In this document: positions 1 through 64,000 of the stretch, piece after piece | Layout of the letters: each line of letters opens with the position of its first letter | Numbering within the stretch: the stretch's first letter is position 1 | Assembly (NCBI GenBank): GCA_963556145.1 | Contig: OY744461.1 | Span: 6,706,891-6,770,890 of the forward strand | Origin: Hygrocybe punicea | Taxonomy: Eukaryota; Basidiomycota; Agaricomycetes; Agaricales; Hygrophoraceae | Direction: 5' to 3' | Length of the DNA stretch: 64,000 nucleotides | Program-made: the position numbers and the translations under genes | The notes under the pieces: model-generated | The model's input: only the letters and a program-made list of their open reading frames with translations | Told to the model about the DNA's origin: nothing | The model's database searches: none

Positions 1-55
1 CGCTTCGCTTCACTTCACGCTGCGCCCTGCCCTGCCCTGTGCACTGCACCTCTGC

Positions 56-1040
56 ATGCCCAGCCTTTGGCCCTCCCCTGCTTCGCTCTGCTTCAAGGAT
101 TTGCTTCACACCGCTAACCCTTCTCCCTCCAGGTCACATCATGCCCGCACTCTCCCCCTAGAGGCCACCAAGGCAACCCCTCCACTGCAGGGCGAGGCCG
201 TCACTCCCGCTCCAGATCGCCTCCCCCCCGCAGGCCTCACCAGCGCTCCCCCGCCCCTAGAAGAGCCTCCTCCTCCCATCAGGTTTTTCACGGGGGTGCA
301 CCTAACCTCGCGCCCTCAGTGTGCACCCTTTGCCTCAGACACTACCGCCATGACAATCTCCGCTGCAAGGCCACTCAGCTTTGGGACAACTCCCATATCC
401 ACTGCAATCGCAATGACCAAGGCTGCCTTGTCAATCCCAACAACCTGGTCCTCTGCTCAGACTGGCAACTCCCCCAAGGCTGCCCCAACCCCTCCCACCC
501 CGACTGCCCCGAGTGCTCCGGTTGCAGCAGCAAAGCACATGGAGCCCAGGGCTACCGTCGTGGCCAGAAAATCTAATCCAAAAACCCCCTACACCGCCAG
601 CGCCTGGCTCTGCCTCCTCACAGAGGCAAACTTGTTACACAAATACCCCACCCTGCCTCACCTTATCCAATTTGGCTTTGATGCAGGCATCCCTCCCATC
701 TTCACCACCTTTGCACTGGCCAACAGCCCCACCATTGCCCTACATGCAGCGGAATTCTCAGCCATCATTGCCAAGGAGTATGCCCGAGAATGACACTTTG
801 GCCCTTTCTCTCAGGCCGAAGTGGAGGACCTCATTGGTCCTTTTCAGAGCTCTCCACTCTCCCTCACCCCCAAAACTGGCAAAGAGTCATTTCGGATGGT
901 ACAGAATCTTTCTTTCCCATCAAAACCCTCTGCCACAAGATCCTCAATCAACTCAGTTTGAAACCATTTCAGCCCACAGCCAAATCCCCAAATTGGAGAC
1001 CGAACCGTTGGAGTGGTTGTGCCTGACAGATCATGTGACC
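56..1040 (+). pseudogene. DIRS-like retrotransposon: Gag/zinc-finger and RT N-terminal relic
   Basis: Three plus-frame pieces read as the start of a tyrosine-recombinase-type (DIRS-like) polyprotein common in Agaricomycetes. A Pro-rich leader is followed by a Cys-rich stretch at about 319-560 (CTLC, then PDCPECSGC), resembling the knuckle upstream of these RTs. The frame then shifts, and 577-980 reads KYPTLPHLIQFGFDAGIPP and then GPFSQAEVEDLIGPFQSSPL, which is the typical RT entry region. An in-frame TGA at 791-793 stands where Arg is expected (CGA to TGA). Another TGA follows near 961. The RT catalytic part, RNase H and recombinase are absent, so this is a 5' relic. Family assignment rests on remembered motif similarity; DIRS versus another RT class is inference. 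Confidence 0.6.
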
Positions 1041-1256
1041 AGTCCCTTAGTCAGTAGCAGTTCCAGATGTAGTAGAAAGATCATCCATTCCATCCAGATC
1101 GACCTTTCCCTTCAAGTCCTGCGTGAGCCCTCGAGAGGTCCCTTACGACCTCTCCACCATTTGGTCTCAGCCAAAATTTCACAAACCGAAACCAGTGGTT
1201 TTGGTTCAATCTAAACTGGGTTTGGATCGGTCTGAGACCAAACTTCCCCAACACTA
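1020..1256. repeat. Repeat tail with GGTTC-type words ending in TAGTGTTG-like terminus
   Basis: The stretch 1117-1162 (tcctgcgtgagcccnngagaggt...cctctccaccattt) recurs diverged at 20622-20668, so it is dispersed. 1170-1256 is built from permuted words such as accgaaacc, ggtttt and ggttcaat, and ends ccccaacacta. The reverse complement, tagtgttgggg, matches the terminus shared by MITEs elsewhere in this window. Only one end is visible. Confidence 0.45.
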
Positions 1257-2115
1257 ACCCCCACGTGGCTGTCCCCTGCCCCACCCCTCACATGGGGTCA
1301 TGGTCATGCCTCCTTTCCCCCTTCATTTTGTTGTGGCTCCCTGCCCCTTCATTTGGTCGCGGCTCCCCTGCCCCTTCATTTGGTTATGGCCCCCCTTCTC
1401 CATCACTTGGCCATAGCTCTCCTCAAGGACATTCATCAGGGACATCATTTTCCAGCCATGCCAGCACCCCTTTAACCCCAGTGTCTGGGCCTTCAATGTC
1501 ACCACAAAAGCACCTCCACCATGAGACATTCAAGGAGACTAGTTGAATGATGGTGATGGGTTCATATACTGCCATAGCAGATAAGAGGCTTGAGCAGCAG
1601 ATTGTTGAACAGTCCACTAAGCATGCATGATATGAAAGTCATACAGCAGCTGTAGCTAACGAACAGGAAACACAGTGTCTGAAGGAGCAAGCTTGGATGA
1701 TGGAGATAGGCAGCCCCATAATTAATGTTACACACTTGTAATTTTACATAATGTTATGAACACCCTAAATACTGCAAATTATATGAGCTAATAGGTCTTG
1801 TAAAGATTGTTCACATGTTCATGATTTCTTGAATAACAGATGGGGCTGCCTAGCCTCAGAAACATAGACAAATTTTGCCTCTACATATATGCCAATCTGA
1901 GGTCTTGTTGCTGACTTATTTGTCTCCCACAGTAGGGGGACTGAAAACAGGTGAATTGTTGGATATTTTGTAATACATGTAATATTCAAAATCTAAGCCT
2001 GGGGCTGCCTAGCCCTTGTAAAATAGATGATTGTTCCCTGTTACACCTTAACAATCCATACAGTATTCCATGAGTTATTTAAAAAATGGTGATTTTGCTG
2101 AATTTGGTGCACATT
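1257..2115. other. Intergenic/repeat remnant, no gene recognised
   Basis: 1320-1420 holds about four degenerate copies of a 25-30 bp unit around ccccttcatttggtcgcggct. A short word, ggggctgcctag, occurs at about 1841 and 2001, and its complement near 1706, suggesting decayed inverted repeats. The rest is AT-rich without a supported gene. Confidence 0.4.
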
Positions 2116-2940
2116 TCAAGCTGCGACAGCTTTTCTGAAAGTCGCAATAAAGTTGTCCATGATCTCTAATTGTCTAACAGTAAATTCATGATCAGTGAAT
2201 GCTGCATCCCATGATTTCAGTTCACTTTTTAGTTCATTACCAGATCTCCATGATTTGAACAGAGTAAGCATTGTGGTGCAATAGTATTCTCTGTCTCCTC
2301 TATCGTGTCTGGGCAATGAACCACCAACAAAGTTTGGGCTTCTTCTTTTCACTGAATTCTATACAGTGTGTTTCATATAATGGGTGATCTTCTAGGAAAA
2401 GCTTGGTATCTTCTTGGAAAGACTCAGCGCTATCAGACTCATTGTCCTCTGAATCACATTCTATAAAATTGTCATCATCTTTGATGTTAAGATCATCAAA
2501 TTCTATGCTCAAGTCGTTACTGGTAGATACATTAGATTTCAAAGTTTTTTTGTGAGTTGCAGTTGGTGGCTCAAATTCCAAGACATCTAACTCATCATCA
2601 CTGTTTATTTCATCATGAGCTTTTTGAATGTTTCTCTTGACTCTTTCTGCACCCTGCACCCATTCATATAAATTCATGTCTTCATAATGAGCTGGTCTGT
2701 AAATATAGTCATGCACAGCAGATAGTCCTATGAATTTTCCTTTTTGATTGTGAAGTACAACTTTTTCAGAGTCAACTTGAATGTCATCATTTTCATCTGG
2801 ATTCCAAGCTTTCTGGACTTCTCTCACATAGTTTCTCCAGTAAACAGGAATGAATTTGTGACTGGTATAATGGTCAGGGTTGCCAAGCAGATAAATTGAA
2901 GCCATTGGTCCCACGGCACCCATTTCCTGTCCATTTTCGA
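2116..2940 (-). pseudogene. Helitron helicase relic (same family as the large Helitron at 25-40 kb)
   Basis: The minus strand reads PMASIYLLGNPDHYTSHKF, then a variable acidic stretch, then, after a frame change near 2340, LPRHDRGDREYYCTTMLTLF and RQLEIM. The same order is present at 36050-35160 in the large Helitron (PMASLYVLGNPDHYASHKF ... LPRADRGDREYYCCTMLTFF ... RQLEIMKYF). Only the linker between the Rep and helicase domains survives. It lacks the HUH motif, the Tyr motif and Walker A, so it is a dead fragment. Both ends are abrupt, and the C-terminal end shifts to unrelated residues after RQLEIM. Confidence 0.75.
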
Positions 2941-3109
2941 GCACCCCCAACTCACTTGCACACCACCACGATGACCGGCCATCACCGCTGCCTTGGCCAC
3001 CACGCAGCTGACCTACCATGACACATCTGCATTGTGCCCCGAGCACAGTGCAGACCTGTCCTCGGTCTCAGTTACCTTGCGCGAGCACACCACAACATCA
3101 ATTGAGGTT

Positions 3110-3235
3110 GGCGCAGTGAACGCGAGGTAAATACCTGCCGTATCATATCCATATCCATGGCTTGGGTATGGATATTGACGGATACGGATATGGATACCAA
3201 ATTTGGCACCCGTGGATGATCCATGCAGTTGCCTA
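3110..3235. repeat. GGATATGGATAC word repeat
   Basis: A short tract of permuted words (catatccatatcc, gggtatggatattg, ggatacggatatggatacc) with partial dyad symmetry. It resembles the subterminal word tracts of other MITE-like elements here, but I cannot define its ends. Confidence 0.4.
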
Positions 3236-3239
3236 ATTA

Positions 3240-3870
3240 AAGAACAATGAGAAAAGGTTACAGACTCTTGGCCATGTCGAGCGAATGCATCAAAAACCAA
3301 TTTGTTTTGAGCCTTGGTAGCCCCATCAGCAGCAGCTTTGACAGTGTCTTTGCTAAAGCAGCGGCGGGTGTGCTTGATGAGATTGGTGGTAGAGTGCTTA
3401 TCATGCTTGTCCAGATATCTTCTTATGCCTCCCTGATCAGTCTTGCATTGACGTGCAGCACATGGAAAGAAATGGCAAGGATGGCCCTCAATCCACTCGA
3501 CTGAGACATTCGGCTTGAAGAACGAATAAATTGGTGAGTGCCACGATTTCTTTGCATCCTCTGGATGAAACATCAGTGTAACTCACCTCCCAAATCAACA
3601 GCATGCACCTGAGTCTTTTTCATAGTCGATAGAGGCTTCAGTCTTGGCATCATTGTCAGGACTATAGTCTTCATCAGAGTTGATGTATTCTGCTTCGGTA
3701 GGAGTGTTGGAAGCTTGGGACATCTCAGTGCGAGTGGCAGCCATCTGAGATGATGACTTGTTCGATTGGGAAGATGACATTACAGATGCAGCAGATGAGT
3801 CAGCTTTTTTGGGTGGGTTGGCCTTTTTGGGTGGGTTGGTTTTTTTGTGCATGTTGGGGGGATGCTCCAA
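3240..3870 (-). pseudogene. hAT transposase N-terminal relic (BED-type zinc finger)
   Basis: There are two minus-strand segments. 3870-3595 codes a Lys/Pro/Ser-rich N-terminus. 3560-3240 codes a BED-like finger with SPIYSFFKPNVSV, CHFFPCAARQCKT and a later H...C pair, then FDAFARHGQESVTFSH. The same blocks occur in the intact hAT gene at 44596-41626 (SPIYMFFKP, CHFFQCAARQCKT, FSAFAQQGQ..YSH). A short GT...AG intron (about 3596-3571) could join the segments. Everything after the finger, including the catalytic domain, is missing; the sequence runs into the GGATATGG repeat. Confidence 0.7.
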
Positions 3871-3948
3871 GTTCTGATGGAGCCAGGTGATGATGGACCT
3901 GTATTTTAAGTCGTCCTGAATATCGCGGTGATGTGGATCTGAATTAGG

Positions 3949-4102
3949 TAGTGATGGACAGGTCCGGTTTGGTCTGGTTCTCAGCCAAATTTGGTGAACC
4001 CTGGACTAAACCTAGGTCCAGTTCTTCTTTTTGCCTGAACCTTGAACCTGACCTTTGGTTCTAGTTCAACCAGGTCTGGTTCTGGTTCAGACAACACTGA
4101 AC
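3949..4102. repeat. GGTTC-word MITE-like tract
   Basis: Begins tagtgatggacaggtccgg and ends ggttcagacaacactg. The interior is made of repeated ggttc/gaacc words (ggtctggttctc, gaaccctgg, gaaccttgaacctg, ggttctggttc). The ends are imperfect inverted copies of a TAGTGTTG-like terminus. No target duplication is seen. Confidence 0.45.
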
Positions 4103-5211
4103 CCCAGACTGAACCTCAAAAAGATCAAAATATGGCACCTTCTTTCATTGGTATATGTTGCTATGGAAAGACACAAGTATGCATATGTTTTTTGTTATCA
4201 ATAATCTGACACTAGTGTTCATTTTGAGATTTGTGGCTACCTGTGTTCATCTCAAGCTTCCCCAGCACCTTCAACCTCCACGTCACTTTGCTAAGCCTGC
4301 AGGTGGGCAGTGGCTTGGTCCACTGCAGCCATATGACCATTCTAGTAAGCACCTTTCAATATTTGCAAGCTCTCGAAGGTGCATCCTGTCAATGTATTGC
4401 GGCGCATGGTGGCTGTGAGGCCACTGCTGGAGAATGCCCATTCTGAAGGAACAGCAGAACCTTGGATGGCCAAGTAATCCCGAGCCATTCAGGCAAGGGT
4501 TGGATACTGAGTAGCGTGCTGCTATTGTAAAAGTTATTACAACCTGATGACATATATGTGAAATGACTTACACCCCACCAAGAGACAACATTTTCAACAT
4601 GTTCTAAAGGAGTGGTGATGTACATCTTGAGCTCATTGCATGGTCCTGTCTTCGCTCAGTCAGCAGTTTGTCAGATAAAATAAGCGTTGGTCTCATCAAC
4701 TTTCTGGTACCACTTGCACAAGTTCTCCAATCCAGCTTCAATTGGAGTCTGCAACACCTGGAACTTCTCACTTGTTTAGTGGGCCAGTGCTGCGCATGGC
4801 ATGAACAAGTTCTTTTTTCCCCCTTCACACTTCCATGATGGAGTAAGCAATAACATTAAATTGCATAAAGCATGTTATATATGCTATAAGACATATAGCA
4901 TATGTTGTATATTTCAAATTGTTCTAATAAGACCATCTCTCACCTCAGCAACATGAAAGTAGGAAAAATAAAACTACATAGAGTGTCTTGAGTCTGCATC
5001 AGCATCCTCTCTTACTGTCATGTCTTCTGTGCTACTTTATCATGCAATATTTTCAGTCATAAAAGAAATGTTTAGGGAGCAACAGGTCAACTGCCAAACA
5101 CAACTGCCCCCTAAACAGTATGATAACAATTGACTGATATTTGCTCAACCCGACTTCTCCATGACCTTGAATGCTGTACAACAGATAACAACATAAAGAC
5201 AGCTGTGCTTT

Positions 5212-6029
5212 TTACAGCTGTTTTTGAAATTCTTGAGACTTTTTGAATTTTTTTGATAGTTTAGGAAAATGTTGACTTAGAAAAACTTTGAGTGCTGTAT
5301 TTTGTATCTCATGAAATACTGCATGGATTGACATGGTTATAGAGGGAAAGTTGTACTATGTCTTAAGGGCTATCTACTCCTGTAATTACATTTAGAAAAT
5401 ATGTAGTGTGTGGTGAGTTGTGGGTGAAACAAAAGGTAAACCAGTACTTTGTGACACCCCAAATGATATTGTCAAGTAATGCCATCAAATGAACTCCTAT
5501 GAAGAAAATTGTAGAGAGGAAATTGTTCATTTTGTCAAGGGCTAAAAGTACATATACCGTGTTTTTCTTTATTTTTTGTTCTTTGAGCCAATATTTATGA
5601 CTTTTGTAGTCATGATCTCAATGCAGACAAACATAGTAATGATATAATATTGCCTCAAAGAACAAAAAATAAAGAAAAACACGGTATATGTACTTCTAGC
5701 CCTTGACAAAATGAACAATTTCCTCTCTACAATCTTCTTCATAGGAGTTCATTTGATGGCATTACTTGACAATATCATTTGGGGTGTCACAAAGTACTGG
5801 TTTACCTTTTGTTTCACCCATAACTCACCACACACTACATATTTTCTAAATGTAATTACAGGAGTAGATAGCCCTTAAGACATAGTACAACTTTCCCTCT
5901 ATAACCATGTCAATCCATGCAGTATTTCATGAGATACAAAATACAGCACTCAAAATTTTTACAAGTCAACATTTCTCTAAACTATCAAAAAAATTCAAAA
6001 AGTCTCAAGAATTTCAAAAACGGCTGTAA
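5212..6029. mobile_element. Foldback element 1 (near-complete palindrome)
   Basis: The left arm (5212-5590) is mirrored by the right arm (about 5655-6029) as its reverse complement with few mismatches; the loop is about 65 nt. Both ends read TTACAGCYGTTTTTGAAATT outward. No coding region. It lies inside the degenerate hAT gene. It would form a hairpin with about 375-bp arms. Same family as foldback 2. Confidence 0.85.
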
Positions 6030-6174
6030 GTGGGCTGATGTTGCACATGGTATGAACAAAGTCTTTCTTCTTTCATTGGATTGTTATTTGATTGTTATGA
6101 ATGTGAATAAGTGATTTTGCTTGAAATATATAATTAGTATATATATATGGCAATACCACATTGAATTTCATGTT

Positions 6175-6943
6175 TTACAGCCGTTTGCAGTGAGCTTGAC
6201 ACTAACTCAACTTTTTTGAAGTTTAGAAAAATAAAAGTAATTCAGCTATATCTCATGAAGTACTACATAGATTGAGATGGTTATAGAGGGAAATTTGTAC
6301 TATTTCTAAAGGGCTATCTACTCCTGTAATTATATTGGGACAATGTTTAGTGTATGGTGAGTTGTGGATGAAATAGAAGGTAAACCAGTATTTTTTGACA
6401 TCCAAAATGATATTGTCAAATTATGGCATCAAATGAGCTCCTATGAATAAGATTGTAGGAAGGAAATTGTTCAGTTTTTCAAGGGCTAGAAGTATGTATA
6501 CCATGATTTGCTTTATTTTTGTCCTTTGAGCCAAATATTACATCTATACTATGTTTGTCTACATGAGGCTTGAAACCCTACAAGAATCATGATGATAGGC
6601 CCAAACGACAAAGATGAAGAAAAATACGGTATATGAGCTTCTAGCCCTTACAAAACTGAACAATTTCCTCCTTACAATCTTATTTATAGGAGCTCATTTG
6701 ATGCCATAATTTGACAATATCATTTTGGATGTCAAAAAATACTGGTTTACCTTCTATTTCATCCACAACTCACCATACACTAAACATTGTCCCAATATAA
6801 TTACAGGAGTAGATAGCCCTTTAGAAATAGTACAAATTTCCCTCTATAACCATCTCAATCTATGCAGTACTTCATGAGATATAGCTGAATTACTTTTATT
6901 TTTCTAAACTTCAAAAAAGTTGAGTTGCTGCAAACAGCTGTAA
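6175..6943. mobile_element. Foldback element 2, related to element 1
   Basis: Arms 6175-6540 and about 6590-6943 are reverse complements. The ends are TTACAGCCGTTTGCAG and CTGCAAACAGCTGTAA. The order of words (tatctcatgaagtactacat, gattgagatggttatagagg, gggctatctactcctgtaat) matches foldback 1, but divergence is clear, so these are separate insertions and not a recent duplication. No ORF. Confidence 0.85.
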
Positions 6944-7017
6944 GTAAAAATATCAATACATCATCTAAGTTTAGCTCATTTCTGCTTGTATGGCTGATAT
7001 TTCTATATATAGTAAAA

Positions 7018-7240
7018 GTAGTCACATGTGACTATGACTCCTATGATCAGCTCAAATTTTAGCATATATAGTATAAAATTGCCTTAAACGATTTGAATGA
7101 GCACATGTGACTGTCACCATTGCGATCAGCAAAAAATTTGCTATATAATATCAAAAATTACCTTATTTGGTTAGATTGGTCACATATGACAGTCACACAT
7201 TGCCCAAAATGGTGATATTAGTCAGCAGTTCAATTTTCAG
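7018..7240. repeat. About 78-bp imperfect tandem repeat with CACATGTG cores
   Basis: Units start gtcacatgtgactatgac (about 7020), gcacatgtgactgtcacc (about 7099) and gtcacatatgacagtcac (about 7178). Each is followed by gatcag and a tatata-containing tail. Two and a half copies are visible. No coding function seen. Confidence 0.55.
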
Positions 7241-9260
7241 CTGATTCTGATCAGAATTGAAGCCAGTATGAATATTTTGAATGTAATTGGAAGGTAATTT
7301 GATTTTTTTGAAGCAACCCATATTTGGATGCTTATGTAAGCTTGTCCAGACATGGCCACGATCACATGTGATTTTCCAGAACATCAAGTAGAATCATATC
7401 TCTTGCCTAAAAAAAAGTCCTGTACATGTGATCAACTTTATTAATTAATTAATTATGAATCCTCACTGAGCCTGGTCTGATACAGAACGAGTCTTTTAAT
7501 AAATTAAAAGAACTCATAATTGCTAGCCATATCCTTCCAAGCTTCCTGGAGGAACTCCAGGACAGGTATTATGCGCCACACTGTGGGGAACCTTGAACTG
7601 GAAAATGTCTGCTGCATGTTGGCAGGTTCCTGGACAACATGGGTTGAGGGCATAGGTCATGAGTAAAGGTGTGAGATCATACCTGAAGGACTTCGTGCAT
7701 TAACTCCAGTTTGTCCCAATCACTTCTATACAGGCGGAAATCAGCATAAGACTTGTTTTGGAGGTTGGGAACATTGTCGCTATCTTTGGCAAGTTGTACA
7801 AATCGGTTGACACCCTTGTTTAAAAGTTGTCAGTTAGCCAATTCTGTGATGGCAAAGAATACATGTACACGTTTGAGCCTGATGATTCTATCCAAAAAAT
7901 CATACATGGATGCCCATTGAATGTGGATCCACCTGACAAGCTCCAAGAGAGGCATGTCCACCTCACGGCAAGACTGCTTGAAGAATTCCCGAGCCTGAGG
8001 TGACTTGCATATCTAGTCATTTATGAAGTCAGGACCGTGATGTAGTGCACTAAACATGTATGACCTGTATGACCAGGGCTAATGCCTTTCCAAGCAAATC
8101 GCCAGTTTTCAATACAACATTCACACCGTCTTCATCTCCTTGTCCATCATCACAACCTTCCCTGTGAGACAGAGTATGTGCCAGTGTGGGAGCGACACCT
8201 TTGATGAGGTGTCCAGCTCCAAGATTGAGTGCATGTTCCATGCACCTGACCAAGACAATGACACCATCAGTCAAGCATTGTCATGATCCAAACAGGATTC
8301 GGATCAAAACATAGTAATATGCTGTCACTAGTCACCATCCCTACAGCACACATCACATTACAAGGACCATTCATACTGGAACACCCCCATCTGCATATGG
8401 AGTAGAAAGGAATACCCTTATCTGCATATAGGACACACAGGAAATCCTTATCTGCACATAGGACATACATGAAACCCTTATCTAAACAAGGGACATGCAA
8501 GGAAACCCTTATCTACAGAAGGGACATACAAGAAAACCCTTATCTATGCAGAGGAAATGAAGGAATACCCTTATCTTAACTGATAAGGCCTCCAAAACAT
8601 CTTATCAGAGGCCAAAGAAGCACAAGAAGCACAGCCACATCCTTATCTCCAATCATAGAGATAACACATGCCACCCATCATTCCCTGATCAAGAAGCACA
8701 TCACATTTCATATCAATTGATCAAATACAGCCCAGCCCTGATCTTATCTTTTTCTTAACTGATAAGGATACACACATGGCATGGCATCAATTGATCAAGA
8801 AGCACAGCCTCAGGAAGATGATTCTAGAAGCATAGCCTGGCACAGCCCTTGCCTTTGATTCACACACCCAAGATTAGACCAGCAGCATGACTCACTCCCA
8901 TCAAATGTAACTCATTGGTCTATCCATGACAAATGATGACCTTTATGACATATTCATGACCCCTCATGACTCATTATGACCACCTATGACTAATTTTGAC
9001 TATTTCTGACTCATTATGCCTCCTCCTTTGATTATAATACCTATGTGACTCATTAATTGACTCTGTATGAGTCACAAACCCATGCCTTCCTTTCTTATGA
9101 TTCCTTATGAGTCATAACCCCCCATGCCTTTCATCATTATGACTCCTTATGAGTCATAAACCTATGCCTCTCCTCTATATGACTCCCTATGAGTCATATC
9201 CTATGCTCTCCATTTCATATACCATTCTATGACTCAGTATGACTCCTGCTGTAGAATAGG

Positions 9261-9268
9261 TATATATA
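9261..9268 (+). promoter_or_regulatory. LTR 1 TATA box
   Basis: TATATATA about 980 nt into the LTR, followed by GC-richer sequence where the R region would start. Position relative to AATAAA at 10113 supports plus orientation. Confidence 0.5.
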
Positions 9269-9729
9269 GAGCCCAGTTTCTGCTGGAGATGGCCCAGTCA
9301 CCTAATCTGACAGGCCCAGTCACAGGACAGTCCCTCTCCCAGATTCTGATTCACCCCATCTGTATTTGTTTGTATTGCCTACTTTGGTAGTAGCTAGTAC
9401 CCAAATACCAATTGCAGTTCAAGTCATCATTCATTTGTTTAAGGATATCAATCTCAGATATATTGATACTCCCTTATTACTTGTTCGATACATATTCTTT
9501 GTGTTCTGTCACGTAGTACAGTCACATTCATTTTCTTTCAAGTTCTATTGATCATCACCAAAGATATCCCAGTACTTTATTCTGCACTAGTAGCCAATGT
9601 GCGTTTGAAGCTTCGGAATAAAGTCCGATATCTTGATCATCAATCCTACTTGCCTATTGTTCGGTTCATTCATTCTGTACATAGTATTTTGTTACACCTC
9701 CCTTTTTGTTTGACATCTACTGTTACACT

Positions 9730-9800
9730 CGCCCATCGCCCATCGCCCATCGCCCATCGCCCATCGCCCATCGCCCATCGCCCATCACCTATCGCCCATC
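9730..9800. repeat. (GCCCATC)n microsatellite in LTR 1
   Basis: About nine tandem heptamers gcccatc, degenerating at 9787-9800 into cctatcgcccatcgtccat. Lies in the transcribed R region of the solo LTR. Confidence 0.9.
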
Positions 9801-10112
9801 GTCCATAATCTATCGCTCATCTCTATTGTACCTCTGCTCATTGTATACTTGCTACTTGTATACTTGACTGTTGTACACTCGTTCATCTTACACTGTTCAT
9901 ACTTGCTTGAGTTATTATCCACTTATACTCTCGCATACCTCTTGTCACTCAAAGTCTTTACCTTCAGTAGGGAAGACCTCACTGTTCACTCATCCTCTAT
10001 AAGTCATACATCTGACTTATATTATTGTCAAGTATTTGTTGTATCCCTCAAAGCTAACCTTTGATAGGATTCACACCACAACCCAACCACCCAACAGGAA
10101 TAACCCAGAGTT

Positions 10113-10118
10113 AATAAA
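10113..10118 (+). terminator. LTR 1 polyadenylation signal
   Basis: AATAAA, 105 nt before the LTR end; fits the R/U5 boundary of a plus-oriented LTR. Confidence 0.45.
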
Positions 10119-11150
10119 GAGCTAAATCCTTGTTCCTAAAGGACAACAAGGTAATTTCCCGATCAACGACGCACTCCGGAAACCCTTGGTGTGGATTTGT
10201 TCAAACACTTCCCATGCAAAACAGCATACATCTGATGATCTGCAAACTTGCCTGATCCTTCAATGAACAGGATCCAAATGTTTCTTGAGGAGATCAAGCC
10301 TTTTGCCAACTTCCACCATGGCAGTGTCATTGTTAGAAGCATTGTCGGATGTGAACCAGCCAACCTGTATTAGAGTGTTAGATCATACCTAGACAGAATG
10401 ACCAATGACTGACCTTGCTGCGAAGATCATAGCGGTCAATGATGTGCACAATGATGTTTGTGAGGTTCTCACTGGAGTGATTACCTTCAATAGGTGCAAA
10501 TGCTAGTTGTTCCATCTTTAGTTCTCACTGCTTGGGTTGATTTTCAGGAGCTGCGATGTAGTGGCCGGTAACAGACAGGAAGGGGTCCCCATTCTGGGAG
10601 GTCCACAAGTCAAATGTAAAGGATAATTCACCAGCTATCTTGCTGAGCTGGGACCTGACATGCTCCTCAGCCAACATGGCCCTCTCTATGATCTCTATGC
10701 AAATTTTTTTGCGGTGTGGGATCTCCTTGTCAGATAGAGTTGGGCACAGGTATCTCATCAAACACCAAAAGGGGCCTTTGTTGACAAGTTGGAATGCCTG
10801 TAGTATTGTGGGGTTGACATCAATGCAAGAATATGTGACAACAGAAGCTGGCTACCTTATCTTCACAGACAATCAATTCAACCATATAATTGACTAGACC
10901 ATTCGTAGTGAATTGTGGGACCTTAGGTTGCTGAATAATAGACCCGTCGAGTGTGGATTGATCATATCTGTGAGACCAGTAGTCATTGCATCAGTTCCTA
11001 ACACGTCCATACACGACCTACTTGTCCATGCTGTCATTTGTGAACTCCCTCATCAGAACACGTGAATGAAGTAGGATGTTGAGCTTATTGCAGCAGAGCT
11101 TGTACAAAGTGACATGATCAATGTGTCTAAGAAGTTCACATATCAGTGAA

Positions 11151-11449
11151 TAGTGTTGCCACAGCTAAGCTAGCCTAGCCACGGCTAAATTAGCTGCAGC
11201 TAAAGCTAAGCTAATTCATGAAAAATGTCTTAGCCTTAGCCACTAGCCAAGTACTAGCTGCAGCTATGGCTAAGCTAAAGTCAGCTAAGCTAATGACTAT
11301 TAGTCAGGTATGATATCCTTTTTAGGTATTTCTAGGCTGTTCTGAGATGATATTATTTTTATCTTCCCTTAGCTTCAGCTACAGCTAAGCTAAAATCAGC
11401 TAAGCTAATGGCTAGTAGCCAGCTATTAGCCTTAGCTGTGGCAACACTA
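11151..11449. mobile_element. hAT-type MITE with 8-bp TSD (CTAGCTTAGC words)
   Basis: Terminal inverted repeats TAGTGTTGCCACAGCTAA and its complement, flanked by a perfect 8-bp duplication TCAGTGAA (11143-11150 and 11450-11457). The interior consists of permuted ctaagctagc/agctaagc words and has no ORF. The 8-bp TSD assigns it to the hAT superfamily. A decayed relative with the same right end lies at 59108-59242. Confidence 0.9.
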
Positions 11450-12320
11450 TCAGTGAATGGAAAAGTATTGCTGACATCAACTCACCATGAAATGTGTGTT
11501 TGTAAGGAGGGCACCCCACCCATGAAGAAGCGATACTTGGACACAATCAGTTTCGACCTGCTGGAGTAACCCTAGAATCAGATCACATAAGGCCCTAGTC
11601 AGAAACAAACATACTTGCAAACACGGCACCAATGGCTGGTTTCGTCCTTGCCAGTGTCCACATTGATATGACGTTCATCTCACTTGAAGATCGTGCGCAC
11701 ATCGGCCATACAATCACTCTTGCTATGGAAACTCGCAGCCTGTTGCAATGAAGTGGATCCAGATAACATCAGCACAAGCATACAATAGATAGCAGAATGG
11801 GTTAGAAACTTACTTGACGGTCGTCATCACCCATTTTCTTGGTGGAAATATAGCCTCTGTCTCCTTGATCACTGTTGTCATCAATCTCAGTGGTGACATT
11901 GTCCTTGTTGGTGTCATCTTTGGCGTCCTCCTTGCTGCATGCATACTCCGAGTGCACAGACTGGACCAAGTCCTCAGGGTCTGTATTTTCTTTGTTGCTA
12001 TCACTGTTGCCAGTTACAACCTCGCATCAGACAGGTTGTTTTGTCGAACGCTTCCTTTTGGCCAATATAGTGTGGGATTCCAGGTTGTCAGGATCCCATG
12101 CCTTTGCAGAAGGGCATATAACTCGATGAGGGCAATGAGAGCCAGTGATGATGCAAGAAGGGCTGCAAGAAGTAGGGCAGGGCAGAGGGGAAGCCTTCAA
12201 CAAAGGGACCCGAGATGGGCGTCACATCATCACCATCATTGAACCAGATAATCTGAGAAGCGTCGAGGAGGTTGTTGTCTGGACCTACAGCACAGCCTGT
12301 CATTGTGAGTGGGCTACTTG

Positions 12321-12971
12321 AGCATAACAGAAAAAACAACCCACCTTTATAGCTCAGGCTTCACCTATTTACCAACCTCTCCATTATCCAAAACAATCTG
12401 ATATTCTGTTTGGAAATGTCAGCGTCACCGAGATGGTGAAAACAAATGTATATCATCCTACACATTAGCTACATCATGAAATCTTCAGGCTATATAAGTG
12501 GCAAAATTTAGAAAAAATTTAGAAAAAGATGACCTAAACCAATCTGTTTGGAGGAGGCCCATTGTAAAAGGGTCGGGGACAGAATTGAGTGGTTTGCCGA
12601 TAGTTTCACTGTACCAGAAAGAGATTAGTGATGAGACAACATGAGAATAGCTCATATACCATTCAGAGGTAGCCCTTCATGAGAAAACTCAGCAGCAAGT
12701 GGAGAGCAGTATGCCATTGGTTTCTGAAAGATGGACTGTACCAAAAAAATGTTAATTATGTTGCTACCCAGTCAAAAATCAAGCGGCATACAATTGATTC
12801 CACAGCAACATACAAGAAATGACATTTGAAATTAGATATGGCTTTATAAAACATTTAGGGGGAGCACTAAGCATGGTACTGCTAGTTTCAATAAGGATAG
12901 AATGTAAAAATAAAATAAACTTGCCTAAATGAAGATCTGTGTGCTACATGGAGGGACCAGGAGTAGCGCTC
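12321..12971. other. AT-rich spacer, no feature recognised
   Basis: Upstream flank of the degenerate hAT gene. I see no ORF with family motifs, no RNA gene and no clear repeat. The hAT 5' terminal repeat could not be located here. Confidence 0.4.
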
Positions 12972-13494
12972 TGAGCCAGACCTGTTATTTCTCAACATGT
13001 AGAAGTAACATACGACCCATTCAGTTACATCTACAAGTTTAGGAAATCGGGTGGCCTGAAGTGAACTAGACCTGAAGTCCAGTTCAGTGATCACATGATT
13101 TTTCACAGTCCAGAACCTGTTCAGATTGGTCCGAACCATAGGTCACCAGTCTCCAAACACATTACTCATGACCTCGCATATGACTTGTGATCTTGTTTAT
13201 CCACCACTTTGCCCTATACGTGGTGACTACCGATAAAGTCTCACATTTGGCTCACCCCACTCCCTGCCTGTCACTCCCTCTAAATCAACCCTTGCTAGTC
13301 GACCACTGTTCCTTCAAACATGGACCATTAATAACATGACATTCTGATAATCTCACAATTCAATTCATTCTTTTTACAGGATATCCCTTTCTGTGCTCAG
13401 AGCACTTCAGGCTACCCGATTTCCTAAACTTGTAGATGTAACGGAATGGGTCGTATGTTACTTCTACATATTGAGAAATAACAGGTCTGGCCCA
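12972..13494. repeat. Inverted repeat pair, about 92-bp arms
   Basis: Arm 12972-13064 and arm 13403-13494 are reverse complements with a few changes (core tttcctaaacttgtagatgt). The spacer holds ggttc/gaacc-type words (13065-13140) like those in other MITE-like tracts. Outer ends read CCAGACCTGTTATTTCTC. It may be a MITE; no target duplication is evident. Confidence 0.65.
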
Positions 13495-14610
13495 GGGCTA
13501 ATATCCATGTCCCTGGGCTGTCCCTGGTCCAAAGCATTGGGACAATGGGATGTCCCAGGGACATGGGAGATCCCTGGTGCCAGGGGGTCATTTGGGATGT
13601 CCCAAACTAATTTTTGGATATTTATTTGAAATTTTCTTTTTGCTGTGGACACAATGATAGTGTGGTTATTAGTCAATGGAATGTTTTTAGCCATCATATA
13701 CAACATATGATAGCTGTATAGCTACATGCATGTGACTTGTAGACTCTGGTTGACCACAGCCAATTCAGGTGGATGATGTTGGTTGTCAAGATTGCAATCA
13801 TATAGCTACTCAGTCTTCATGACAGAGCATATTTAATTATGATGGACAAGGAAAAGGAATTGAACTAGAAGAGAACAATTAATATTCTTTGACACAATAT
13901 TGAGAAGTTGCTTAAAGAACATTCTGCTCATGGAACTGACTGTATGATCTACTATTCAAACTAAATATTAGTAGATGTTAGCCAATCAAAATGCAACATG
14001 TTGATTTGTCTCCAGAATGTTCTGAGATTCAAGAGAATGAACTGGGAGAGTGTAGAGATATCTTGTGAAAGGACAGTAGAATAGCCCATGTCTGACACTG
14101 AGTTATTATAAGCATGATAGTAGAAGATTCTTTGTATACATGTTTGCTGGCTCTGGTACCATGCAGGGATATCCTATGAACTGAAGTGGAACATGCCATA
14201 AACAGACCTGGGACATTCCAATATAGACTTGAGGCATCCCATTAACAGCAGTAGGACATCCCATCAGAGTCCTGGGGCATCCCATTACAGTCCTGGGACA
14301 TCCCATCAGAGTCCTAGAACATCCTATTACAATCCTAGGATGTCCCAGTGACATCCCTGGGACATCCCACTATAGACCTGAGACATTCCCATACAACCTG
14401 GAACAGCCCTGGGACAGCCCAGTAGAGACCTGAGACATCCCTGGGACATCCCCATACAGACCTGGGACGTCTCTGGAACATCCCCATACAGTCCTGGGAC
14501 AGCCCATTAGAGACCTGGGATGTCCCTGGGACTTCCCCATACAGACCTGGGATAGCCCATTAGAGTCCTGGGACATCCCTGGGACAGCCCAGTAGAGACC
14601 TGGGACAATC
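13489..14610. repeat. GGGACATCCC-word element
   Basis: Tracts of the word gggatgtccc/gggacatccc and relatives (cctgggacatcccatta) occur at both edges: 13489-13608 and, more strongly, 14155-14610, where spacing is about 20-25 nt. The interior (13620-14150) is AT-rich and unique-looking. The arrangement, words at both edges with a neutral core, repeats what is seen in other word-based elements here. ORFs across it are by-products of the repeat. Confidence 0.6.
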
Positions 14611-14669
14611 AACTACTTAAAATAGATATAACAAATTAAATAATTATTTTACCTAAATATATGGTATTC

Positions 14670-14925
14670 TACTTCATTAGGGGAGAGGCAGGGAGGTGGA
14701 GGTGGAGGAGAGGACAGGGGAGTGGGCAATCGCAGGGGGAATCGCAGGGGTGAGCAGGGGGAGAAGGGGCAGTTGGTGGATGGGAGGTGGGGATGGTGGA
14801 TGGTAGGCAGGAGGAGAAGGGGCAGGTTAGGAAGGGGGAGAAGGGGTAGGAGCGATTCAGGGGGAGAAGGGAAAGGGGGAGGGAGGAGGGAAAGGAGAAA
14901 GAGGGAAAGGGAGGGACCAACACAA
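14670..14925. repeat. Purine-rich strand-asymmetric tract
   Basis: Almost entirely G/A on the plus strand (ggggagaaggggcag words). No frame is credible as protein. It sits directly before triplet array A. Confidence 0.7.
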
Positions 14926-14929
14926 TTAC

Positions 14930-15289
14930 ATACCGGTGTTCCCCTGGTGTCCACGCCCCTCGGCATCCTCGCTCTCATCGCCGTCCTTGTTGTCCTCGTT
15001 GTCCTCATCGTCTCTGTCATTGTTGTTGTTGTTGTCATCCTCATCCTCATCCTCATTATCCTCATCGTTACCGCGTGGCCGTGTTCCCATTCGTGTTGTC
15101 GTTGCCATCCCATTTGCCATCCCGTCTTCACCGTTTCCATCCTTGTCATCCCTGTTACCGTTGTCCTTGTTGTCCTGGGCTCCGTGGTCCCGTTTCCCCA
15201 TCCGATCGTCCTTGTTTCCGTCGTCCATGGTTCCCGTGCCTGCTGCCCTCCTCGTCATCCTCGTCTTCGTTGGCCCTGCCCATTCAGTA
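14930..15289. repeat. Degenerate triplet array A
   Basis: Runs of gtc/ctc/atc/gtt-type triplets (tcctcatcctcatcctcatt). The minus strand reads Asp/Asn/Gly-rich and the plus strand Val/Leu/Ile-rich. The block 15069-15200 is homologous to the reverse complement of 20497-20370 (gcgtggcc.tgttcccattc), so it belongs to a dispersed repeat rather than a gene. A GTATGT on the minus strand at about 14934 could be a splice donor. Confidence 0.65.
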
Positions 15290-15349
15290 GACCCAGTCGT
15301 TTTGGTTAACCCAATCGCAGATATAGTTGCAAAACGTAGGTACACATAG
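15290..15349 (-). repeat. Inverted copy of the 18326-18385 block
   Basis: About 57 bp (word ttggttaacccaatcgcaga) is repeated in inverse at 18326-18385. The pair brackets minisatellite 1 and solo LTR 2. Confidence 0.75.
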
Positions 15350-15350
15350 C

Positions 15351-15530
15351 AGGAGAGTGGGATGTACATACCTGTGTTACAGGTATGTACATTCCCACTT
15401 CTCCCACTCCCACTCCCTTCTCCCACACCCACCTTCCTCCACTCCCACACCCACCTTCCACCCACACCCACACCCTCCCACTCCACACCCACCACACCTT
15501 CCTCTCACCTGCCTCCTGCCCTTTACTATT
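15351..15530. repeat. Palindrome plus pyrimidine tract
   Basis: 15356-15396 is a near-perfect hairpin (gtgggatgtacatacctg, loop tgtta, then the complement with one mismatch). It is followed by a C/T-rich tract of cccacaccc words to about 15525. Confidence 0.7.
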
Positions 15531-15958
15531 TAATTATGTATTTTAATAATCATTAAATTTATGTGTCTACTTTAAGTAATAGTGAGGTTATATATATTGA
15601 TTCCAATAGAGAATTGAGCAATATGAAATAGAAAAGCACAATATTCCAAGTGGGGTAATTTCTGATTTTGCCAAAGATTGTCATTGGGGATAAGTAGCTC
15701 CTGTAATGGCTGATAGCTGATAGTAAAAGTAAGATATTGTGCATTGTCAAAATAATAATTGTGTAATTTTGCTATTCCCTATGCTTTTAATAATTGCATT
15801 CAAATTATATTACATGGTACATTTACTTGAAGTACAGACTGAAACATTTTGATTGCTTTATATATAGGGCAGTTTCTGAATAAATATTGGTTTGAGCTGT
15901 TGTGAGCTCTGTCAATGTTGTTAACATTCAATACATGCAGGCAGAGTGGGATGTGGCT
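15531..15958. other. AT-rich spacer, nothing recognised
   Basis: No ORF with motifs, no repeat and no RNA gene seen between the pyrimidine tract and minisatellite 1. Confidence 0.4.
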
Positions 15959-15959
15959 C

Positions 15960-17342
15960 AATCCAGTGGACCAACATAGGCCCACATTGCAGCAAGTGGT
16001 AGACCCTGGTTAACCCAATCCTGCATTGAGAGCTGGGCCGGGGTCAACACAATTCTGCAGCAAGGGCAGGGCCATGTCAACCCAATGCTGGAGCAATAGC
16101 TGGACCCTCCTGAACCCAATCCTGCTACATGAGTGGGTCTGGAATCAATGCACTGTTACAGGATGGGCTGAACCCCAATCAACATACGCTAAAGGAAGTG
16201 CTGGACCCAGGTCAACGAAGTGGTGCAGCTATAGCTGGGCCCCAGTGAACCAAAGCCTGCAGCAAGAGCTGGTCCAGGGTCATCCTGATGCCGCAGAAAT
16301 TGCTGGACCCAGGTCAACCCAGTGCTACAGCAACATCTGGACCTGGGTCAACCCAGTGCTTCAGCAAGAGCTGGAGTGGGGTCAACCCAGTGCTGCAGCA
16401 ATATCTGGATCTGGGTCAACCCAAGCCCTGCAGCAAGTGCTGGACCCCGGTCAACCCAGTGCTGCAGCAAGATCTGGATCCTGGTCAACCTGACCCTGCA
16501 GCAAGTGCTAGACCTAGGTCAACCCAGTGCTGCAACAATATCTGGATCCGGGTCAACCCCAGCCCCACAGCAAGTGCTGGACTCGGGTCAACCCAAGCCC
16601 CACAGCAAGTGCTGGATCCAGGTCAACCCAGGCTGCAGCAATAGCTGGACCCTGGTGGACCCATGCCTGCAGCAAGAGCTGGATTGGGGTCAACCCAGTG
16701 CTGCAGCAATATCTGGCTCTGGGTCAACCCAAGCCCTGCAGCAAGTGCTGGACCCCAGTTAACCCAGTGCCGCAGCAAGATCTGGATCCTGGTCAACCTG
16801 ACCCTGCAGCAAGTGCTGGACCTGGGTCAACCCAGTGCTGCAACAATATCTGGCTCTGGGTCAACCCAAGCCCCGCAGCAAGTGCTGGACATGGGTCAAC
16901 CCAGTGCTGCAGCAAATGCTGGACCAGGGTCAACCCAGTGTGGCAGCAATATCTGGATCCGGGTCAACCTGACCCCGCAGCAATTGCTGGATCATGGTCA
17001 ACCCAGTGATACAGCAACATCTGGACCCAGGTAAACCCAGTGCTGCATCAATAGCTGGACCCCAGTCACCCTACCCTGCAGCAAGTGGTGGGCCTGGGTC
17101 AACCAAGTTCTGCAGCAACAGCTGGACCCAGGTCAACCATAGCCTGCAGCAAGAGCTAGTTGAGGGTCAACCCAGTTCTGCAGCAATAGCTGAAGTCAGG
17201 TCAACCCACATTACTTGAACAGCTGGGCCTCAGTCAACCCAACCAACCTGGAATAGCTGCCCCATGTTAACCTACCCCATGGCTGAGCTGACACTGGGTT
17301 GACCCACCCAGCTGCCCTTGACCAGCAAGAGCTGTACCCCGG
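15960..17342. repeat. Minisatellite 1 (34-35 bp unit)
   Basis: About 38 degenerate copies of a unit with core GTCAACCCAGTGCTGCAGCA and tail agctggaccctg. All three plus frames are open for long stretches only because the unit is stop-poor. Interrupted by solo LTR 2: the array resumes at 18245 (CCGGTCAACC) and fades by about 18320. Related to minisatellite 2 (both carry CAGCAAGTGCTG and a GTYAAC start). Confidence 0.9.
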
Positions 17343-18244
17343 TGTAGATGCGGGTTCTTGGTGGCTTCGGAACAATATAAGAAATAAGATCCTAACCTAG
17401 GGGTGTCAGCGTAGAAGTGACGGTGGATAAGTCAGTGTCGGGAATAGTAGTAAAAGGAAGGGAATGTTACCAAAAGTAAAGCCACCGCATCAAACTGGAC
17501 TAGTAACGACGAATCCGGCGATGAACGGAGTGAAAACAGACAAATAATGAAGAACCTGACGATGTCGGGTACGGCGGGTCGGGTCGGGTCGGGTCGGGTC
17601 GGGTTGGGTCAGGTCGGAAATGATGAACAAATAACGAGAACAATGATAAAGATGATGAAATGAACTATAATAATCTAAGGGTCTACGAGGACGAGCATTT
17701 GAAGTGATTAAAATGATTCTGACTATGAGGGAAACAGGGACTAAGGGTATCTTTTTTGTACAGTCATCGGGGACCGTTTTTATAGTACAGGAAACAGTAA
17801 TCTACTTTCGGACATGTCTACTTCGGCCGATAGAAACTACAAAGAAAAGCTGGAATGGGGATGTGGAAAGGGGGGTTGCAAGATGACGAAGACAGGAATA
17901 TGGAGGGGAAAACGAATATCCATGAAAAAGATGGAAAATGTCCTACATATCTCCGAAGGGATGACGGGATGCATAAATATGGTAAGTCCGAAGTCGGGGA
18001 TTGACTCCGATGAGATCCATCTTCTAGAATTGGAACTCCAAGGCATTTGAGGCTGCCGGATTTGGTCCGAAAGTGGCTGTGACAAAGCGGCATATGTCGG
18101 GTTACATCGGTCACATCACGTCACGTCACATTGGGTTGCGTCGGGTTACGTCGGGTTCGAATGTGAGTTGAATAGAGGCATCGGGTTTGTCCGGATTCGT
18201 GATATATCGAGGATACGGACTCAGAGGGACGTCGACCCTCTACA
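17343..18244 (-). mobile_element. Solo LTR 2 (902 bp) inside minisatellite 1
   Basis: TGTAGATGCGGG ... CCCTCTACA, flanked by CCGG on both sides (17339-17342 and 18245-18248). Removing the LTR and one CCGG rebuilds a normal minisatellite unit. It is the same family as solo LTR 3 at 54176-55032 but in opposite orientation, and by comparison with that copy it points to the minus strand. Contains (GGGTC)n at about 17575-17602. ORFs within are not credible genes. Confidence 0.85.
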
Positions 18245-18325
18245 CCGGTCAACCTACCACACCACATTTCCCCATCAAGAGCTGTCTTTTGGGTTAACCT
18301 AACCCCCCAGCAAGCGACTGCACTA

Positions 18326-18385
18326 TGTGTACCTACCTTTTGCAACTATATCTGCAATTGGGTTAACCAAAATGACTGGTTCTAC
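18326..18385 (+). repeat. Inverted partner of 15290-15349
   Basis: Reads ctatgtgtacctacc...gcaattgggttaaccaaaa, the reverse complement of 15290-15349 with a few changes. Confidence 0.75.
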
Positions 18386-20290
18386 TGGCCCATTGTCATC
18401 TTCCCGTTGTCGTAGTTCCTGTGCCCGCTGTGGCGTCGTCTTCCCCGTTCTCGCCGTTGTCGTGTTCATCCTCATTCTTGTCTTCATTTATGCCGTCGTC
18501 GTCATTCCTGTTGTCCTCGTTCTTGCTGTCATGGTCAGCCTGGGTTGTCCCTGTTCATGGCTGCGTACCCCATCTCCTTGTCACCTACACCCCATCTGCT
18601 TGTTGTTGCTGTTGCATTTGCATTCATTTGGCACGAGGGTGTGGCAAAAAAACCTACAAATGTTTAAGTAGTCAGTAGAATGAAGAAAAAAGATAAAGAA
18701 CACTTACCTGGGGTGCTCTGGCATCTGCACCCATTGTCGCATCGTTGTTGAAAATGACAAGTCTTGTTGAACATGCGCACGAGACTTTCAACCAGAATTT
18801 GCCAATGTCCCAAACAGGGTTGAGTTGCCATATAGGGAAGGGTGGCTGGATTTTCTTATTATTACTACATGTACTACAACACCTCAATGGCCAGGGCAAG
18901 ACCCTGAAGAGATGTAGGTATGATATACCTACCCTGAGGGGAGTTTGTGTATTTTATTTTATTTTATATGTGGAGATATTCACCATGCATTTTATGCCTC
19001 TGCCAAAATTGGACCCTTAAACAGCTAACTTTGTGAGTACACGTCTGAAAAATCTAAAATTAATTCTAGGAGTGCTAAGTAAGGTGTACATTGTATTCCA
19101 GACACATGCCTGGTAGTTGGTGGTGCAGGAAATGCGTTGGGACAAAAATGGAGTTGGATCTTTGCATTGTGGCTAGACAATCAAAAGTCCGTATAAACAG
19201 ACATAATCATGAATGGATTGTGAGTGACAAGTTCATCATATTTTGGCCCCAACACATGCCCTGCACCACCAACTACCAGGCATGTGTCTGGAACACAATG
19301 TACACCTTACTTAGCACTCCTAGAATTAATTTTAGATTTTTCAGACNNNNNNNNNNNNNNNNNNNNNNNNNNNNNNNNNNNNNNNNNNNNNNNNNNNNNN
19401 NNNNNNNNNNNNNNNNNNNNNNNNNNNNNNNNNNNNNNNNNNNNNNNNNNNNNNNNNNNNNNNNNNNNNNNNNNNNNNNNNNNNNNNNNNNNNNNNNNNN
19501 NNNNNNNNNNNNNNNNNNNNNNNNNNNNNNNNNNNNNNNNNNNNNNCACCAACTACCAGCATGTGTCTGGAACACAATGTACACCTTACTTAGCACTCCT
19601 AGAATTAATTTTAGATTTTTCAGACGTGTACTCACAAAGTTAGCTGTTTAAGGGTCCAATTTTGGCAGAGGCATAAAATGCATGGTGAATATCTCCACAT
19701 ATAAAATAAAATAAAATACACAAACTCCCCTCAGGGTAGGTATATCATACCTACATCTCTTCAGGGTCTTGCCCTGGCCATTGAGGTGTTGTAGTACATG
19801 TAGTAATAATAAGAAAATCCAGCCACCCTTCCCTATATGGCAACTCAACCCTGTTTGGGACATTGGCAAATTCTGGTTGAAAGTCTCGTGCGCATGTTCA
19901 ACAAGACTTGTCATTTTCAACAACGACGCGACAATGGGTGCAGATGCCAGAGCACCCAGGTAAGTGTTCTTTATCTTTTTTCTTCATTCTACTGACTACT
20001 TAAACATTTGTAGGTTTTTTTGCCACACCCTCGTGCCAAATGAATGCAAATGCAACAGCAACAACAAGCAGATGGGGTGTAGGTGACAAGGACATGGAGG
20101 ACGCAGCCGTGAACAGGGACAACCCAGGCTGACCATGACAGCAAGGAGGACGATGGGAATGACGGCGACGGCGTAAATGAAGACAAGAACAAGGGCAAAC
20201 GCAACGATGGTGAGAACGGGGAAGATGACGACACAGTGGGCAAGGGAACTACGACAACAGGAAGATGACAACGGGCAGGGCCAACAAAGG
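18385..20290. repeat. Large palindrome (about 745-bp arms) around an assembly gap
   Basis: Left arm about 18385-19130 and right arm 19547-20290 are near-identical reverse complements; both carry a triplet array and the word ggcaacagcaac. The right arm on the plus strand has an intron-like stretch (GTAAGTGTTC at 19961 to TTTGTAG at about 20013). The loop, 19131-19254, is unique. A third, diverged copy of the arm lies at 20660-21080 in the left-arm orientation. No recognised protein; possibly a foldback transposon. Confidence 0.8.
19347..19546. other. Assembly gap of exactly 200 N, probably spurious
   Basis: The 80 bases before the gap (19267-19346) and the 79 after it (19547-19625) are the same sequence, differing by one G. 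The two contig ends therefore overlap. Confidence 0.85.
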
Positions 20291-20510
20291 CGAGGACGAC
20301 AAGGAGGCAGCAGGCATGGGGACAGGGACGGGAACAACAGACCACAGAAATGAGGATGACTGGGATGGGGGAACAGGACAATGAGGACATGGAGCCAAGG
20401 ACAACGGCAACAGGGATGACGAGGATGGAAATGGTGAGGACGGGATGGCAAACAGGATGGCAATGACAACACGAATGGGAACAGGGCCACGCGGTAAAAA
20501 GGGGCACTTG
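20291..20510. repeat. Triplet array C, outer part
   Basis: gac/aac/gga-type triplets continuing outward from the right palindrome arm. The reverse complement matches array A (14930-15289). Reads Asp/Asn/Gly-rich in one plus frame; interrupted by stops. Confidence 0.6.
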
Positions 20511-21100
20511 GAGTAGTGGGACCTGCCAGTCACGTGACCAGGTTCCCACGGTTGACCTAGTTAGTAGCCTTCTCAATGTAGTAGTCAGTCCATCATCCTA
20601 TCCATCCCGTCTTACCTCTCGAGTCCTGCATGAGCCCCCGGAGAGGTACCTTGGTACCTCTCCACCATTTCGCATCGTTGAAAATTAGGAGTTCAGGCTT
20701 CAACTTGTGGGAAAGCCAACAGGCAGTTGCCAATTTCCCAAATGGGGTCGAGTTGCTAAATATGGAACTATGCCTGGAACATTTTGATTATTCTGGCATG
20801 CACAAGAATGCATATATCAACAAAGTAAGACTCCCCAGAGATATAAGTGTAGAATACCTATTGCCTACTCCTAGATTAATTTGTGTATTTTATTTGATTC
20901 TACATACAGAGATATTCACAATGTCTTGTATTCCTCTGCTAAAATTGGACCCTTAATCACCCAACTTTGCGAGTACAGATCTCAAAAATCCAAGTTTAAT
21001 TCTAGGAGTACTAAGTAGATGCTATATCATGTTGAAGGTCAGTGCCTGGTTGTTGGTCATGCAGAATATGTGTTGCAGCCCAAATGTAACAAATCCATGA
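20511..21100 (+). repeat. Third diverged copy of the palindrome arm, with a 5' tail
   Basis: 20622-20668 matches 1117-1162. 20670-21060 matches 18745-19130 at lower identity (shared words gtgtattttattt, aaaattggacccttaa, aattctaggagt.ctaagta). It shows the arm repeat also exists outside the palindrome. Confidence 0.65.
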
Positions 21101-21159
21101 CCTTTGATCACAAATCATTACTGTTGAATGTTGAGCAGCCAGCCACTATACGAAGTATC

Positions 21160-21960
21160 AAGCATTTGTTCACTACAACAGTCCAGCAAGTACTGCACCT
21201 GGTTAAACCGAGGGTACAGCAAGTGCTGCATGGCCTGCACCTGGTTAACCTGACCATCCAGTAGCTAGTGCTCCAAGTTAAACTGATGGTACAGCAAATG
21301 CTGCACCTGTTTAAACTGAAGGTCCAGCAAGTACTGCACCTGGTTAAACTGAGGGTACAGCAAATGCTGCAGATGGTTAAACTGACCATCCAGCAGCTAC
21401 TGCTCCAAGTTAAACATGGGGTCCAGCAACTGCTGCACCTGGTTAAACTGGAGGTACAGCAGCTGCTGCTCTGAGTTAAACTGGAGGTGCAGCAAGTGCT
21501 GCACCTGGTTAAACTGACCATCCAGCAGCTACTGCTATGAGTTAAACTGGATGTCCAGCAAGTGCTGTATTTGGTTAAACTGAGCAATCAGTAGCAACTG
21601 CTCTGAGTTAAACTAGACATCCAGCAAATGCTGTATCTGGTTAAACTGAGCATACAGTAGCTGCTGTTCTCAGTTAAATTCATGGTCCAGCAAGTACTGC
21701 TTTTAGTTTAACTGCCAAGGTAGTAAATAGTGTGCACAGTTTAACTAAGCTCACAGTAACAACTGGGTTGGGTTTAACTGAGCTTTACAGTGAACTGAAG
21801 GCCTTAGCACTCCTGCCTAAAGTTTAACTGAACCTACCAGTAATTGCTATGCCAAGTTTAACTTTATTGCAGCAAACACTGTCTGAGAGTTTAACTTAAG
21901 CCCCAGCTACTACTGCAAATAGTACACCTAACTTTTGTACCTTACCTGGGGTTCAGTTAA
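21160..21960. repeat. Minisatellite 2 (33-bp unit)
   Basis: About 15 good units of exactly 33 bp with core GTTAAACTGAAGGTCCAGCA and tail agtactgcacctg, decaying after 21720 into scattered gtttaactg words. Because 33 is a multiple of three, one frame gives an 11-residue repeat (VKLKVQQVLHL type), but no start or domain context supports a gene. Confidence 0.9.
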
Positions 21961-22857
21961 CTAAACCACAGGGACCACTGGCTGTTTCATGTACAGCTCC
22001 TCCTTCACCCATCTATTAAGGTATGCACCTTTGATATCCATCTGCTGAATATCCCAATCCTTGACTGCAGAATATGCAAGCAATGTCCACAACATCTCAA
22101 ACCACATCACAGGAGCAAATGTTCTGGTTTTGCTGAAATCCACTCTGAGCTTCTGCAAAAACCCCTGGGCTACTAATCAGGAGTTGTGCCTAGCGATTGC
22201 ACCCATGTCATCATGTATCTGGTGGAAAACCCACTTGCTCCCAATGGCTTCCTGCCCCTCCAGTAAGTCTATGAGTTTCCACACACCCATTTCTTGTAGC
22301 TGATCAAATTCTTCTTTCATCGCTACCTTCCAGTTCTCCCAATCTATGGCTTCCCTGACTTTCTTCAAATCCCCTGGGTCCTTGTCAGTAAGACTGCTAT
22401 CCTGCTGCATTGCACTCAAGAACGCATATGCTATGGTCATTTCCATGCTGACTTTTTCCTTTTGTTTTGCTGTGGATGATTCCATTGGTCTTCATACATC
22501 AAGCTGTTCACATATCTCATGCTGTGTTGGTTGTGCATGCAGGTTGTTTAACTGTCAGTAGATGTGGTCAACTCCTTGTGTTGCTCTCGGTGGGTATGTT
22601 ATTTCATTTTCTGGTCTGTGAATAGCCCTTTCTGGTGTCATTCTCGTGGTTTCCGGTGATTCCGTTGTGGGTTCTGGTGGTTCCAGAGTTTGTAAGTCAT
22701 CGGATTCACTCTGCTCCCCCTTGAACTGCAAACCTGGTAAGTCAGATACAATCTGGACTTCCTGCAATGCCCCATCCTTGTGAAATGCAACATTCCATGA
22801 TGTTTTAACAGTCCACATTGCAGCATCATAGTATCGGATAGCCTGGTGACTCTTCAC
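21961..22857 (-). pseudogene. Ty1/Copia polyprotein fragment (linker and RT N-terminus)
   Basis: The minus strand reads SHQAIRYYDAAMWTVKTSWN, then an acidic/Pro linker, then WKVAMKEEFDQLQEMGVWKL and GSKWVFHQI, then (frame change) TRTFAPVMWFEMLWTLLAYS and IQQMDIKGAYLN, the first RT catalytic Asp block of Copia elements. Gag, protease and integrase upstream and the YVDD part downstream are missing. Stops separate the pieces. The C-terminal end is cut where decayed minisatellite 2 begins. Confidence 0.85.
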
Positions 22858-22874
22858 TTTTCACTCCTCCACAG

Positions 22875-22975
22875 GTCCTACTGGACTCCTGGTGATTCCT
22901 GGTGGATTCCTGATAAAGTCCGGCACTCATTCCTGGTAATTCCTGGTGGATTCTGGCAATCAACTTGCAAAAGTG
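22875..22975. repeat. TCCTGGTGGATT word array
   Basis: About six copies of attcctggtggattc-type words in 100 bp. A similar short array occurs at 51225-51282. Confidence 0.65.
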
Positions 22976-22989
22976 TTTCTGCCAGCAGG

Positions 22990-23225
22990 GCATTCAGCAA
23001 GATATTACCAACTGACTTGGGATGCCTGAAAATGAGATTGCTCAACTGACTTGGGGATAGCTGAATCAGGCTGAGATATATCCTGGGCCAACTGACATGG
23101 TCCAGGCTGATGTTCCCAGGATATATCCTGGCCAAATTGACATGGTCCAGGCTGACTTGTCTCAGGATATATCCTGCCCCAACTAGGATGGTCCAGGCCG
23201 ATGCTCTCAGGATCTAACCTGGCCA
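22990..23225 (+). repeat. SINE-like element body (5' truncated)
   Basis: Inverse copy of the body at 50735-50970. Starts cagcaagatattaccaactg, then about four 45-bp units around CAGGATATATCCTG and tgacatggtccaggctgatg. The tRNA-like head seen in the other copy is missing here. It abuts and truncates the KDZ relic. Confidence 0.65.
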
Positions 23226-24384
23226 CAAGCATCCATCATTTGCACATGCACATTTTCCCACTCCAGTGGCATGAAGATGGTATTTGTGTTTCCTGAATAA
23301 TTGTAATAACCTCTCAATATGTAGAGATATATACACAAGACAAATCTGGATTTCTTCTACAACCATAGCAAGGTGCCTCTGATATTCCAATTCACCTGTC
23401 ATGAACTGATGCTCATCACTCAACCAAACATCCTTTTCAGATTTAGGAATAACATGATCTCACTTGAAGTTGCCATCTGCAACAATTTTTGAATAGTATA
23501 CCTATCTATTCCATATTATGACAGTGTGAACATCTCACATGAACAGATAAAATGACATATGGTGTCTTTGAGCAGTTTATTTCATCCTCTGACATATTTA
23601 TACCAGGTTGAGGACAACTTAGATGAAAAACTGCAAGACCACCATCTTTGCAGTCAATGGTAGGGTTATGTGCCAAGCCAGCATGTTTCATATCAAGTAA
23701 GTTTCTCCACAAAAACCATAGATGTTCTTCCAGCTGGAAACATGTTATCCATGTCTTCTTCCAGCATTACATAGTCAGCTTCATCAGGCTAGACATCTTC
23801 ATTTTCTACATCCTCTCAGGATTGTGATGTTTTGTGTCGGGGGCACAGATTTCTATCATGTCCAAGATTAATCATGAGTCCCAACCCTCCCAGATCATGC
23901 TAGTATGATCAAAAATTGACCTGTCCAATATTGAATTTTATGAAAGGGATTGTGTTGGTGTACCTGAAGACAACAATCTTTGTAAAGCCCTCATTGACTA
24001 AGCCAACAATCAATACATCTATACAGTCCTGAACACTGCTGACAGTTGATGCATGAGCTGTTTACTGGTTGAGATTCTATCTCCACTAGTTTGGCCAAGT
24101 AGGTCAGTTGATGTTTGTTGTTCCTCCATTCTTGAAAATAATCATTCTGACTCTGTTATTTTGATATTCAATAGACATTAATTTGAAAATGTAACAGAAA
24201 TTGAATATACCTTTTCTTTTGAAGTTTGTGAAACTTGAGATTCTTCTGGCTCTTCTACTGGTATATATATCTCCTCTGTAATAACTGGCTGTGATTCTTC
24301 TCTTTTATAATGTAGAGAGGAGAATCTAGGTGTCTTTTTGGCTAATATTTTGACTTCACCTCTGGAAGTGGTTTTTTGACCCAT
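23216..24384 (-). pseudogene. KDZ transposase relic (N-terminal half)
   Basis: From 24384 downward: Lys/Arg-rich N-terminus, then a CxC2-like cluster at about 24080-23880 (CINCQQCSGLYRCIDCW, CLQVHQHNPFHKIQYWTGQF), then KHAGLAHNPT and FHLSCPQPGIN (23700-23590), then a block including SDEHQFMTGELEYQRHLA and ATGVGKCACANDGC. These are the ordered landmarks of Kyakuja-Dileera-Zisupton transposases. Several stops and shifts occur. The element is cut at 23216 by the SINE-like repeat. The catalytic C-terminal half is absent; a different copy's C-terminal half is at 62-64 kb. Confidence 0.75.
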
Positions 24385-25005
24385 ACTGTCTCAACCATAG
24401 TTCTTTGAACTGGTTTTGGTGATAGTCATTGGTTAAGATTCAAACAAACCAATGAACAATAAACAAAGAAGACAAATTACATAATCATATTTCTGATGAT
24501 CATATGACCATAATATGATGAATTCAGAAATCCAGGACTTGCAGAACGTGTGATAAAATTGTCCCTGTAAACAAACCTTGGGCACTGGCAATAGACACAG
24601 CAAAATACTTCACCACCATTGCCACAAGAGCAACACTACTGGGAAAGGTAATTAGTACGGGAAGCAATGGAAATGACTGCCTACAATATTTGATGGCTCC
24701 TTATCTTGCAGTGGGAAGGGCTGCACTGGCAGAGTGGGAACAGCTTGGTCATCATCTGAAAGGAAACTCAAGTCTGACTCAGACATTTTGACATCCAAGT
24801 CATCGTCAAGGTCCTTTGTGAGTTGAAATTGAGGTGCCGGTGAACCTGTTTTCTTGCTAGCAATAGTAGCTGTAGTGATAGGCATCATAGACAGAGTCAG
24901 AAAGTGAGGGAGAAGTGAATTTGGAGTTGGAGAACAACTAGTGGGGAGTGGGCCATTGCTTTGCATGGCATGTTACTCGTCCCTTTTTCGCAATAAAAAC
25001 AAATA
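24385..25005. other. Spacer with an unassigned minus-strand ORF (24966-24652)
   Basis: The 104-residue minus ORF is Ser/Pro/Thr and Asp-rich with no recognisable domain. It lies just past the stop of the Helitron peptidase module, and could be Helitron 3' sequence or the 5' end of the KDZ element. Nothing else recognised. Confidence 0.3.
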
Positions 25006-25490
25006 TTAAAATTGTGCATATACAAATAGTACAGCATTATTACCATTTCGTGACAATAAATCCATGTTGGAGAAGTTATCCATGTTTCCTTCATTAATAC
25101 AAATTGATTTTGTTAACATGCCATCATGAAACCATACTATACCATTAACAAATAAGCGAACAGTAAAATGTGCATGACCAAAGTACACAATTCCTCTCAG
25201 TGTATAGGTGGTGAATATCTCATCAATTGACATGTTTATAATTCGACTCACTATTAAATTTTCAATAGAGTCAATTGTAAACATGATCAGAGGAGGAATT
25301 TTATTGAATGTAATAAATTTTATAACCTCTCCCTGACACAATTGACATTTATGTCGTTGTCTATTGACTATGATTTGAGCAAGATATGCTGAGATTGTTC
25401 CAGAAAATGAATATGGACAATGAAAAGTAGCATCACATCTATCATTTTCCAGAAGGATTATGTTTTCACAATTTATACATCTGTAGTTAA
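25006..25490 (-). pseudogene. USP-like peptidase C-terminal half (His box) of Helitron 2
   Basis: Open from 25490: INYRCINCENIILLENDRCD, then CQLCQGEV (two CxxC pairs as in USP finger regions), then NKIPPLIMFTID and finally GHAHFTVRLFVNGIVWFHDG. The GH..FTVR and W.HDG blocks match the His box and the following W..fDD of ubiquitin-specific proteases. The N-terminal Cys box lies 6.9 kb away at about 32650. The two halves were separated by Helitron 1. Joined at the insertion point the reading continues (SSYLK then INYRC), allowing for one T lost from a homopolymer at the junction. It ends in TAA/TGA-rich sequence at 25006. Confidence 0.7.
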
Positions 25491-25869
25491 TCAGAGCTTG
25501 GACGTGTGACCTGACGAATTAGGCAAATGCTGACCAATAAGCTGAGTTCGAGTTTTATTCCCAGGCAGAGTGGGGGGGTCGGGAGGGTGACACATTGGTC
25601 GGATGGCCACAGAGTTGGGTGTGGGGGATGGCAGGGGTTGTGGGGGGGCCCTGTAAATTTTTTGGGGGGGTCCAGTTGGATTTGAGCTGGCAGGTGGGGG
25701 ATTTATAGCAGATTGGGCACTGTTTGTGGTGCCGCGGCTGGAATAAGGCACACGAATTTTCGGTAAATTACATGCATATTCTACACTATATATGCAACAT
25801 TTTGTCCCACCAAAAGGAGTCCCCATGTGGTGTGTGTGAGCCTGCAGAATGTCAGGAAAGTGAAGGTGG

Positions 25870-26175
25870 TCCGGAGTTGTGACTGAAATTCGGACGGAGT
25901 TTCAAATCTACAGCCAAAGTGTTCGCACTCAGACGAACCCAAAACCTTCTTCTGTTCAACCTGCCTCCTCTTCCACTGCTGACTCTCTTGCCAGCTCCCT
26001 GTTGCCCCTGCTGGCCTACAACTTTCCCATGTCCCTCTATGAGCCCTCAGGCCCCAACAGGTGAGTTTTTGGCCCTCAATTGGCCCTCAATCCCCACTCA
26101 CAGCCCCACCAACACCCAGATCCAACTGGACGCGATTCGGCTGCTTCTGAGCGCCAGGGAGGGTTCTGAGGGCAG
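25870..26175 (+). other. Exon-like stretch in Helitron 1 leader (possible captured gene piece)
   Basis: Two open segments are bounded by good splice signals: ...CCCCAACAG|GTGAGTTT, then ...CCACTCACAG|CCCCACC, then TGAGGGCAG|GTGAGTG. They read a Ser/Pro-rich stretch and TNTQIQLDAIRLLLSAREGS. No family recognised. Helitrons often carry host gene fragments, so capture is plausible but unproven; these may equally be 5' leader exons. Confidence 0.35.
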
Positions 26176-27167
26176 GTGAGTGTTCAGTTTTATTGACTGT
26201 ATTTGAGGTGAATTAACATGGAGTGATCAGCCTGGCTTCACCACCCACTCCCTGCCCTGCCCTCACCCAATCCAGCCCATCTCTACCTCCCTTCATCCCT
26301 CCTGCACTCCCTCAACCCATTCCCCACCACCCCTGCTTCCCTTCCCTTCCTGGCCTGTTCTGGCTACCCCCTCCACCTCCCTCCTTTTCCCCCCCTCCAG
26401 CCCCTTCCTTTGGCCCCCATCCACCCCCCATCACTCTCCTGTCATCACTCTCACCACACTGTGCCTGTACCCTCTGTAGTAGCTCATTTTGTATGATATT
26501 GACATTTAATTTAATTTAATTTAATTTAATTGAACTTATTAATTATTATTTAATGATGATTTAGCAAGAATATAAAAGGTTAATTCCGGTCCAAAAGCGG
26601 AGTTTAAACATTATTCACACGAAAGTGGTGGGGCACTGCGGCCTCATGTTTGACAGGGTATCTGGCTCTTTCAATAACTACCAACCCCAACTTTCACCCC
26701 ACTCTCAACTGCCCTTCCTATTGCTGTTCCCCCTCTAATTTGGTAGTGGAGTGTAGATAGCATTTTTGTGCAATACATATCACCAGTCAAAGGTGAGCTA
26801 GGCGGGGTTCTGTGCCTGTGACACAGACCAGAAAGCCATAGGTCCATAGGTAGTTAGTAGTCAGTAGTTTAAAATTAGTCTAAACTGTTGGGATTGTGCC
26901 CTTCAGTGGACCAATCTTCAGCTGACCTCTAGAACAAACGGTAGTCACTCCGTTGACTGGGGCAGCGTCACAACTGCAGACCAATTGGCTGAAGAATCAC
27001 CTTCCTCTCTTGCCGTTTCTAACCTCTGATTGGCTAATCAGAGAGAGCAGATAGTTCCGCAAGAGACAGGTTACATCAACACTCCCCCTGGACCCTGGAT
27101 TTTGGTGTGTCAGGATTGGTTGTTGACCTGAACATCACATTTCATTTTTGATTGACTTTTATCCTCT
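26176..27167 (+). promoter_or_regulatory. Helitron 1 leader/promoter region
   Basis: Contains a pyrimidine-rich tract (26225-26460), a (TTTAA)n microsatellite (26505-26532), a TATAAAAGG at 26571 and CCAAT-type motifs at about 26919 and 26980 (ATTGG). No coding sequence recognised. Transcription start is not determinable; the gene begins at or after 27168. Confidence 0.4.
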
Positions 27168-27962
27168 TTGTCCCAATGTAAGTGCCATGGTTTGCATCAT
27201 AAACACCTACTCATGTCATTACATCTGAAATTCAGGCATAACATCCAACAAACCCCTCACAGTGCTGCACGTCAGAGTGAGCGTGATGAACGTCAGCTGG
27301 ACAGTCCTGTACATCGTTGTATTCCTCAGCAAACAGACCTTCCACCTCCACACATCCTGCCTTTAAATTTGCCCTTTGTCAATCAAATTCAAGTGCCCCC
27401 CTACCAGGGTGGTGACCCTTTTGTCACTCCACCAACTTCTTCTCCTGCTGCTGCCAGACTGGCTTTAGATGACTTGAGGGCACAAGCAGCTGCTACCAGT
27501 GCCATTTTGTTACAAACAGGCAGGCGGCGGCAGCATGGAAGAGCACCACGGAGGGCTCCTGCTCAGGACCCTTTGCCTGCCCTGACTCCTGCTCCAACTC
27601 CTTCCACACCACACCTGCTGCATTACCAGGTAGTGTATTTTACATCAATTGAGTCCTTTGGCTGACCTTTCCACCCAGCCTGCTCAAGAGAATGCCATCG
27701 CTGGCCCATCCACTGTGAGACCTGCTGTGCAATGGGTGGAATATGTGAATCCAAATGTGAGTTATGCAATGAATGGCCATGATCACGTTCTCACAATATA
27801 TTTAGAATGCTGTTGCTGGCCCATCCAATCCAAGACCCATTATGCCATGGGCTGGACCTGTGATTCCAGATGTGAGTTACTGCAATTTTATTAAAATGTT
27901 GTTAATCTCACTGGCTTTATAAGAATGTTCAAGTTGCTCAATATGAGGAGATTAGACAGTTT
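27168..27962 (+). CDS. Helitron 1 N-terminal exons
   Basis: An open stretch from 27168 reads a Gln/Pro/Ala-rich N-terminus (ending near 27630 ...HLLHYQ at a GTAGTG donor). It is followed by two short repeat-like exons, about 27694-27758 (ENAIAGPSTVRPAVQW) and about 27810-27870 (AVAGPSNPRPIMPWAG), each followed by GTGAG donors. The main exon seems to start near 27930 (VAQYEEIRQFVTARDPS). The two small exons are copies of each other. Exact splice sites are inferred by eye and may be wrong. Confidence 0.5.
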
Positions 27963-30900
27963 GTGACAGCCAGAGATCCATCTCCACCGCATCCACCACA
28001 ACCTTCTCCTTCTCCACCCCCACCACCTCCTCTTGAATTGCCAGAGGCACGCCATCCTTTCAATAAGAATAGTATCATTGTCCATAACTTGGGGCACATG
28101 AATGTGATCTGCCACAATTGTAATGCCTTACACTGGGCTGCAGAGAGATTAGCAGAGTCATCTCTCCACAATCCCAAGTTTGGCATGTGTTGCTACCAAG
28201 GCAAAGTCTCTCTCCCTCCTCTTGAGCCACCTCCTGCCGAGTTGCGCCACCTTTACGATCATAATGATGACCAAGCAAAACAATTTCGTGGTCACATCGG
28301 ACAGTATAACTCAGCATTGGCAATGACCTCCATTGGCCAGGATGCTGGTAGGCAACTTCACATAGATCACACTGTTAATCAAGGAGCTGGTCCCTGGGTT
28401 TATAAAATACATGGTGCCTGTCATCACTTCACTGGCTCTCTTCTACCTCAAGAGGGGAGACAGCCTGCCTATGCTCAGCTGTACATTTGGGATCCAGTGC
28501 AGGCACTCAACATTCGCATGAACAACCATGCAAATACAGGCTTGGATCGCAGGACAATGCATCTATTGCAGGACATGCTCTATCGTAAACACCCTTCAGT
28601 TGCCCTTTACAAGCAAGCATTGGAACTCACAGCCCACATGCAACCTAACCAGGATTGCAGGATCCTTCTCCACTTCGACAAAGACTGTGACCAGCGTCGT
28701 TACAATCTTCCTGGTGCACAAAACAGGGAGATAGTAGTCATAGTTCCTGGTGAAGGTGATAAAACAATGGAGCCCCATGATATTATCCTCCACAGGAGGG
28801 GTGGTGGTCTAAAGCACATTAATGACATGAGTCCCATGTACCAGTCTCTACATTTTGTCTTGCTCTTCCCTACTGGCCAGCTGGGTTGGCATAAATTGCT
28901 TGAACGTGGTCATGATGATGGTCAGGAGCCAGGAGATGGTCATGTGGTTGCTGTCAGGAGACATAAAAAACTCTCCATGATAGAGTACTTTGCCTACTGT
29001 CTGCATCCCCGTCAAAATGAATCAAACCACATTTTCAAGGCATGCAATCTCTTTCAGGAGTACATTGTAGATTCTTGGGCATCTGCAGAGCAATATTCCC
29101 TCAATTGGTTCAGACATAATCAAGATAAAATCCGCTCAGAGGTTTATAGTGATCTTGCACATGCTGTCGCTCAAAATCCTCATGTTGATGGTCAAGAAAG
29201 GGGAAAGCGTCTCATTCTTCCCTCTTCATTCACTGGTGGCACTCGCGCTATGGTTCAGAATCTCCAGGATGCCCTTGCCATAAATCGCTATTTTGGAGGT
29301 GCAGATTTTTTCTTGACCATGACAGCAGATCCAAAGTGGCTAGAGATTACAAGAGAGCTACTTCCTGGACAGACAGCAGCAGATAGACCAGATTTGGTCA
29401 CCCGTGTCTTCAGAGCCAAGGCAGCTCAATTGCTGGATGATATACACAAACGTCATGTCCTTGGTGCTGCTGTTGGTTGGGTCTGGAGAATTGAGTTCCA
29501 AAAGAGGGGTTTGCCTCACATGCACATGATCATCTTTCTCGATCGTGATCACAAGCTCCGCACTCCAGAGGAGATCAACAGCGTGATTTCAGCTGAGTTT
29601 CCTGACAAAGACACTCAACCTGAGCTCTATGACTTGGTCTGCAAGCACATGGTCCATGGTCCCTGTGGCCCAGCTAACCCAAATGCACCCTGCATGAAGG
29701 ATGGCAAGTGCTCAAAGGGTTTTCCAAAGGAGTTTCGTGAGGCAACCACCCTCTCTGAGGATTCATATGCCACTTACAGGAGGAGGGATGATGGCAGGAA
29801 GCACATTGTCAGAGGCAAAGAGGTTGAAAATCGCTGGATCGTTCCTTACTCCCCCTGGTTCCTCTATCACTATAAGTGCCACATAAACCTGGAGTCGGTC
29901 TTTTCTATAAAGTCCATAAAGTACATTTACAAGTATGTCTACAAGGGACATGACCGTACCACCATGCAGTTTGGCACAGCCCAGGATGAGGTTCAGCTGT
30001 ACCTTGATGCTCGCTATGTCTGCTTATGTGAGGCCTTTTGGCGTATAGTCCACTTCAGAACTCATGAAGAGTTTCCTCCTGTCCATCGGCTTGAAGTTCA
30101 CCTGCCTCTGCAACAGAATGTCACTTATGTTCCAGAACCTGGCCAAAACATGCAGGAAGTCTTGGACCGTGCCAAGGATACATCTCTCATGGGCTACTTT
30201 AAAGCCAATCAGGCTCATGAAGTAGCTCGCAATATCCTTTACCAGGACTTCCCTGGGAACTTTGTCTGGAATGAATCCAAGCATATGTGGACTGTCCGAA
30301 AAAAAGGCTTTGCAATTGGGAGAATGTACTATGCTCATCCAACTTCCGGTGAATGCTTCTACCTTCACCTCCTCCTCACTTCAGTCAAGGGTGCCACCTC
30401 TTTTGAGCACCTGCGCACAGTTGATGGTGTTGTTCATCCTACATTCAAGCAGGCTTGCCTTGCATTGGGTCTTCTTGAGGATGATCAGGAGTGGATTCAG
30501 TGTCTCAATGAGGCCAGCATCATGCAAACAGGTTCTCAGCTCCGCCACCTCTTTGTCACCATCCTCTGTGATTGCAGTCCAGCTCAGCCAGAACTTCTTT
30601 GGGACCAGTTCAGGGAGTACATCTGCAATGACTTAAAGCATGCTCTTCATCATAGAGGCATTCAGGAACCGAGTGACAACCAGGTCTATGATTATGGCCT
30701 ATATCTCATCGAGCGCATGTTGAGGTTCAGGGGAAAATCTTTGAAGGACTATGACCCTATGCCTGAGCCACAAGAGGATTGGGATCAGCAGTTCGGAAAT
30801 CACCTTATCTTGGAACAAAGAGACTATGATCCAGAACAGCAGGCTGCTCTTGCCCAAGCACGTATCCCTACCCTCAATCCAGATCAACATGCTGCATTCA

Positions 30901-31898
30901 ATGATATCATGCAAGCAGTCACTACCCACTCTGGACAGTGCTACTTCCTTCATGGCTCTGGTGGAACTGGCAAGACCTACATATACAATACTCTTTGCTA
31001 TGCACTCCATTCTCAGACAAAGATTGTGCTGTGTACTGCTTCATCTGGCATTGCTGCTCTCCTGCTCATTGGAGGTCGCACCACTCACTCCCGTTGCAAG
31101 ATTCCCATCATCCTCCATGAAGACTCCATCTGCAATATCTCAAAGAATTCTCTTGAGGCAGACCTTTTCAGAGCAACTGATCTCATCATTATTGATGAGA
31201 TTACCATGCAGCATCGCCATGCTGTGGAGGCTCTCGATAGAACTCTCCAGGATATTCTCAACTCCAACAAGATCTTTGGAGGGATCTCTGTTGTCTTTGG
31301 TCATGACTGGAAGCAGATCCTGCCTATTGTCATCAAGGGGTCACGTCCTCAGATTATAGGTGCATGTTTTCAGCGGTCCAGGATTTGGGAGGAGCTCAAG
31401 GTCTTGAAACTCAACACCAACATGCGCCTCATGCAAGGAGACCAGGAGGAGAATGACTTTGCCAAGTGGCAGCTGGAAGTTGGTAGTGGGAAACACACTG
31501 ACAATGACAACAATGTCAACATCCCTCCTAAATTCCAGCTCCCACAAAACACAGTCGAGGCTCTCATCACTCACATTTACCCTGGCATAAACCTCCTCTC
31601 TCATCCTTCTGATGCCTACTTTGCAGAGCGCTCCATCCTCTCAGCTTGCAATGATGATGTCCATGAGTTAAACAAGAGGATACTCACAGACTTTCCAGGC
31701 CAAGAAAAGATTTTCCACAGTGTTGATACAATTAAAGATACTGGCAATCAAGATGTCATGTATCCTGTGGAATATCTTAACAGCATAAATCTCTCTGGAA
31801 TGCCTGTTGCAAAGCTGGCTCTCAAAGTTGGTGTTCCCGTCATGGTTTTGCGCAATCTCAATCCTCAACAAGGCTTATGTAATGGTTCCAGGGGCTAA
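27963..31898 (+). CDS. Helitron Rep-helicase, main ORF
   Basis: A 1,311-codon ORF encoding the Rep-helicase of a rolling-circle (Helitron) transposon. Residues about 40-75 carry a CxxC-type cluster (CHNCNALHWAAERL, GMCCYQGKV). The Helitron-like N domain covers about 330-540, with the HUH metal-binding motif GLPHMHMIIFL (H519, H521). The Tyr motif is KYIYKYVYKGHD (Y654-Y660). The Pif1-type helicase follows: Walker A GSGGTGKT at 998-1005, Walker B IIIDEIT with D1078/E1079, motif III FGHDWKQILPIV (GH where GG is usual). The ORF stops early at NGSRG; the last about 100 residues continue in another frame at 31890-32188. Met 27963 is simply the first in-frame ATG; the true start is probably upstream. 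Confidence 0.9.
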   Translation: MTARDPSPPHPPQPSPSPPPPPPLELPEARHPFNKNSIIVHNLGHMNVICHNCNALHWAAERLAESSLHNPKFGMCCYQGKVSLPPLEPPPAELRHLYDHNDDQAKQFRGHIGQYNSALAMTSIGQDAGRQLHIDHTVNQGAGPWVYKIHGACHHFTGSLLPQEGRQPAYAQLYIWDPVQALNIRMNNHANTGLDRRTMHLLQDMLYRKHPSVALYKQALELTAHMQPNQDCRILLHFDKDCDQRRYNLPGAQNREIVVIVPGEGDKTMEPHDIILHRRGGGLKHINDMSPMYQSLHFVLLFPTGQLGWHKLLERGHDDGQEPGDGHVVAVRRHKKLSMIEYFAYCLHPRQNESNHIFKACNLFQEYIVDSWASAEQYSLNWFRHNQDKIRSEVYSDLAHAVAQNPHVDGQERGKRLILPSSFTGGTRAMVQNLQDALAINRYFGGADFFLTMTADPKWLEITRELLPGQTAADRPDLVTRVFRAKAAQLLDDIHKRHVLGAAVGWVWRIEFQKRGLPHMHMIIFLDRDHKLRTPEEINSVISAEFPDKDTQPELYDLVCKHMVHGPCGPANPNAPCMKDGKCSKGFPKEFREATTLSEDSYATYRRRDDGRKHIVRGKEVENRWIVPYSPWFLYHYKCHINLESVFSIKSIKYIYKYVYKGHDRTTMQFGTAQDEVQLYLDARYVCLCEAFWRIVHFRTHEEFPPVHRLEVHLPLQQNVTYVPEPGQNMQEVLDRAKDTSLMGYFKANQAHEVARNILYQDFPGNFVWNESKHMWTVRKKGFAIGRMYYAHPTSGECFYLHLLLTSVKGATSFEHLRTVDGVVHPTFKQACLALGLLEDDQEWIQCLNEASIMQTGSQLRHLFVTILCDCSPAQPELLWDQFREYICNDLKHALHHRGIQEPSDNQVYDYGLYLIERMLRFRGKSLKDYDPMPEPQEDWDQQFGNHLILEQRDYDPEQQAALAQARIPTLNPDQHAAFNDIMQAVTTHSGQCYFLHGSGGTGKTYIYNTLCYALHSQTKIVLCTASSGIAALLLIGGRTTHSRCKIPIILHEDSICNISKNSLEADLFRATDLIIIDEITMQHRHAVEALDRTLQDILNSNKIFGGISVVFGHDWKQILPIVIKGSRPQIIGACFQRSRIWEELKVLKLNTNMRLMQGDQEENDFAKWQLEVGSGKHTDNDNNVNIPPKFQLPQNTVEALITHIYPGINLLSHPSDAYFAERSILSACNDDVHELNKRILTDFPGQEKIFHSVDTIKDTGNQDVMYPVEYLNSINLSGMPVAKLALKVGVPVMVLRNLNPQQGLCNGSRG

Positions 31899-32188
31899 CT
31901 CGCTTCGCTAATCGTGTCATTGAAATTCGTCTCCTCACTGGTGATCATGCTGGCAAGCATGTCTTCATTCCTCGCTTGAAGATAGAACCTTCAGATGCTC
32001 AACTTCCTTTTCAATTTTCTCACTTTCAATTTGCATTGTCTCTTGCTTTTGTCATGACCATCAATAAAGCTCAGGGTCAATCTCTCAAACTTGCTAGTTT
32101 GGACTTTAGAACTCCTCCTTTCGCTCATGGCCAATTCTATGTTGCAGTTTCTCGAGCTACATCAGTCAATAGTTTAAAGATAATTTGA
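31884..32188 (+). pseudogene. Helitron 1 helicase C-terminus, out of frame
   Basis: Continues the helicase after a 2-nt surplus in a GGGG run (about 31887-31891): LTRFANRVIEIRLL, then MTINKAQGQSLKLA (helicase motif V) and GQFYVAVSRATSVNSLKII (motif VI), ending at TGA 32186-32188. Joined in frame the protein would have complete helicase motifs. The frameshift may be a real inactivating mutation or a homopolymer sequencing error. AATAAA at 32274 follows. Confidence 0.85.
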
Positions 32189-32355
32189 GATCCTAAATTA
32201 CCATCTCCAACCACAAAGAATATTGTATATCCTGAAGTATTATTAGATTAGCTTCTTTTATATTCTGTACTCCAATAAATGTAACTTTTCTTCCTAGCAC
32301 TTTAGATCCCGTGGTTCATGGGATTATCACCTCCCTACATGGGTCCTAAACCTAG

Positions 32356-32703
32356 TTTAAGATAAGATGAAGTCATTGCTTTATTTGGCTTCATTATATA
32401 ATGAGCTAAATCACTTATGGCAATACCAATTTGACCATAAGGAAATATTTCGGGTTTATCCTGATGCAATAAATGTCTAATTGTATTTCTAACTGTTTCT
32501 AAATCTGTTGTGTTATTCTTTGATCGTTTGAATCCTAAGCTCAAAATCTTTAATATTTCATTGATGCTGTTGAATCTTTTTTTCCAACTTGATGCATTGT
32601 CATTCCATATTGCTAGTAATATTGTAAAGAGTGAATCATAAGCACAGCTCCAATCTTGCGCATCCCATATAAACCCTTTTGGTTCATTTAATTCAATAGT
32701 ACT
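32356..32703 (-). pseudogene. USP-like peptidase N-terminal half (Cys box) of Helitron 2
   Basis: After the stop of the helicase ORF, the next frame reads IELNEPKGFIWDAQDWSCAY then DSLFTILLAIW. The WSCAYDS block fits a thiol-peptidase Cys box. The rest (about 90 residues, LETVRNTIRHLLHQ ... FPYGQIGI) runs to SSYLK at 32356, where Helitron 1 begins. One fewer A in the A8 run at about 32711-32718 would fuse this to the helicase ORF. Peptidase class (USP) is inferred from this plus the His-box half at 25006-25490. Confidence 0.65.
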
Positions 32704-35700
32704 TGTTTTTTGTCTTTTTTTTCACTATGGAAGATGAACTTACAACTTGTTCTAATTTTCGTTTTTTATTTTGCAATACATTGGCTGTGGAATTCTTATG
32801 AGCAACAGTGACTGGAACAGTTCCTTTTGCAGGAACAAAGTTGAGGTTTCTGAAATTTGCCTTTTGATTTTTGTTCATAGGTTTAATTAATTGCCATGGA
32901 GAGGGCTGTGCTGTGTATTGGTTTAGTTGCTCCATGGCTTTCCATGCAATAGCAGAATGAACATGTTTTGGAACATATGACTTTCCTTTCCATCTTCTAA
33001 ATTGATCAATGATAGAATTTCGTTGATCTCCATTAATATGGCTTGGTAAAAGTCCTTGATATTTGAGTTTGGTTATTTCATCTAAAATTTCTAATTCTCT
33101 GAATTCTTGTCTTAGATATCCAGAAGCACCACCAGTAATTACCTTAGGATCAAAGCCTTGAACAATGATGGTTCCTGCAGCAGTTGCACTTCTAGATAAG
33201 CAAGTATAATAAGATTGGTGGTTTCTACAACTACTGAGATCAACTACATTGTTAGGACGGGTACGCCCTTGACATGCATAATCAGTCATGGCAAAATTAG
33301 GGAGTACCAACACTTGTTCTCTTGACAAGGATATCACATCATCATTGGGTAATGAACACATAGTGGAAGTGATATGTTTTGTAATTGGCACCACATTTTC
33401 AGGAAGGCCATCTATGTATATGTTTTTTGGAGGATTTATTAATCTGACAAATAAAGTGTCCAGTACAATCTGTTGTTCTGGGCCTGTTGCACTCTGCCAA
33501 CCTACAACAACCGCCTCAGCTCCTTTGGTAATGCAGCACTCTGTTGCATCATTGTTTCTCAGCATCACTGGCATGCCTATACATAACTCCAATTTTCCTG
33601 GTATATGATCCGAGGATGATGCATGTGGTTGGTTCCATAGTAATTTCTGGAGTGAAGGTTCTAATATTCTTGTGTGTCGAACAGGATCTGCAATTGTTGA
33701 TCCGTAATGAGACTTTCTTTTGTTCTTGAAATTAGTATGATCATTCCATCTGTCTATTGAATAAAATGATGTTAATAGTCTTTTATTCTCAGCAGCAAAA
33801 CGTTGGACACCAAGTTCATTGATTTTGTCTTTTTGTGCATTCAATGCAGTAACAACTGATACATTCCTGAACTTCTTTTGGGCTAATTTTGGATCATTTG
33901 GACCTTTTCCTGCAATAAGAGTACGAAGAAATGCAATATCTTCGGAAGTACATGCTTTGTATCTCATGTTTTCCAATGCCTGTCTCAGTTGGACATCTTC
34001 TTTTAACTGATTGGTTTGTCTCATATTTTCACGTAATATCACAACCGTTGTAATCTGATGCCAAAGAGCTTTGCCTATGGCAGCTTCCTGATTTGCTATA
34101 GTTTGACTGGAATTGATTTGGACTCCAACGGATCCAGAATACAAAGGAGCACCACTCATAGCTGGTGGAAGTTGGGCGAAATCCCCAGCAAATATCATAT
34201 TAATGCCACCAAAGGGTTCATCATAAATGACACGTGCTTTTGCACATTGAGCACTGATTTTATACATATCTCTGCAGGATAACATTGATACTTCATCAAT
34301 GAAAATGTAATCCACACCATCAAGATTGGCACGGACTTGTGCAAGGGAACGAGATAATCCTCCGTGATTAATTCCAAGAATGGAGTGATATGTAGATCCA
34401 TTTACAAGGGCAGCAGTACCACCAGTTGGAGCAAGAACCAAAAACCGATGACTCTGATTGTGTTTACCAAAAAAACAAATCAATGCTTTGATTACTTGTG
34501 ATTTTCCCGTGCCTGCCATACCACCAAGATACATGCATAGCTTCTCTGAACTGTGAATCAAGGTAGAGTGATTGGCAATGATATGAAATGCTCTTTTTTG
34601 GTCTGTATTCAACTTGAAATCATTGATAGTTATATCAATTAGATGAAGATCAGCTTTGTTGGCAGGAATAAACATGTGGTGGATGTATGCTGCATCGACT
34701 ATTTTTACATTATTATATTGAAAATTTGACAATTTAGTTATGGTTCCTGTCTTTGATGGCAAATTTTTATTTCGTTCTTCAATGATTTCCATTTTCTTGG
34801 CAAGGACCATGGCTCTCCATAATTTTGCTGATTGTGTTACAGAGGGTTCTACAGGTATTAATGGTCCTATATCTGGGATACCATCAATACAGTTATCAAG
34901 CCATCCTGCCCTTTTCATGGTTCTTTCAGCTATTAGCATTTCATCCTTTCTTTTTTTTCCCTTATAACCAAGTGTCACAAGTAATTCTGTGTCTGTATTT
35001 TCATCAAGAGTATCATTGAAATCATCTCCGTTACATGCTAGTTCAGCATTGTGCATGTCATCCATTTCATCAAAATTGTTTGAAGTAGCCCATGAATATT
35101 TGATATCTTCAGTATTATTCTTTTGACGTTTAGCAGAGAAATCATCTCTTGCATCAAGACACTCATATCGCAGACCAAAGTATTTCATGATTTCAAGCTG
35201 TCTTTTAGAAAACTTATAATTTGTGAAAGCATTGTCCCATGTTTGTAATTTATTTTTGAGTTCTTTGCCATTTCTCCATGGCTTGAAAAAAGTTAACATT
35301 GTACAACAATAATATTCTCGATCACCACGGTCAGCCCTTGGTAAATTGTTTGGAATGAAATTAGGAACTATGAAGGGATCATTTCCTTTCATTTTTGCAT
35401 GGTGGGTCAGATATTGTGCATGATTGCGTTGCAAAGTATAATCTTTTTTATTTTTCGTCGATATATCCATTTCTATTTCACCAACTTCATCTGATTCATC
35501 ACCTATGTCTGTGCTTGTATTATCATTCTTGTTCTTTTTATTTAAGCTGTCAGGCTTCTGAATTTCATCGATTTGCATGAACATATCATCATCACTAACC
35601 TCAGACAAGCTATCATCATCAGAATAGTCAATATTGGTATGTTCAATAAAGGTGTCAGACACATCATCAAATTCTACCTCATCAAAAAGTTGGCTTTGTG

Positions 35701-35872
35701 TTGATTCTTTGCTAGTCATTTGGGTTTTTCTTTTTGTACCACTTTTATTTGGTTCCATAGTGGCAAGACGTATCCAGTTATACAGTGATACATTATTATA
35801 CAAAGTCAGTCTGAACATATAATCATTTACTTTGGAAAGTCCTATGTATGATCCATTTTGTTTACCAATCAC
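32693..35872 (-). CDS. Helitron 2 helicase ORF
   Basis: A 1,059-codon ORF. The first about 230 residues are a charged linker (DRGDREYYCCTMLTFFKPW, RQLEIMKYF). The Pif1-like DNA helicase follows: Walker A GGMAGTGKSQVI (plus-strand about 34495-34530), then APTGGTAALVNGSTYHS, Walker B YIFIDEVSML, motif III FAGDFAQLPP, and C-terminal motifs TDYACQGRTRPNNV and YYTCLSRSATAAGT. It unwinds DNA during rolling-circle transposition in known Helitrons. It lacks its own Rep domain, which lies upstream in two further ORFs, so the start Met at 35872 is only the first ATG after a frameshift. The end is a Lys-rich tail followed by a stop that one A deletion would bypass. Confidence 0.88.
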   Translation of the reverse strand: MIGKQNGSYIGLSKVNDYMFRLTLYNNVSLYNWIRLATMEPNKSGTKRKTQMTSKESTQSQLFDEVEFDDVSDTFIEHTNIDYSDDDSLSEVSDDDMFMQIDEIQKPDSLNKKNKNDNTSTDIGDESDEVGEIEMDISTKNKKDYTLQRNHAQYLTHHAKMKGNDPFIVPNFIPNNLPRADRGDREYYCCTMLTFFKPWRNGKELKNKLQTWDNAFTNYKFSKRQLEIMKYFGLRYECLDARDDFSAKRQKNNTEDIKYSWATSNNFDEMDDMHNAELACNGDDFNDTLDENTDTELLVTLGYKGKKRKDEMLIAERTMKRAGWLDNCIDGIPDIGPLIPVEPSVTQSAKLWRAMVLAKKMEIIEERNKNLPSKTGTITKLSNFQYNNVKIVDAAYIHHMFIPANKADLHLIDITINDFKLNTDQKRAFHIIANHSTLIHSSEKLCMYLGGMAGTGKSQVIKALICFFGKHNQSHRFLVLAPTGGTAALVNGSTYHSILGINHGGLSRSLAQVRANLDGVDYIFIDEVSMLSCRDMYKISAQCAKARVIYDEPFGGINMIFAGDFAQLPPAMSGAPLYSGSVGVQINSSQTIANQEAAIGKALWHQITTVVILRENMRQTNQLKEDVQLRQALENMRYKACTSEDIAFLRTLIAGKGPNDPKLAQKKFRNVSVVTALNAQKDKINELGVQRFAAENKRLLTSFYSIDRWNDHTNFKNKRKSHYGSTIADPVRHTRILEPSLQKLLWNQPHASSSDHIPGKLELCIGMPVMLRNNDATECCITKGAEAVVVGWQSATGPEQQIVLDTLFVRLINPPKNIYIDGLPENVVPITKHITSTMCSLPNDDVISLSREQVLVLPNFAMTDYACQGRTRPNNVVDLSSCRNHQSYYTCLSRSATAAGTIIVQGFDPKVITGGASGYLRQEFRELEILDEITKLKYQGLLPSHINGDQRNSIIDQFRRWKGKSYVPKHVHSAIAWKAMEQLNQYTAQPSPWQLIKPMNKNQKANFRNLNFVPAKGTVPVTVAHKNSTANVLQNKKRKLEQVVSSSSIVKKKTKNKYY

Positions 35873-36592
35873 AACTTTTTGAGCGTGATTTTCATCTTCA
35901 CATGTATTAGCAATTTCTTCATCAGACCATGCACTGATGACCTCTTTAACATAAGATCTCCAAAGAATGGTACAAATTTATGACTGGCATAGTGATCAGG
36001 ATTTCCGAGCACGTATAATGAAGCCATTGGAGCACCAATCTCCATTTTGGAGGTGAGGGAATTGACTATTTGTGTAAATAATTTTCTGACTTTGTTTTTC
36101 CTGTTTAAATCTCCACCAATCATTTTGGAATTCCTATCAAAAACACTTTTTATTACTTCAAAAATGCTATAGGTTTTCAAAGACATCTTTGTAATATAAT
36201 CTGTTACATATGCAACTATTGCCTTTATAGCAGTACCAGATAACAAACTAGTCACATCAGAATTACATCGCAGCATATAAGTTACTTTAGGTGTTACTGT
36301 GTTCATCCAAGGCTCACCATGCTTGAGGTTGAGAGCACCAGTATTAGGTTCTACAAAGGTTTGGTGAAAGATATCTCTTGGAAATCGTCTTTTACATTCA
36401 CCTTTAGAGTTAAGACAGTATGGTTTTCTTTTTCCATCGTGTCTGTTATGTGAATTTAATTGCAATAAAAGAGAATCGACAACCTCTGTGAACTTTTGCC
36501 ACCATGTTGATCTTTTGTCATGATATTGACAATTAATAGAACATGTATATGAAGGTGGATCTGGGAGAACACATGTTGGAGGTTGATATTCA
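35869..36592 (-). CDS. Helitron 2 Rep-domain C-terminal part
   Basis: Open from the MITE edge at 36592 (no Met needed): PYEYQPPTCVLPDPPS, then RKPYCLNSKGECKRRFPRDI, IKAIVAYVTDYITK (the Tyr motif region of this Helitron clade) and GAPMASLYVLGNPDHYASHK. The first in-frame ATG is at 36465. Near 35962 a one-base loss shifts the frame; the other frame continues WRSYVKEV... into the helicase ORF, as the relic at 2.1-2.9 kb (HKFIPVYWRNYVREV) shows. The N-terminal continuation is across the MITE at 37037. Confidence 0.85.
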
Positions 36593-37036
36593 TAGGGTAT
36601 AACATGGGTAACCCACGGGTTTTTTATCCTGCAATTTGTTTTGAAGTTTATAGACTCAATTTACATGTATTCACTTTGTGGTATAGGGAGAAAAAGTGCG
36701 TTTTATGTTAAATAAGATGGCTGCAAAGTGTTGAATATAATTGTGCATGATAAAAGGCACTATTGTGCACACAATGCAACGGGTTTCACGGGTTTAAACC
36801 CATGGGTATAATGTATGCAAAAACGCGGACATGGCAGGGGGTGAATTTTTCATTTGGGTCTATATGCAATATTTTATGGGTTTTATCTATTGTATACAGT
36901 GTGGATAATGATGGGAATGATGGACATAGGTTTGCCAAGAATTTTCAAGACCAATTACCCACCAAAAGTCCATGTTATTCCAACAATATGGATATTTTGT
37001 TCTGTACGTAAGTGCCCAAACCCATGTTATACCCTA
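36593..37036. mobile_element. hAT-type MITE (444 bp) inside Helitron 2
   Basis: Terminal inverted repeats TAGGGTATAACATGGGT, flanked by a perfect 8-bp duplication GATATTCA (36585-36592 and 37037-37044). Removing it with one duplication rejoins the Rep ORF in frame (..AIPEY then QPPTC..). The subterminal words acgggtt/aaaccc resemble those of the autonomous hAT at 41396-44938, whose terminus is TAGGGATGACCACGGGTT. Non-coding. Confidence 0.95.
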
Positions 37037-40000
37037 GATATTCAGGTATTGCCATCATCTGTTCCATTTTCTGGGATACCTCTTCTTTAGAACCTGTCAA
37101 GAATTGTCCTATACACAAACATTCCAAGTACTCTACTAATCTCTTCTGAAAATCAGAATTTTCATCCATAATTTTGTCACGTATTTCCTGAGGTGTAAGG
37201 CATCCCTTTATCCATAGCAGCATGTGAAGATGCAAGGTAAGACGTCCTTGTTCCTCTACCGTTCCGTAATAACCTGATGTACTTCCATACAGACCAGGAT
37301 GAGATTCATTTATTCCTAATATGTGTTTGATGAACATTTCAGTAGTAAAGTGAAAGAAGCGGGCTCCAGCCACTGGATTATTTGCAATTAGTTTGTAACA
37401 ATCCTGGGGTAGACGTAGCTTAGGATAAAACTTTTCTTTGTTGTTAGCATAATATAGGCATAGTGGGTGATTGATGTCTGCAGGTGCAAAAGTGATAAAC
37501 CAAGTTGGCGCACCAATATAGGATATCAGAGACCAAATCTCATTTCGCATGTATTTCTTGTTGGTAATTGAACCTTTTACCTGACCAGCTACATGGTCCA
37601 AGTCTGAAATGAGCTTATAGCATGCTTTTTCCTCAGGTGTTTCCGGTTTTACTCTATCACCTCTGGACAATCTTTTAGAGAGATCATCTAAAACAGCAGT
37701 ATTGATATTCATCAAGCGATCTGCAATATCATTGAAATTATGTTTGTTAGTCAACAAATATCCACCTGTTGTACTGTCTTTAATCTGTTCTTGATTGAAT
37801 GCAATCAATGGAAAATAGGGATCGGTTTGAAATCTTTTGTCATGGTACATCAGGAGATGTCTTTTGTGCATCATATCACTAATAATTAAAACATCTTTGT
37901 CAACGCTACCAATGCCACCCAAGCCATATGGAAAGAGGCAAGGAAACATCATAGGATATAACTGAGGATTATTGAAGAAGGATTCTGGATTTCTAGCATG
38001 GCTTATGGCAAGAACACCACCATGATCATTTATCAAATGTTTTGTCGCTCTAGCTATTAATGCTTTTGGACTTGTAATATCTAGATTATCACCAGTTACC
38101 TCACTCACAACAAAAGGACAAGGCCCATCTTCCACACCATCTTCCACTTCATTGTCGAATGCACTAGTAGCTTCCGGTTCCTTATTTGTGTCTGCTGGTC
38201 GATATGCAACCACAACAGGAATTCCATGATCTGGATATTGTTCTAGGTTTTCATAGGAGATGTCTAAATCATAGTAGTCTATGTGGTTCAATTTCAGCCA
38301 TTCTAAAGCTGCAGAAACCCGCTTCCTGCGAACTAATAAAGGCGTTCGCTCCATGTCTTCTGGAGTTGGTCGGGCAGGACCAGTGAAAATGAAAGCTAAC
38401 ACTTCATCAAGTTCTTTAACTGTTGGAGGTAATCGTTGATATATCTTTGGTGTTGGATTCTGAAACATGATGGCATTTGCTTTCATTTTATGCATCCCAG
38501 ATGACACACGTACAATACATTTGTTGTGACGAACACGAGCAATCAACAGTTGTTCAGCAAATGTCAGATTTCGAAGTTGTGCAGGAATAGTGCCTATCCA
38601 AAGGCCATTTGCTAAAGCATATTTGGGAGTTCTACCTTTGTTCAGGCTGACCACACAATGCTTGCATATCCATTTACATGTGTCATCCAGTACTGGACCT
38701 TTGATATCCTGTATTGGATCAGAACAATGATATCGTTCCTGTCTTGTGATTCCCATATGTTCTCTGATCAATATCTTCAGATTGACCTTTGTTGTAGATA
38801 ATAAAGACATATTTTTCAACAAAACTAATTGACCACACACAGCACAGCCACTTTCCTGGAGGCATTCAGGTGATGAATCTTTACACCAGTTGCGGATTAT
38901 TGTTTCCTTCAACTCAATAGATGGCGGAGGAGGAGGAAAGGAATATTTGTCACAATTTGTTTCCTTGTTTTGTTTTACTCCTTGCTCTGGTTTAGTATAA
39001 CACTGTTCTTTATGGCAAAAGTGTAATCCGCTTTGCTGTTTTTCCAAATGTGAGGATATCTTGTTGGCCCATTTTATGTATCGCTCTGTACTCAATTTAA
39101 CATCATGAATATGGAAAATAGAAACATGCGTTTTACAAGCCGAACATGTATGCTCGGTCAATATGGAAAGTAGATCCTGTCCATGTAACCTTTGCGTTGT
39201 TTTTGACAAATATATCTTATGTATTGTTGCTATTTCTATAATATTCTTCGCTGTCAATTGTGGGAGATATTCATGTAAAGGCATTTGAACGCATATATAT
39301 TCATCGTTATTTCTGTACAAAATTCTGGCTGTGTGTTGATCAATATGACTGATGTATTTGAATAATAAGCTAGAATCATGGTTGATATTATTGAATGGCA
39401 GCATAAATGGTTGGAGAAAATTAAAGTTAAATGTTGGCAGTCGTTTACCACCTCCAATGTAGTGGAACCTATTAAAAGACTTTGTATATAAGCATGTTAT
39501 CATGTTTCTGAATAAATTCAAATTGAACGTAGTCATGCATGATCTTCTATATGCGATTGCAAATTGTAGTGTGATCCACAGCAAGGTTGCTTGTGACATA
39601 GCAATAGCATTACATCGAAATAAATATAATTTGAAGTCATGTCGTCTCAGGAGACATTGCATGAGTAACGCCTTGATAATCCGACAACGATATTGAACAG
39701 TGATAGGTTTCATAAAACAATACAAAGCAAAAAGATATTTAGAAGGTAAGTAGTATGATGTGGCATATTCAATAGAATATATCTGTATTTCGAAAGTGGA
39801 ATTCTTAACTGTTGTCGAAAAGTGTAATGGATCAAGTTTCAAATTATCTTTTGTTGTCTGATTGAACTTTAGAAGTCGTGAAGCATTTATTTGTATCGGT
39901 ATCGCTGAACCGCCCTGATCTGGGGCAAACTCATGTTCTATGAGTTCTTCTTTAAAATCACCCAGTTCTTGGGTAGAGCGCTCATGTCCTATGACTTTAC

Positions 40001-40190
40001 CTTGAAATATGTTCGGTTCCTGGACCAAACTCGATACCAAAGGCAAGACGATTGATTCAGCAGAGATGTACGTGAGTTGGCCTGGGCATAGTTGTGGAAA
40101 TTGTATTACATTGGCAAGAATGTGTAAAGAAGTGACAAGAAAGCATGTGTAGATGATATTGTCGAGATACATGTGGATTTGTGAGAGCAA
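37037..40190 (-). CDS. Helitron 2 N-terminal and Rep HUH part
   Basis: The ORF begins at Met 40190 and is 1,071 codons long, the last about 20 of them MITE sequence (stop at 36975). Residues about 340-520 hold Cys/His clusters (TCSACKTHV, CAVCGQLVLL, CKWICKHCVV). The Helitron-like N domain starts near 770 (YPMMFPCLFPYGLGG) and contains the HUH motif RLTLHLHMLLW with H987 and H989. These are the Rep nickase features of a rolling-circle transposase. It ends at the MITE insertion, after which the frame continues at 36592. Start choice: first Met of a long open frame; upstream of it is AT-rich. Confidence 0.88.
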
Positions 40191-41273
40191 GAGTAAATCT
40201 GGTGATATCTATTTAACTTGTTTAGTGGTTCGGATCATGAATCACAACAATTAACATGCCGAGTTTGATCATATGATATCGCTCCATTTGTATGGCTCTG
40301 AAACTGTATATTGTGCCTGAAGGCTGTGTTTATTCCCATTTGGTTGCTTCCCGTGATGCAATGATTTCGTCATTGCCTATTCTTTACCATTAGCAAATTA
40401 GCAAATTACCAAGATAGCATTGGTCTAGGCTGCAGTGGTGTGTTTTGTATGTGACGTTTGACTGAGATTATAATTAATAATCTACAAGAAAGAATTTGAG
40501 CCTGAACATACATTATATGTTTTAATTGATAACATTTATTGTATTGTCAAATTCTCTCCTTATTTTAGTCATACATCATTCAAAGCAACAGATAAATTTG
40601 TTTTAATACAAGTACAAAAAATGTTGAATTCAAAGGCGATGGTAGAAGCATGTAGAAAGGAGCATGAAAGAATTTGAGCATAATCGTTGCTGGATAATGT
40701 AATGCAACGTAGGACATTCCATTCTGCCTGGTATTTGGGCAGCAACATTTTTTTTTGAAGTTGTTGTGGCTTGCCGAACGGTTGACGAACGAATCGAACG
40801 CCGTTCGGCAAGTGTTTGGTAAGCCATATAAGCACTATTTATAAACGCCGTTCGGCAAGTGCTTGTTAACCTGTCACAAACATACTGATACATGTTACAT
40901 AGCTAGACAATTGCCACCACAAATGAACTGTAAGGTTAATCTTAGCCTGTCGATTTCATAACTAGCATTCGATCAATGATGCATATAGTCACATAGAATA
41001 CAGAATATTTGAATCAACTTACCAATCACTAGTGACTGTCATTCTCGGTTGTTTGACTTGGGATATTCTCTTATCTCAGTTCATGCATTAATCACAGCAG
41101 GGAACCGATCGATTTACGAATATAACAAGAAATACAAATTTCGCGATGGTAAAAACATATGAAGAGGCGCATGAAAGACCCAGTTCCTAAAGCCACAACC
41201 AACCAACATCTGACGGAAGAAACCATTAGTAAAATATGACACAGATCGTATCAACCTATGGACTCACTTCGAA
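40191..41273. other. Spacer; Helitron 2 upstream region
   Basis: AT-rich with no recognised gene. A word pair cgccgttcggcaagtg occurs at about 40800 and 40848. The 5' end of Helitron 2 should lie here but no clear TC terminus stands out. Confidence 0.35.
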
Positions 41274-41395
41274 TTACAATCCTGGATCCAATTTGGATGA
41301 GGACGGCTTAGGGGGTGGTGTCGCGGATTGCACTGGAGCGGCCGAGGTGTGAATTTGCAGCGGGACAATATTGCCCCAATCCATCTCCATAGGTG
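41274..41395 (-). pseudogene. Orphan coding tail next to the hAT element
   Basis: The minus frame reads about 38 residues (PMEMDWGNIVPLQIHTSAAP ... then a Pro/Ser/Lys-rich end) to TAA at 41274-41276. It is cut at the hAT terminus (41396). No family recognised. It might be the last exon of a gene broken by the hAT insertion, but no matching upstream part is seen beyond 44938. Confidence 0.3.
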
Positions 41396-44300
41396 TAGGG
41401 ATGACCACGGGTTCTTGACGGGTCTCGCTTACTAAAACCTTACCCGCACCCACTAAAACCGTACCCCTTAAGGGTTTACATATACACGACCCTTAATATA
41501 CACGGTTAATCAGAAAACCGCAGTAGCAATAGAAACCGTGGGTCATTGTGCCATATTAGTACATACAAGGAGGTCACAGGCACCTCCGATTCGAGACGGC
41601 TATCATACACGATTTGAGACGGTTATCACACTTCAACGGACGGCATATTCTTCAACTTCCTTTTCTTCGTCTCCGCCGACACTGCTCTCAAGACATCCTC
41701 CATTGAAATGAGGTCATGACGAGACCACGAACCAAGGCCAAGACAGGCGTGAATCATTGACGGCACCATGCGGTTGCGGCTGAAAGAGAGCAGGTGACGG
41801 CCTTGCGAGAAGACGCGTTCCACTGCTGTCGACGTAGCTTACATATTACAATATTAGTACTTGCTGTATCAGCCAAAAAATGTACATACCGGGCATACTG
41901 AGATAGTCCAAGGCCATCCTCGATAAGGCCGGATAGATATGCGTGTGATCTGCCCACCATTTCAATGGGTCTTTGACATTCTCAACAGGTGTGTGCAAGT
42001 ACTCGTCCAGCTCGTGGGTCCGAGACAGCACAACCTTGCTGCCGACGGAGATGTTTGCGAAGTCGGTGTCACTGTCACTTCCCTGAGAATCAATACCGTT
42101 AGTAAATTACACCACGATTACAATGGATCGGTACCTGTTCCTTGCGCGCTGTGCCAACCTTGTCCTCTGTAATCTGATATGTGGCCAGGAACTCGTTGCG
42201 CACCAACTTATCTGCTTGCTTGATCCAAGAAATCTCCCACTCGTTTTGTCGGAAATACTCCAACTTGAGGCCTGGATGTAGCACTGCAAAATATCAGGAT
42301 ATCCAATCAATGCATCAGTAGTTAAGACAATATACCCATAGCGATACGGTAGATTGTCGTTGCGTCTGTTAGTGAATAGTATTGGTCCATCTTCTTGCGT
42401 GCTAAAACGAGTGCCGCCATGATAGCTAGGTGGAGAGTCCGCTTTGTCTTCTGTTTGAGAGGCGCGGTGATCTTGTCCATGGCAGGGATCACTGAAGCAA
42501 TTGAAGCAGAGGTACTAGAAAAAAAAACCGTGGCTTTCTTGTATTGCTGTGAGGTGTCAGTGTATGAACGTCAGAGACCTGGAATGGTATTTACCTCGAG
42601 AACACCCACAAGATCTTCGATGATCTGCCAGTCCTCCGAATCCAACTCGAACCGCCGCAACTTCAAGTTCTTGTCGGCGGTGACCTGGTCAATTGCCTTG
42701 CGGTATATCAGCGCGAAGGCCATCATGTCGTGGGTCGAGTTCCACCGAGTGACGACATTGCGAGGAATCAGCCGTGCCTTGAGGTCAAGTGTTTGGCAGG
42801 TACGGCGCCATGCTGGAAGGGTGATGGTTGTGGAATGGATGATTGTGAAAGCCAACTTGCGGAGCTAGGTTGGCGGGAGGAGAGAGTGTTGCGATAAGAG
42901 ACAAGAACATGAGCTTTGTATGGCAAGTGGAATGTTACAAGCCGAAGCGTCAAACCTTGGTAACTGTTTCGCGCACTCCTGCCGTCTTTGCCAACAGATC
43001 CTCACGATCAACCTCATCAAGCTTATCAATCTCATCATTCGAATCCTCTACGTCTTCTTCAATACCATTCGCGTCTTCATCATCATCATCATCGTTGATC
43101 TCATCGTCATCATCTAGATCGACTTCCTCAAGCGAAGGCATCTCATCGTCATCTTCAGACCCTTTCGAAAACGCCGGATTGAAAGGCTTAAGGAGCGTCT
43201 TGGCCGAGAGTTGAAGGGTGTGGTTGAAGCAGCGAACGTGATGTTCTTCATCAAACGAGTTGTCAAGCAAAGCTAGCTCACGAATTTGTTTATCATTTGA
43301 AGATGCATTGTCGGCTATGACGCCGAGCAGCTGAATGATAAATGTTAGTATTTTGTACAAGGTCTACATTGTACAAGATGCAAGACATAATAACAGACCT
43401 TGTTCTGTAGCTCAAACTCCTCAAGCATCACCTGGAAAGCACGAGCGAGCGCGATGCCAGTATGAGATTCTGGGATCTCTTTGATATCAAGTAAAAAGCC
43501 CAGCATCTGGCCCTCGTGCTGTAGGTGAACCGTCCAAGCTACAAAGGCCCGATGGTTCAGCAACGTCCAAGCGTCAGTGGCGATGTGAACACGGCCGCGG
43601 TAGTCCTGAAAAATGTGTCAGAGAGGGAATACTCGAGCTGAGGTGCTCACCGTGAGTAGTGCAATAATCCTGATGCGAGAACGTCTATACGATGAGGTAA
43701 TATCCCGCACGATGGTTGTGCGCCCGGGAAGGCTGATATGTGGTCGTCCGGCAGTGAGCAATTCCCGCAGTTCTCGATCATTTATGATACTGATCGGGCG
43801 ACTGTTCTCCATCACCCACCTGACTACATGGGCACTGCACAGGTGTTAGTTAATGAACAAGAAGAAATCAGGGTGCCCACCGAACTTCCGCATTTGTATG
43901 GGCGCGATGTGAGTATCGTTGAGCGATCTGGCCTTGCTGAGCGAACGCAGAAAAGATCGAGCCGCTCACAGCAGAGACGGCCCCTGGACTACCTATGGCG
44001 ACCTTCACGGCATCTTCGCCATGGCACTTGATGGCATGTGCCTTGAGATTGGCGGTGGAGGCCCGATCTTTGGAGTCTTGATACCTCTTGACTCCACCAC
44101 CAGCTGAAGTCTTGCACTGACGAGCGGCGCATTGGAAGAAATGGCAGAGGCGGCCATTGTGGAACTGGATGAGCACGGTGGGCTTGAAAAACATATAGAT
44201 CGGGGAACGCCAACCCCTCTGAAGTTTGTCTGCAATATAACTACAATTAGCGGTGCAAAATAATCCAGAAACCTTGAATATACCAAGTTGCTTCTGGGGA

Positions 44301-44938
44301 TCGCCTACATCTGAGTCGGACTTGGTACCGGCCTCGGACTGCTCTGGATCCACATCAGTGTTGCCGGCAATAGAACTCACCCTGGATGTGGCAACCGAGG
44401 GCGCAACCGAGGGCGCAACCGAGGGTGCAGCAGAGGGCGCAACCGAGGGTGCAGCAGAGGGTGCATCAGACGAAGCGACGGAGTGAGTGGTCAATGTAGC
44501 GAGAGTGGCAGATCTCTTACTAGATGTCCCCTTGTTGTGTGAAGAGGTTACCGGGGCAGTCTTGTGCTTCGTCGATTTAGCTTTGGTGGGCATCAAAGGA
44601 ATGGGAATAGACGTACAAACGCGAGAGGGACCACCTTTTATACCTCCAAGCGGCAGTCTGGAGCAGTGGATCCTAATGCATAGACAATAGAGGGGGGCCA
44701 GGCAGATCTGTCAAAGTTTCAGTCAGCCTACGTCACTGTGCATGAACAATAGCAAGATACCTGCTGTTCACATACCTTCTGACTTGTAGACGTAACCGTG
44801 ACAAAACCCGAGCAACCCGTGGCACCGTGATGACGGGTGACGGTTTGGGAGAGGGTTGGTAATCGCATAACCCTATCCGTACCCGAGGCACCCTTATTTG
44901 GAAACCCGCGGTTGACCCTGAACCCGTGGTCATCCCTA
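41396..44938 (-). mobile_element. Autonomous hAT element (3.54 kb)
   Basis: The ends are TAGGGATGACCACGGGTTC and its inverse (ACCCGTGGTCATCCCTA at 44922-44938). Subterminal regions are rich in acccgtgg/ccgtaccc words. It encloses one complete transposase gene. The 8-bp flanks differ (cataggtg versus tacattgt), so no target duplication can be shown. Confidence 0.8.
41626..44596 (-). CDS. hAT transposase, apparently intact (9 exons)
   Basis: Cut-and-paste transposase. I trace exons 44596-43881, 43834-43651, 43605-43399, 43330-42956, 42864-42595, 42537-42336, 42283-42135, 42082-41890 and 41837-41626. All junctions are GT...AG and phases agree, giving 835 residues without a stop. Order: Ser/Ala/Pro-rich N-terminus; BED-like finger at about 125-190 (SPIYMFFKP, CHFFQCAARQCKT); RNase H fold with IATDAWTLLN (D310) and GVIADNASSNDKQ (D376), an acidic insert after LSAKTLLKPF, then WNSTHDMM; C-terminal dimerisation region with LKWWADH and STAVERVFSQGRHL (E772). 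D310, D376 and E772 would be the catalytic triad by analogy with known hATs. Other copies at 3.2-3.9 kb are truncated. Confidence 0.88.
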
Positions 44939-45638
44939 TACATTGTCAGAACAATTTTGGATGACTTGAGGTAAGTGCACATGCCCTCATACCATGAATC
45001 TTAATAATACCTCATGCTATCCAAGATGATTCAAAACACAGGGGATTCTGTTGAAGACAGATGTTTCCAAGCTGGACGAAGCTTGATTGCAATTCAAGAT
45101 CATAACAAACAAAAATTCTTCAACTTCATTCAGGGCACATCAGCATCATGTGAGTGTCAGACTTTGTTACTATTTTATATTTCTGAATACACTTCTTTAC
45201 CAAACAACTTGTGAGAGTGGAGCTCATTCACAATTCCAAGATCGGCAGCTCTGATCAGACATTCTCACCATTACAAATTTGGCTCCGACCTTATTGTTCA
45301 CACTGATTAGGACAATAAGTTCTCACAGTTACAAGAGGGAGAAGGTCACACGGTTTCATAATTATTCCCAGGGATTCGAATTTGTTCCCACAGTTAGTTA
45401 AATTTATTCCCACGGTAAGGCGAATTGGCGTTTGTGGCGTTTTCGACCCTGAACTGAAAACTGACCATATACAAAATGATTCCCTTATAGGGACTCGTAA
45501 TTAATGACAAGTTTGCAATGCCTCCACCTGAATTTCAAGTACTCCAACTCTCATTCATAATGATTCATTCTCCTTCACCTCCACCTTTCTAGTCATAAGT
45601 CATCATTATATTAAATCCTTTTTTGTACTTTATTGTGA
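44939..45638. other. Spacer, nothing recognised
   Basis: AT-rich. A weak word repeat gttcccac at about 45391 and 45410. No gene, RNA or element boundary recognised. Confidence 0.35.
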
Positions 45639-46354
45639 TTTGCAAAACTAATAACATTTTGAAAACATATCTATCTAAACAAATGAGGTCAACTTTGTCA
45701 AGATTTGAGTATATCTCAAGAACTACTGGGTGGATTAGGATGGTTTTAGAGGAAAACTTTATCTATTCTCTGAGGGCTATACAATCATGTTATGACAGCT
45801 AAGAAAAATAGGATGTGTGTAGAGATATATGCAACAAAGTGACTGAGACTTGTATGGTGCATGGCTCAGTGAATACAGCTTGAATTAGCATGATTGTAAG
45901 GAGTAAGATGTTTCTCACTTCAGGGGGAATAAGCATAGATACCAGCATTTTTGATAATTGCAGATCCTAAATCAATAATCATGTATTTGTGTAAATATTA
46001 TATCTCACACATTTATTTACCAATAAACTATGGTGGCAAGAATGCCAGTATGCAAACCTGTTCTTCTTGTAGTAACAAACCTTTTACTCCCTACAATCAT
46101 GTCAATCTGACTATTATTCACTGAGCTATGCACTGTGCAAGTGTAAGCTACTATTTTGCATATAACTCTGCACATAACCCAATTCCTCGAATGTAATCAC
46201 ATGGTTGTATAGCCCTCAGAGAATAGAAAAGGTTTGCCTCTAAAACCCTCCTAATCCACCCAGTAGTTCCTGAGAAGTACTCAAATCTTGACTGTCAAGA
46301 AAAGTTGACCCTCATTCGTTTAGAGAGATTTGTAAATGTCATTAGTTTTGCAAA
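45639..46354. mobile_element. Foldback element 3, distant relative of 1 and 2
   Basis: The ends are TTTGCAAAACTAATRACATTT and its inverse. The arms pair over most of their length (about 45639-45960 with 46035-46354). The internal order tatctcaagaactactgggtggattaggatggttttagagg parallels the same position in foldbacks 1 and 2. No ORF. Confidence 0.75.
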
Positions 46355-46439
46355 TGGTGGCCAAACAGAATATTACTGTGACTGAGCCGCAACAAGGTAC
46401 GAATTGGGTTTTGTGCTAACTCTCACCCAGTTCTGATGC

Positions 46440-47545
46440 GACGATGACCAACGACGACACCCATGCCCAAAACCACAACAGGGCTGCTGGACCGAGGACG
46501 ATGGCCCCACCAATGCCCAAAAGCATGCCCAACAGGGCCGCCAATGCCCAACAACAACGATGGCCCATGACGGCCAATGCCCAACAACTACGACAACGGC
46601 CCCAGCAACGCCCAACAGGGCTGCCAATGACCAGGGCAAGCCCACTAATGCCCAAGCCCACACCAACAGGGCTGCCAATGATGACGGCCACCCCACCAAT
46701 GCCCAATGCTGCATCCAACGCTGCCACTGCCCAATGAAGACGACAATGGCCTCGCCAATGCCAATAGGGCCGCCAACGACAATGATGGCCCCACCATGCC
46801 CAACAGGGCCACCAACGATGACAGCTGCCCCACCAACGCCTCCTGCCACATCCAATAGGGCCGCCAACGCCAAACGATGATGACGACGGCCCCACCAACG
46901 CCCAACAGGGCCCCCAACACCCAACAATGACAATGACGGCCCCACCAATGCCCAGCAAGGTTCCCAACACCCAATGAAGACGATGCGGCCCCACCAATGC
47001 CCAACAGGGCCCCCATCGCCCAACGATGATGCCCAGCAGGGTCACCAATGCCCAACAGCAATGAAGATGGCCCTACCATGCCCAACAGGGCCACCAACGA
47101 CGACGGCCACCTCCCTCATGCCCAACTCCACACCAACTGGGCCATCAATGACAAATGATGAAGGTGACAGCCCCACCGTGCCCAACAGGGCCGCCAATGA
47201 CGACGACGACCTCCCTCATGCTCAACCCCAACACCAACTGGGCTGCCAACAATGAACAACAACAGCGACGGCCCCACCATGCCCAACAGGGCCACCAACA
47301 ACAACAGCCATCTCCCTCATGCCCAACCCCACACCAACTGGGCTGCCAATGATGACCGACAAAGGCGACAGCCCCACCATGTCCAATAGGGCCGCCAACG
47401 ACGAACAACAATGGTGACGGCCCCACCACGCCCAACAGGGCCGCCAATGATGATGGCCACCCCACTAATGCCCAACCCCACACCGACAGCGCCACCAACG
47501 ACGACGGCCCCACCAACGCAATATCCACGCCCAGCAGGGCCCACC
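46440..47545. repeat. Minisatellite 3 (about 36-42 bp unit)
   Basis: About 28 degenerate units around CCCAACAGGGCCGCCAATGA and cgacggccccaccatg. Long open frames on both strands arise from the repeat and lack any domain or start context. Ends in module ATCAATTGAT...TTCGCGAGG. Confidence 0.85.
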
Positions 47546-47605
47546 AACACCTCGCAAAACACGCCGCTGCATCAATTGATGCGTGTGCTGGCTTCGCGAG
47601 GTATG
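47546..47605. repeat. Shared end module ATCAATTGAT / TTCGCGAGG
   Basis: gcaaaacacgccgctgcATCAATTGATgcgtgtgctggcTTCGCGAGG; a diverged copy at about 49893-49941 ends the unrelated triplet array in the 49020 MITE. Confidence 0.65.
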
Positions 47606-48400
47606 TTGGGTATCTGACTGCGTGTGGGCCCCACTCACATCCAACTATTCGTAATCATGACAGCACCACCAAATACCAAACACCCAGCCCAACGAAGATG
47701 GCTGATATCCCATGTAACAGTGGAGCTAATATATAATTTCTCAAGCTCGAACACATGCCTCAAATTTGATTAGTTAGAATAAAACTATAACTACATTATG
47801 TATAGAACCATTGAAGTCACCCACCCTGGACTCATGCCCAAGGAATAGTGGAGAGGCCACCCCCCCACTGGTGACAGTCAAGGCTAGAATTGAATGCTCA
47901 CAACCATCCAGAGGCTGCACCCAAACCAGGACTTCGGTGCCCTGGCATCAAGCAGAGAAATTTGGCTCTCTCTGCCAGGGTGAGTGGACTGGAAGTCGAA
48001 GAGCACTGGAGGCCAAACACAAAGGTTTTGGGGTTTTTAATTGAAACTGAACAATCACATGATCTTAAACATGTGATTTTTGACGTGGCTAATTCCAAAT
48101 CACATGACCTTAAACATGTGATTTTTGACGTGGGAATTAGCCATGTCACTTATGAGCTTACTCCAAGTCTGAGTTACTACACTAGCAATCTTGCACAAAC
48201 TCTATTTCAACTTTCTGAAGGTCATTCAAGCCTATCTGATCTCTCTGATCTCTCTTACCCACTCTTACCCTCTAATCTACCACATACTGAACAATTGTCT
48301 GAGCTACCGAGGAAATCATTCAGACAATTCTCAAGGCCACTACAACAGATATGTTCCTACCACAAACTGCTAATATTGTTTTCGAAAAAAGAATGGTGAA
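47606..48400. other. Spacer with a 47-bp tandem duplication
   Basis: 48049-48155 holds two near-identical copies of aatcacatga.cttaaacatgtgatttttgacgtgg, each with CACATG...CATGTG dyad symmetry. Open frames to 48396 have no recognisable motif. Confidence 0.4.
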
Positions 48401-50360
48401 AAGAAGGACTTGTTAAAATTGTTCTACTTGTACTGGGATTGAAGGAATGGGGAATTCAAATCCATGGGAAGGCAGCACATGAAAAAATGGATAAAAGTTC
48501 AGCTAGAGGTAAAGTCAGTGTTTGCACAGGGATCATCAAAGAGTTGCATCAGCTCCAAAAGGAGAGAAAGAGAGCCAACAAAACACTGCCTGATGACTTT
48601 TTGTTTTCATTGAACAGATTTGAAGTTCTTGGACTTGGACTGGTATTACAGGAATATCATGAGGTGCACTTTGCACAAGATGATGATATATGCCAGGAAT
48701 TCCCAGATTACACTCACCACACAACAACTGCTGGGTACAATTATATTATCAGGGCTCTGAGAATTGTGACAGATGATATTAAAAGGTCAAGAATTAGAGT
48801 TGACTCTTGTATGTACAACTAACTGAGGCAAACTTTAGATTAAACGCTCTGACATCTGTTCCAAAGATTCTGATCAAAACTACTAGTCTTCCAAGAGAAT
48901 TACAATGATTGGTTTTGGAACTGGGTTTCAATGAGGATACTACATCTAAACTGGGGTGTGATTGGCATTGCCTTTGTGAAGCCTGGGTAGAGGCAGAACT
49001 TGCTCTTGTTTGCTTGGTTTAGTGTTGCCGTAGTTCGGTTCCGAACCTAGCCGAACCCGGTTCAAACCCCGAACCGAACCCGGGGTTCAGTCTAAGTTCA
49101 GCCAAATGCTGAACCGGACCGCAGGTTTGGTTCAGGGTTTCGAGGCTGGCCAGATTTCCTGAACGGCTCCAAACCGCGTCCAAACCGCGAACACGGATAT
49201 TTTTAAGGTATTTATTTCATTTGTTTTTTGTATTTCTTTACTTACTTTTTCGTGTTAAACGGTATCATGTGACCATTACAGGGAGGTTTCTTCACCAACA
49301 ACAACAATGCAAGGCCAATGAACACGACACAATGTCGCGTTCATTGACACAGGTAAGTCTCAACATTTATCTTAACTTTACTAATATTATCTGTTCCAGG
49401 AAACTCGACCGTGAGCACATCGCGAGCACACCACCGCGGCACAAAATGGATCACAATGCCAACGCAATGCAAATGGACGCGGGACAGCCGCAACACCACC
49501 ACCACCACCACCACCACCACCAGTGGTGGCAATGGCAACGTCAACGTCAACGTCAACAACGACGATGGCAACGGCAACGGCAACAACGACGACGGCAATG
49601 GCCAGCAGCAGCAGCAGCCGTGGCAGCAACACCACCCATGGGACAGCCGCAACATCACCACCACCACCACCACCACCACCACCACAACCACCAGCGGCGG
49701 CAACAGCAACAGCAACAGCAGCAGCAGCACCGGCAGCAACTGCAACGGCAGCAGCAGCAGCAGCAGCAGCAACAGAAGCAGTTGCAGCAGCAATGGCCAC
49801 GGCAGTGGCAGCAACAGCGACAGTGGCAACGGCAACAGCAGCAGCAGCAGCAGCAGCGCCGGACGGCTCCCCCACAGCCCAACTACCTTGCAAAGTGCAG
49901 CACCGTATCAATTGATACGTGCCTGCCATTCGCGAGGAGAACAGAGCTCATGGGGTGAGCCCACCTCGGACAGACGGTTCAATGCCGTCTGGGTCCAGGT
50001 TTGGCCCAGCGCCAAACCGGACCCGAAGTTCGGTTCACGGTTCCACCAAAAAGGGTCAGAACCGGACCGAACTGAACTTCGGCAACACTAGCTTGGGTGG
50101 CTCTCCATTACCTCTGGCTTTGAAATTTAAACCTCATCAATGTTTGATCAATTGGAGCTTGGCTTGCTCAAAGAAGCAAAATGGAGAGTTTGATTTGAGG
50201 AAATTGGAGAGCAACTGGCAGGATGGTGGTAGAGTGGTACCTATGATAGAATTTCTGCTAATATTGTGTTGGAGGAAGCATGGTATAAAGGAGGGCTTGG
50301 TGGAATTGTTCTATTGTGCTGGAATTGAAGGAATGGGGAAATCAAATTTCTGAGAAGGCA
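48401..50360 (+). pseudogene. Unassigned coding relic interrupted by a MITE
   Basis: 48439-48822 is an open frame of 127 residues (KVSVCTGIIKELHQLQKERK, then acidic) with no family I recognise. After it, 48840-49019 and, beyond the MITE, 50091-50353 look like one older sequence. The stretch 50290-50360 repeats 48405-48480 (ttgttctattgtgctggaattgaaggaatgggg), so part is duplicated. The piece 50110-50340 reads KPHQCLINWSLACSKKQNGE. Function unknown; it may be a transposon-linked orphan protein. Confidence 0.35.
49020..50090. mobile_element. hAT-type MITE-like element (1,071 bp) carrying His/Gln triplet arrays
   Basis: The ends are TAGTGTTGCCGTAGTTCGG and its inverse (..GAACTTCGGCAACACTA). Flanks are GCTTGGTT and GCTTGGGT, 7 of 8 matching. 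Subterminal regions are made of gttcggttccgaacc words. The core (49240-49945) has an intron-like segment (CAGGTAAGTC ... TTCCAG at about 49350-49400) followed by long cac, caa and cag runs that would read poly-His/poly-Gln or Ala in other frames. No transposase. The core could be a captured gene fragment, but no host gene is recognised. Confidence 0.85.
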
Positions 50361-50734
50361 GAACATGAAAAATTTAAGTTCTGATCAGGCTGAAGTCAGT
50401 GTTTAAGGAGATTCAATCTGCTGACAAATGGTAGGTGATGCTTGGTGGACATGGTGAATAAAAGACACTAACATCAGAAATTAGAAAACAGTCCAAATGG
50501 CAGATAGATTCAGAAATATCAAATGAGCAGGGTCCATCAAAAAAGAGATCTAGATGGGGCATGCAGATGTAATCACTATACAAATGACTGGCAAATATAG
50601 CTAGTAGACAGTACTGTGAATGTAGTGAAAATTGTGCTATAAAATAGGAAAGTTGTAAATAAAGTGATTGTTGAAAACTATATGATATTCCTAATGAATA
50701 GTTAGGGGTGTTATGAATATATATATACCATCCT
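50361..50734. other. Spacer, nothing recognised
   Basis: AT-rich; ends in a short (AT)n at 50720-50728, next to the SINE-like 3' end. Confidence 0.35.
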
Positions 50735-51046
50735 ATTTGGCCCAAGATATATCCTGACAATGTCAGCCTGGACCATCTCAGTGGGCCCAGGATATATCCT
50801 GAGAACATCAGCCTAGACCATCCCAGTTGGCCCAGGATATATCCTGAGAAAATCAGCCTAGACCATGTCAGTTGGCCTAAGATATATCTCAGCCTGATTC
50901 AGCTATCCCCAAGTGAGTTCGGTGATCTCATTTTCAGACATCCCAAGTGAGTTGGTAATATCTTGCTGAATCTGGTGCTGCCAGGGATTGAACCCATGAC
51001 CTCTATAACTCTAAACCAGCCACTCAAGCTACTGAGCCATTAGTCC
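50735..51046 (-). mobile_element. tRNA-derived SINE-like element
   Basis: On the minus strand a tRNA-like head (about 51046-50973) has an A box TGGCTCAGTAGCTTGAGTGG (51039-51020) and a B box GGTTCAATCCC (50994-50984), but no acceptor-stem pairing, so it is not a working tRNA. The body (50970-50735) contains about four 45-bp units around AGGATATATCCTGGGCCAAC and ends next to an AT-rich tail. A 5'-truncated copy is at 22990-23225. Confidence 0.6.
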
Positions 51047-52920
51047 TATACTTAAATCTAGCTTTGAGCCTCCAATAGAGACATCTCCCTCACTTACACA
51101 CCGGCTTTTTGAAACCTTTTGACCTTTTTCTCAATCAATATTGACAATAGGGGATTTCTGACAACACAGATCAATACATCCATATAGGGTACATAATTTC
51201 CTTTTTAAGTAATAGTTTCTCACTAGATCCATTCCTGGTGGATTCCTGGTAGAGTCCTGGTAAAGTCCTGGTAAATTTCAAAGACAAGCTTCAAAATTTA
51301 CTATATGTTGCACTCTTCCACATATTCCTTTAATGATAAGAAAGCCATTATATCCAGTTGGTATCACAATGTTACTATTATAAGTAATTATTGTCAATAT
51401 AAAGTCTCAGTTTCATTTTCAAATACTTATGCCTTTCTCATTCTGCTTTTCCTATATTTCTCATCTCTTTGTTGTTTTGTGTTGCTTTTAAGAAGATCTC
51501 CATATGAAAAAAATAGCATAGCATGAAGAAACCAGTTGAAATTACTTCAAGTCTTTTACTTCAAGATTGATTTAAATCCACCCAACTGTGCATCCAACTG
51601 TTCACAAGCCTACACTCAAGGTCTGTCCAAGTGACCATACAATAACATGAACATCAGAACTGATTTGTATTGAAGGCTCTCTTATAGTTAAGTATCATTC
51701 CCATCATATTTGCCAATAACCAGATTTGAGTCATTTGACCATTCAGTAAGCTGGATTATAATTTTTTGGCACATATACATCCATAATAACACCATGCTGA
51801 TGGACATATTTTTAAGCTTGAGTCACATCTTGAACAGCCAAATGGGTATCCTCACCACCAAGTATTGGTACTACTTAATTCTAACCCTGTCCAATCAAAG
51901 CAGCTGGATCACAACCAACCAGTAATAATATCATGTCCTTGAGTCATGACTCCATTTTCTCCCAATATTTCAAATGCTTATTCAGTGACTGATTATCTGG
52001 CAGTACCAGACTTTCATTTGAAGTGGTAGCAACTGAATACAAAGATCTCTGAACAAATATATGCCAGATCTATCAACAAGGAATCTGGAATTTGCTTTCT
52101 GAGTTGCCCTGAAAACTATTCTTCCAAAACTTAAAGTAGGTAAAGGCTGATGCATTAGAAGCTATACATGCTATCAAGAGCCCTAGAAAATGTGGGATTC
52201 ACTCATAGACTATCCAAATTTAAGATACTTTATTGAGTTTAGATGATATAGTCTCATGGTGTCCTTCATCTGACCTAACAAAACTCTGGTCTAACCTTCC
52301 TTCCAAGTTCCAACTACAAATTCTCACTGATCTTGTCTAGTTGGAAGTGAACAATTCTGGAGGAAGGTTGCATGATGAGTCATGCAACCTTTAGTATGGA
52401 CAGCCACTAGTGACTATCCATACTGTCCAAAGCCTTAGTAATATTCCTGACTATTCTATTATAAGGAAGTTGCAACTATGTTGTCAGAAACAAAACCTTG
52501 CTTGCGATTGGAAATAAAAATCAAACATATTTGTATTTTCATAGCATAGTACATAATTCATAAATACATGGTATCATAGGACAATTGCAAGGAAGTTGAA
52601 GTCTGGGATTTATTGGAATGACTGCCAGAGAAAATGGGTTTGAACGAAAAGTGGTTACAATTATGGGGGTGTAAGAAAGCTTCCTTGTTTATGCAAGCAA
52701 GGTAATTCGGAAATGTCCTGCAGCATTCCACCACCCCTTGTTGTACTACTCTGACCTTGTTCCCATCCAGCATCAGATGTTCTGTGTTCATTCCAATAAT
52801 ATGGATGTTATTGCCAGCCTGGTGCAACCCATACATACATGCTTTATACTAATATTGATTTTAGCTGGTTCATTCTTGTTGCAGTTAAACTTCCATGTAA
52901 TCTACACACTCCTTGCCAAT
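51047..52920. other. Spacer, little recognised
   Basis: 51225-51282 holds a TCCTGGTAAAG/TCCTGGTGG word array related to 22875-22975. Short ORFs (for example 51305-51526 and 52836-52558) show no family motif. No RNA gene or element boundary recognised. Confidence 0.35.
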
Positions 52921-53270
52921 TCGTGTTGCTACAGCTATGACTGATGTTTTTTGGGAAATGGCTACATCATTCCTAATAAAATAGTCAATATTATGAGGAT
53001 ATTGAGTATGTAGATCACATGAAAAGCCAAGGGGTCTTCTGACAACAGTAGTTGATCGGATCAGTCTTTGCTCACTTATTTTACCAGCTTTCAATCAGCT
53101 ACAATTCAAAGCTGATTCTAAGCTGGTCAACCAAGGCTGATCTGATCAACTAATGTTGGCAGAAGACCCCTCAGCTTTCCATGTCATCTACATGCTCAAA
53201 TATCCACATAATATTGACTATTTTATTAGGTATGATATAGCCATTTTCCAAAAAACATATGGCAACACTA
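52921..53270. mobile_element. Foldback MITE with TAGTGTTGCC-like end
   Basis: Arms of about 120 bp: 52944-53062 is mirrored by 53150-53252 (word cctaataaaatagtcaatat; aggggtcttctg). The right end is GGCAACACTA (53261-53270); the left end tcgtgttgct is its decayed partner. Flanks do not match as a target duplication. Confidence 0.7.
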
Positions 53271-53429
53271 ACAGGAAGGACTATCCAGGATTTTAACAGC
53301 CCATATTTCACAAGTTTTTAGGGAAAGTCCACACTTTTTGGTTTTCTCTACTCTCATACTGAAAACTCCAAATACAAGAATTTTTAATATTCCACAAATT
53401 AATTAAACAATACTAAAATAAGGGGAAGA

Positions 53430-53705
53430 GGAGATAGGGGGAATGGACAAGGGCAAGGGAAGGGAGGAAGTGGGAAGGGGGAGGGAGGAAGTGGGAAGGG
53501 GGAGGGAGGAAGTGGGAAGGGGAAGGGAGGAAGTGGGAAGGGGAAGGGAGGAAGTGGGAAGGGGAAGGGAGGAAGTGGGAAGGGGAAGGGGAGGGAGAAA
53601 GTTGGAGGGGGAAAGTCAGAGAGGGAGTGGGAAAGAGGAGGGGGTTAGTAAGAGGGAGAGGATAGAGGGAGGGTAAAGAGAAAGGGAGAGGGTAAAGGGA
53701 GACAG
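53430..53705. repeat. Purine minisatellite (21-22 bp unit)
   Basis: About seven near-perfect units of gggaggaagtgggaagggga, flanked by looser G/A tract. Like 14670-14925 it directly precedes a pyrimidine triplet array. Confidence 0.85.
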
Positions 53706-54010
53706 AGGTTCCTACCTCGCAGTCTAGTCATCCTCATTCATGGTCCTCGTTTGCTGGCATTGCTGCTGCCGCCATCATTGTCCTTTGTGACTCTTGTGGC
53801 CGCTGTCATCCTGTCATTGTTGTCCTTCATTGTCTCCATCTCCATTGCGTCCTGTCGCCTTGGTTGCCCTTGGACCCATTCCCGTTCTCGTCTGGTTGTG
53901 GCTGTTGCCGTCCTGTTGTCTGCCTCCTTGGCACTGGCCTATGTAGGGGTGGGGGCAATGGAGGTGGGGTGCGGTACTAGTCAGTATATATATGTGAATT
54001 TTAAACAAAA
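53706..54010. repeat. Triplet array D
   Basis: gtc/ctt/gtt/tgt-type triplets similar in style to arrays A-C (gtcatcctgtcattgttgtc). It ends near AAAAAACTTACAG, a donor-like signal on the minus strand. Next to it, 54025-54048 forms a small hairpin (gcgtgggtgg-ttc-acccacgc). Confidence 0.55.
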
Positions 54011-54175
54011 AAACTTACAGAAGGGCGTGGGTGGTTCACCCACGCCCGGTGCATCTCCTGTGGAGTTGTCATTTCCATCTTGTCGATCTCCATCCTCTCC
54101 ATTGCCCCCGTCTCCTGTTTGGTTGCATTATGGTCATCTGGGGGCCATTGCTGCCCATTGGGTGTCCCTTGCTGC

Positions 54176-55032
54176 TGTAGAGACTCAACGTCCCTCTGAG
54201 TCCGTACCGTCGATATATCACAAATCCAGACAAACCCGACACTTCCAAATGATTCCCATTCCAACCCAACGTAACCCGACGTGATGTGACCCGATGTATG
54301 CCGCTTTGTCACAGCCGCTTTCGGACCAAATCCAGCATCCTCAGAAGCCCTGGAGTTCTAATTATAGGAGATGGATCTCATCGGACTCGATCCACGACTT
54401 CGGACTTGCCCTATATACCCATCCCCTCGTCCCTTCAGAGATATGTGTGAGATTTCAGATCTTTTTCTTGAATATGTATTTTCCCCTCCATTTTCCTGTC
54501 TGTGTCGCATTGCAACCCCCCTTTCCACATCCCCATTCCAACCTTTCTTTGTAGTTTCCATTGGCCGAAATAAACATGTCCGAAAGTAGACTACTCACTC
54601 ATGAACTATAAAAACGGTCCCCGACGACCGTACAAAAGAGATATACCCTTAGTCCCCGTTTTCTTATAGTCAGAATCCCATTTTAGTCCCTTCAAATGCT
54701 TGTCCTCTTAGACCCTTAGCTTTTCATAGTTCACTTCGTCGTCTTTGTCCTTGTTCCATTATTTGTTTATCGTTTCTGACCTGACCTGACCCGACCCACC
54801 ATACCCGACATTGTCGGCATCATCGGGATCTTTGTTATTCATCCATTTTCAGTCCGTTCATCACCGGATTCATTGTTATTTGTCCAGTTTTACACGGCGG
54901 CATTATATTTTACTTCCATTTCCATTTCCTCTACTATTATCCCCGACACTGATTATCCACTGTCACTTTCATGCTGACACCCTCAGGTTAGGATCTTTAT
55001 TGTTCCAAAGCCACCCTGATCCCGCATCTACA
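54176..55032 (+). mobile_element. Solo LTR 3 (857 bp), same family as LTR 2
   Basis: TGTAGAGACTCAACG ... CCGCATCTACA. Flanks CTGC and CTGT (one mismatch). Reverse-complement comparison with 17343-18244 shows the same order of words throughout. TATA-like CTATATACCC at 54411 and AATAAA at 54569 give a plus-strand U3-R-U5 reading. No internal retroelement sequence. Confidence 0.8.
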
Positions 55033-55129
55033 CTGTCTATGCCACTTTCAGCTGCAGGATGTTGAGGCCATGGTCATGGATGTGGGCGTCGTCACACCTT
55101 GCATCAGATTTTTTACCAGTAACATTGGC

Positions 55130-55820
55130 AGAGCCCATGGGCTAAAGGTCCAATCCCAGTGGATGGGCTGAGATGGGCCGAGATAATATCCAGACCTATT
55201 GGATTGGATGGGCTGAGATGAGCCGAGATATTCTTTTCCCTTCACATTGCATGGGCCCAGAAAGTTAGAAATAATGATTTCCTACTAGAATTGGATGGGC
55301 CGAGTTTAGGTAGGCTATTGATTTCCCAATAGCATTGGGTGGGCCCAAATGGGGTGAGATATTTTTGGACCCATAGCAGTAGATAGGCCGAGATGGGGTG
55401 AGATATTGATTTCCCACTGGCATTGGATGGGTCGAGATGGGGGGGGATCTTTATTTCCCACTGGCATTGGATGGGCCAAGATGGGGGGGGATATTTATTC
55501 CCTGATTGCATTGGATGGGCCGAGATGGGGTGGGATATTAATTTTCCAATGGCAGTGGATGGGCCGAGATGGGGTGGGATATTTCTTTCCCACTGCCATT
55601 GGATGGGCCAAGATGGGGTATTAATTTTCCAATGGCAGTGGATGGGCCGAGATGGGGGGATATTGAATTCCCACTGGCATTGGGTGGGCTGAGATGTGGT
55701 GGGATATTTATTTCCCACTGGGACTGGATGGGCCAAGATGGGGTGGGATATTTAATTCCCACTGGCAGTGGATGGGCCGAGATGGGGGGGATATTTGCCT
55801 GGGCCGAGATGGGGACAACC
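55130..55820. repeat. Minisatellite 4 (about 47-50 bp unit)
   Basis: About 14 units around GGATGGGCCGAGATGGGGTG and ggatatttatttcccactgg. ORFs on both strands derive from the repeat. Confidence 0.9.
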
Positions 55821-55910
55821 ATAAAGTTAGCACAGGTTACAATAGGTTGTTTATTTCTCAACACTATCTGATGGACCTCACTGGATATGATTTATATCCC
55901 ACTAGCATTA

Positions 55911-56523
55911 TTGCCATTTTCAGAAAGGTTGTCACATCACACGTAACATGCGAATTTTGTCACTCTGGCACACGAAACATCGGTGAGCCGTTTCTCATCC
56001 AATTCTCAACATTTCCATCTAATTCTTTCTGTTCTGTCATCCCCTCATCCCTCTTCAGGTGCACAACCAACTTTCAGGCCCCATTTCTCAAGTATGGGCA
56101 CGATCAAAATTTGGGCCTTGTCACCCTCTCGGAGAACATTTCTGGTGCATCGCGGGGAGATACCAAGCTGGAATTGGGCCGAAATAACCCAGGTATGTCC
56201 TGCCCAGATGCCCATGTAGTTTTTGTGCTGAATCACTTGAATTTTCACCGTAGGAAAACCCAGATGTCACCCAACGCCGCCCTGACGCTGTGAGCGTATC
56301 TGCATTACCTAGTGGAGAGATGTTGTCCAGGAACTATATGGAACCTTTCATGGTATGTCTACCCCAGTTGCATGCGTCACCATAAGCTGACCATACTCAG
56401 TACTCGGCTTTACAGGCGGCTTGGAACCTCTGTACTATACTATCTACCTCCAGCCATTTTTCTCGACATCTATCTGTTCGGTTTGTGCACGGCTAGTCTA
56501 TTATTTGTATACGACACCTGTAT
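55911..56523 (+). repeat. Left terminal inverted repeat / gene leader
   Basis: Nearly identical to the reverse complement of 61340-61951. Contains paired splice-like signals in gene direction: ACATCG|GTGAGCC to CTCTTCAG, CCCAG|GTATGTCC to CACCGTAG, and TTTCATG|GTATGTC to TTTACAG. The same signals are in the right arm. It therefore may act as a 5' leader with introns for the neighbouring gene. Confidence 0.75.
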
Positions 56524-56628
56524 GATGTAGTTTTTACCTGAATAATGATCCCTTCACCGTTGAACTCGACACTGCCATATTAGGTATCCAAAGCCAACGT
56601 TGATCTTCTGAAACGACTCCGAATCACT

Positions 56629-57819
56629 ATGCCACGAGGCAAACGAATCTCTGAAGACCTACGCTGGGCAATTGTTCGGATGGCACCATGTGAAGATCTC
56701 GACAAAATCGCCGCTTACACTGGCATAAGCCGACGACAAGTCCTCAGGATTCTGGCTCAACATCGCTCAACTGGCCGAGTTTCTGAGCCATTGGTGGACC
56801 AGCGGCTGATCGGAAGGCGTCGTCATTTGACCTCTGAGGAGGTTTCAGTATGTCATCGCTTGAGATCGTTGATGCATTGACCAAAATTCCCATCAGTTCC
56901 TCCAAGGTTGTATTGATGATAACTGTGACGCGTACCTCGAAGAACTTCGCGTCCAGCTCCAGCTGAGCACCCAGAAATCAGTATCCTTATCCACGATATG
57001 GAGAGCCTTGCACCGTAGTGGGCATACTATGAAAAAGGTCGGTTTCCTTTGTTTTTAGCTATTCTAACTGACGATTTTGATAATTCTACACAGCTGACAA
57101 AGGTAGCTATTGAGAGGAGCGCTCTGCTGTGTGCCGAATATATACAAAGGGTTGGCCTTCAGTATCAAGCCGAGCAGCTAGTATTTGTAGACGAGAGTGC
57201 CTGTGATCGGCGCACAACATACCGGGGCCGCACTTGGGCGATTCGGGGCCAGCGTGCTGTCAGAAAAGCCTTTTTCATTCGGGGCAAACGGTATTTTGTT
57301 TCTTTATCTGTTCAAGATCAGTAACTGATACCAGTGATTCAAGATATTCCATACTTCCTGCCATTTCCCTCGGTGGGATATTGACCGTGAAGATTGTCGA
57401 AGGGTCATTCAACACATCTCGCTTCGCCGAATTCATCGAAGAGCTGCTTGAGCAGATGAATCCTTTTCCCGAAGTCAACTCCGTCATTGTAATGGATAAC
57501 TGCCGCATCCACAAGTCCAATCTAATTGCCGAAATGATCGAGGAAAGGTATGTCATTGATCCTGCTTCCTTGCAGGTACTCATTGGATTATAGAGGTATG
57601 TGAATTGAATTTCTCCCCCCATACTCACCGGATTTCAACCCGATTGAACTGGCGTTCTTGGCAATCAAGTCCGACATCAGGCGGAAGGGCAACATAGTGC
57701 GTGCAGTGATGGAAACACCTGACCAGCAGGCTGAGGTCTTTTGCCAACTGTGGGAATCGGTGCACACAGTGACAGCAGACGACGTGGAGGCTTTCTATCA
57801 TCACTGTGGATATTTGTAG
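56629..57819 (+). CDS. Tc1/mariner DD34E transposase (one in-frame stop)
   Basis: Exons 56629-56847, 56897-57037, 57094-57290, 57344-57547 and 57594-57819, introns 46-56 nt, phases consistent, 328 residues. The N-terminus is a helix-turn-helix (EDLDKIAAYTGISRRQVLRI). The catalytic Asp is in LVFVDES (D153), the second in VIVMDNCRIHKS (D237), and Glu in SPDFNPIEL (E272), exactly 34 residues apart, the Tc1 DD34E spacing. An in-frame TGA at 57601-57603 sits where Arg would read (CGA to TGA), so this copy is inactive unless edited. An alternative acceptor at 57575 would add six residues and break the 34 spacing, so I prefer 57593. The gene lies just inside the left TIR. Confidence 0.85.
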
Positions 57820-58069
57820 CTACATCTGGCAAGGCTGATGTAGGAATATTTTGTTGTACTCTGTAATTGTGCAATTATCAATGTCTTTGCTTTGACATCT
57901 GTTGAGGGACTTCATTGCTTTGTAACCTTTGTGGAGGGGTTGAGACTTTCATCAACAAATCCTTGCTTTGTTTGCGAAAAATTGTACATTGATAAGGATT
58001 ATTCAATATGGCTGCCTGTGGAGCTGGACCCTAGTTTGCTTGTTGAGGGGAGGAGCCAGGCACAAGTAT
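57820..58069. other. Spacer in the Tc1-like element
   Basis: No recognised feature; leads into a tandem repeat. Confidence 0.35.
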
Positions 58070-58480
58070 CAAAGGGCATCACTGACGTTCATTTTCAGGG
58101 AAGATGAGTTGGCACCAAGGCCTACCAGCACTACAACAACCGGCTCATCAATAGGAGTTAGTATTGCCTGCTTTGAGTGAAGTAATGGTCTACGATCACC
58201 ATACAGGATCATCAAAGGGCATCACTGCCCATCATAGGAAAGGAGTTGGCACCAAGGCTTACCAACAATACAACAACCGCCTCATCAATGGGAGTTAGTA
58301 TTGCCTGCTTGGAGTGAAGTAATTGTCTACAATTGCCATACAGGATTGTCAAAGGGCATCACTGCCCATAATAGGCAAAGAGTTGGCACCAAGGCTTACC
58401 AACAATACAACAACCAGCTCATCAATTGCAGTTAGTATTGCCTGCTTTCAGTCAAGCAATGGACCACGATGATATCTTTG
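58070..58480. repeat. About 140-bp tandem repeat, three copies
   Basis: Units start caaagggcatcactg at 58070, 58213 and 58350 and share ggagttggcaccaaggctta and ggagttagtattgcctgctt. Lies between the two genes of the element. Confidence 0.9.
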
Positions 58481-59600
58481 CTCTCTTTCATTGGCCTGGC
58501 TACTTTTCCACCTTGCATCATTTTATGTTTTGCCTGGTCTTCCTCTCTTCACTTGGCAGTCTGCTAATTGCCTCTGCTTTCGACTTGTGACTTTACCAAT
58601 TTTCATATTCAACCGACACACACTGTCCCATCTACATTGAAATTTCATCCACCCTGCTCATCTCAGTGCAACTCAGTCTCTCATCAGTCATGTTGCACCA
58701 CACCCTGCTGCTGTAGTCACCAATCATGAAACCCCAGCCCCTTGGTCCATTTCTATGTGTCCTTAATTTATATCCTATTTTAATCCTGCTTTTAAATAAA
58801 GGAATTGAGACAAGGTGCTAGGCACAAAAATGACAGGGGAACACCCAATCCTGCTGCTGACCTTGATCAAGATGGTGGTTCACCCCTCCAAACCTGTTTA
58901 TTTCCTGTATCACTCATTGCCAGGATGGCAAGATCTACACCACTAGCAATGCACCTGCAGTGGTGTGAATGTTCCTCAATTGGTTTTTGTTGTAATACCT
59001 GCTTTCCCTCTGTCAGCCAGACTTGACTAAGATCACCATTCAGTTACAGTGAGGTTGTGGGTGATCATGGCCCATCATCTCACGCACGGACCCCTCGTCA
59101 CGTCACAAACACAAATGGCCAACAGCTAATAACTTGAGGTAGCTGTAGCTGGTAGCTGGTCATCAGCCTTAGCTTAGCCAGACCTGGGCTAAGCTAAAAC
59201 AGGCTAGGCTACTGGCTACTAGCCTTAGCTGTGGTAATACTAGAGCTGGATGTATTATTCCAGGTACTTTATAATTCAAGGGACCCATCATTGATTCCAA
59301 CTTGTAAGGCTCCAGGTAAGAATTCCCCACTCAGGTCAGTGACATCAACACAGTAGTTGTGTTCAAATTGTTTGTCCAATAATCCATAGGTCTTAACATA
59401 TTGATGCTCTCACTCCATCCATTCCATCCTCACCATACATAAGGCAAGCTGCCCCATGATTGCCAATATATATTTAATTTTCAATGATCCCAACTTTCTG
59501 CATTCTGAGCAACCAAACAGCAACACTATATTGATAACTACAAGTCTGTTGAAGACATTGTAGGACTATCTACACACAAGAAAATGTTTCACTACTGCCC
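58481..59600. other. Middle region with a decayed MITE end
   Basis: 59108-59242 carries agctaagc words and ends TTAGCTGTGGTAATACTA, matching the right end of the MITE at 11151-11449. The left end is not defined. Otherwise AT-rich without a recognised gene. Confidence 0.45.
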
Positions 59601-59601
59601 A

Positions 59602-61238
59602 TTATTTCCTGTTGGCCCTCTCAGCCTTCTTGATACGATCCGTGTCCTTCTGCGCAAACTTGAGAATTCGTTTCGCAATTCCAATTGGGATATTGCAAAT
59701 GGTCAAGAAATGGGTAATAGTCTCATTAGCAAGGCCTTCACCGGCAAGCTCATGGATGCGCCTGAACCCATTCACCCGGATGGCATCAGTATACTGGGAA
59801 AAATTATCTCCATCGATGCCCCGAGCACTGGAGTCGAGTGCAGCAAGCCAGGTGGGGATGGCTGGGAAGACATTGGGGATGTCATCGAAATCTATGCTGT
59901 CTGAGCTGGGGATGTGCAGCCCATCACGTCGGGAGTGAGATGATTTTTTGGGTACGGCTGATGGAGGGGTGTACGGGGAATAGTGGTGCCTCAATCCACC
60001 ATATGGAGGTGGCATCTGAATGATGATCAGTTGAGCCACACCACTTGTAGCAGCAACTTGAGCGGGTTTCGCATTTATGTGCTGGCGAGAGGAAGCGTCG
60101 CCAAGCTTCAACTGGACAGGTGGCGAGATGATCGAATCATATGAGCCGTTTGCCTGACGTGGACTACAATGAGTCTCGTTAAGCAATAAATAAACGAGAC
60201 TCACGAGAAGCATGCCCCAGAGACTTAGATCAGTTATTTGTAAGGTGTAGTGATGGCCCTCCGGATATTTGACACAGCGTTTGCCGTCGTGAAGAGGACA
60301 TTTGAGGTTCTCCGTAATCTCGGCAATGTAATCGGCGGATGTCTTCGGCACTTTCTTCCCCGATTCAGTGTCATTCCCACTCTCCTCATCCATGTCCGCT
60401 CGTTTCTTCCTCTTGGCCTTCACCTTGTCCAAGCATGTAGTCAGTCTAGTACATAGTATTATCAATTGAAATATTACCTTGTCCTTCTTATCGTCTGCCC
60501 ATCTCTTTCCACCCTTGCGAGACGTTTTGCATTGATCGATGAGAATAACCTGAAATGCCTTCTTTTTACCTTTAGCCTTAGCCATCTGATTCAACTCTGT
60601 CCGTGCGGCATCAAATAACGCAGCAAGGTGAGTCGCTTTGGTGAGTAGGAGAGGTCGCGCCTTGGCAGTCCATGTGCTGAACTTATAGGCCACCTCGAGT
60701 TCGGAACGCCAAATATCCATCACATCGGCAACCTCGCTACAAAACGTACTCCAAGTGGTGCCGGATGAAAATTTTTGTACGTCAGATGCGGTCCCGATAG
60801 GGATATTGAATTCGAGGCAGAGAGCTTCTGTAAATTAGCGTAAGCGTAGGAAATATGTCAATAAAAAACCAGAAAACCTTTGGGTTCGGAATCAGCATCA
60901 GAATCCAAGCTGACGACGTCAAATTCTTCATTGCGTTTTGCATCCGCAGCCCCAGCTGGCCCAAGAAGCTCCTTGACAAGGATGTTGACATCGTTGGCGT
61001 CTCGCTCGTTGTCGGAGCCAGGAGGTGGATTGTATACCTCGTCGCGATCTAGCACTTCGACATCCAGCTCCGAGTCATCTAGTCTGTCGCACACTTTGTA
61101 GGCTGGCGTTGGTTTGGGACGTGTTCGAGGACGAGGGGGTGTAGGGCTTTTGCCAGCCTCAACTGGCAGGTCCTTAGGGACAGGAGCTGCCCGGTGTGCT
61201 TTGGGACCTTGGCTTTGTTTTTGTCGAGCGTTCCCCAT
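59602..61238 (-). CDS. Conserved accessory protein of the Tc1-like element, function unknown
   Basis: Start Met at 61238 (MGNARQKQSQGPK). Exon 1 runs 61238-60878, a 50-nt intron follows, then an open frame 60827-59602, 528 residues if read straight; a 54-nt in-frame intron (60477-60424) is likely. An alternative start at 61319 is in frame. Features: basic/Pro-rich and acidic N-terminus; about 125-250 a conserved-looking block (TWSTFCSEVADVMDIW, LAALFDAARTELNQMAKAKG); about 295-330 a CPLHDGKRC..YPEGHHYTLQ segment that could bind zinc; about 445-515 a helical domain (LDSSARGIDGDNFSQYTDAI, then IPIGIAKRILKFAQKD) with a SAM-like pattern. I remember similar orphan proteins in many Agaricomycete genomes, but no function. 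Being bounded by the TIRs suggests a role in transposition or its control. Confidence 0.7.
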
Positions 61239-61339
61239 GCAAGTCGCGATGAAGGAGGAAGGATGATCTTCGGCCGTTTCTGCAGTAACACACGATTTGA
61301 TTTGGCTCTCAAGCAACAAATATATTTATATAAGTACAA

Positions 61340-61951
61340 TACATGTCTCATATACGAAGGATAGACCAGCTGTGCACAAACAGAATGGATAGATGTCGAG
61401 AAAAATGGCTGGAGGTAGATAGTATAGTACAGAGGTTCCAAGCCGCCTGTAAAGCCGAGTACTGAGTATGGTCAGCTTATGGCGACGCATGCAACTGGGG
61501 TAGACATACCATGAAAGGTTCCATATAGTTCCTGGACAACATCTCTCCACTAGGTAATGCAGATACGCTCACAGCGTCAGGGCGGCGTTGGGTGACATCT
61601 GGGTTTTCCTACGGTGAAAATTCAAGTGATTCAGCACAAAAACTACATGGGCATCTGGGCAGGACATACCTGGGTTATTTCGGCCCAATTCCAGCTTTAT
61701 ATCTCCCCGCAATGCACCAGAAATGTTCTCCGAGAGGGTGACAAGGCCCAAATTTTGATCGTGCCCATACTTGAGAAATGGGGCCTGAAAGTTGGTTGTG
61801 CACCTGGAGAGGGATGAGGGGATGACAGAACAGAAAGAATTAGACGGAAATGTTGAGAATTGGATGAGAAACGGCTCACCGATGTTTTGTGTGCCAGAGT
61901 GACAAAATTCGCATGTTACGTGTGATGTGACAACCTTTCTGAAAACGGCAA
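61340..61951 (-). repeat. Right terminal inverted repeat / gene leader
   Basis: Inverse copy of 55911-56523, ending GAAAACGGCAA then TA. It has the same splice-like signals in the direction of the accessory gene. A few substitutions separate the arms. Confidence 0.75.
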
Positions 61952-62019
61952 TAATATAGGACAATATCTGATTCACAACCTCAAAAGAACTCATTTCTGA
62001 AGTCTGTTCTTAGTGTTCT

Positions 62020-64000
62020 ATTCCACCATGTCTATTGGAAAACTCTTCTTTGCAGCTTCTGCAAATCTTTTCCACATTAGAACTTGCTTCTCAGCATATG
62101 CATGATGTCCCCTCTCCTGCTTTGAAGACTGAAGTGCTCATCTTGCTCTTGCCTCCCACAGTCATTGTTGAAACCTATACCATCTGGTGGTAAACTCCAT
62201 CTCTGCCAACACCGTCGTTTCCTCTTCCCCTGCTCTTTCTGCTCTAGCCTTTGCTCTCAATCAGTTCACTCTGTAAACTACTGGAACTTTAATGGTACAT
62301 TTCGGTAGATCTCATTTGAAAACTCACATTCTGACATCCAGTTGTCCTCCTGTTCCTTGTTCTGGTCACCCATTCTCCAAAACCATGCCAATGCATCACT
62401 CTTTTGCCCAAACCTGTTTTCTTCCACAACGTCTCCACTCAGCTTCAAATCCTCTCTGTGAATTTCTTGATAGTGTGCCAATGTGTCATTGCTAGCAACC
62501 AGGTTTACCAATGCCCTTCAAGCTCGACCATAAGACCTCACACATTCACACAAAGCCACATCTGCATAACGAATGGCACCCCAAGTCCGTGTCTGGGCTT
62601 TTTGTCCTTTTGCTTTCCCAACCCGTGTTCAATAAAGCAATGCTTTATGTCCCAGGGCAAAACATATTTTCTCCAGGGACTCATTAGCTTGTCCTTTTCG
62701 AAGCTCCATTTCTTGTGAAGCCATTTCAATCCATCCCACCCTTTTACATGCCTCCTTTCCTATTGTAGAAGGCAAACTGATATGAGTGTTTTCTGCTAGG
62801 ATAGGATCACAATCTTCTTCATCATCTGTTCCTTCCTCATCTGATGCGGAATCTTGTGAATCATCGGACATGCCAACATCATCCGGGGATGTTTTATCCT
62901 TTTCCTCCCAATCCTTTTCCTCCACGTCATGCCCATTGAGTTGAAAGGTTGTCTTCCTATTGAAGGCATCAATCCTGCTTTGTAACCATTTTCGTCGATC
63001 CATAATCTTGTTTTGTTCCGCTATGGAAACAGCTTTTTTTAAGCTTTCGCATATCATGAGTGAGATTGTCCCTGAAATTCAGAATTGTGAACAGGCAAGT
63101 GATGATATAATTTGAGGAACATACTGAGCTTGTTCAATATTTAGCCCAGACACTAACCAGGCCACTGCATTGGAATCTCCTGCTTCCCCCTTGGTGTTCC
63201 TCCCCAATTTCAGATGTATTTCCACCATAGTTGGTGCTATGAACTGTTCATTCATCACTACTATTGGGAGGAAATATCACCGACCTTGCTTCAAAGCAAC
63301 TTGATAAATTTTCAGTGCATCCCCACACTGTGATTCAGCAAAAGTTTGGCTTTCACTCCACTTTTTCATCAATGCAGGATCCAATGAACCTGACAAATCT
63401 TGATATGCCTCCTTGCTTTCTCGTTTGACCCTGATGGCTGTTTTATGTTTTGCTATCAACATTTTTACTGTTCAGAGGATGAGTATCAAACCAGGAGAAG
63501 GGTGATGGTTGTTGCTTACTCATTCCAACCAACTTTTTCCAGTTTGAATGTCTCATCATGTCATCCAAGATCTCCTGCTGGTGAGCCTTGCTCATGTACT
63601 TTGTGATCCATGAGATCAAGTCGATGATTGCCCACAGAGTTTCCATCTGTTCTCCATCCAGCTGCCCAGCACCACGAATAAATTTGGGTGAGAATTTTGG
63701 AAAGCAGTCATCCTTGTGAGCATTTAAATGGAATTTTCCGATACCAAAGATCAATTCCATGGTAGGGCATCCAGAAAACTACTCTGCTTCACACGTCTCC
63801 CAAAATTCACCGCCCACTCACATATCACATCATAGAACAAGAGAGCCTGCTGCATGCCTTCGGTGTTGTACTTGAGGGCTTCACATATTGAGTAATCTAT
63901 ATTCATTTGCCTGACGAGGATTTCAGGTCACCTCAAGGACACTCTCATGTAACATTGTCACCTTTCACCTTTCTGAAAATCCACCATGCTGTGCGGAACG
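62020..64000 (-). pseudogene. KDZ transposase, C-terminal half, runs off the window
   Basis: From 64000 downward on the minus strand: PHSMVDFQKGER (about 63990), then a shift and RQMNIDYSICEALKYNTEGM, ALLFYDVICEWAVNFGRRV, then IFGIGKFHLNAHKDDCFPKF and GAGQLDGEQMETLWAIIDLI (63760-63600), a Ser/Asp-rich stretch (62900-62790), LRKGQANESLEKICFALG, and DALAWFWRMGDQNKEQEDNW. After a GT...AG intron (about 62325-62280) it ends VYRVN-stop-LRAKARAERA; the stop is TGG to TGA where Trp is usual. These are ordered landmarks of the catalytic and C-terminal parts of KDZ transposases. Frameshifts and stops make this copy inactive. Its N-terminal half lies beyond 64000. Confidence 0.8.

Follow-up and report, generated by a model that had tools for sequence, protein, structure and literature searches.

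A two-gene Tc1-type element with long inverted repeats and a putative SAM-like accessory protein in Hygrocybe punicea

Multi-gene elements of the Tc1/mariner type

Tc1/mariner transposases are textbook one-protein machines. Typical members encode a transposase alone (PMC12242761, in the portion of the text covered), and long terminal inverted repeats (TIRs) occur in some Tc1 elements, such as Minos (PMC7325037, likewise in part). According to the same portions of these two papers, the TBE elements of Oxytricha are of the Tc1/mariner type with DD34E, and their accessory genes have been proposed to act in transposition (PMC12242761, PMC7325037); one of the two accessory proteins (57 kDa) has zinc-finger and kinase domains, the other has a size of 22 kDa, and the TIRs are about 80 bp. 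The Tec elements of ciliates are described in the covered part of PMC7325037 as DD34E elements with TIRs of about 700 bp and three open reading frames (ORFs), one in the complement, the second of which is a site-specific recombinase.

The window analyzed in the present study, a 64,000-nucleotide stretch of the H. punicea genome to which all positions below refer, contains a Tc1-type element of 6,041 bp (55911-61951), with a pair of 613-bp inverted repeats (97%) enclosing a DD34E/DDE_3 transposase gene and, in convergent orientation to it, an accessory gene of four exons. We confirmed that this two-gene element is real. It resembles the Tc1 family in its DD34E/DDE_3 transposase, TA duplication, and inverted repeats, and is unlike this family in the presence of a second gene in all 22 paired copies and in its TTAA targets. 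Compared by description, it differs from TBE, which has two accessory proteins and belongs to ciliates, in having one protein with a Cys/His segment and a SAM-like region, long TIRs, and a fungal host, while the recombinase of Tec has no counterpart among the domains found in this element. Because of the ciliate precedents TBE and Tec, we regard the element as a variant of a known multi-gene Tc1/mariner type. The original prediction, which held the element to be undescribed under any name, needs to be narrowed since multi-gene members are known (PMC7325037, PMC12242761, in the parts covered); among the matches listed for open-access papers, no title or opening of an abstract mentioned a Tc1 element of fungi accompanied by a SAM-like protein, and neither did the covered part of PMC10799480. 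A partner that is kept through deep divergence and in several gene orders would show a minimal transposase becoming dependent on, or controlled by, a second protein, and would provide a form of Tc1-type integration that is naturally specific for TTAA.

MuDR/VANDAL (Mutator), PIF/Harbinger, and En/Spm also carry more than one gene, and in MuDR convergent genes start from long TIRs; however, these elements belong to other transposase superfamilies with other target duplications. PiggyBac shares the TTAA target, but duplicates all four bases, whereas empty sites showed the duplication of TA alone in the present element.

Structure of the element and its two genes

The edges of the element were set by comparisons with other copies, which placed its start (TTGCC) at 55911 and its end (GGCAA) at 61951. 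The left TIR (55911-56523, forward strand) and right TIR (61339-61951, reverse strand) are 613 bp each and 97% complementary, the inverted arms as aligned being slightly longer (55907-56523 and 61339-61955; 617 nt, 97% complementary), and the two copies of the duplicated TA lie at 55909-55910, within a T-TA-A target, and at 61952-61953. The long TIRs of 610 bp with TA at both edges that had been predicted were thus borne out. Three direct repeats of 137 nt lie in the intergenic interval (58095-58505). An ORF within the TIR (ATGGGCACG..., near 56096) was considered as a shared first exon and rejected: its dN/dS ratio across 40 arms was 1.14, against 0.46 and 0.59 in shifted frames, and, therefore, it carries no coding signal.

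The transposase gene, on the forward strand, was placed in five exons: exon 1 (56629-56847; MPRGKR start and HTH region), exon 2 (56897-57037), exon 3 (57094-57290; first catalytic Asp, in VDES), exon 4 (57344-57547; second catalytic Asp, in VMDN), and exon 5 (57594-57819; PYSPDFNPIE with the catalytic Glu), the first four by a splice model and the last by a copy alignment. Exons 1-4, read letter for letter, matched Pfam DDE_3 (E=1.8e-18; 67.2 bits against a cut-off of 28.6), and a hand count using the last exon junction of copies that lack the TGA described below gave 34 residues from the second Asp (VMD-N) to the Glu (PI-E). Together with the TA duplication, these results agree with the predicted DD34E Tc1-type transposase, for which the closest solved chain was Sleeping Beauty (E=0.027). 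The same four exons retrieved 185 proteins at E≤0.001 from a protein collection that includes mushroom proteins; the best of the 120 listed was from Mycena (63% identity), and the relatives among the matches listed carry names such as Tc1-like or DDE endonucleases of mushrooms. An in-frame TGA (57601-57603), present in four of the 19 copies aligned there, precedes the catalytic Glu, and so the copy in the window is probably dead.

The accessory gene (acc1) faces the transposase gene from the reverse strand, as had been predicted, and consensus splice sites and the reading frame yielded four predicted exons running from 61238 to 59602. These comprise exon 1 (60878-61238), with the start MGNAR, exon 2 (60478-60827), with a conserved N-terminal globular region, exon 3 (60205-60423), with the conserved Cys/His segment C-x2-H-x4-C-x6-H followed by a Trp, and exon 4 (59602-60153; stop codon 59602-59604), with a Pro/Tyr-rich linker and the putative SAM-like C-terminal domain. 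The start M(G/V)NAR is common to the window gene and loci L034, L038, and L039. The model gives a protein of 493 aa rather than the approximately 528 residues initially proposed; the proposed Cys/His segment was recovered. The accessory exons had dN/dS ratios of 0.43-0.57, modestly lower than the 0.51-0.86 of the shifted-frame controls of two exons, although exon 2 (0.57) exceeded one of its own controls.

The N terminus of the accessory protein is charged, and Pfam assigned no family to the 493 aa except a chance-level match to DUF1156 (E=0.15), with no catalytic, recombinase, or kinase domain being recognized. In the protein collection, its stop-to-stop ORF yielded 3,472 word-sharing candidates, none at E≤0.001, and an alignment of three accessory proteins likewise gave none at this threshold among at least 7,994 scored candidates. 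The orphan relatives that had been suggested to exist in mushroom genomes were, therefore, not found in this collection; since the search depends on exact matches of five-residue words, while the accessory protein diverges rapidly, this miss is weak evidence.

Pairing of the two genes across the genome

A genome-wide search for the TIR detected 61 ends, against 0 for a reversed-pattern control. These formed 22 pairs, to which the gene counts refer, with 17 further ends unpaired. The accessory gene was inside all 22 pairs, such that none of these pairs flanks the transposase alone, and the transposase core was inside 21; the exception, L030, retains transposase exons 1-2. Both proteins were also matched at all 20 main-family loci picked from the TIR, accessory, and transposase match lists. 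The paired copies thus enclose both genes within one set of TIRs, and these findings support the two-component reading of the element put forward in the original prediction.

The same gene pair, inside TIRs of its own, was present in the divergent elements L033, L034, L035, L037, L038, and L040+L041, and the divergent two-gene families show three gene orders. A kinase-like ORF fragment was also observed inside L040. Comparable pairs occur in two more Tc1 lineages. In lineage 2, a gene designated acc2 adjoins 89 of 99 transposase rows (at least 44% identity), 84 of them convergently, against a chance of about 0.013 per row. In lineage 3, acc3 adjoins 52 of 67 rows (at least 43% identity), convergently in every case; 25 more distant transposase rows from the lineage-3 search had no acc3 neighbor. 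Three loci considered as single-gene controls were ruled out because L042 and L043 carry acc2 and L044 carries acc3. Chance at the window locus does not account for the pairing.

The recurrence of the accessory gene in 22 of 22 TIR pairs, in several other TIR families with varied gene orders, and in comparable form in two further lineages also bears on whether it is a host gene trapped between two elements as a passenger. For eight of the 24 divergent accessory loci, none of the listed transposase rows of lineage 1 lay within 10 kb, and free-standing relatives may consequently exist; nevertheless, the passenger reading is contradicted by the data in this genome, and we consider it highly improbable. 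A broader proposal is that at least three transposase lineages, each with a SAM-like partner needed for complex assembly and for fixing the TTAA target, make up a large and old class of obligate two-component Tc1 elements, which we advance tentatively, as a possibility that we would not yet favor. The agreement between transposase and accessory distances was borderline (Mantel, 42/720).

SAM-like region, target site, and possible role of the partner

Regarding the C terminus of the accessory protein, the SAM-like identity that had been claimed is supported mainly by relatives. The accessory protein of L035 reached 20.2 bits with SAM_2 as a whole ORF, 23.4 as the domain alone, and 21.2 in the genome search (cut-off 20.5), and three acc3 loci reached 16.8-19.9 bits in the latter, whereas the C terminus encoded in the window matched neither SAM_1, SAM_2, nor any other Pfam family. 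Four of the nine SAM_2 matches in the whole genome fell on acc1 or acc3 loci, one of the four being above the cut-off, and none of the eight SAM_1 matches fell on accessory loci (positions compared by eye). A match between the Cys/His segment of acc3 and the profile of acc1 was obtained with hhalign at a probability of 71% (P=3.8e-5). Profile comparisons of the acc1 C terminus gave no support for likeness to acc2 or acc3; the likeness of acc2 to SAM is thus a visual judgment alone, and for acc3 the likeness is based on the genome SAM_2 search and its architecture. Single-sequence AlphaFold models of the C- and N-terminal regions were both poor (pLDDT 52 and 61), and a fold search with the former gave no match at E≤0.001. 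Against the PDB, the SAM-region profile matched designed helical proteins best and others at a weaker, chance level, and nothing usable was obtained with the N-terminal profile (best VCIP135, E=0.62), the Cys/His profile, or acc2.

Empty-site comparisons (L032 with window positions 20350-19585 and 18388-19083; L014 with L022) showed insertion into TTAA with TA alone duplicated, which places the anticipated TA duplication inside a longer target. The T-TA-A context was present at all 16 two-ended main copies, and also in five divergent elements, a result partly built in because their edges were located by the string TTATTG; in the window, TTAA accounts for 200 of 3,484 TA sites. This preference is consistent with a partner that serves as a target-site or chromatin tether and confers the TTAA choice. 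However, the acc2 and acc3 lineages each yielded one TTA edge, and the preference may, therefore, belong to the transposase itself; a tether appears improbable.

We slightly favor a cut-and-paste Tc1 unit (DD34E, DDE_3) of two genes, in which the partner would be a non-catalytic cofactor of the transposase. The long TIRs would hold the promoters of both convergent genes and the binding sites for the ends, the transposase would cut at TA, and the accessory protein would assist it: the SAM-like domain may oligomerize, the Cys/His segment may bind zinc and contact TIR DNA or the transposase, and the protein may thereby help to pair both ends or guide the complex to TTAA sites. The recurrence of the pair in this genome and the TTAA empty sites speak for this reading; weighing against it are the weak Pfam and structural support for the SAM-like region, the modest dN/dS contrast, the accessory loci and more distant transposase rows seen without a neighbor of the other kind, the borderline Mantel result, and the failure to find accessory relatives in the protein collection, where transposase relatives were present.

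Fungal repeats are often silenced, and VANC provides anti-silencing for VANDAL elements in Arabidopsis. A regulatory or anti-silencing partner, sustaining expression against host repression from outside the cutting complex, would fit the charged N terminus, the absence of a recognized catalytic domain, and the retention of the partner in 22 of 22 paired copies; however, a partner specific to the transposase would explain at least equally well why the pairing with Tc1 transposases persists across deep divergence and in three gene orders, and no chromatin-type domain was found in the protein, which makes this role unlikely. Some other DNA transposons encode repressors of their own, and by this precedent the partner may limit copy number. 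We judge this to be very unlikely because a repressor has no need to be retained in each copy and five further lineage-3 copies bearing the partner, 98-100% identical to L044 over 2.2 kb spanning both genes, have recently spread.

A transposase gene and a second gene between the same inverted repeats

The element lies at 55911-61951, its edges being set by alignment with other copies and each having TA outside it; the inverted arms found in the window (55907-56523 and 61339-61955) are 97% complementary. It carries a five-exon DDE_3 transposase gene (56629-57819, plus strand) and a four-exon accessory gene (61238-59602, minus strand; 493 residues), the splice sites of both having been placed by consensus and frame. 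An in-frame TGA at 57601-57603, upstream of the catalytic Glu, interrupts the transposase and is common to 4 of the 19 copies aligned at that point; the accessory frame is open. A 44-bp minisatellite (55150-55815) ends approximately 95 bp to the left of the element.

The terminus pattern matched 61 ends in the 92.2-Mb genome versus none for the reversed control. Head-on ends less than 40 kb apart were regarded as pairs (22, with 17 of the 61 ends unpaired), and gene counts cover these pairs. The accessory gene was inside all 22, which agrees with the original prediction of a two-component transposon in that no main-family TIR pair in this genome flanks the transposase alone. The transposase core was inside 21, and the remaining pair (L030) retains transposase exons 1-2. 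Both proteins were matched at all 20 fetched main-family loci (L013-L032), selected from the TIR, accessory, and transposase hit lists. None of the 22 pairs was MITE-sized, and the shortest (L013; 3,305 bp) has an internal deletion that retains part of each gene. The pairing of the genes is due neither to chance nor to trapping. At L024 (237-9432), one transposase gene is located between two accessory genes, one per end and in opposite orientation, as if the inverted repeat had expanded to take in the accessory gene.

Divergent families and two further Tc1 lineages

Relatives of this accessory protein (acc1), with 24-37% identity, co-occur with transposases inside other TIR pairs. The two genes are convergent at L033, L034, L035, and L037 (TIRs of 172-216 bp), on the same strand at L038 (429-bp TIR, putative ends), and divergent in the element of approximately 9.9 kb at L040 and L041 (418-bp TIR). 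These loci were chosen for the proximity of both genes and, thus, demonstrate recurrence, not frequency. Among the rows listed, a transposase row of the window element's lineage (lineage 1) was present within 10 kb of 16 of 24 divergent accessory loci and absent from the other 8.

Between the divergent genes of the 9.9-kb element is a protein-kinase-like ORF fragment (L040:8786-9376; Pkinase E=1.6e-6, 28.1 bits, under the cut-off of 31.7), and a transposase-accessory spacing of 7.6-7.7 kb also occurs at C2:2982230, C2:4023673, and C39:2919752. Three accessory relatives (C40:2720794, C34:88066, and C7:1573174; 27-28% identity over nearly the whole query, in long frames broken by one or two stops) have no lineage-1 transposase nearby among the rows listed, and may either belong to the host or pair with a different transposase. 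L039:5109-5439 is a stretch of unreadable bases.

L042 and L043, presumed single-gene controls, each have a convergent partner of other sequence, acc2 (L042:802-1413 and L043:2619-3284). Genome-wide, 99 rows of this second transposase lineage had at least 44% identity, and acc2 was within 4 kb of 89 of them (84 convergent), with a chance expectation of approximately 0.013 per row. A third transposase lineage has acc3 (L044:2-910), which was within 4 kb of 52 of 67 genome-wide rows at 43% or more, all 52 convergent, and of none of 25 more distant rows. According to alignment limits, TIRs of 114 bp (L043 type) and approximately 75 bp (L044 type) surround both genes. Five more L044-type copies match at 98-100% over 2.2 kb; the acc3-bearing family is recently spread.

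Target site

All 16 two-ended main-family copies examined have T before the left TA and A after the right TA, and the 61 pattern ends read TTA in 58 cases, CTA in two, and TTG in one. Related unoccupied sequences read TTAA for the L032 site (window 20350-19585 and 18388-19083) and the L014 site (in L022). Based on these copy edges and unoccupied sites, the target is TTAA, of which TA alone is duplicated; TTAA represents 200 of the 3,484 TA sites in the window. T-TA-A was also found at five divergent elements, the edges of which were located via the string TTATTG, and the one edge read in each of the acc2 and acc3 lineages starts TTA. The two relatives of the L040 element site do not read TTAA, and the L018 flanks are AT repeats, which are uninformative. 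Window 18388-20350, which corresponds to the L032 site without its insertion, is an interspersed repeat in two orientations.

The partner protein and its possible role

The accessory protein, which starts M(G/V)NAR in some families, has a conserved N-terminal globular region (alignment A3), Cys/His segment (A4), Pro/Tyr-rich linker, and C-terminal helical domain (A1). All seven rows of A4 share the second Cys and the Trp, and each of the first Cys, the first His, and the last His is present in six. The Cys/His segment of acc3 aligned with the acc1 profile across 45 of 47 columns (P=3.8e-5), which makes a relationship between acc1 and acc3 probable. In L035, the C-terminal domain passes the Pfam SAM_2 cut-off when searched by itself and also in the whole-genome search (21.2 bits), the whole ORF being slightly under it. 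Whole-genome searches placed four of nine SAM_2 matches (one above the cut-off) and none of eight SAM_1 matches on acc1 or acc3 loci, and the window protein's own C-terminal domain gave no hit. The C-terminal part of acc2, with a conserved FYGP...WYFC...DW, is SAM-like by eye only.

Main-family dN/dS was 0.43-0.57 for accessory exons and 0.31-0.88 for transposase exons; because shifted-frame controls were 0.42-0.86, these values are weak evidence of selection, of which conservation across divergent families is a stronger sign. Transposase and accessory distances among six families agreed loosely (rho 0.45; Mantel 42 of 720).

No catalytic domain was recognized in the 493-residue protein. The partner has stayed with the transposase despite deep divergence and in three different gene orders, and its role may most simply be that of a non-catalytic cofactor; the main rival explanation is that it acts in anti-silencing. 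As a cofactor, it would assist a transposase that probably binds the TIR ends and cuts at TA, perhaps as an oligomeric scaffold pairing the ends or in target choice.

Transposase relatives among the matches listed, named as in their sources, were from Mycena, Favolaschia, Amanita, Tricholomella, and other mushrooms (up to 63% identity). The orphan mushroom relatives originally suggested for the accessory protein were unconfirmed, a word-based search of the same protein collection giving no match, a weak negative. The layout resembles that of MuDR, in which two convergent genes start from long TIRs, although the enzyme is unlike. No fungal counterpart among Tc1 elements was found in open-access literature listings, which give partial coverage. 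TBE and Tec of ciliates are described as multi-gene DD34E elements (PMC7325037, PMC12242761). One of these sources describes the presence of accessory proteins in Tc1/mariner elements as surprising and reports that the ciliate proteins had no effect on DNA-binding profiles in E. coli (PMC12242761). By their descriptions, the extra proteins of TBE and Tec differ from the window partner.
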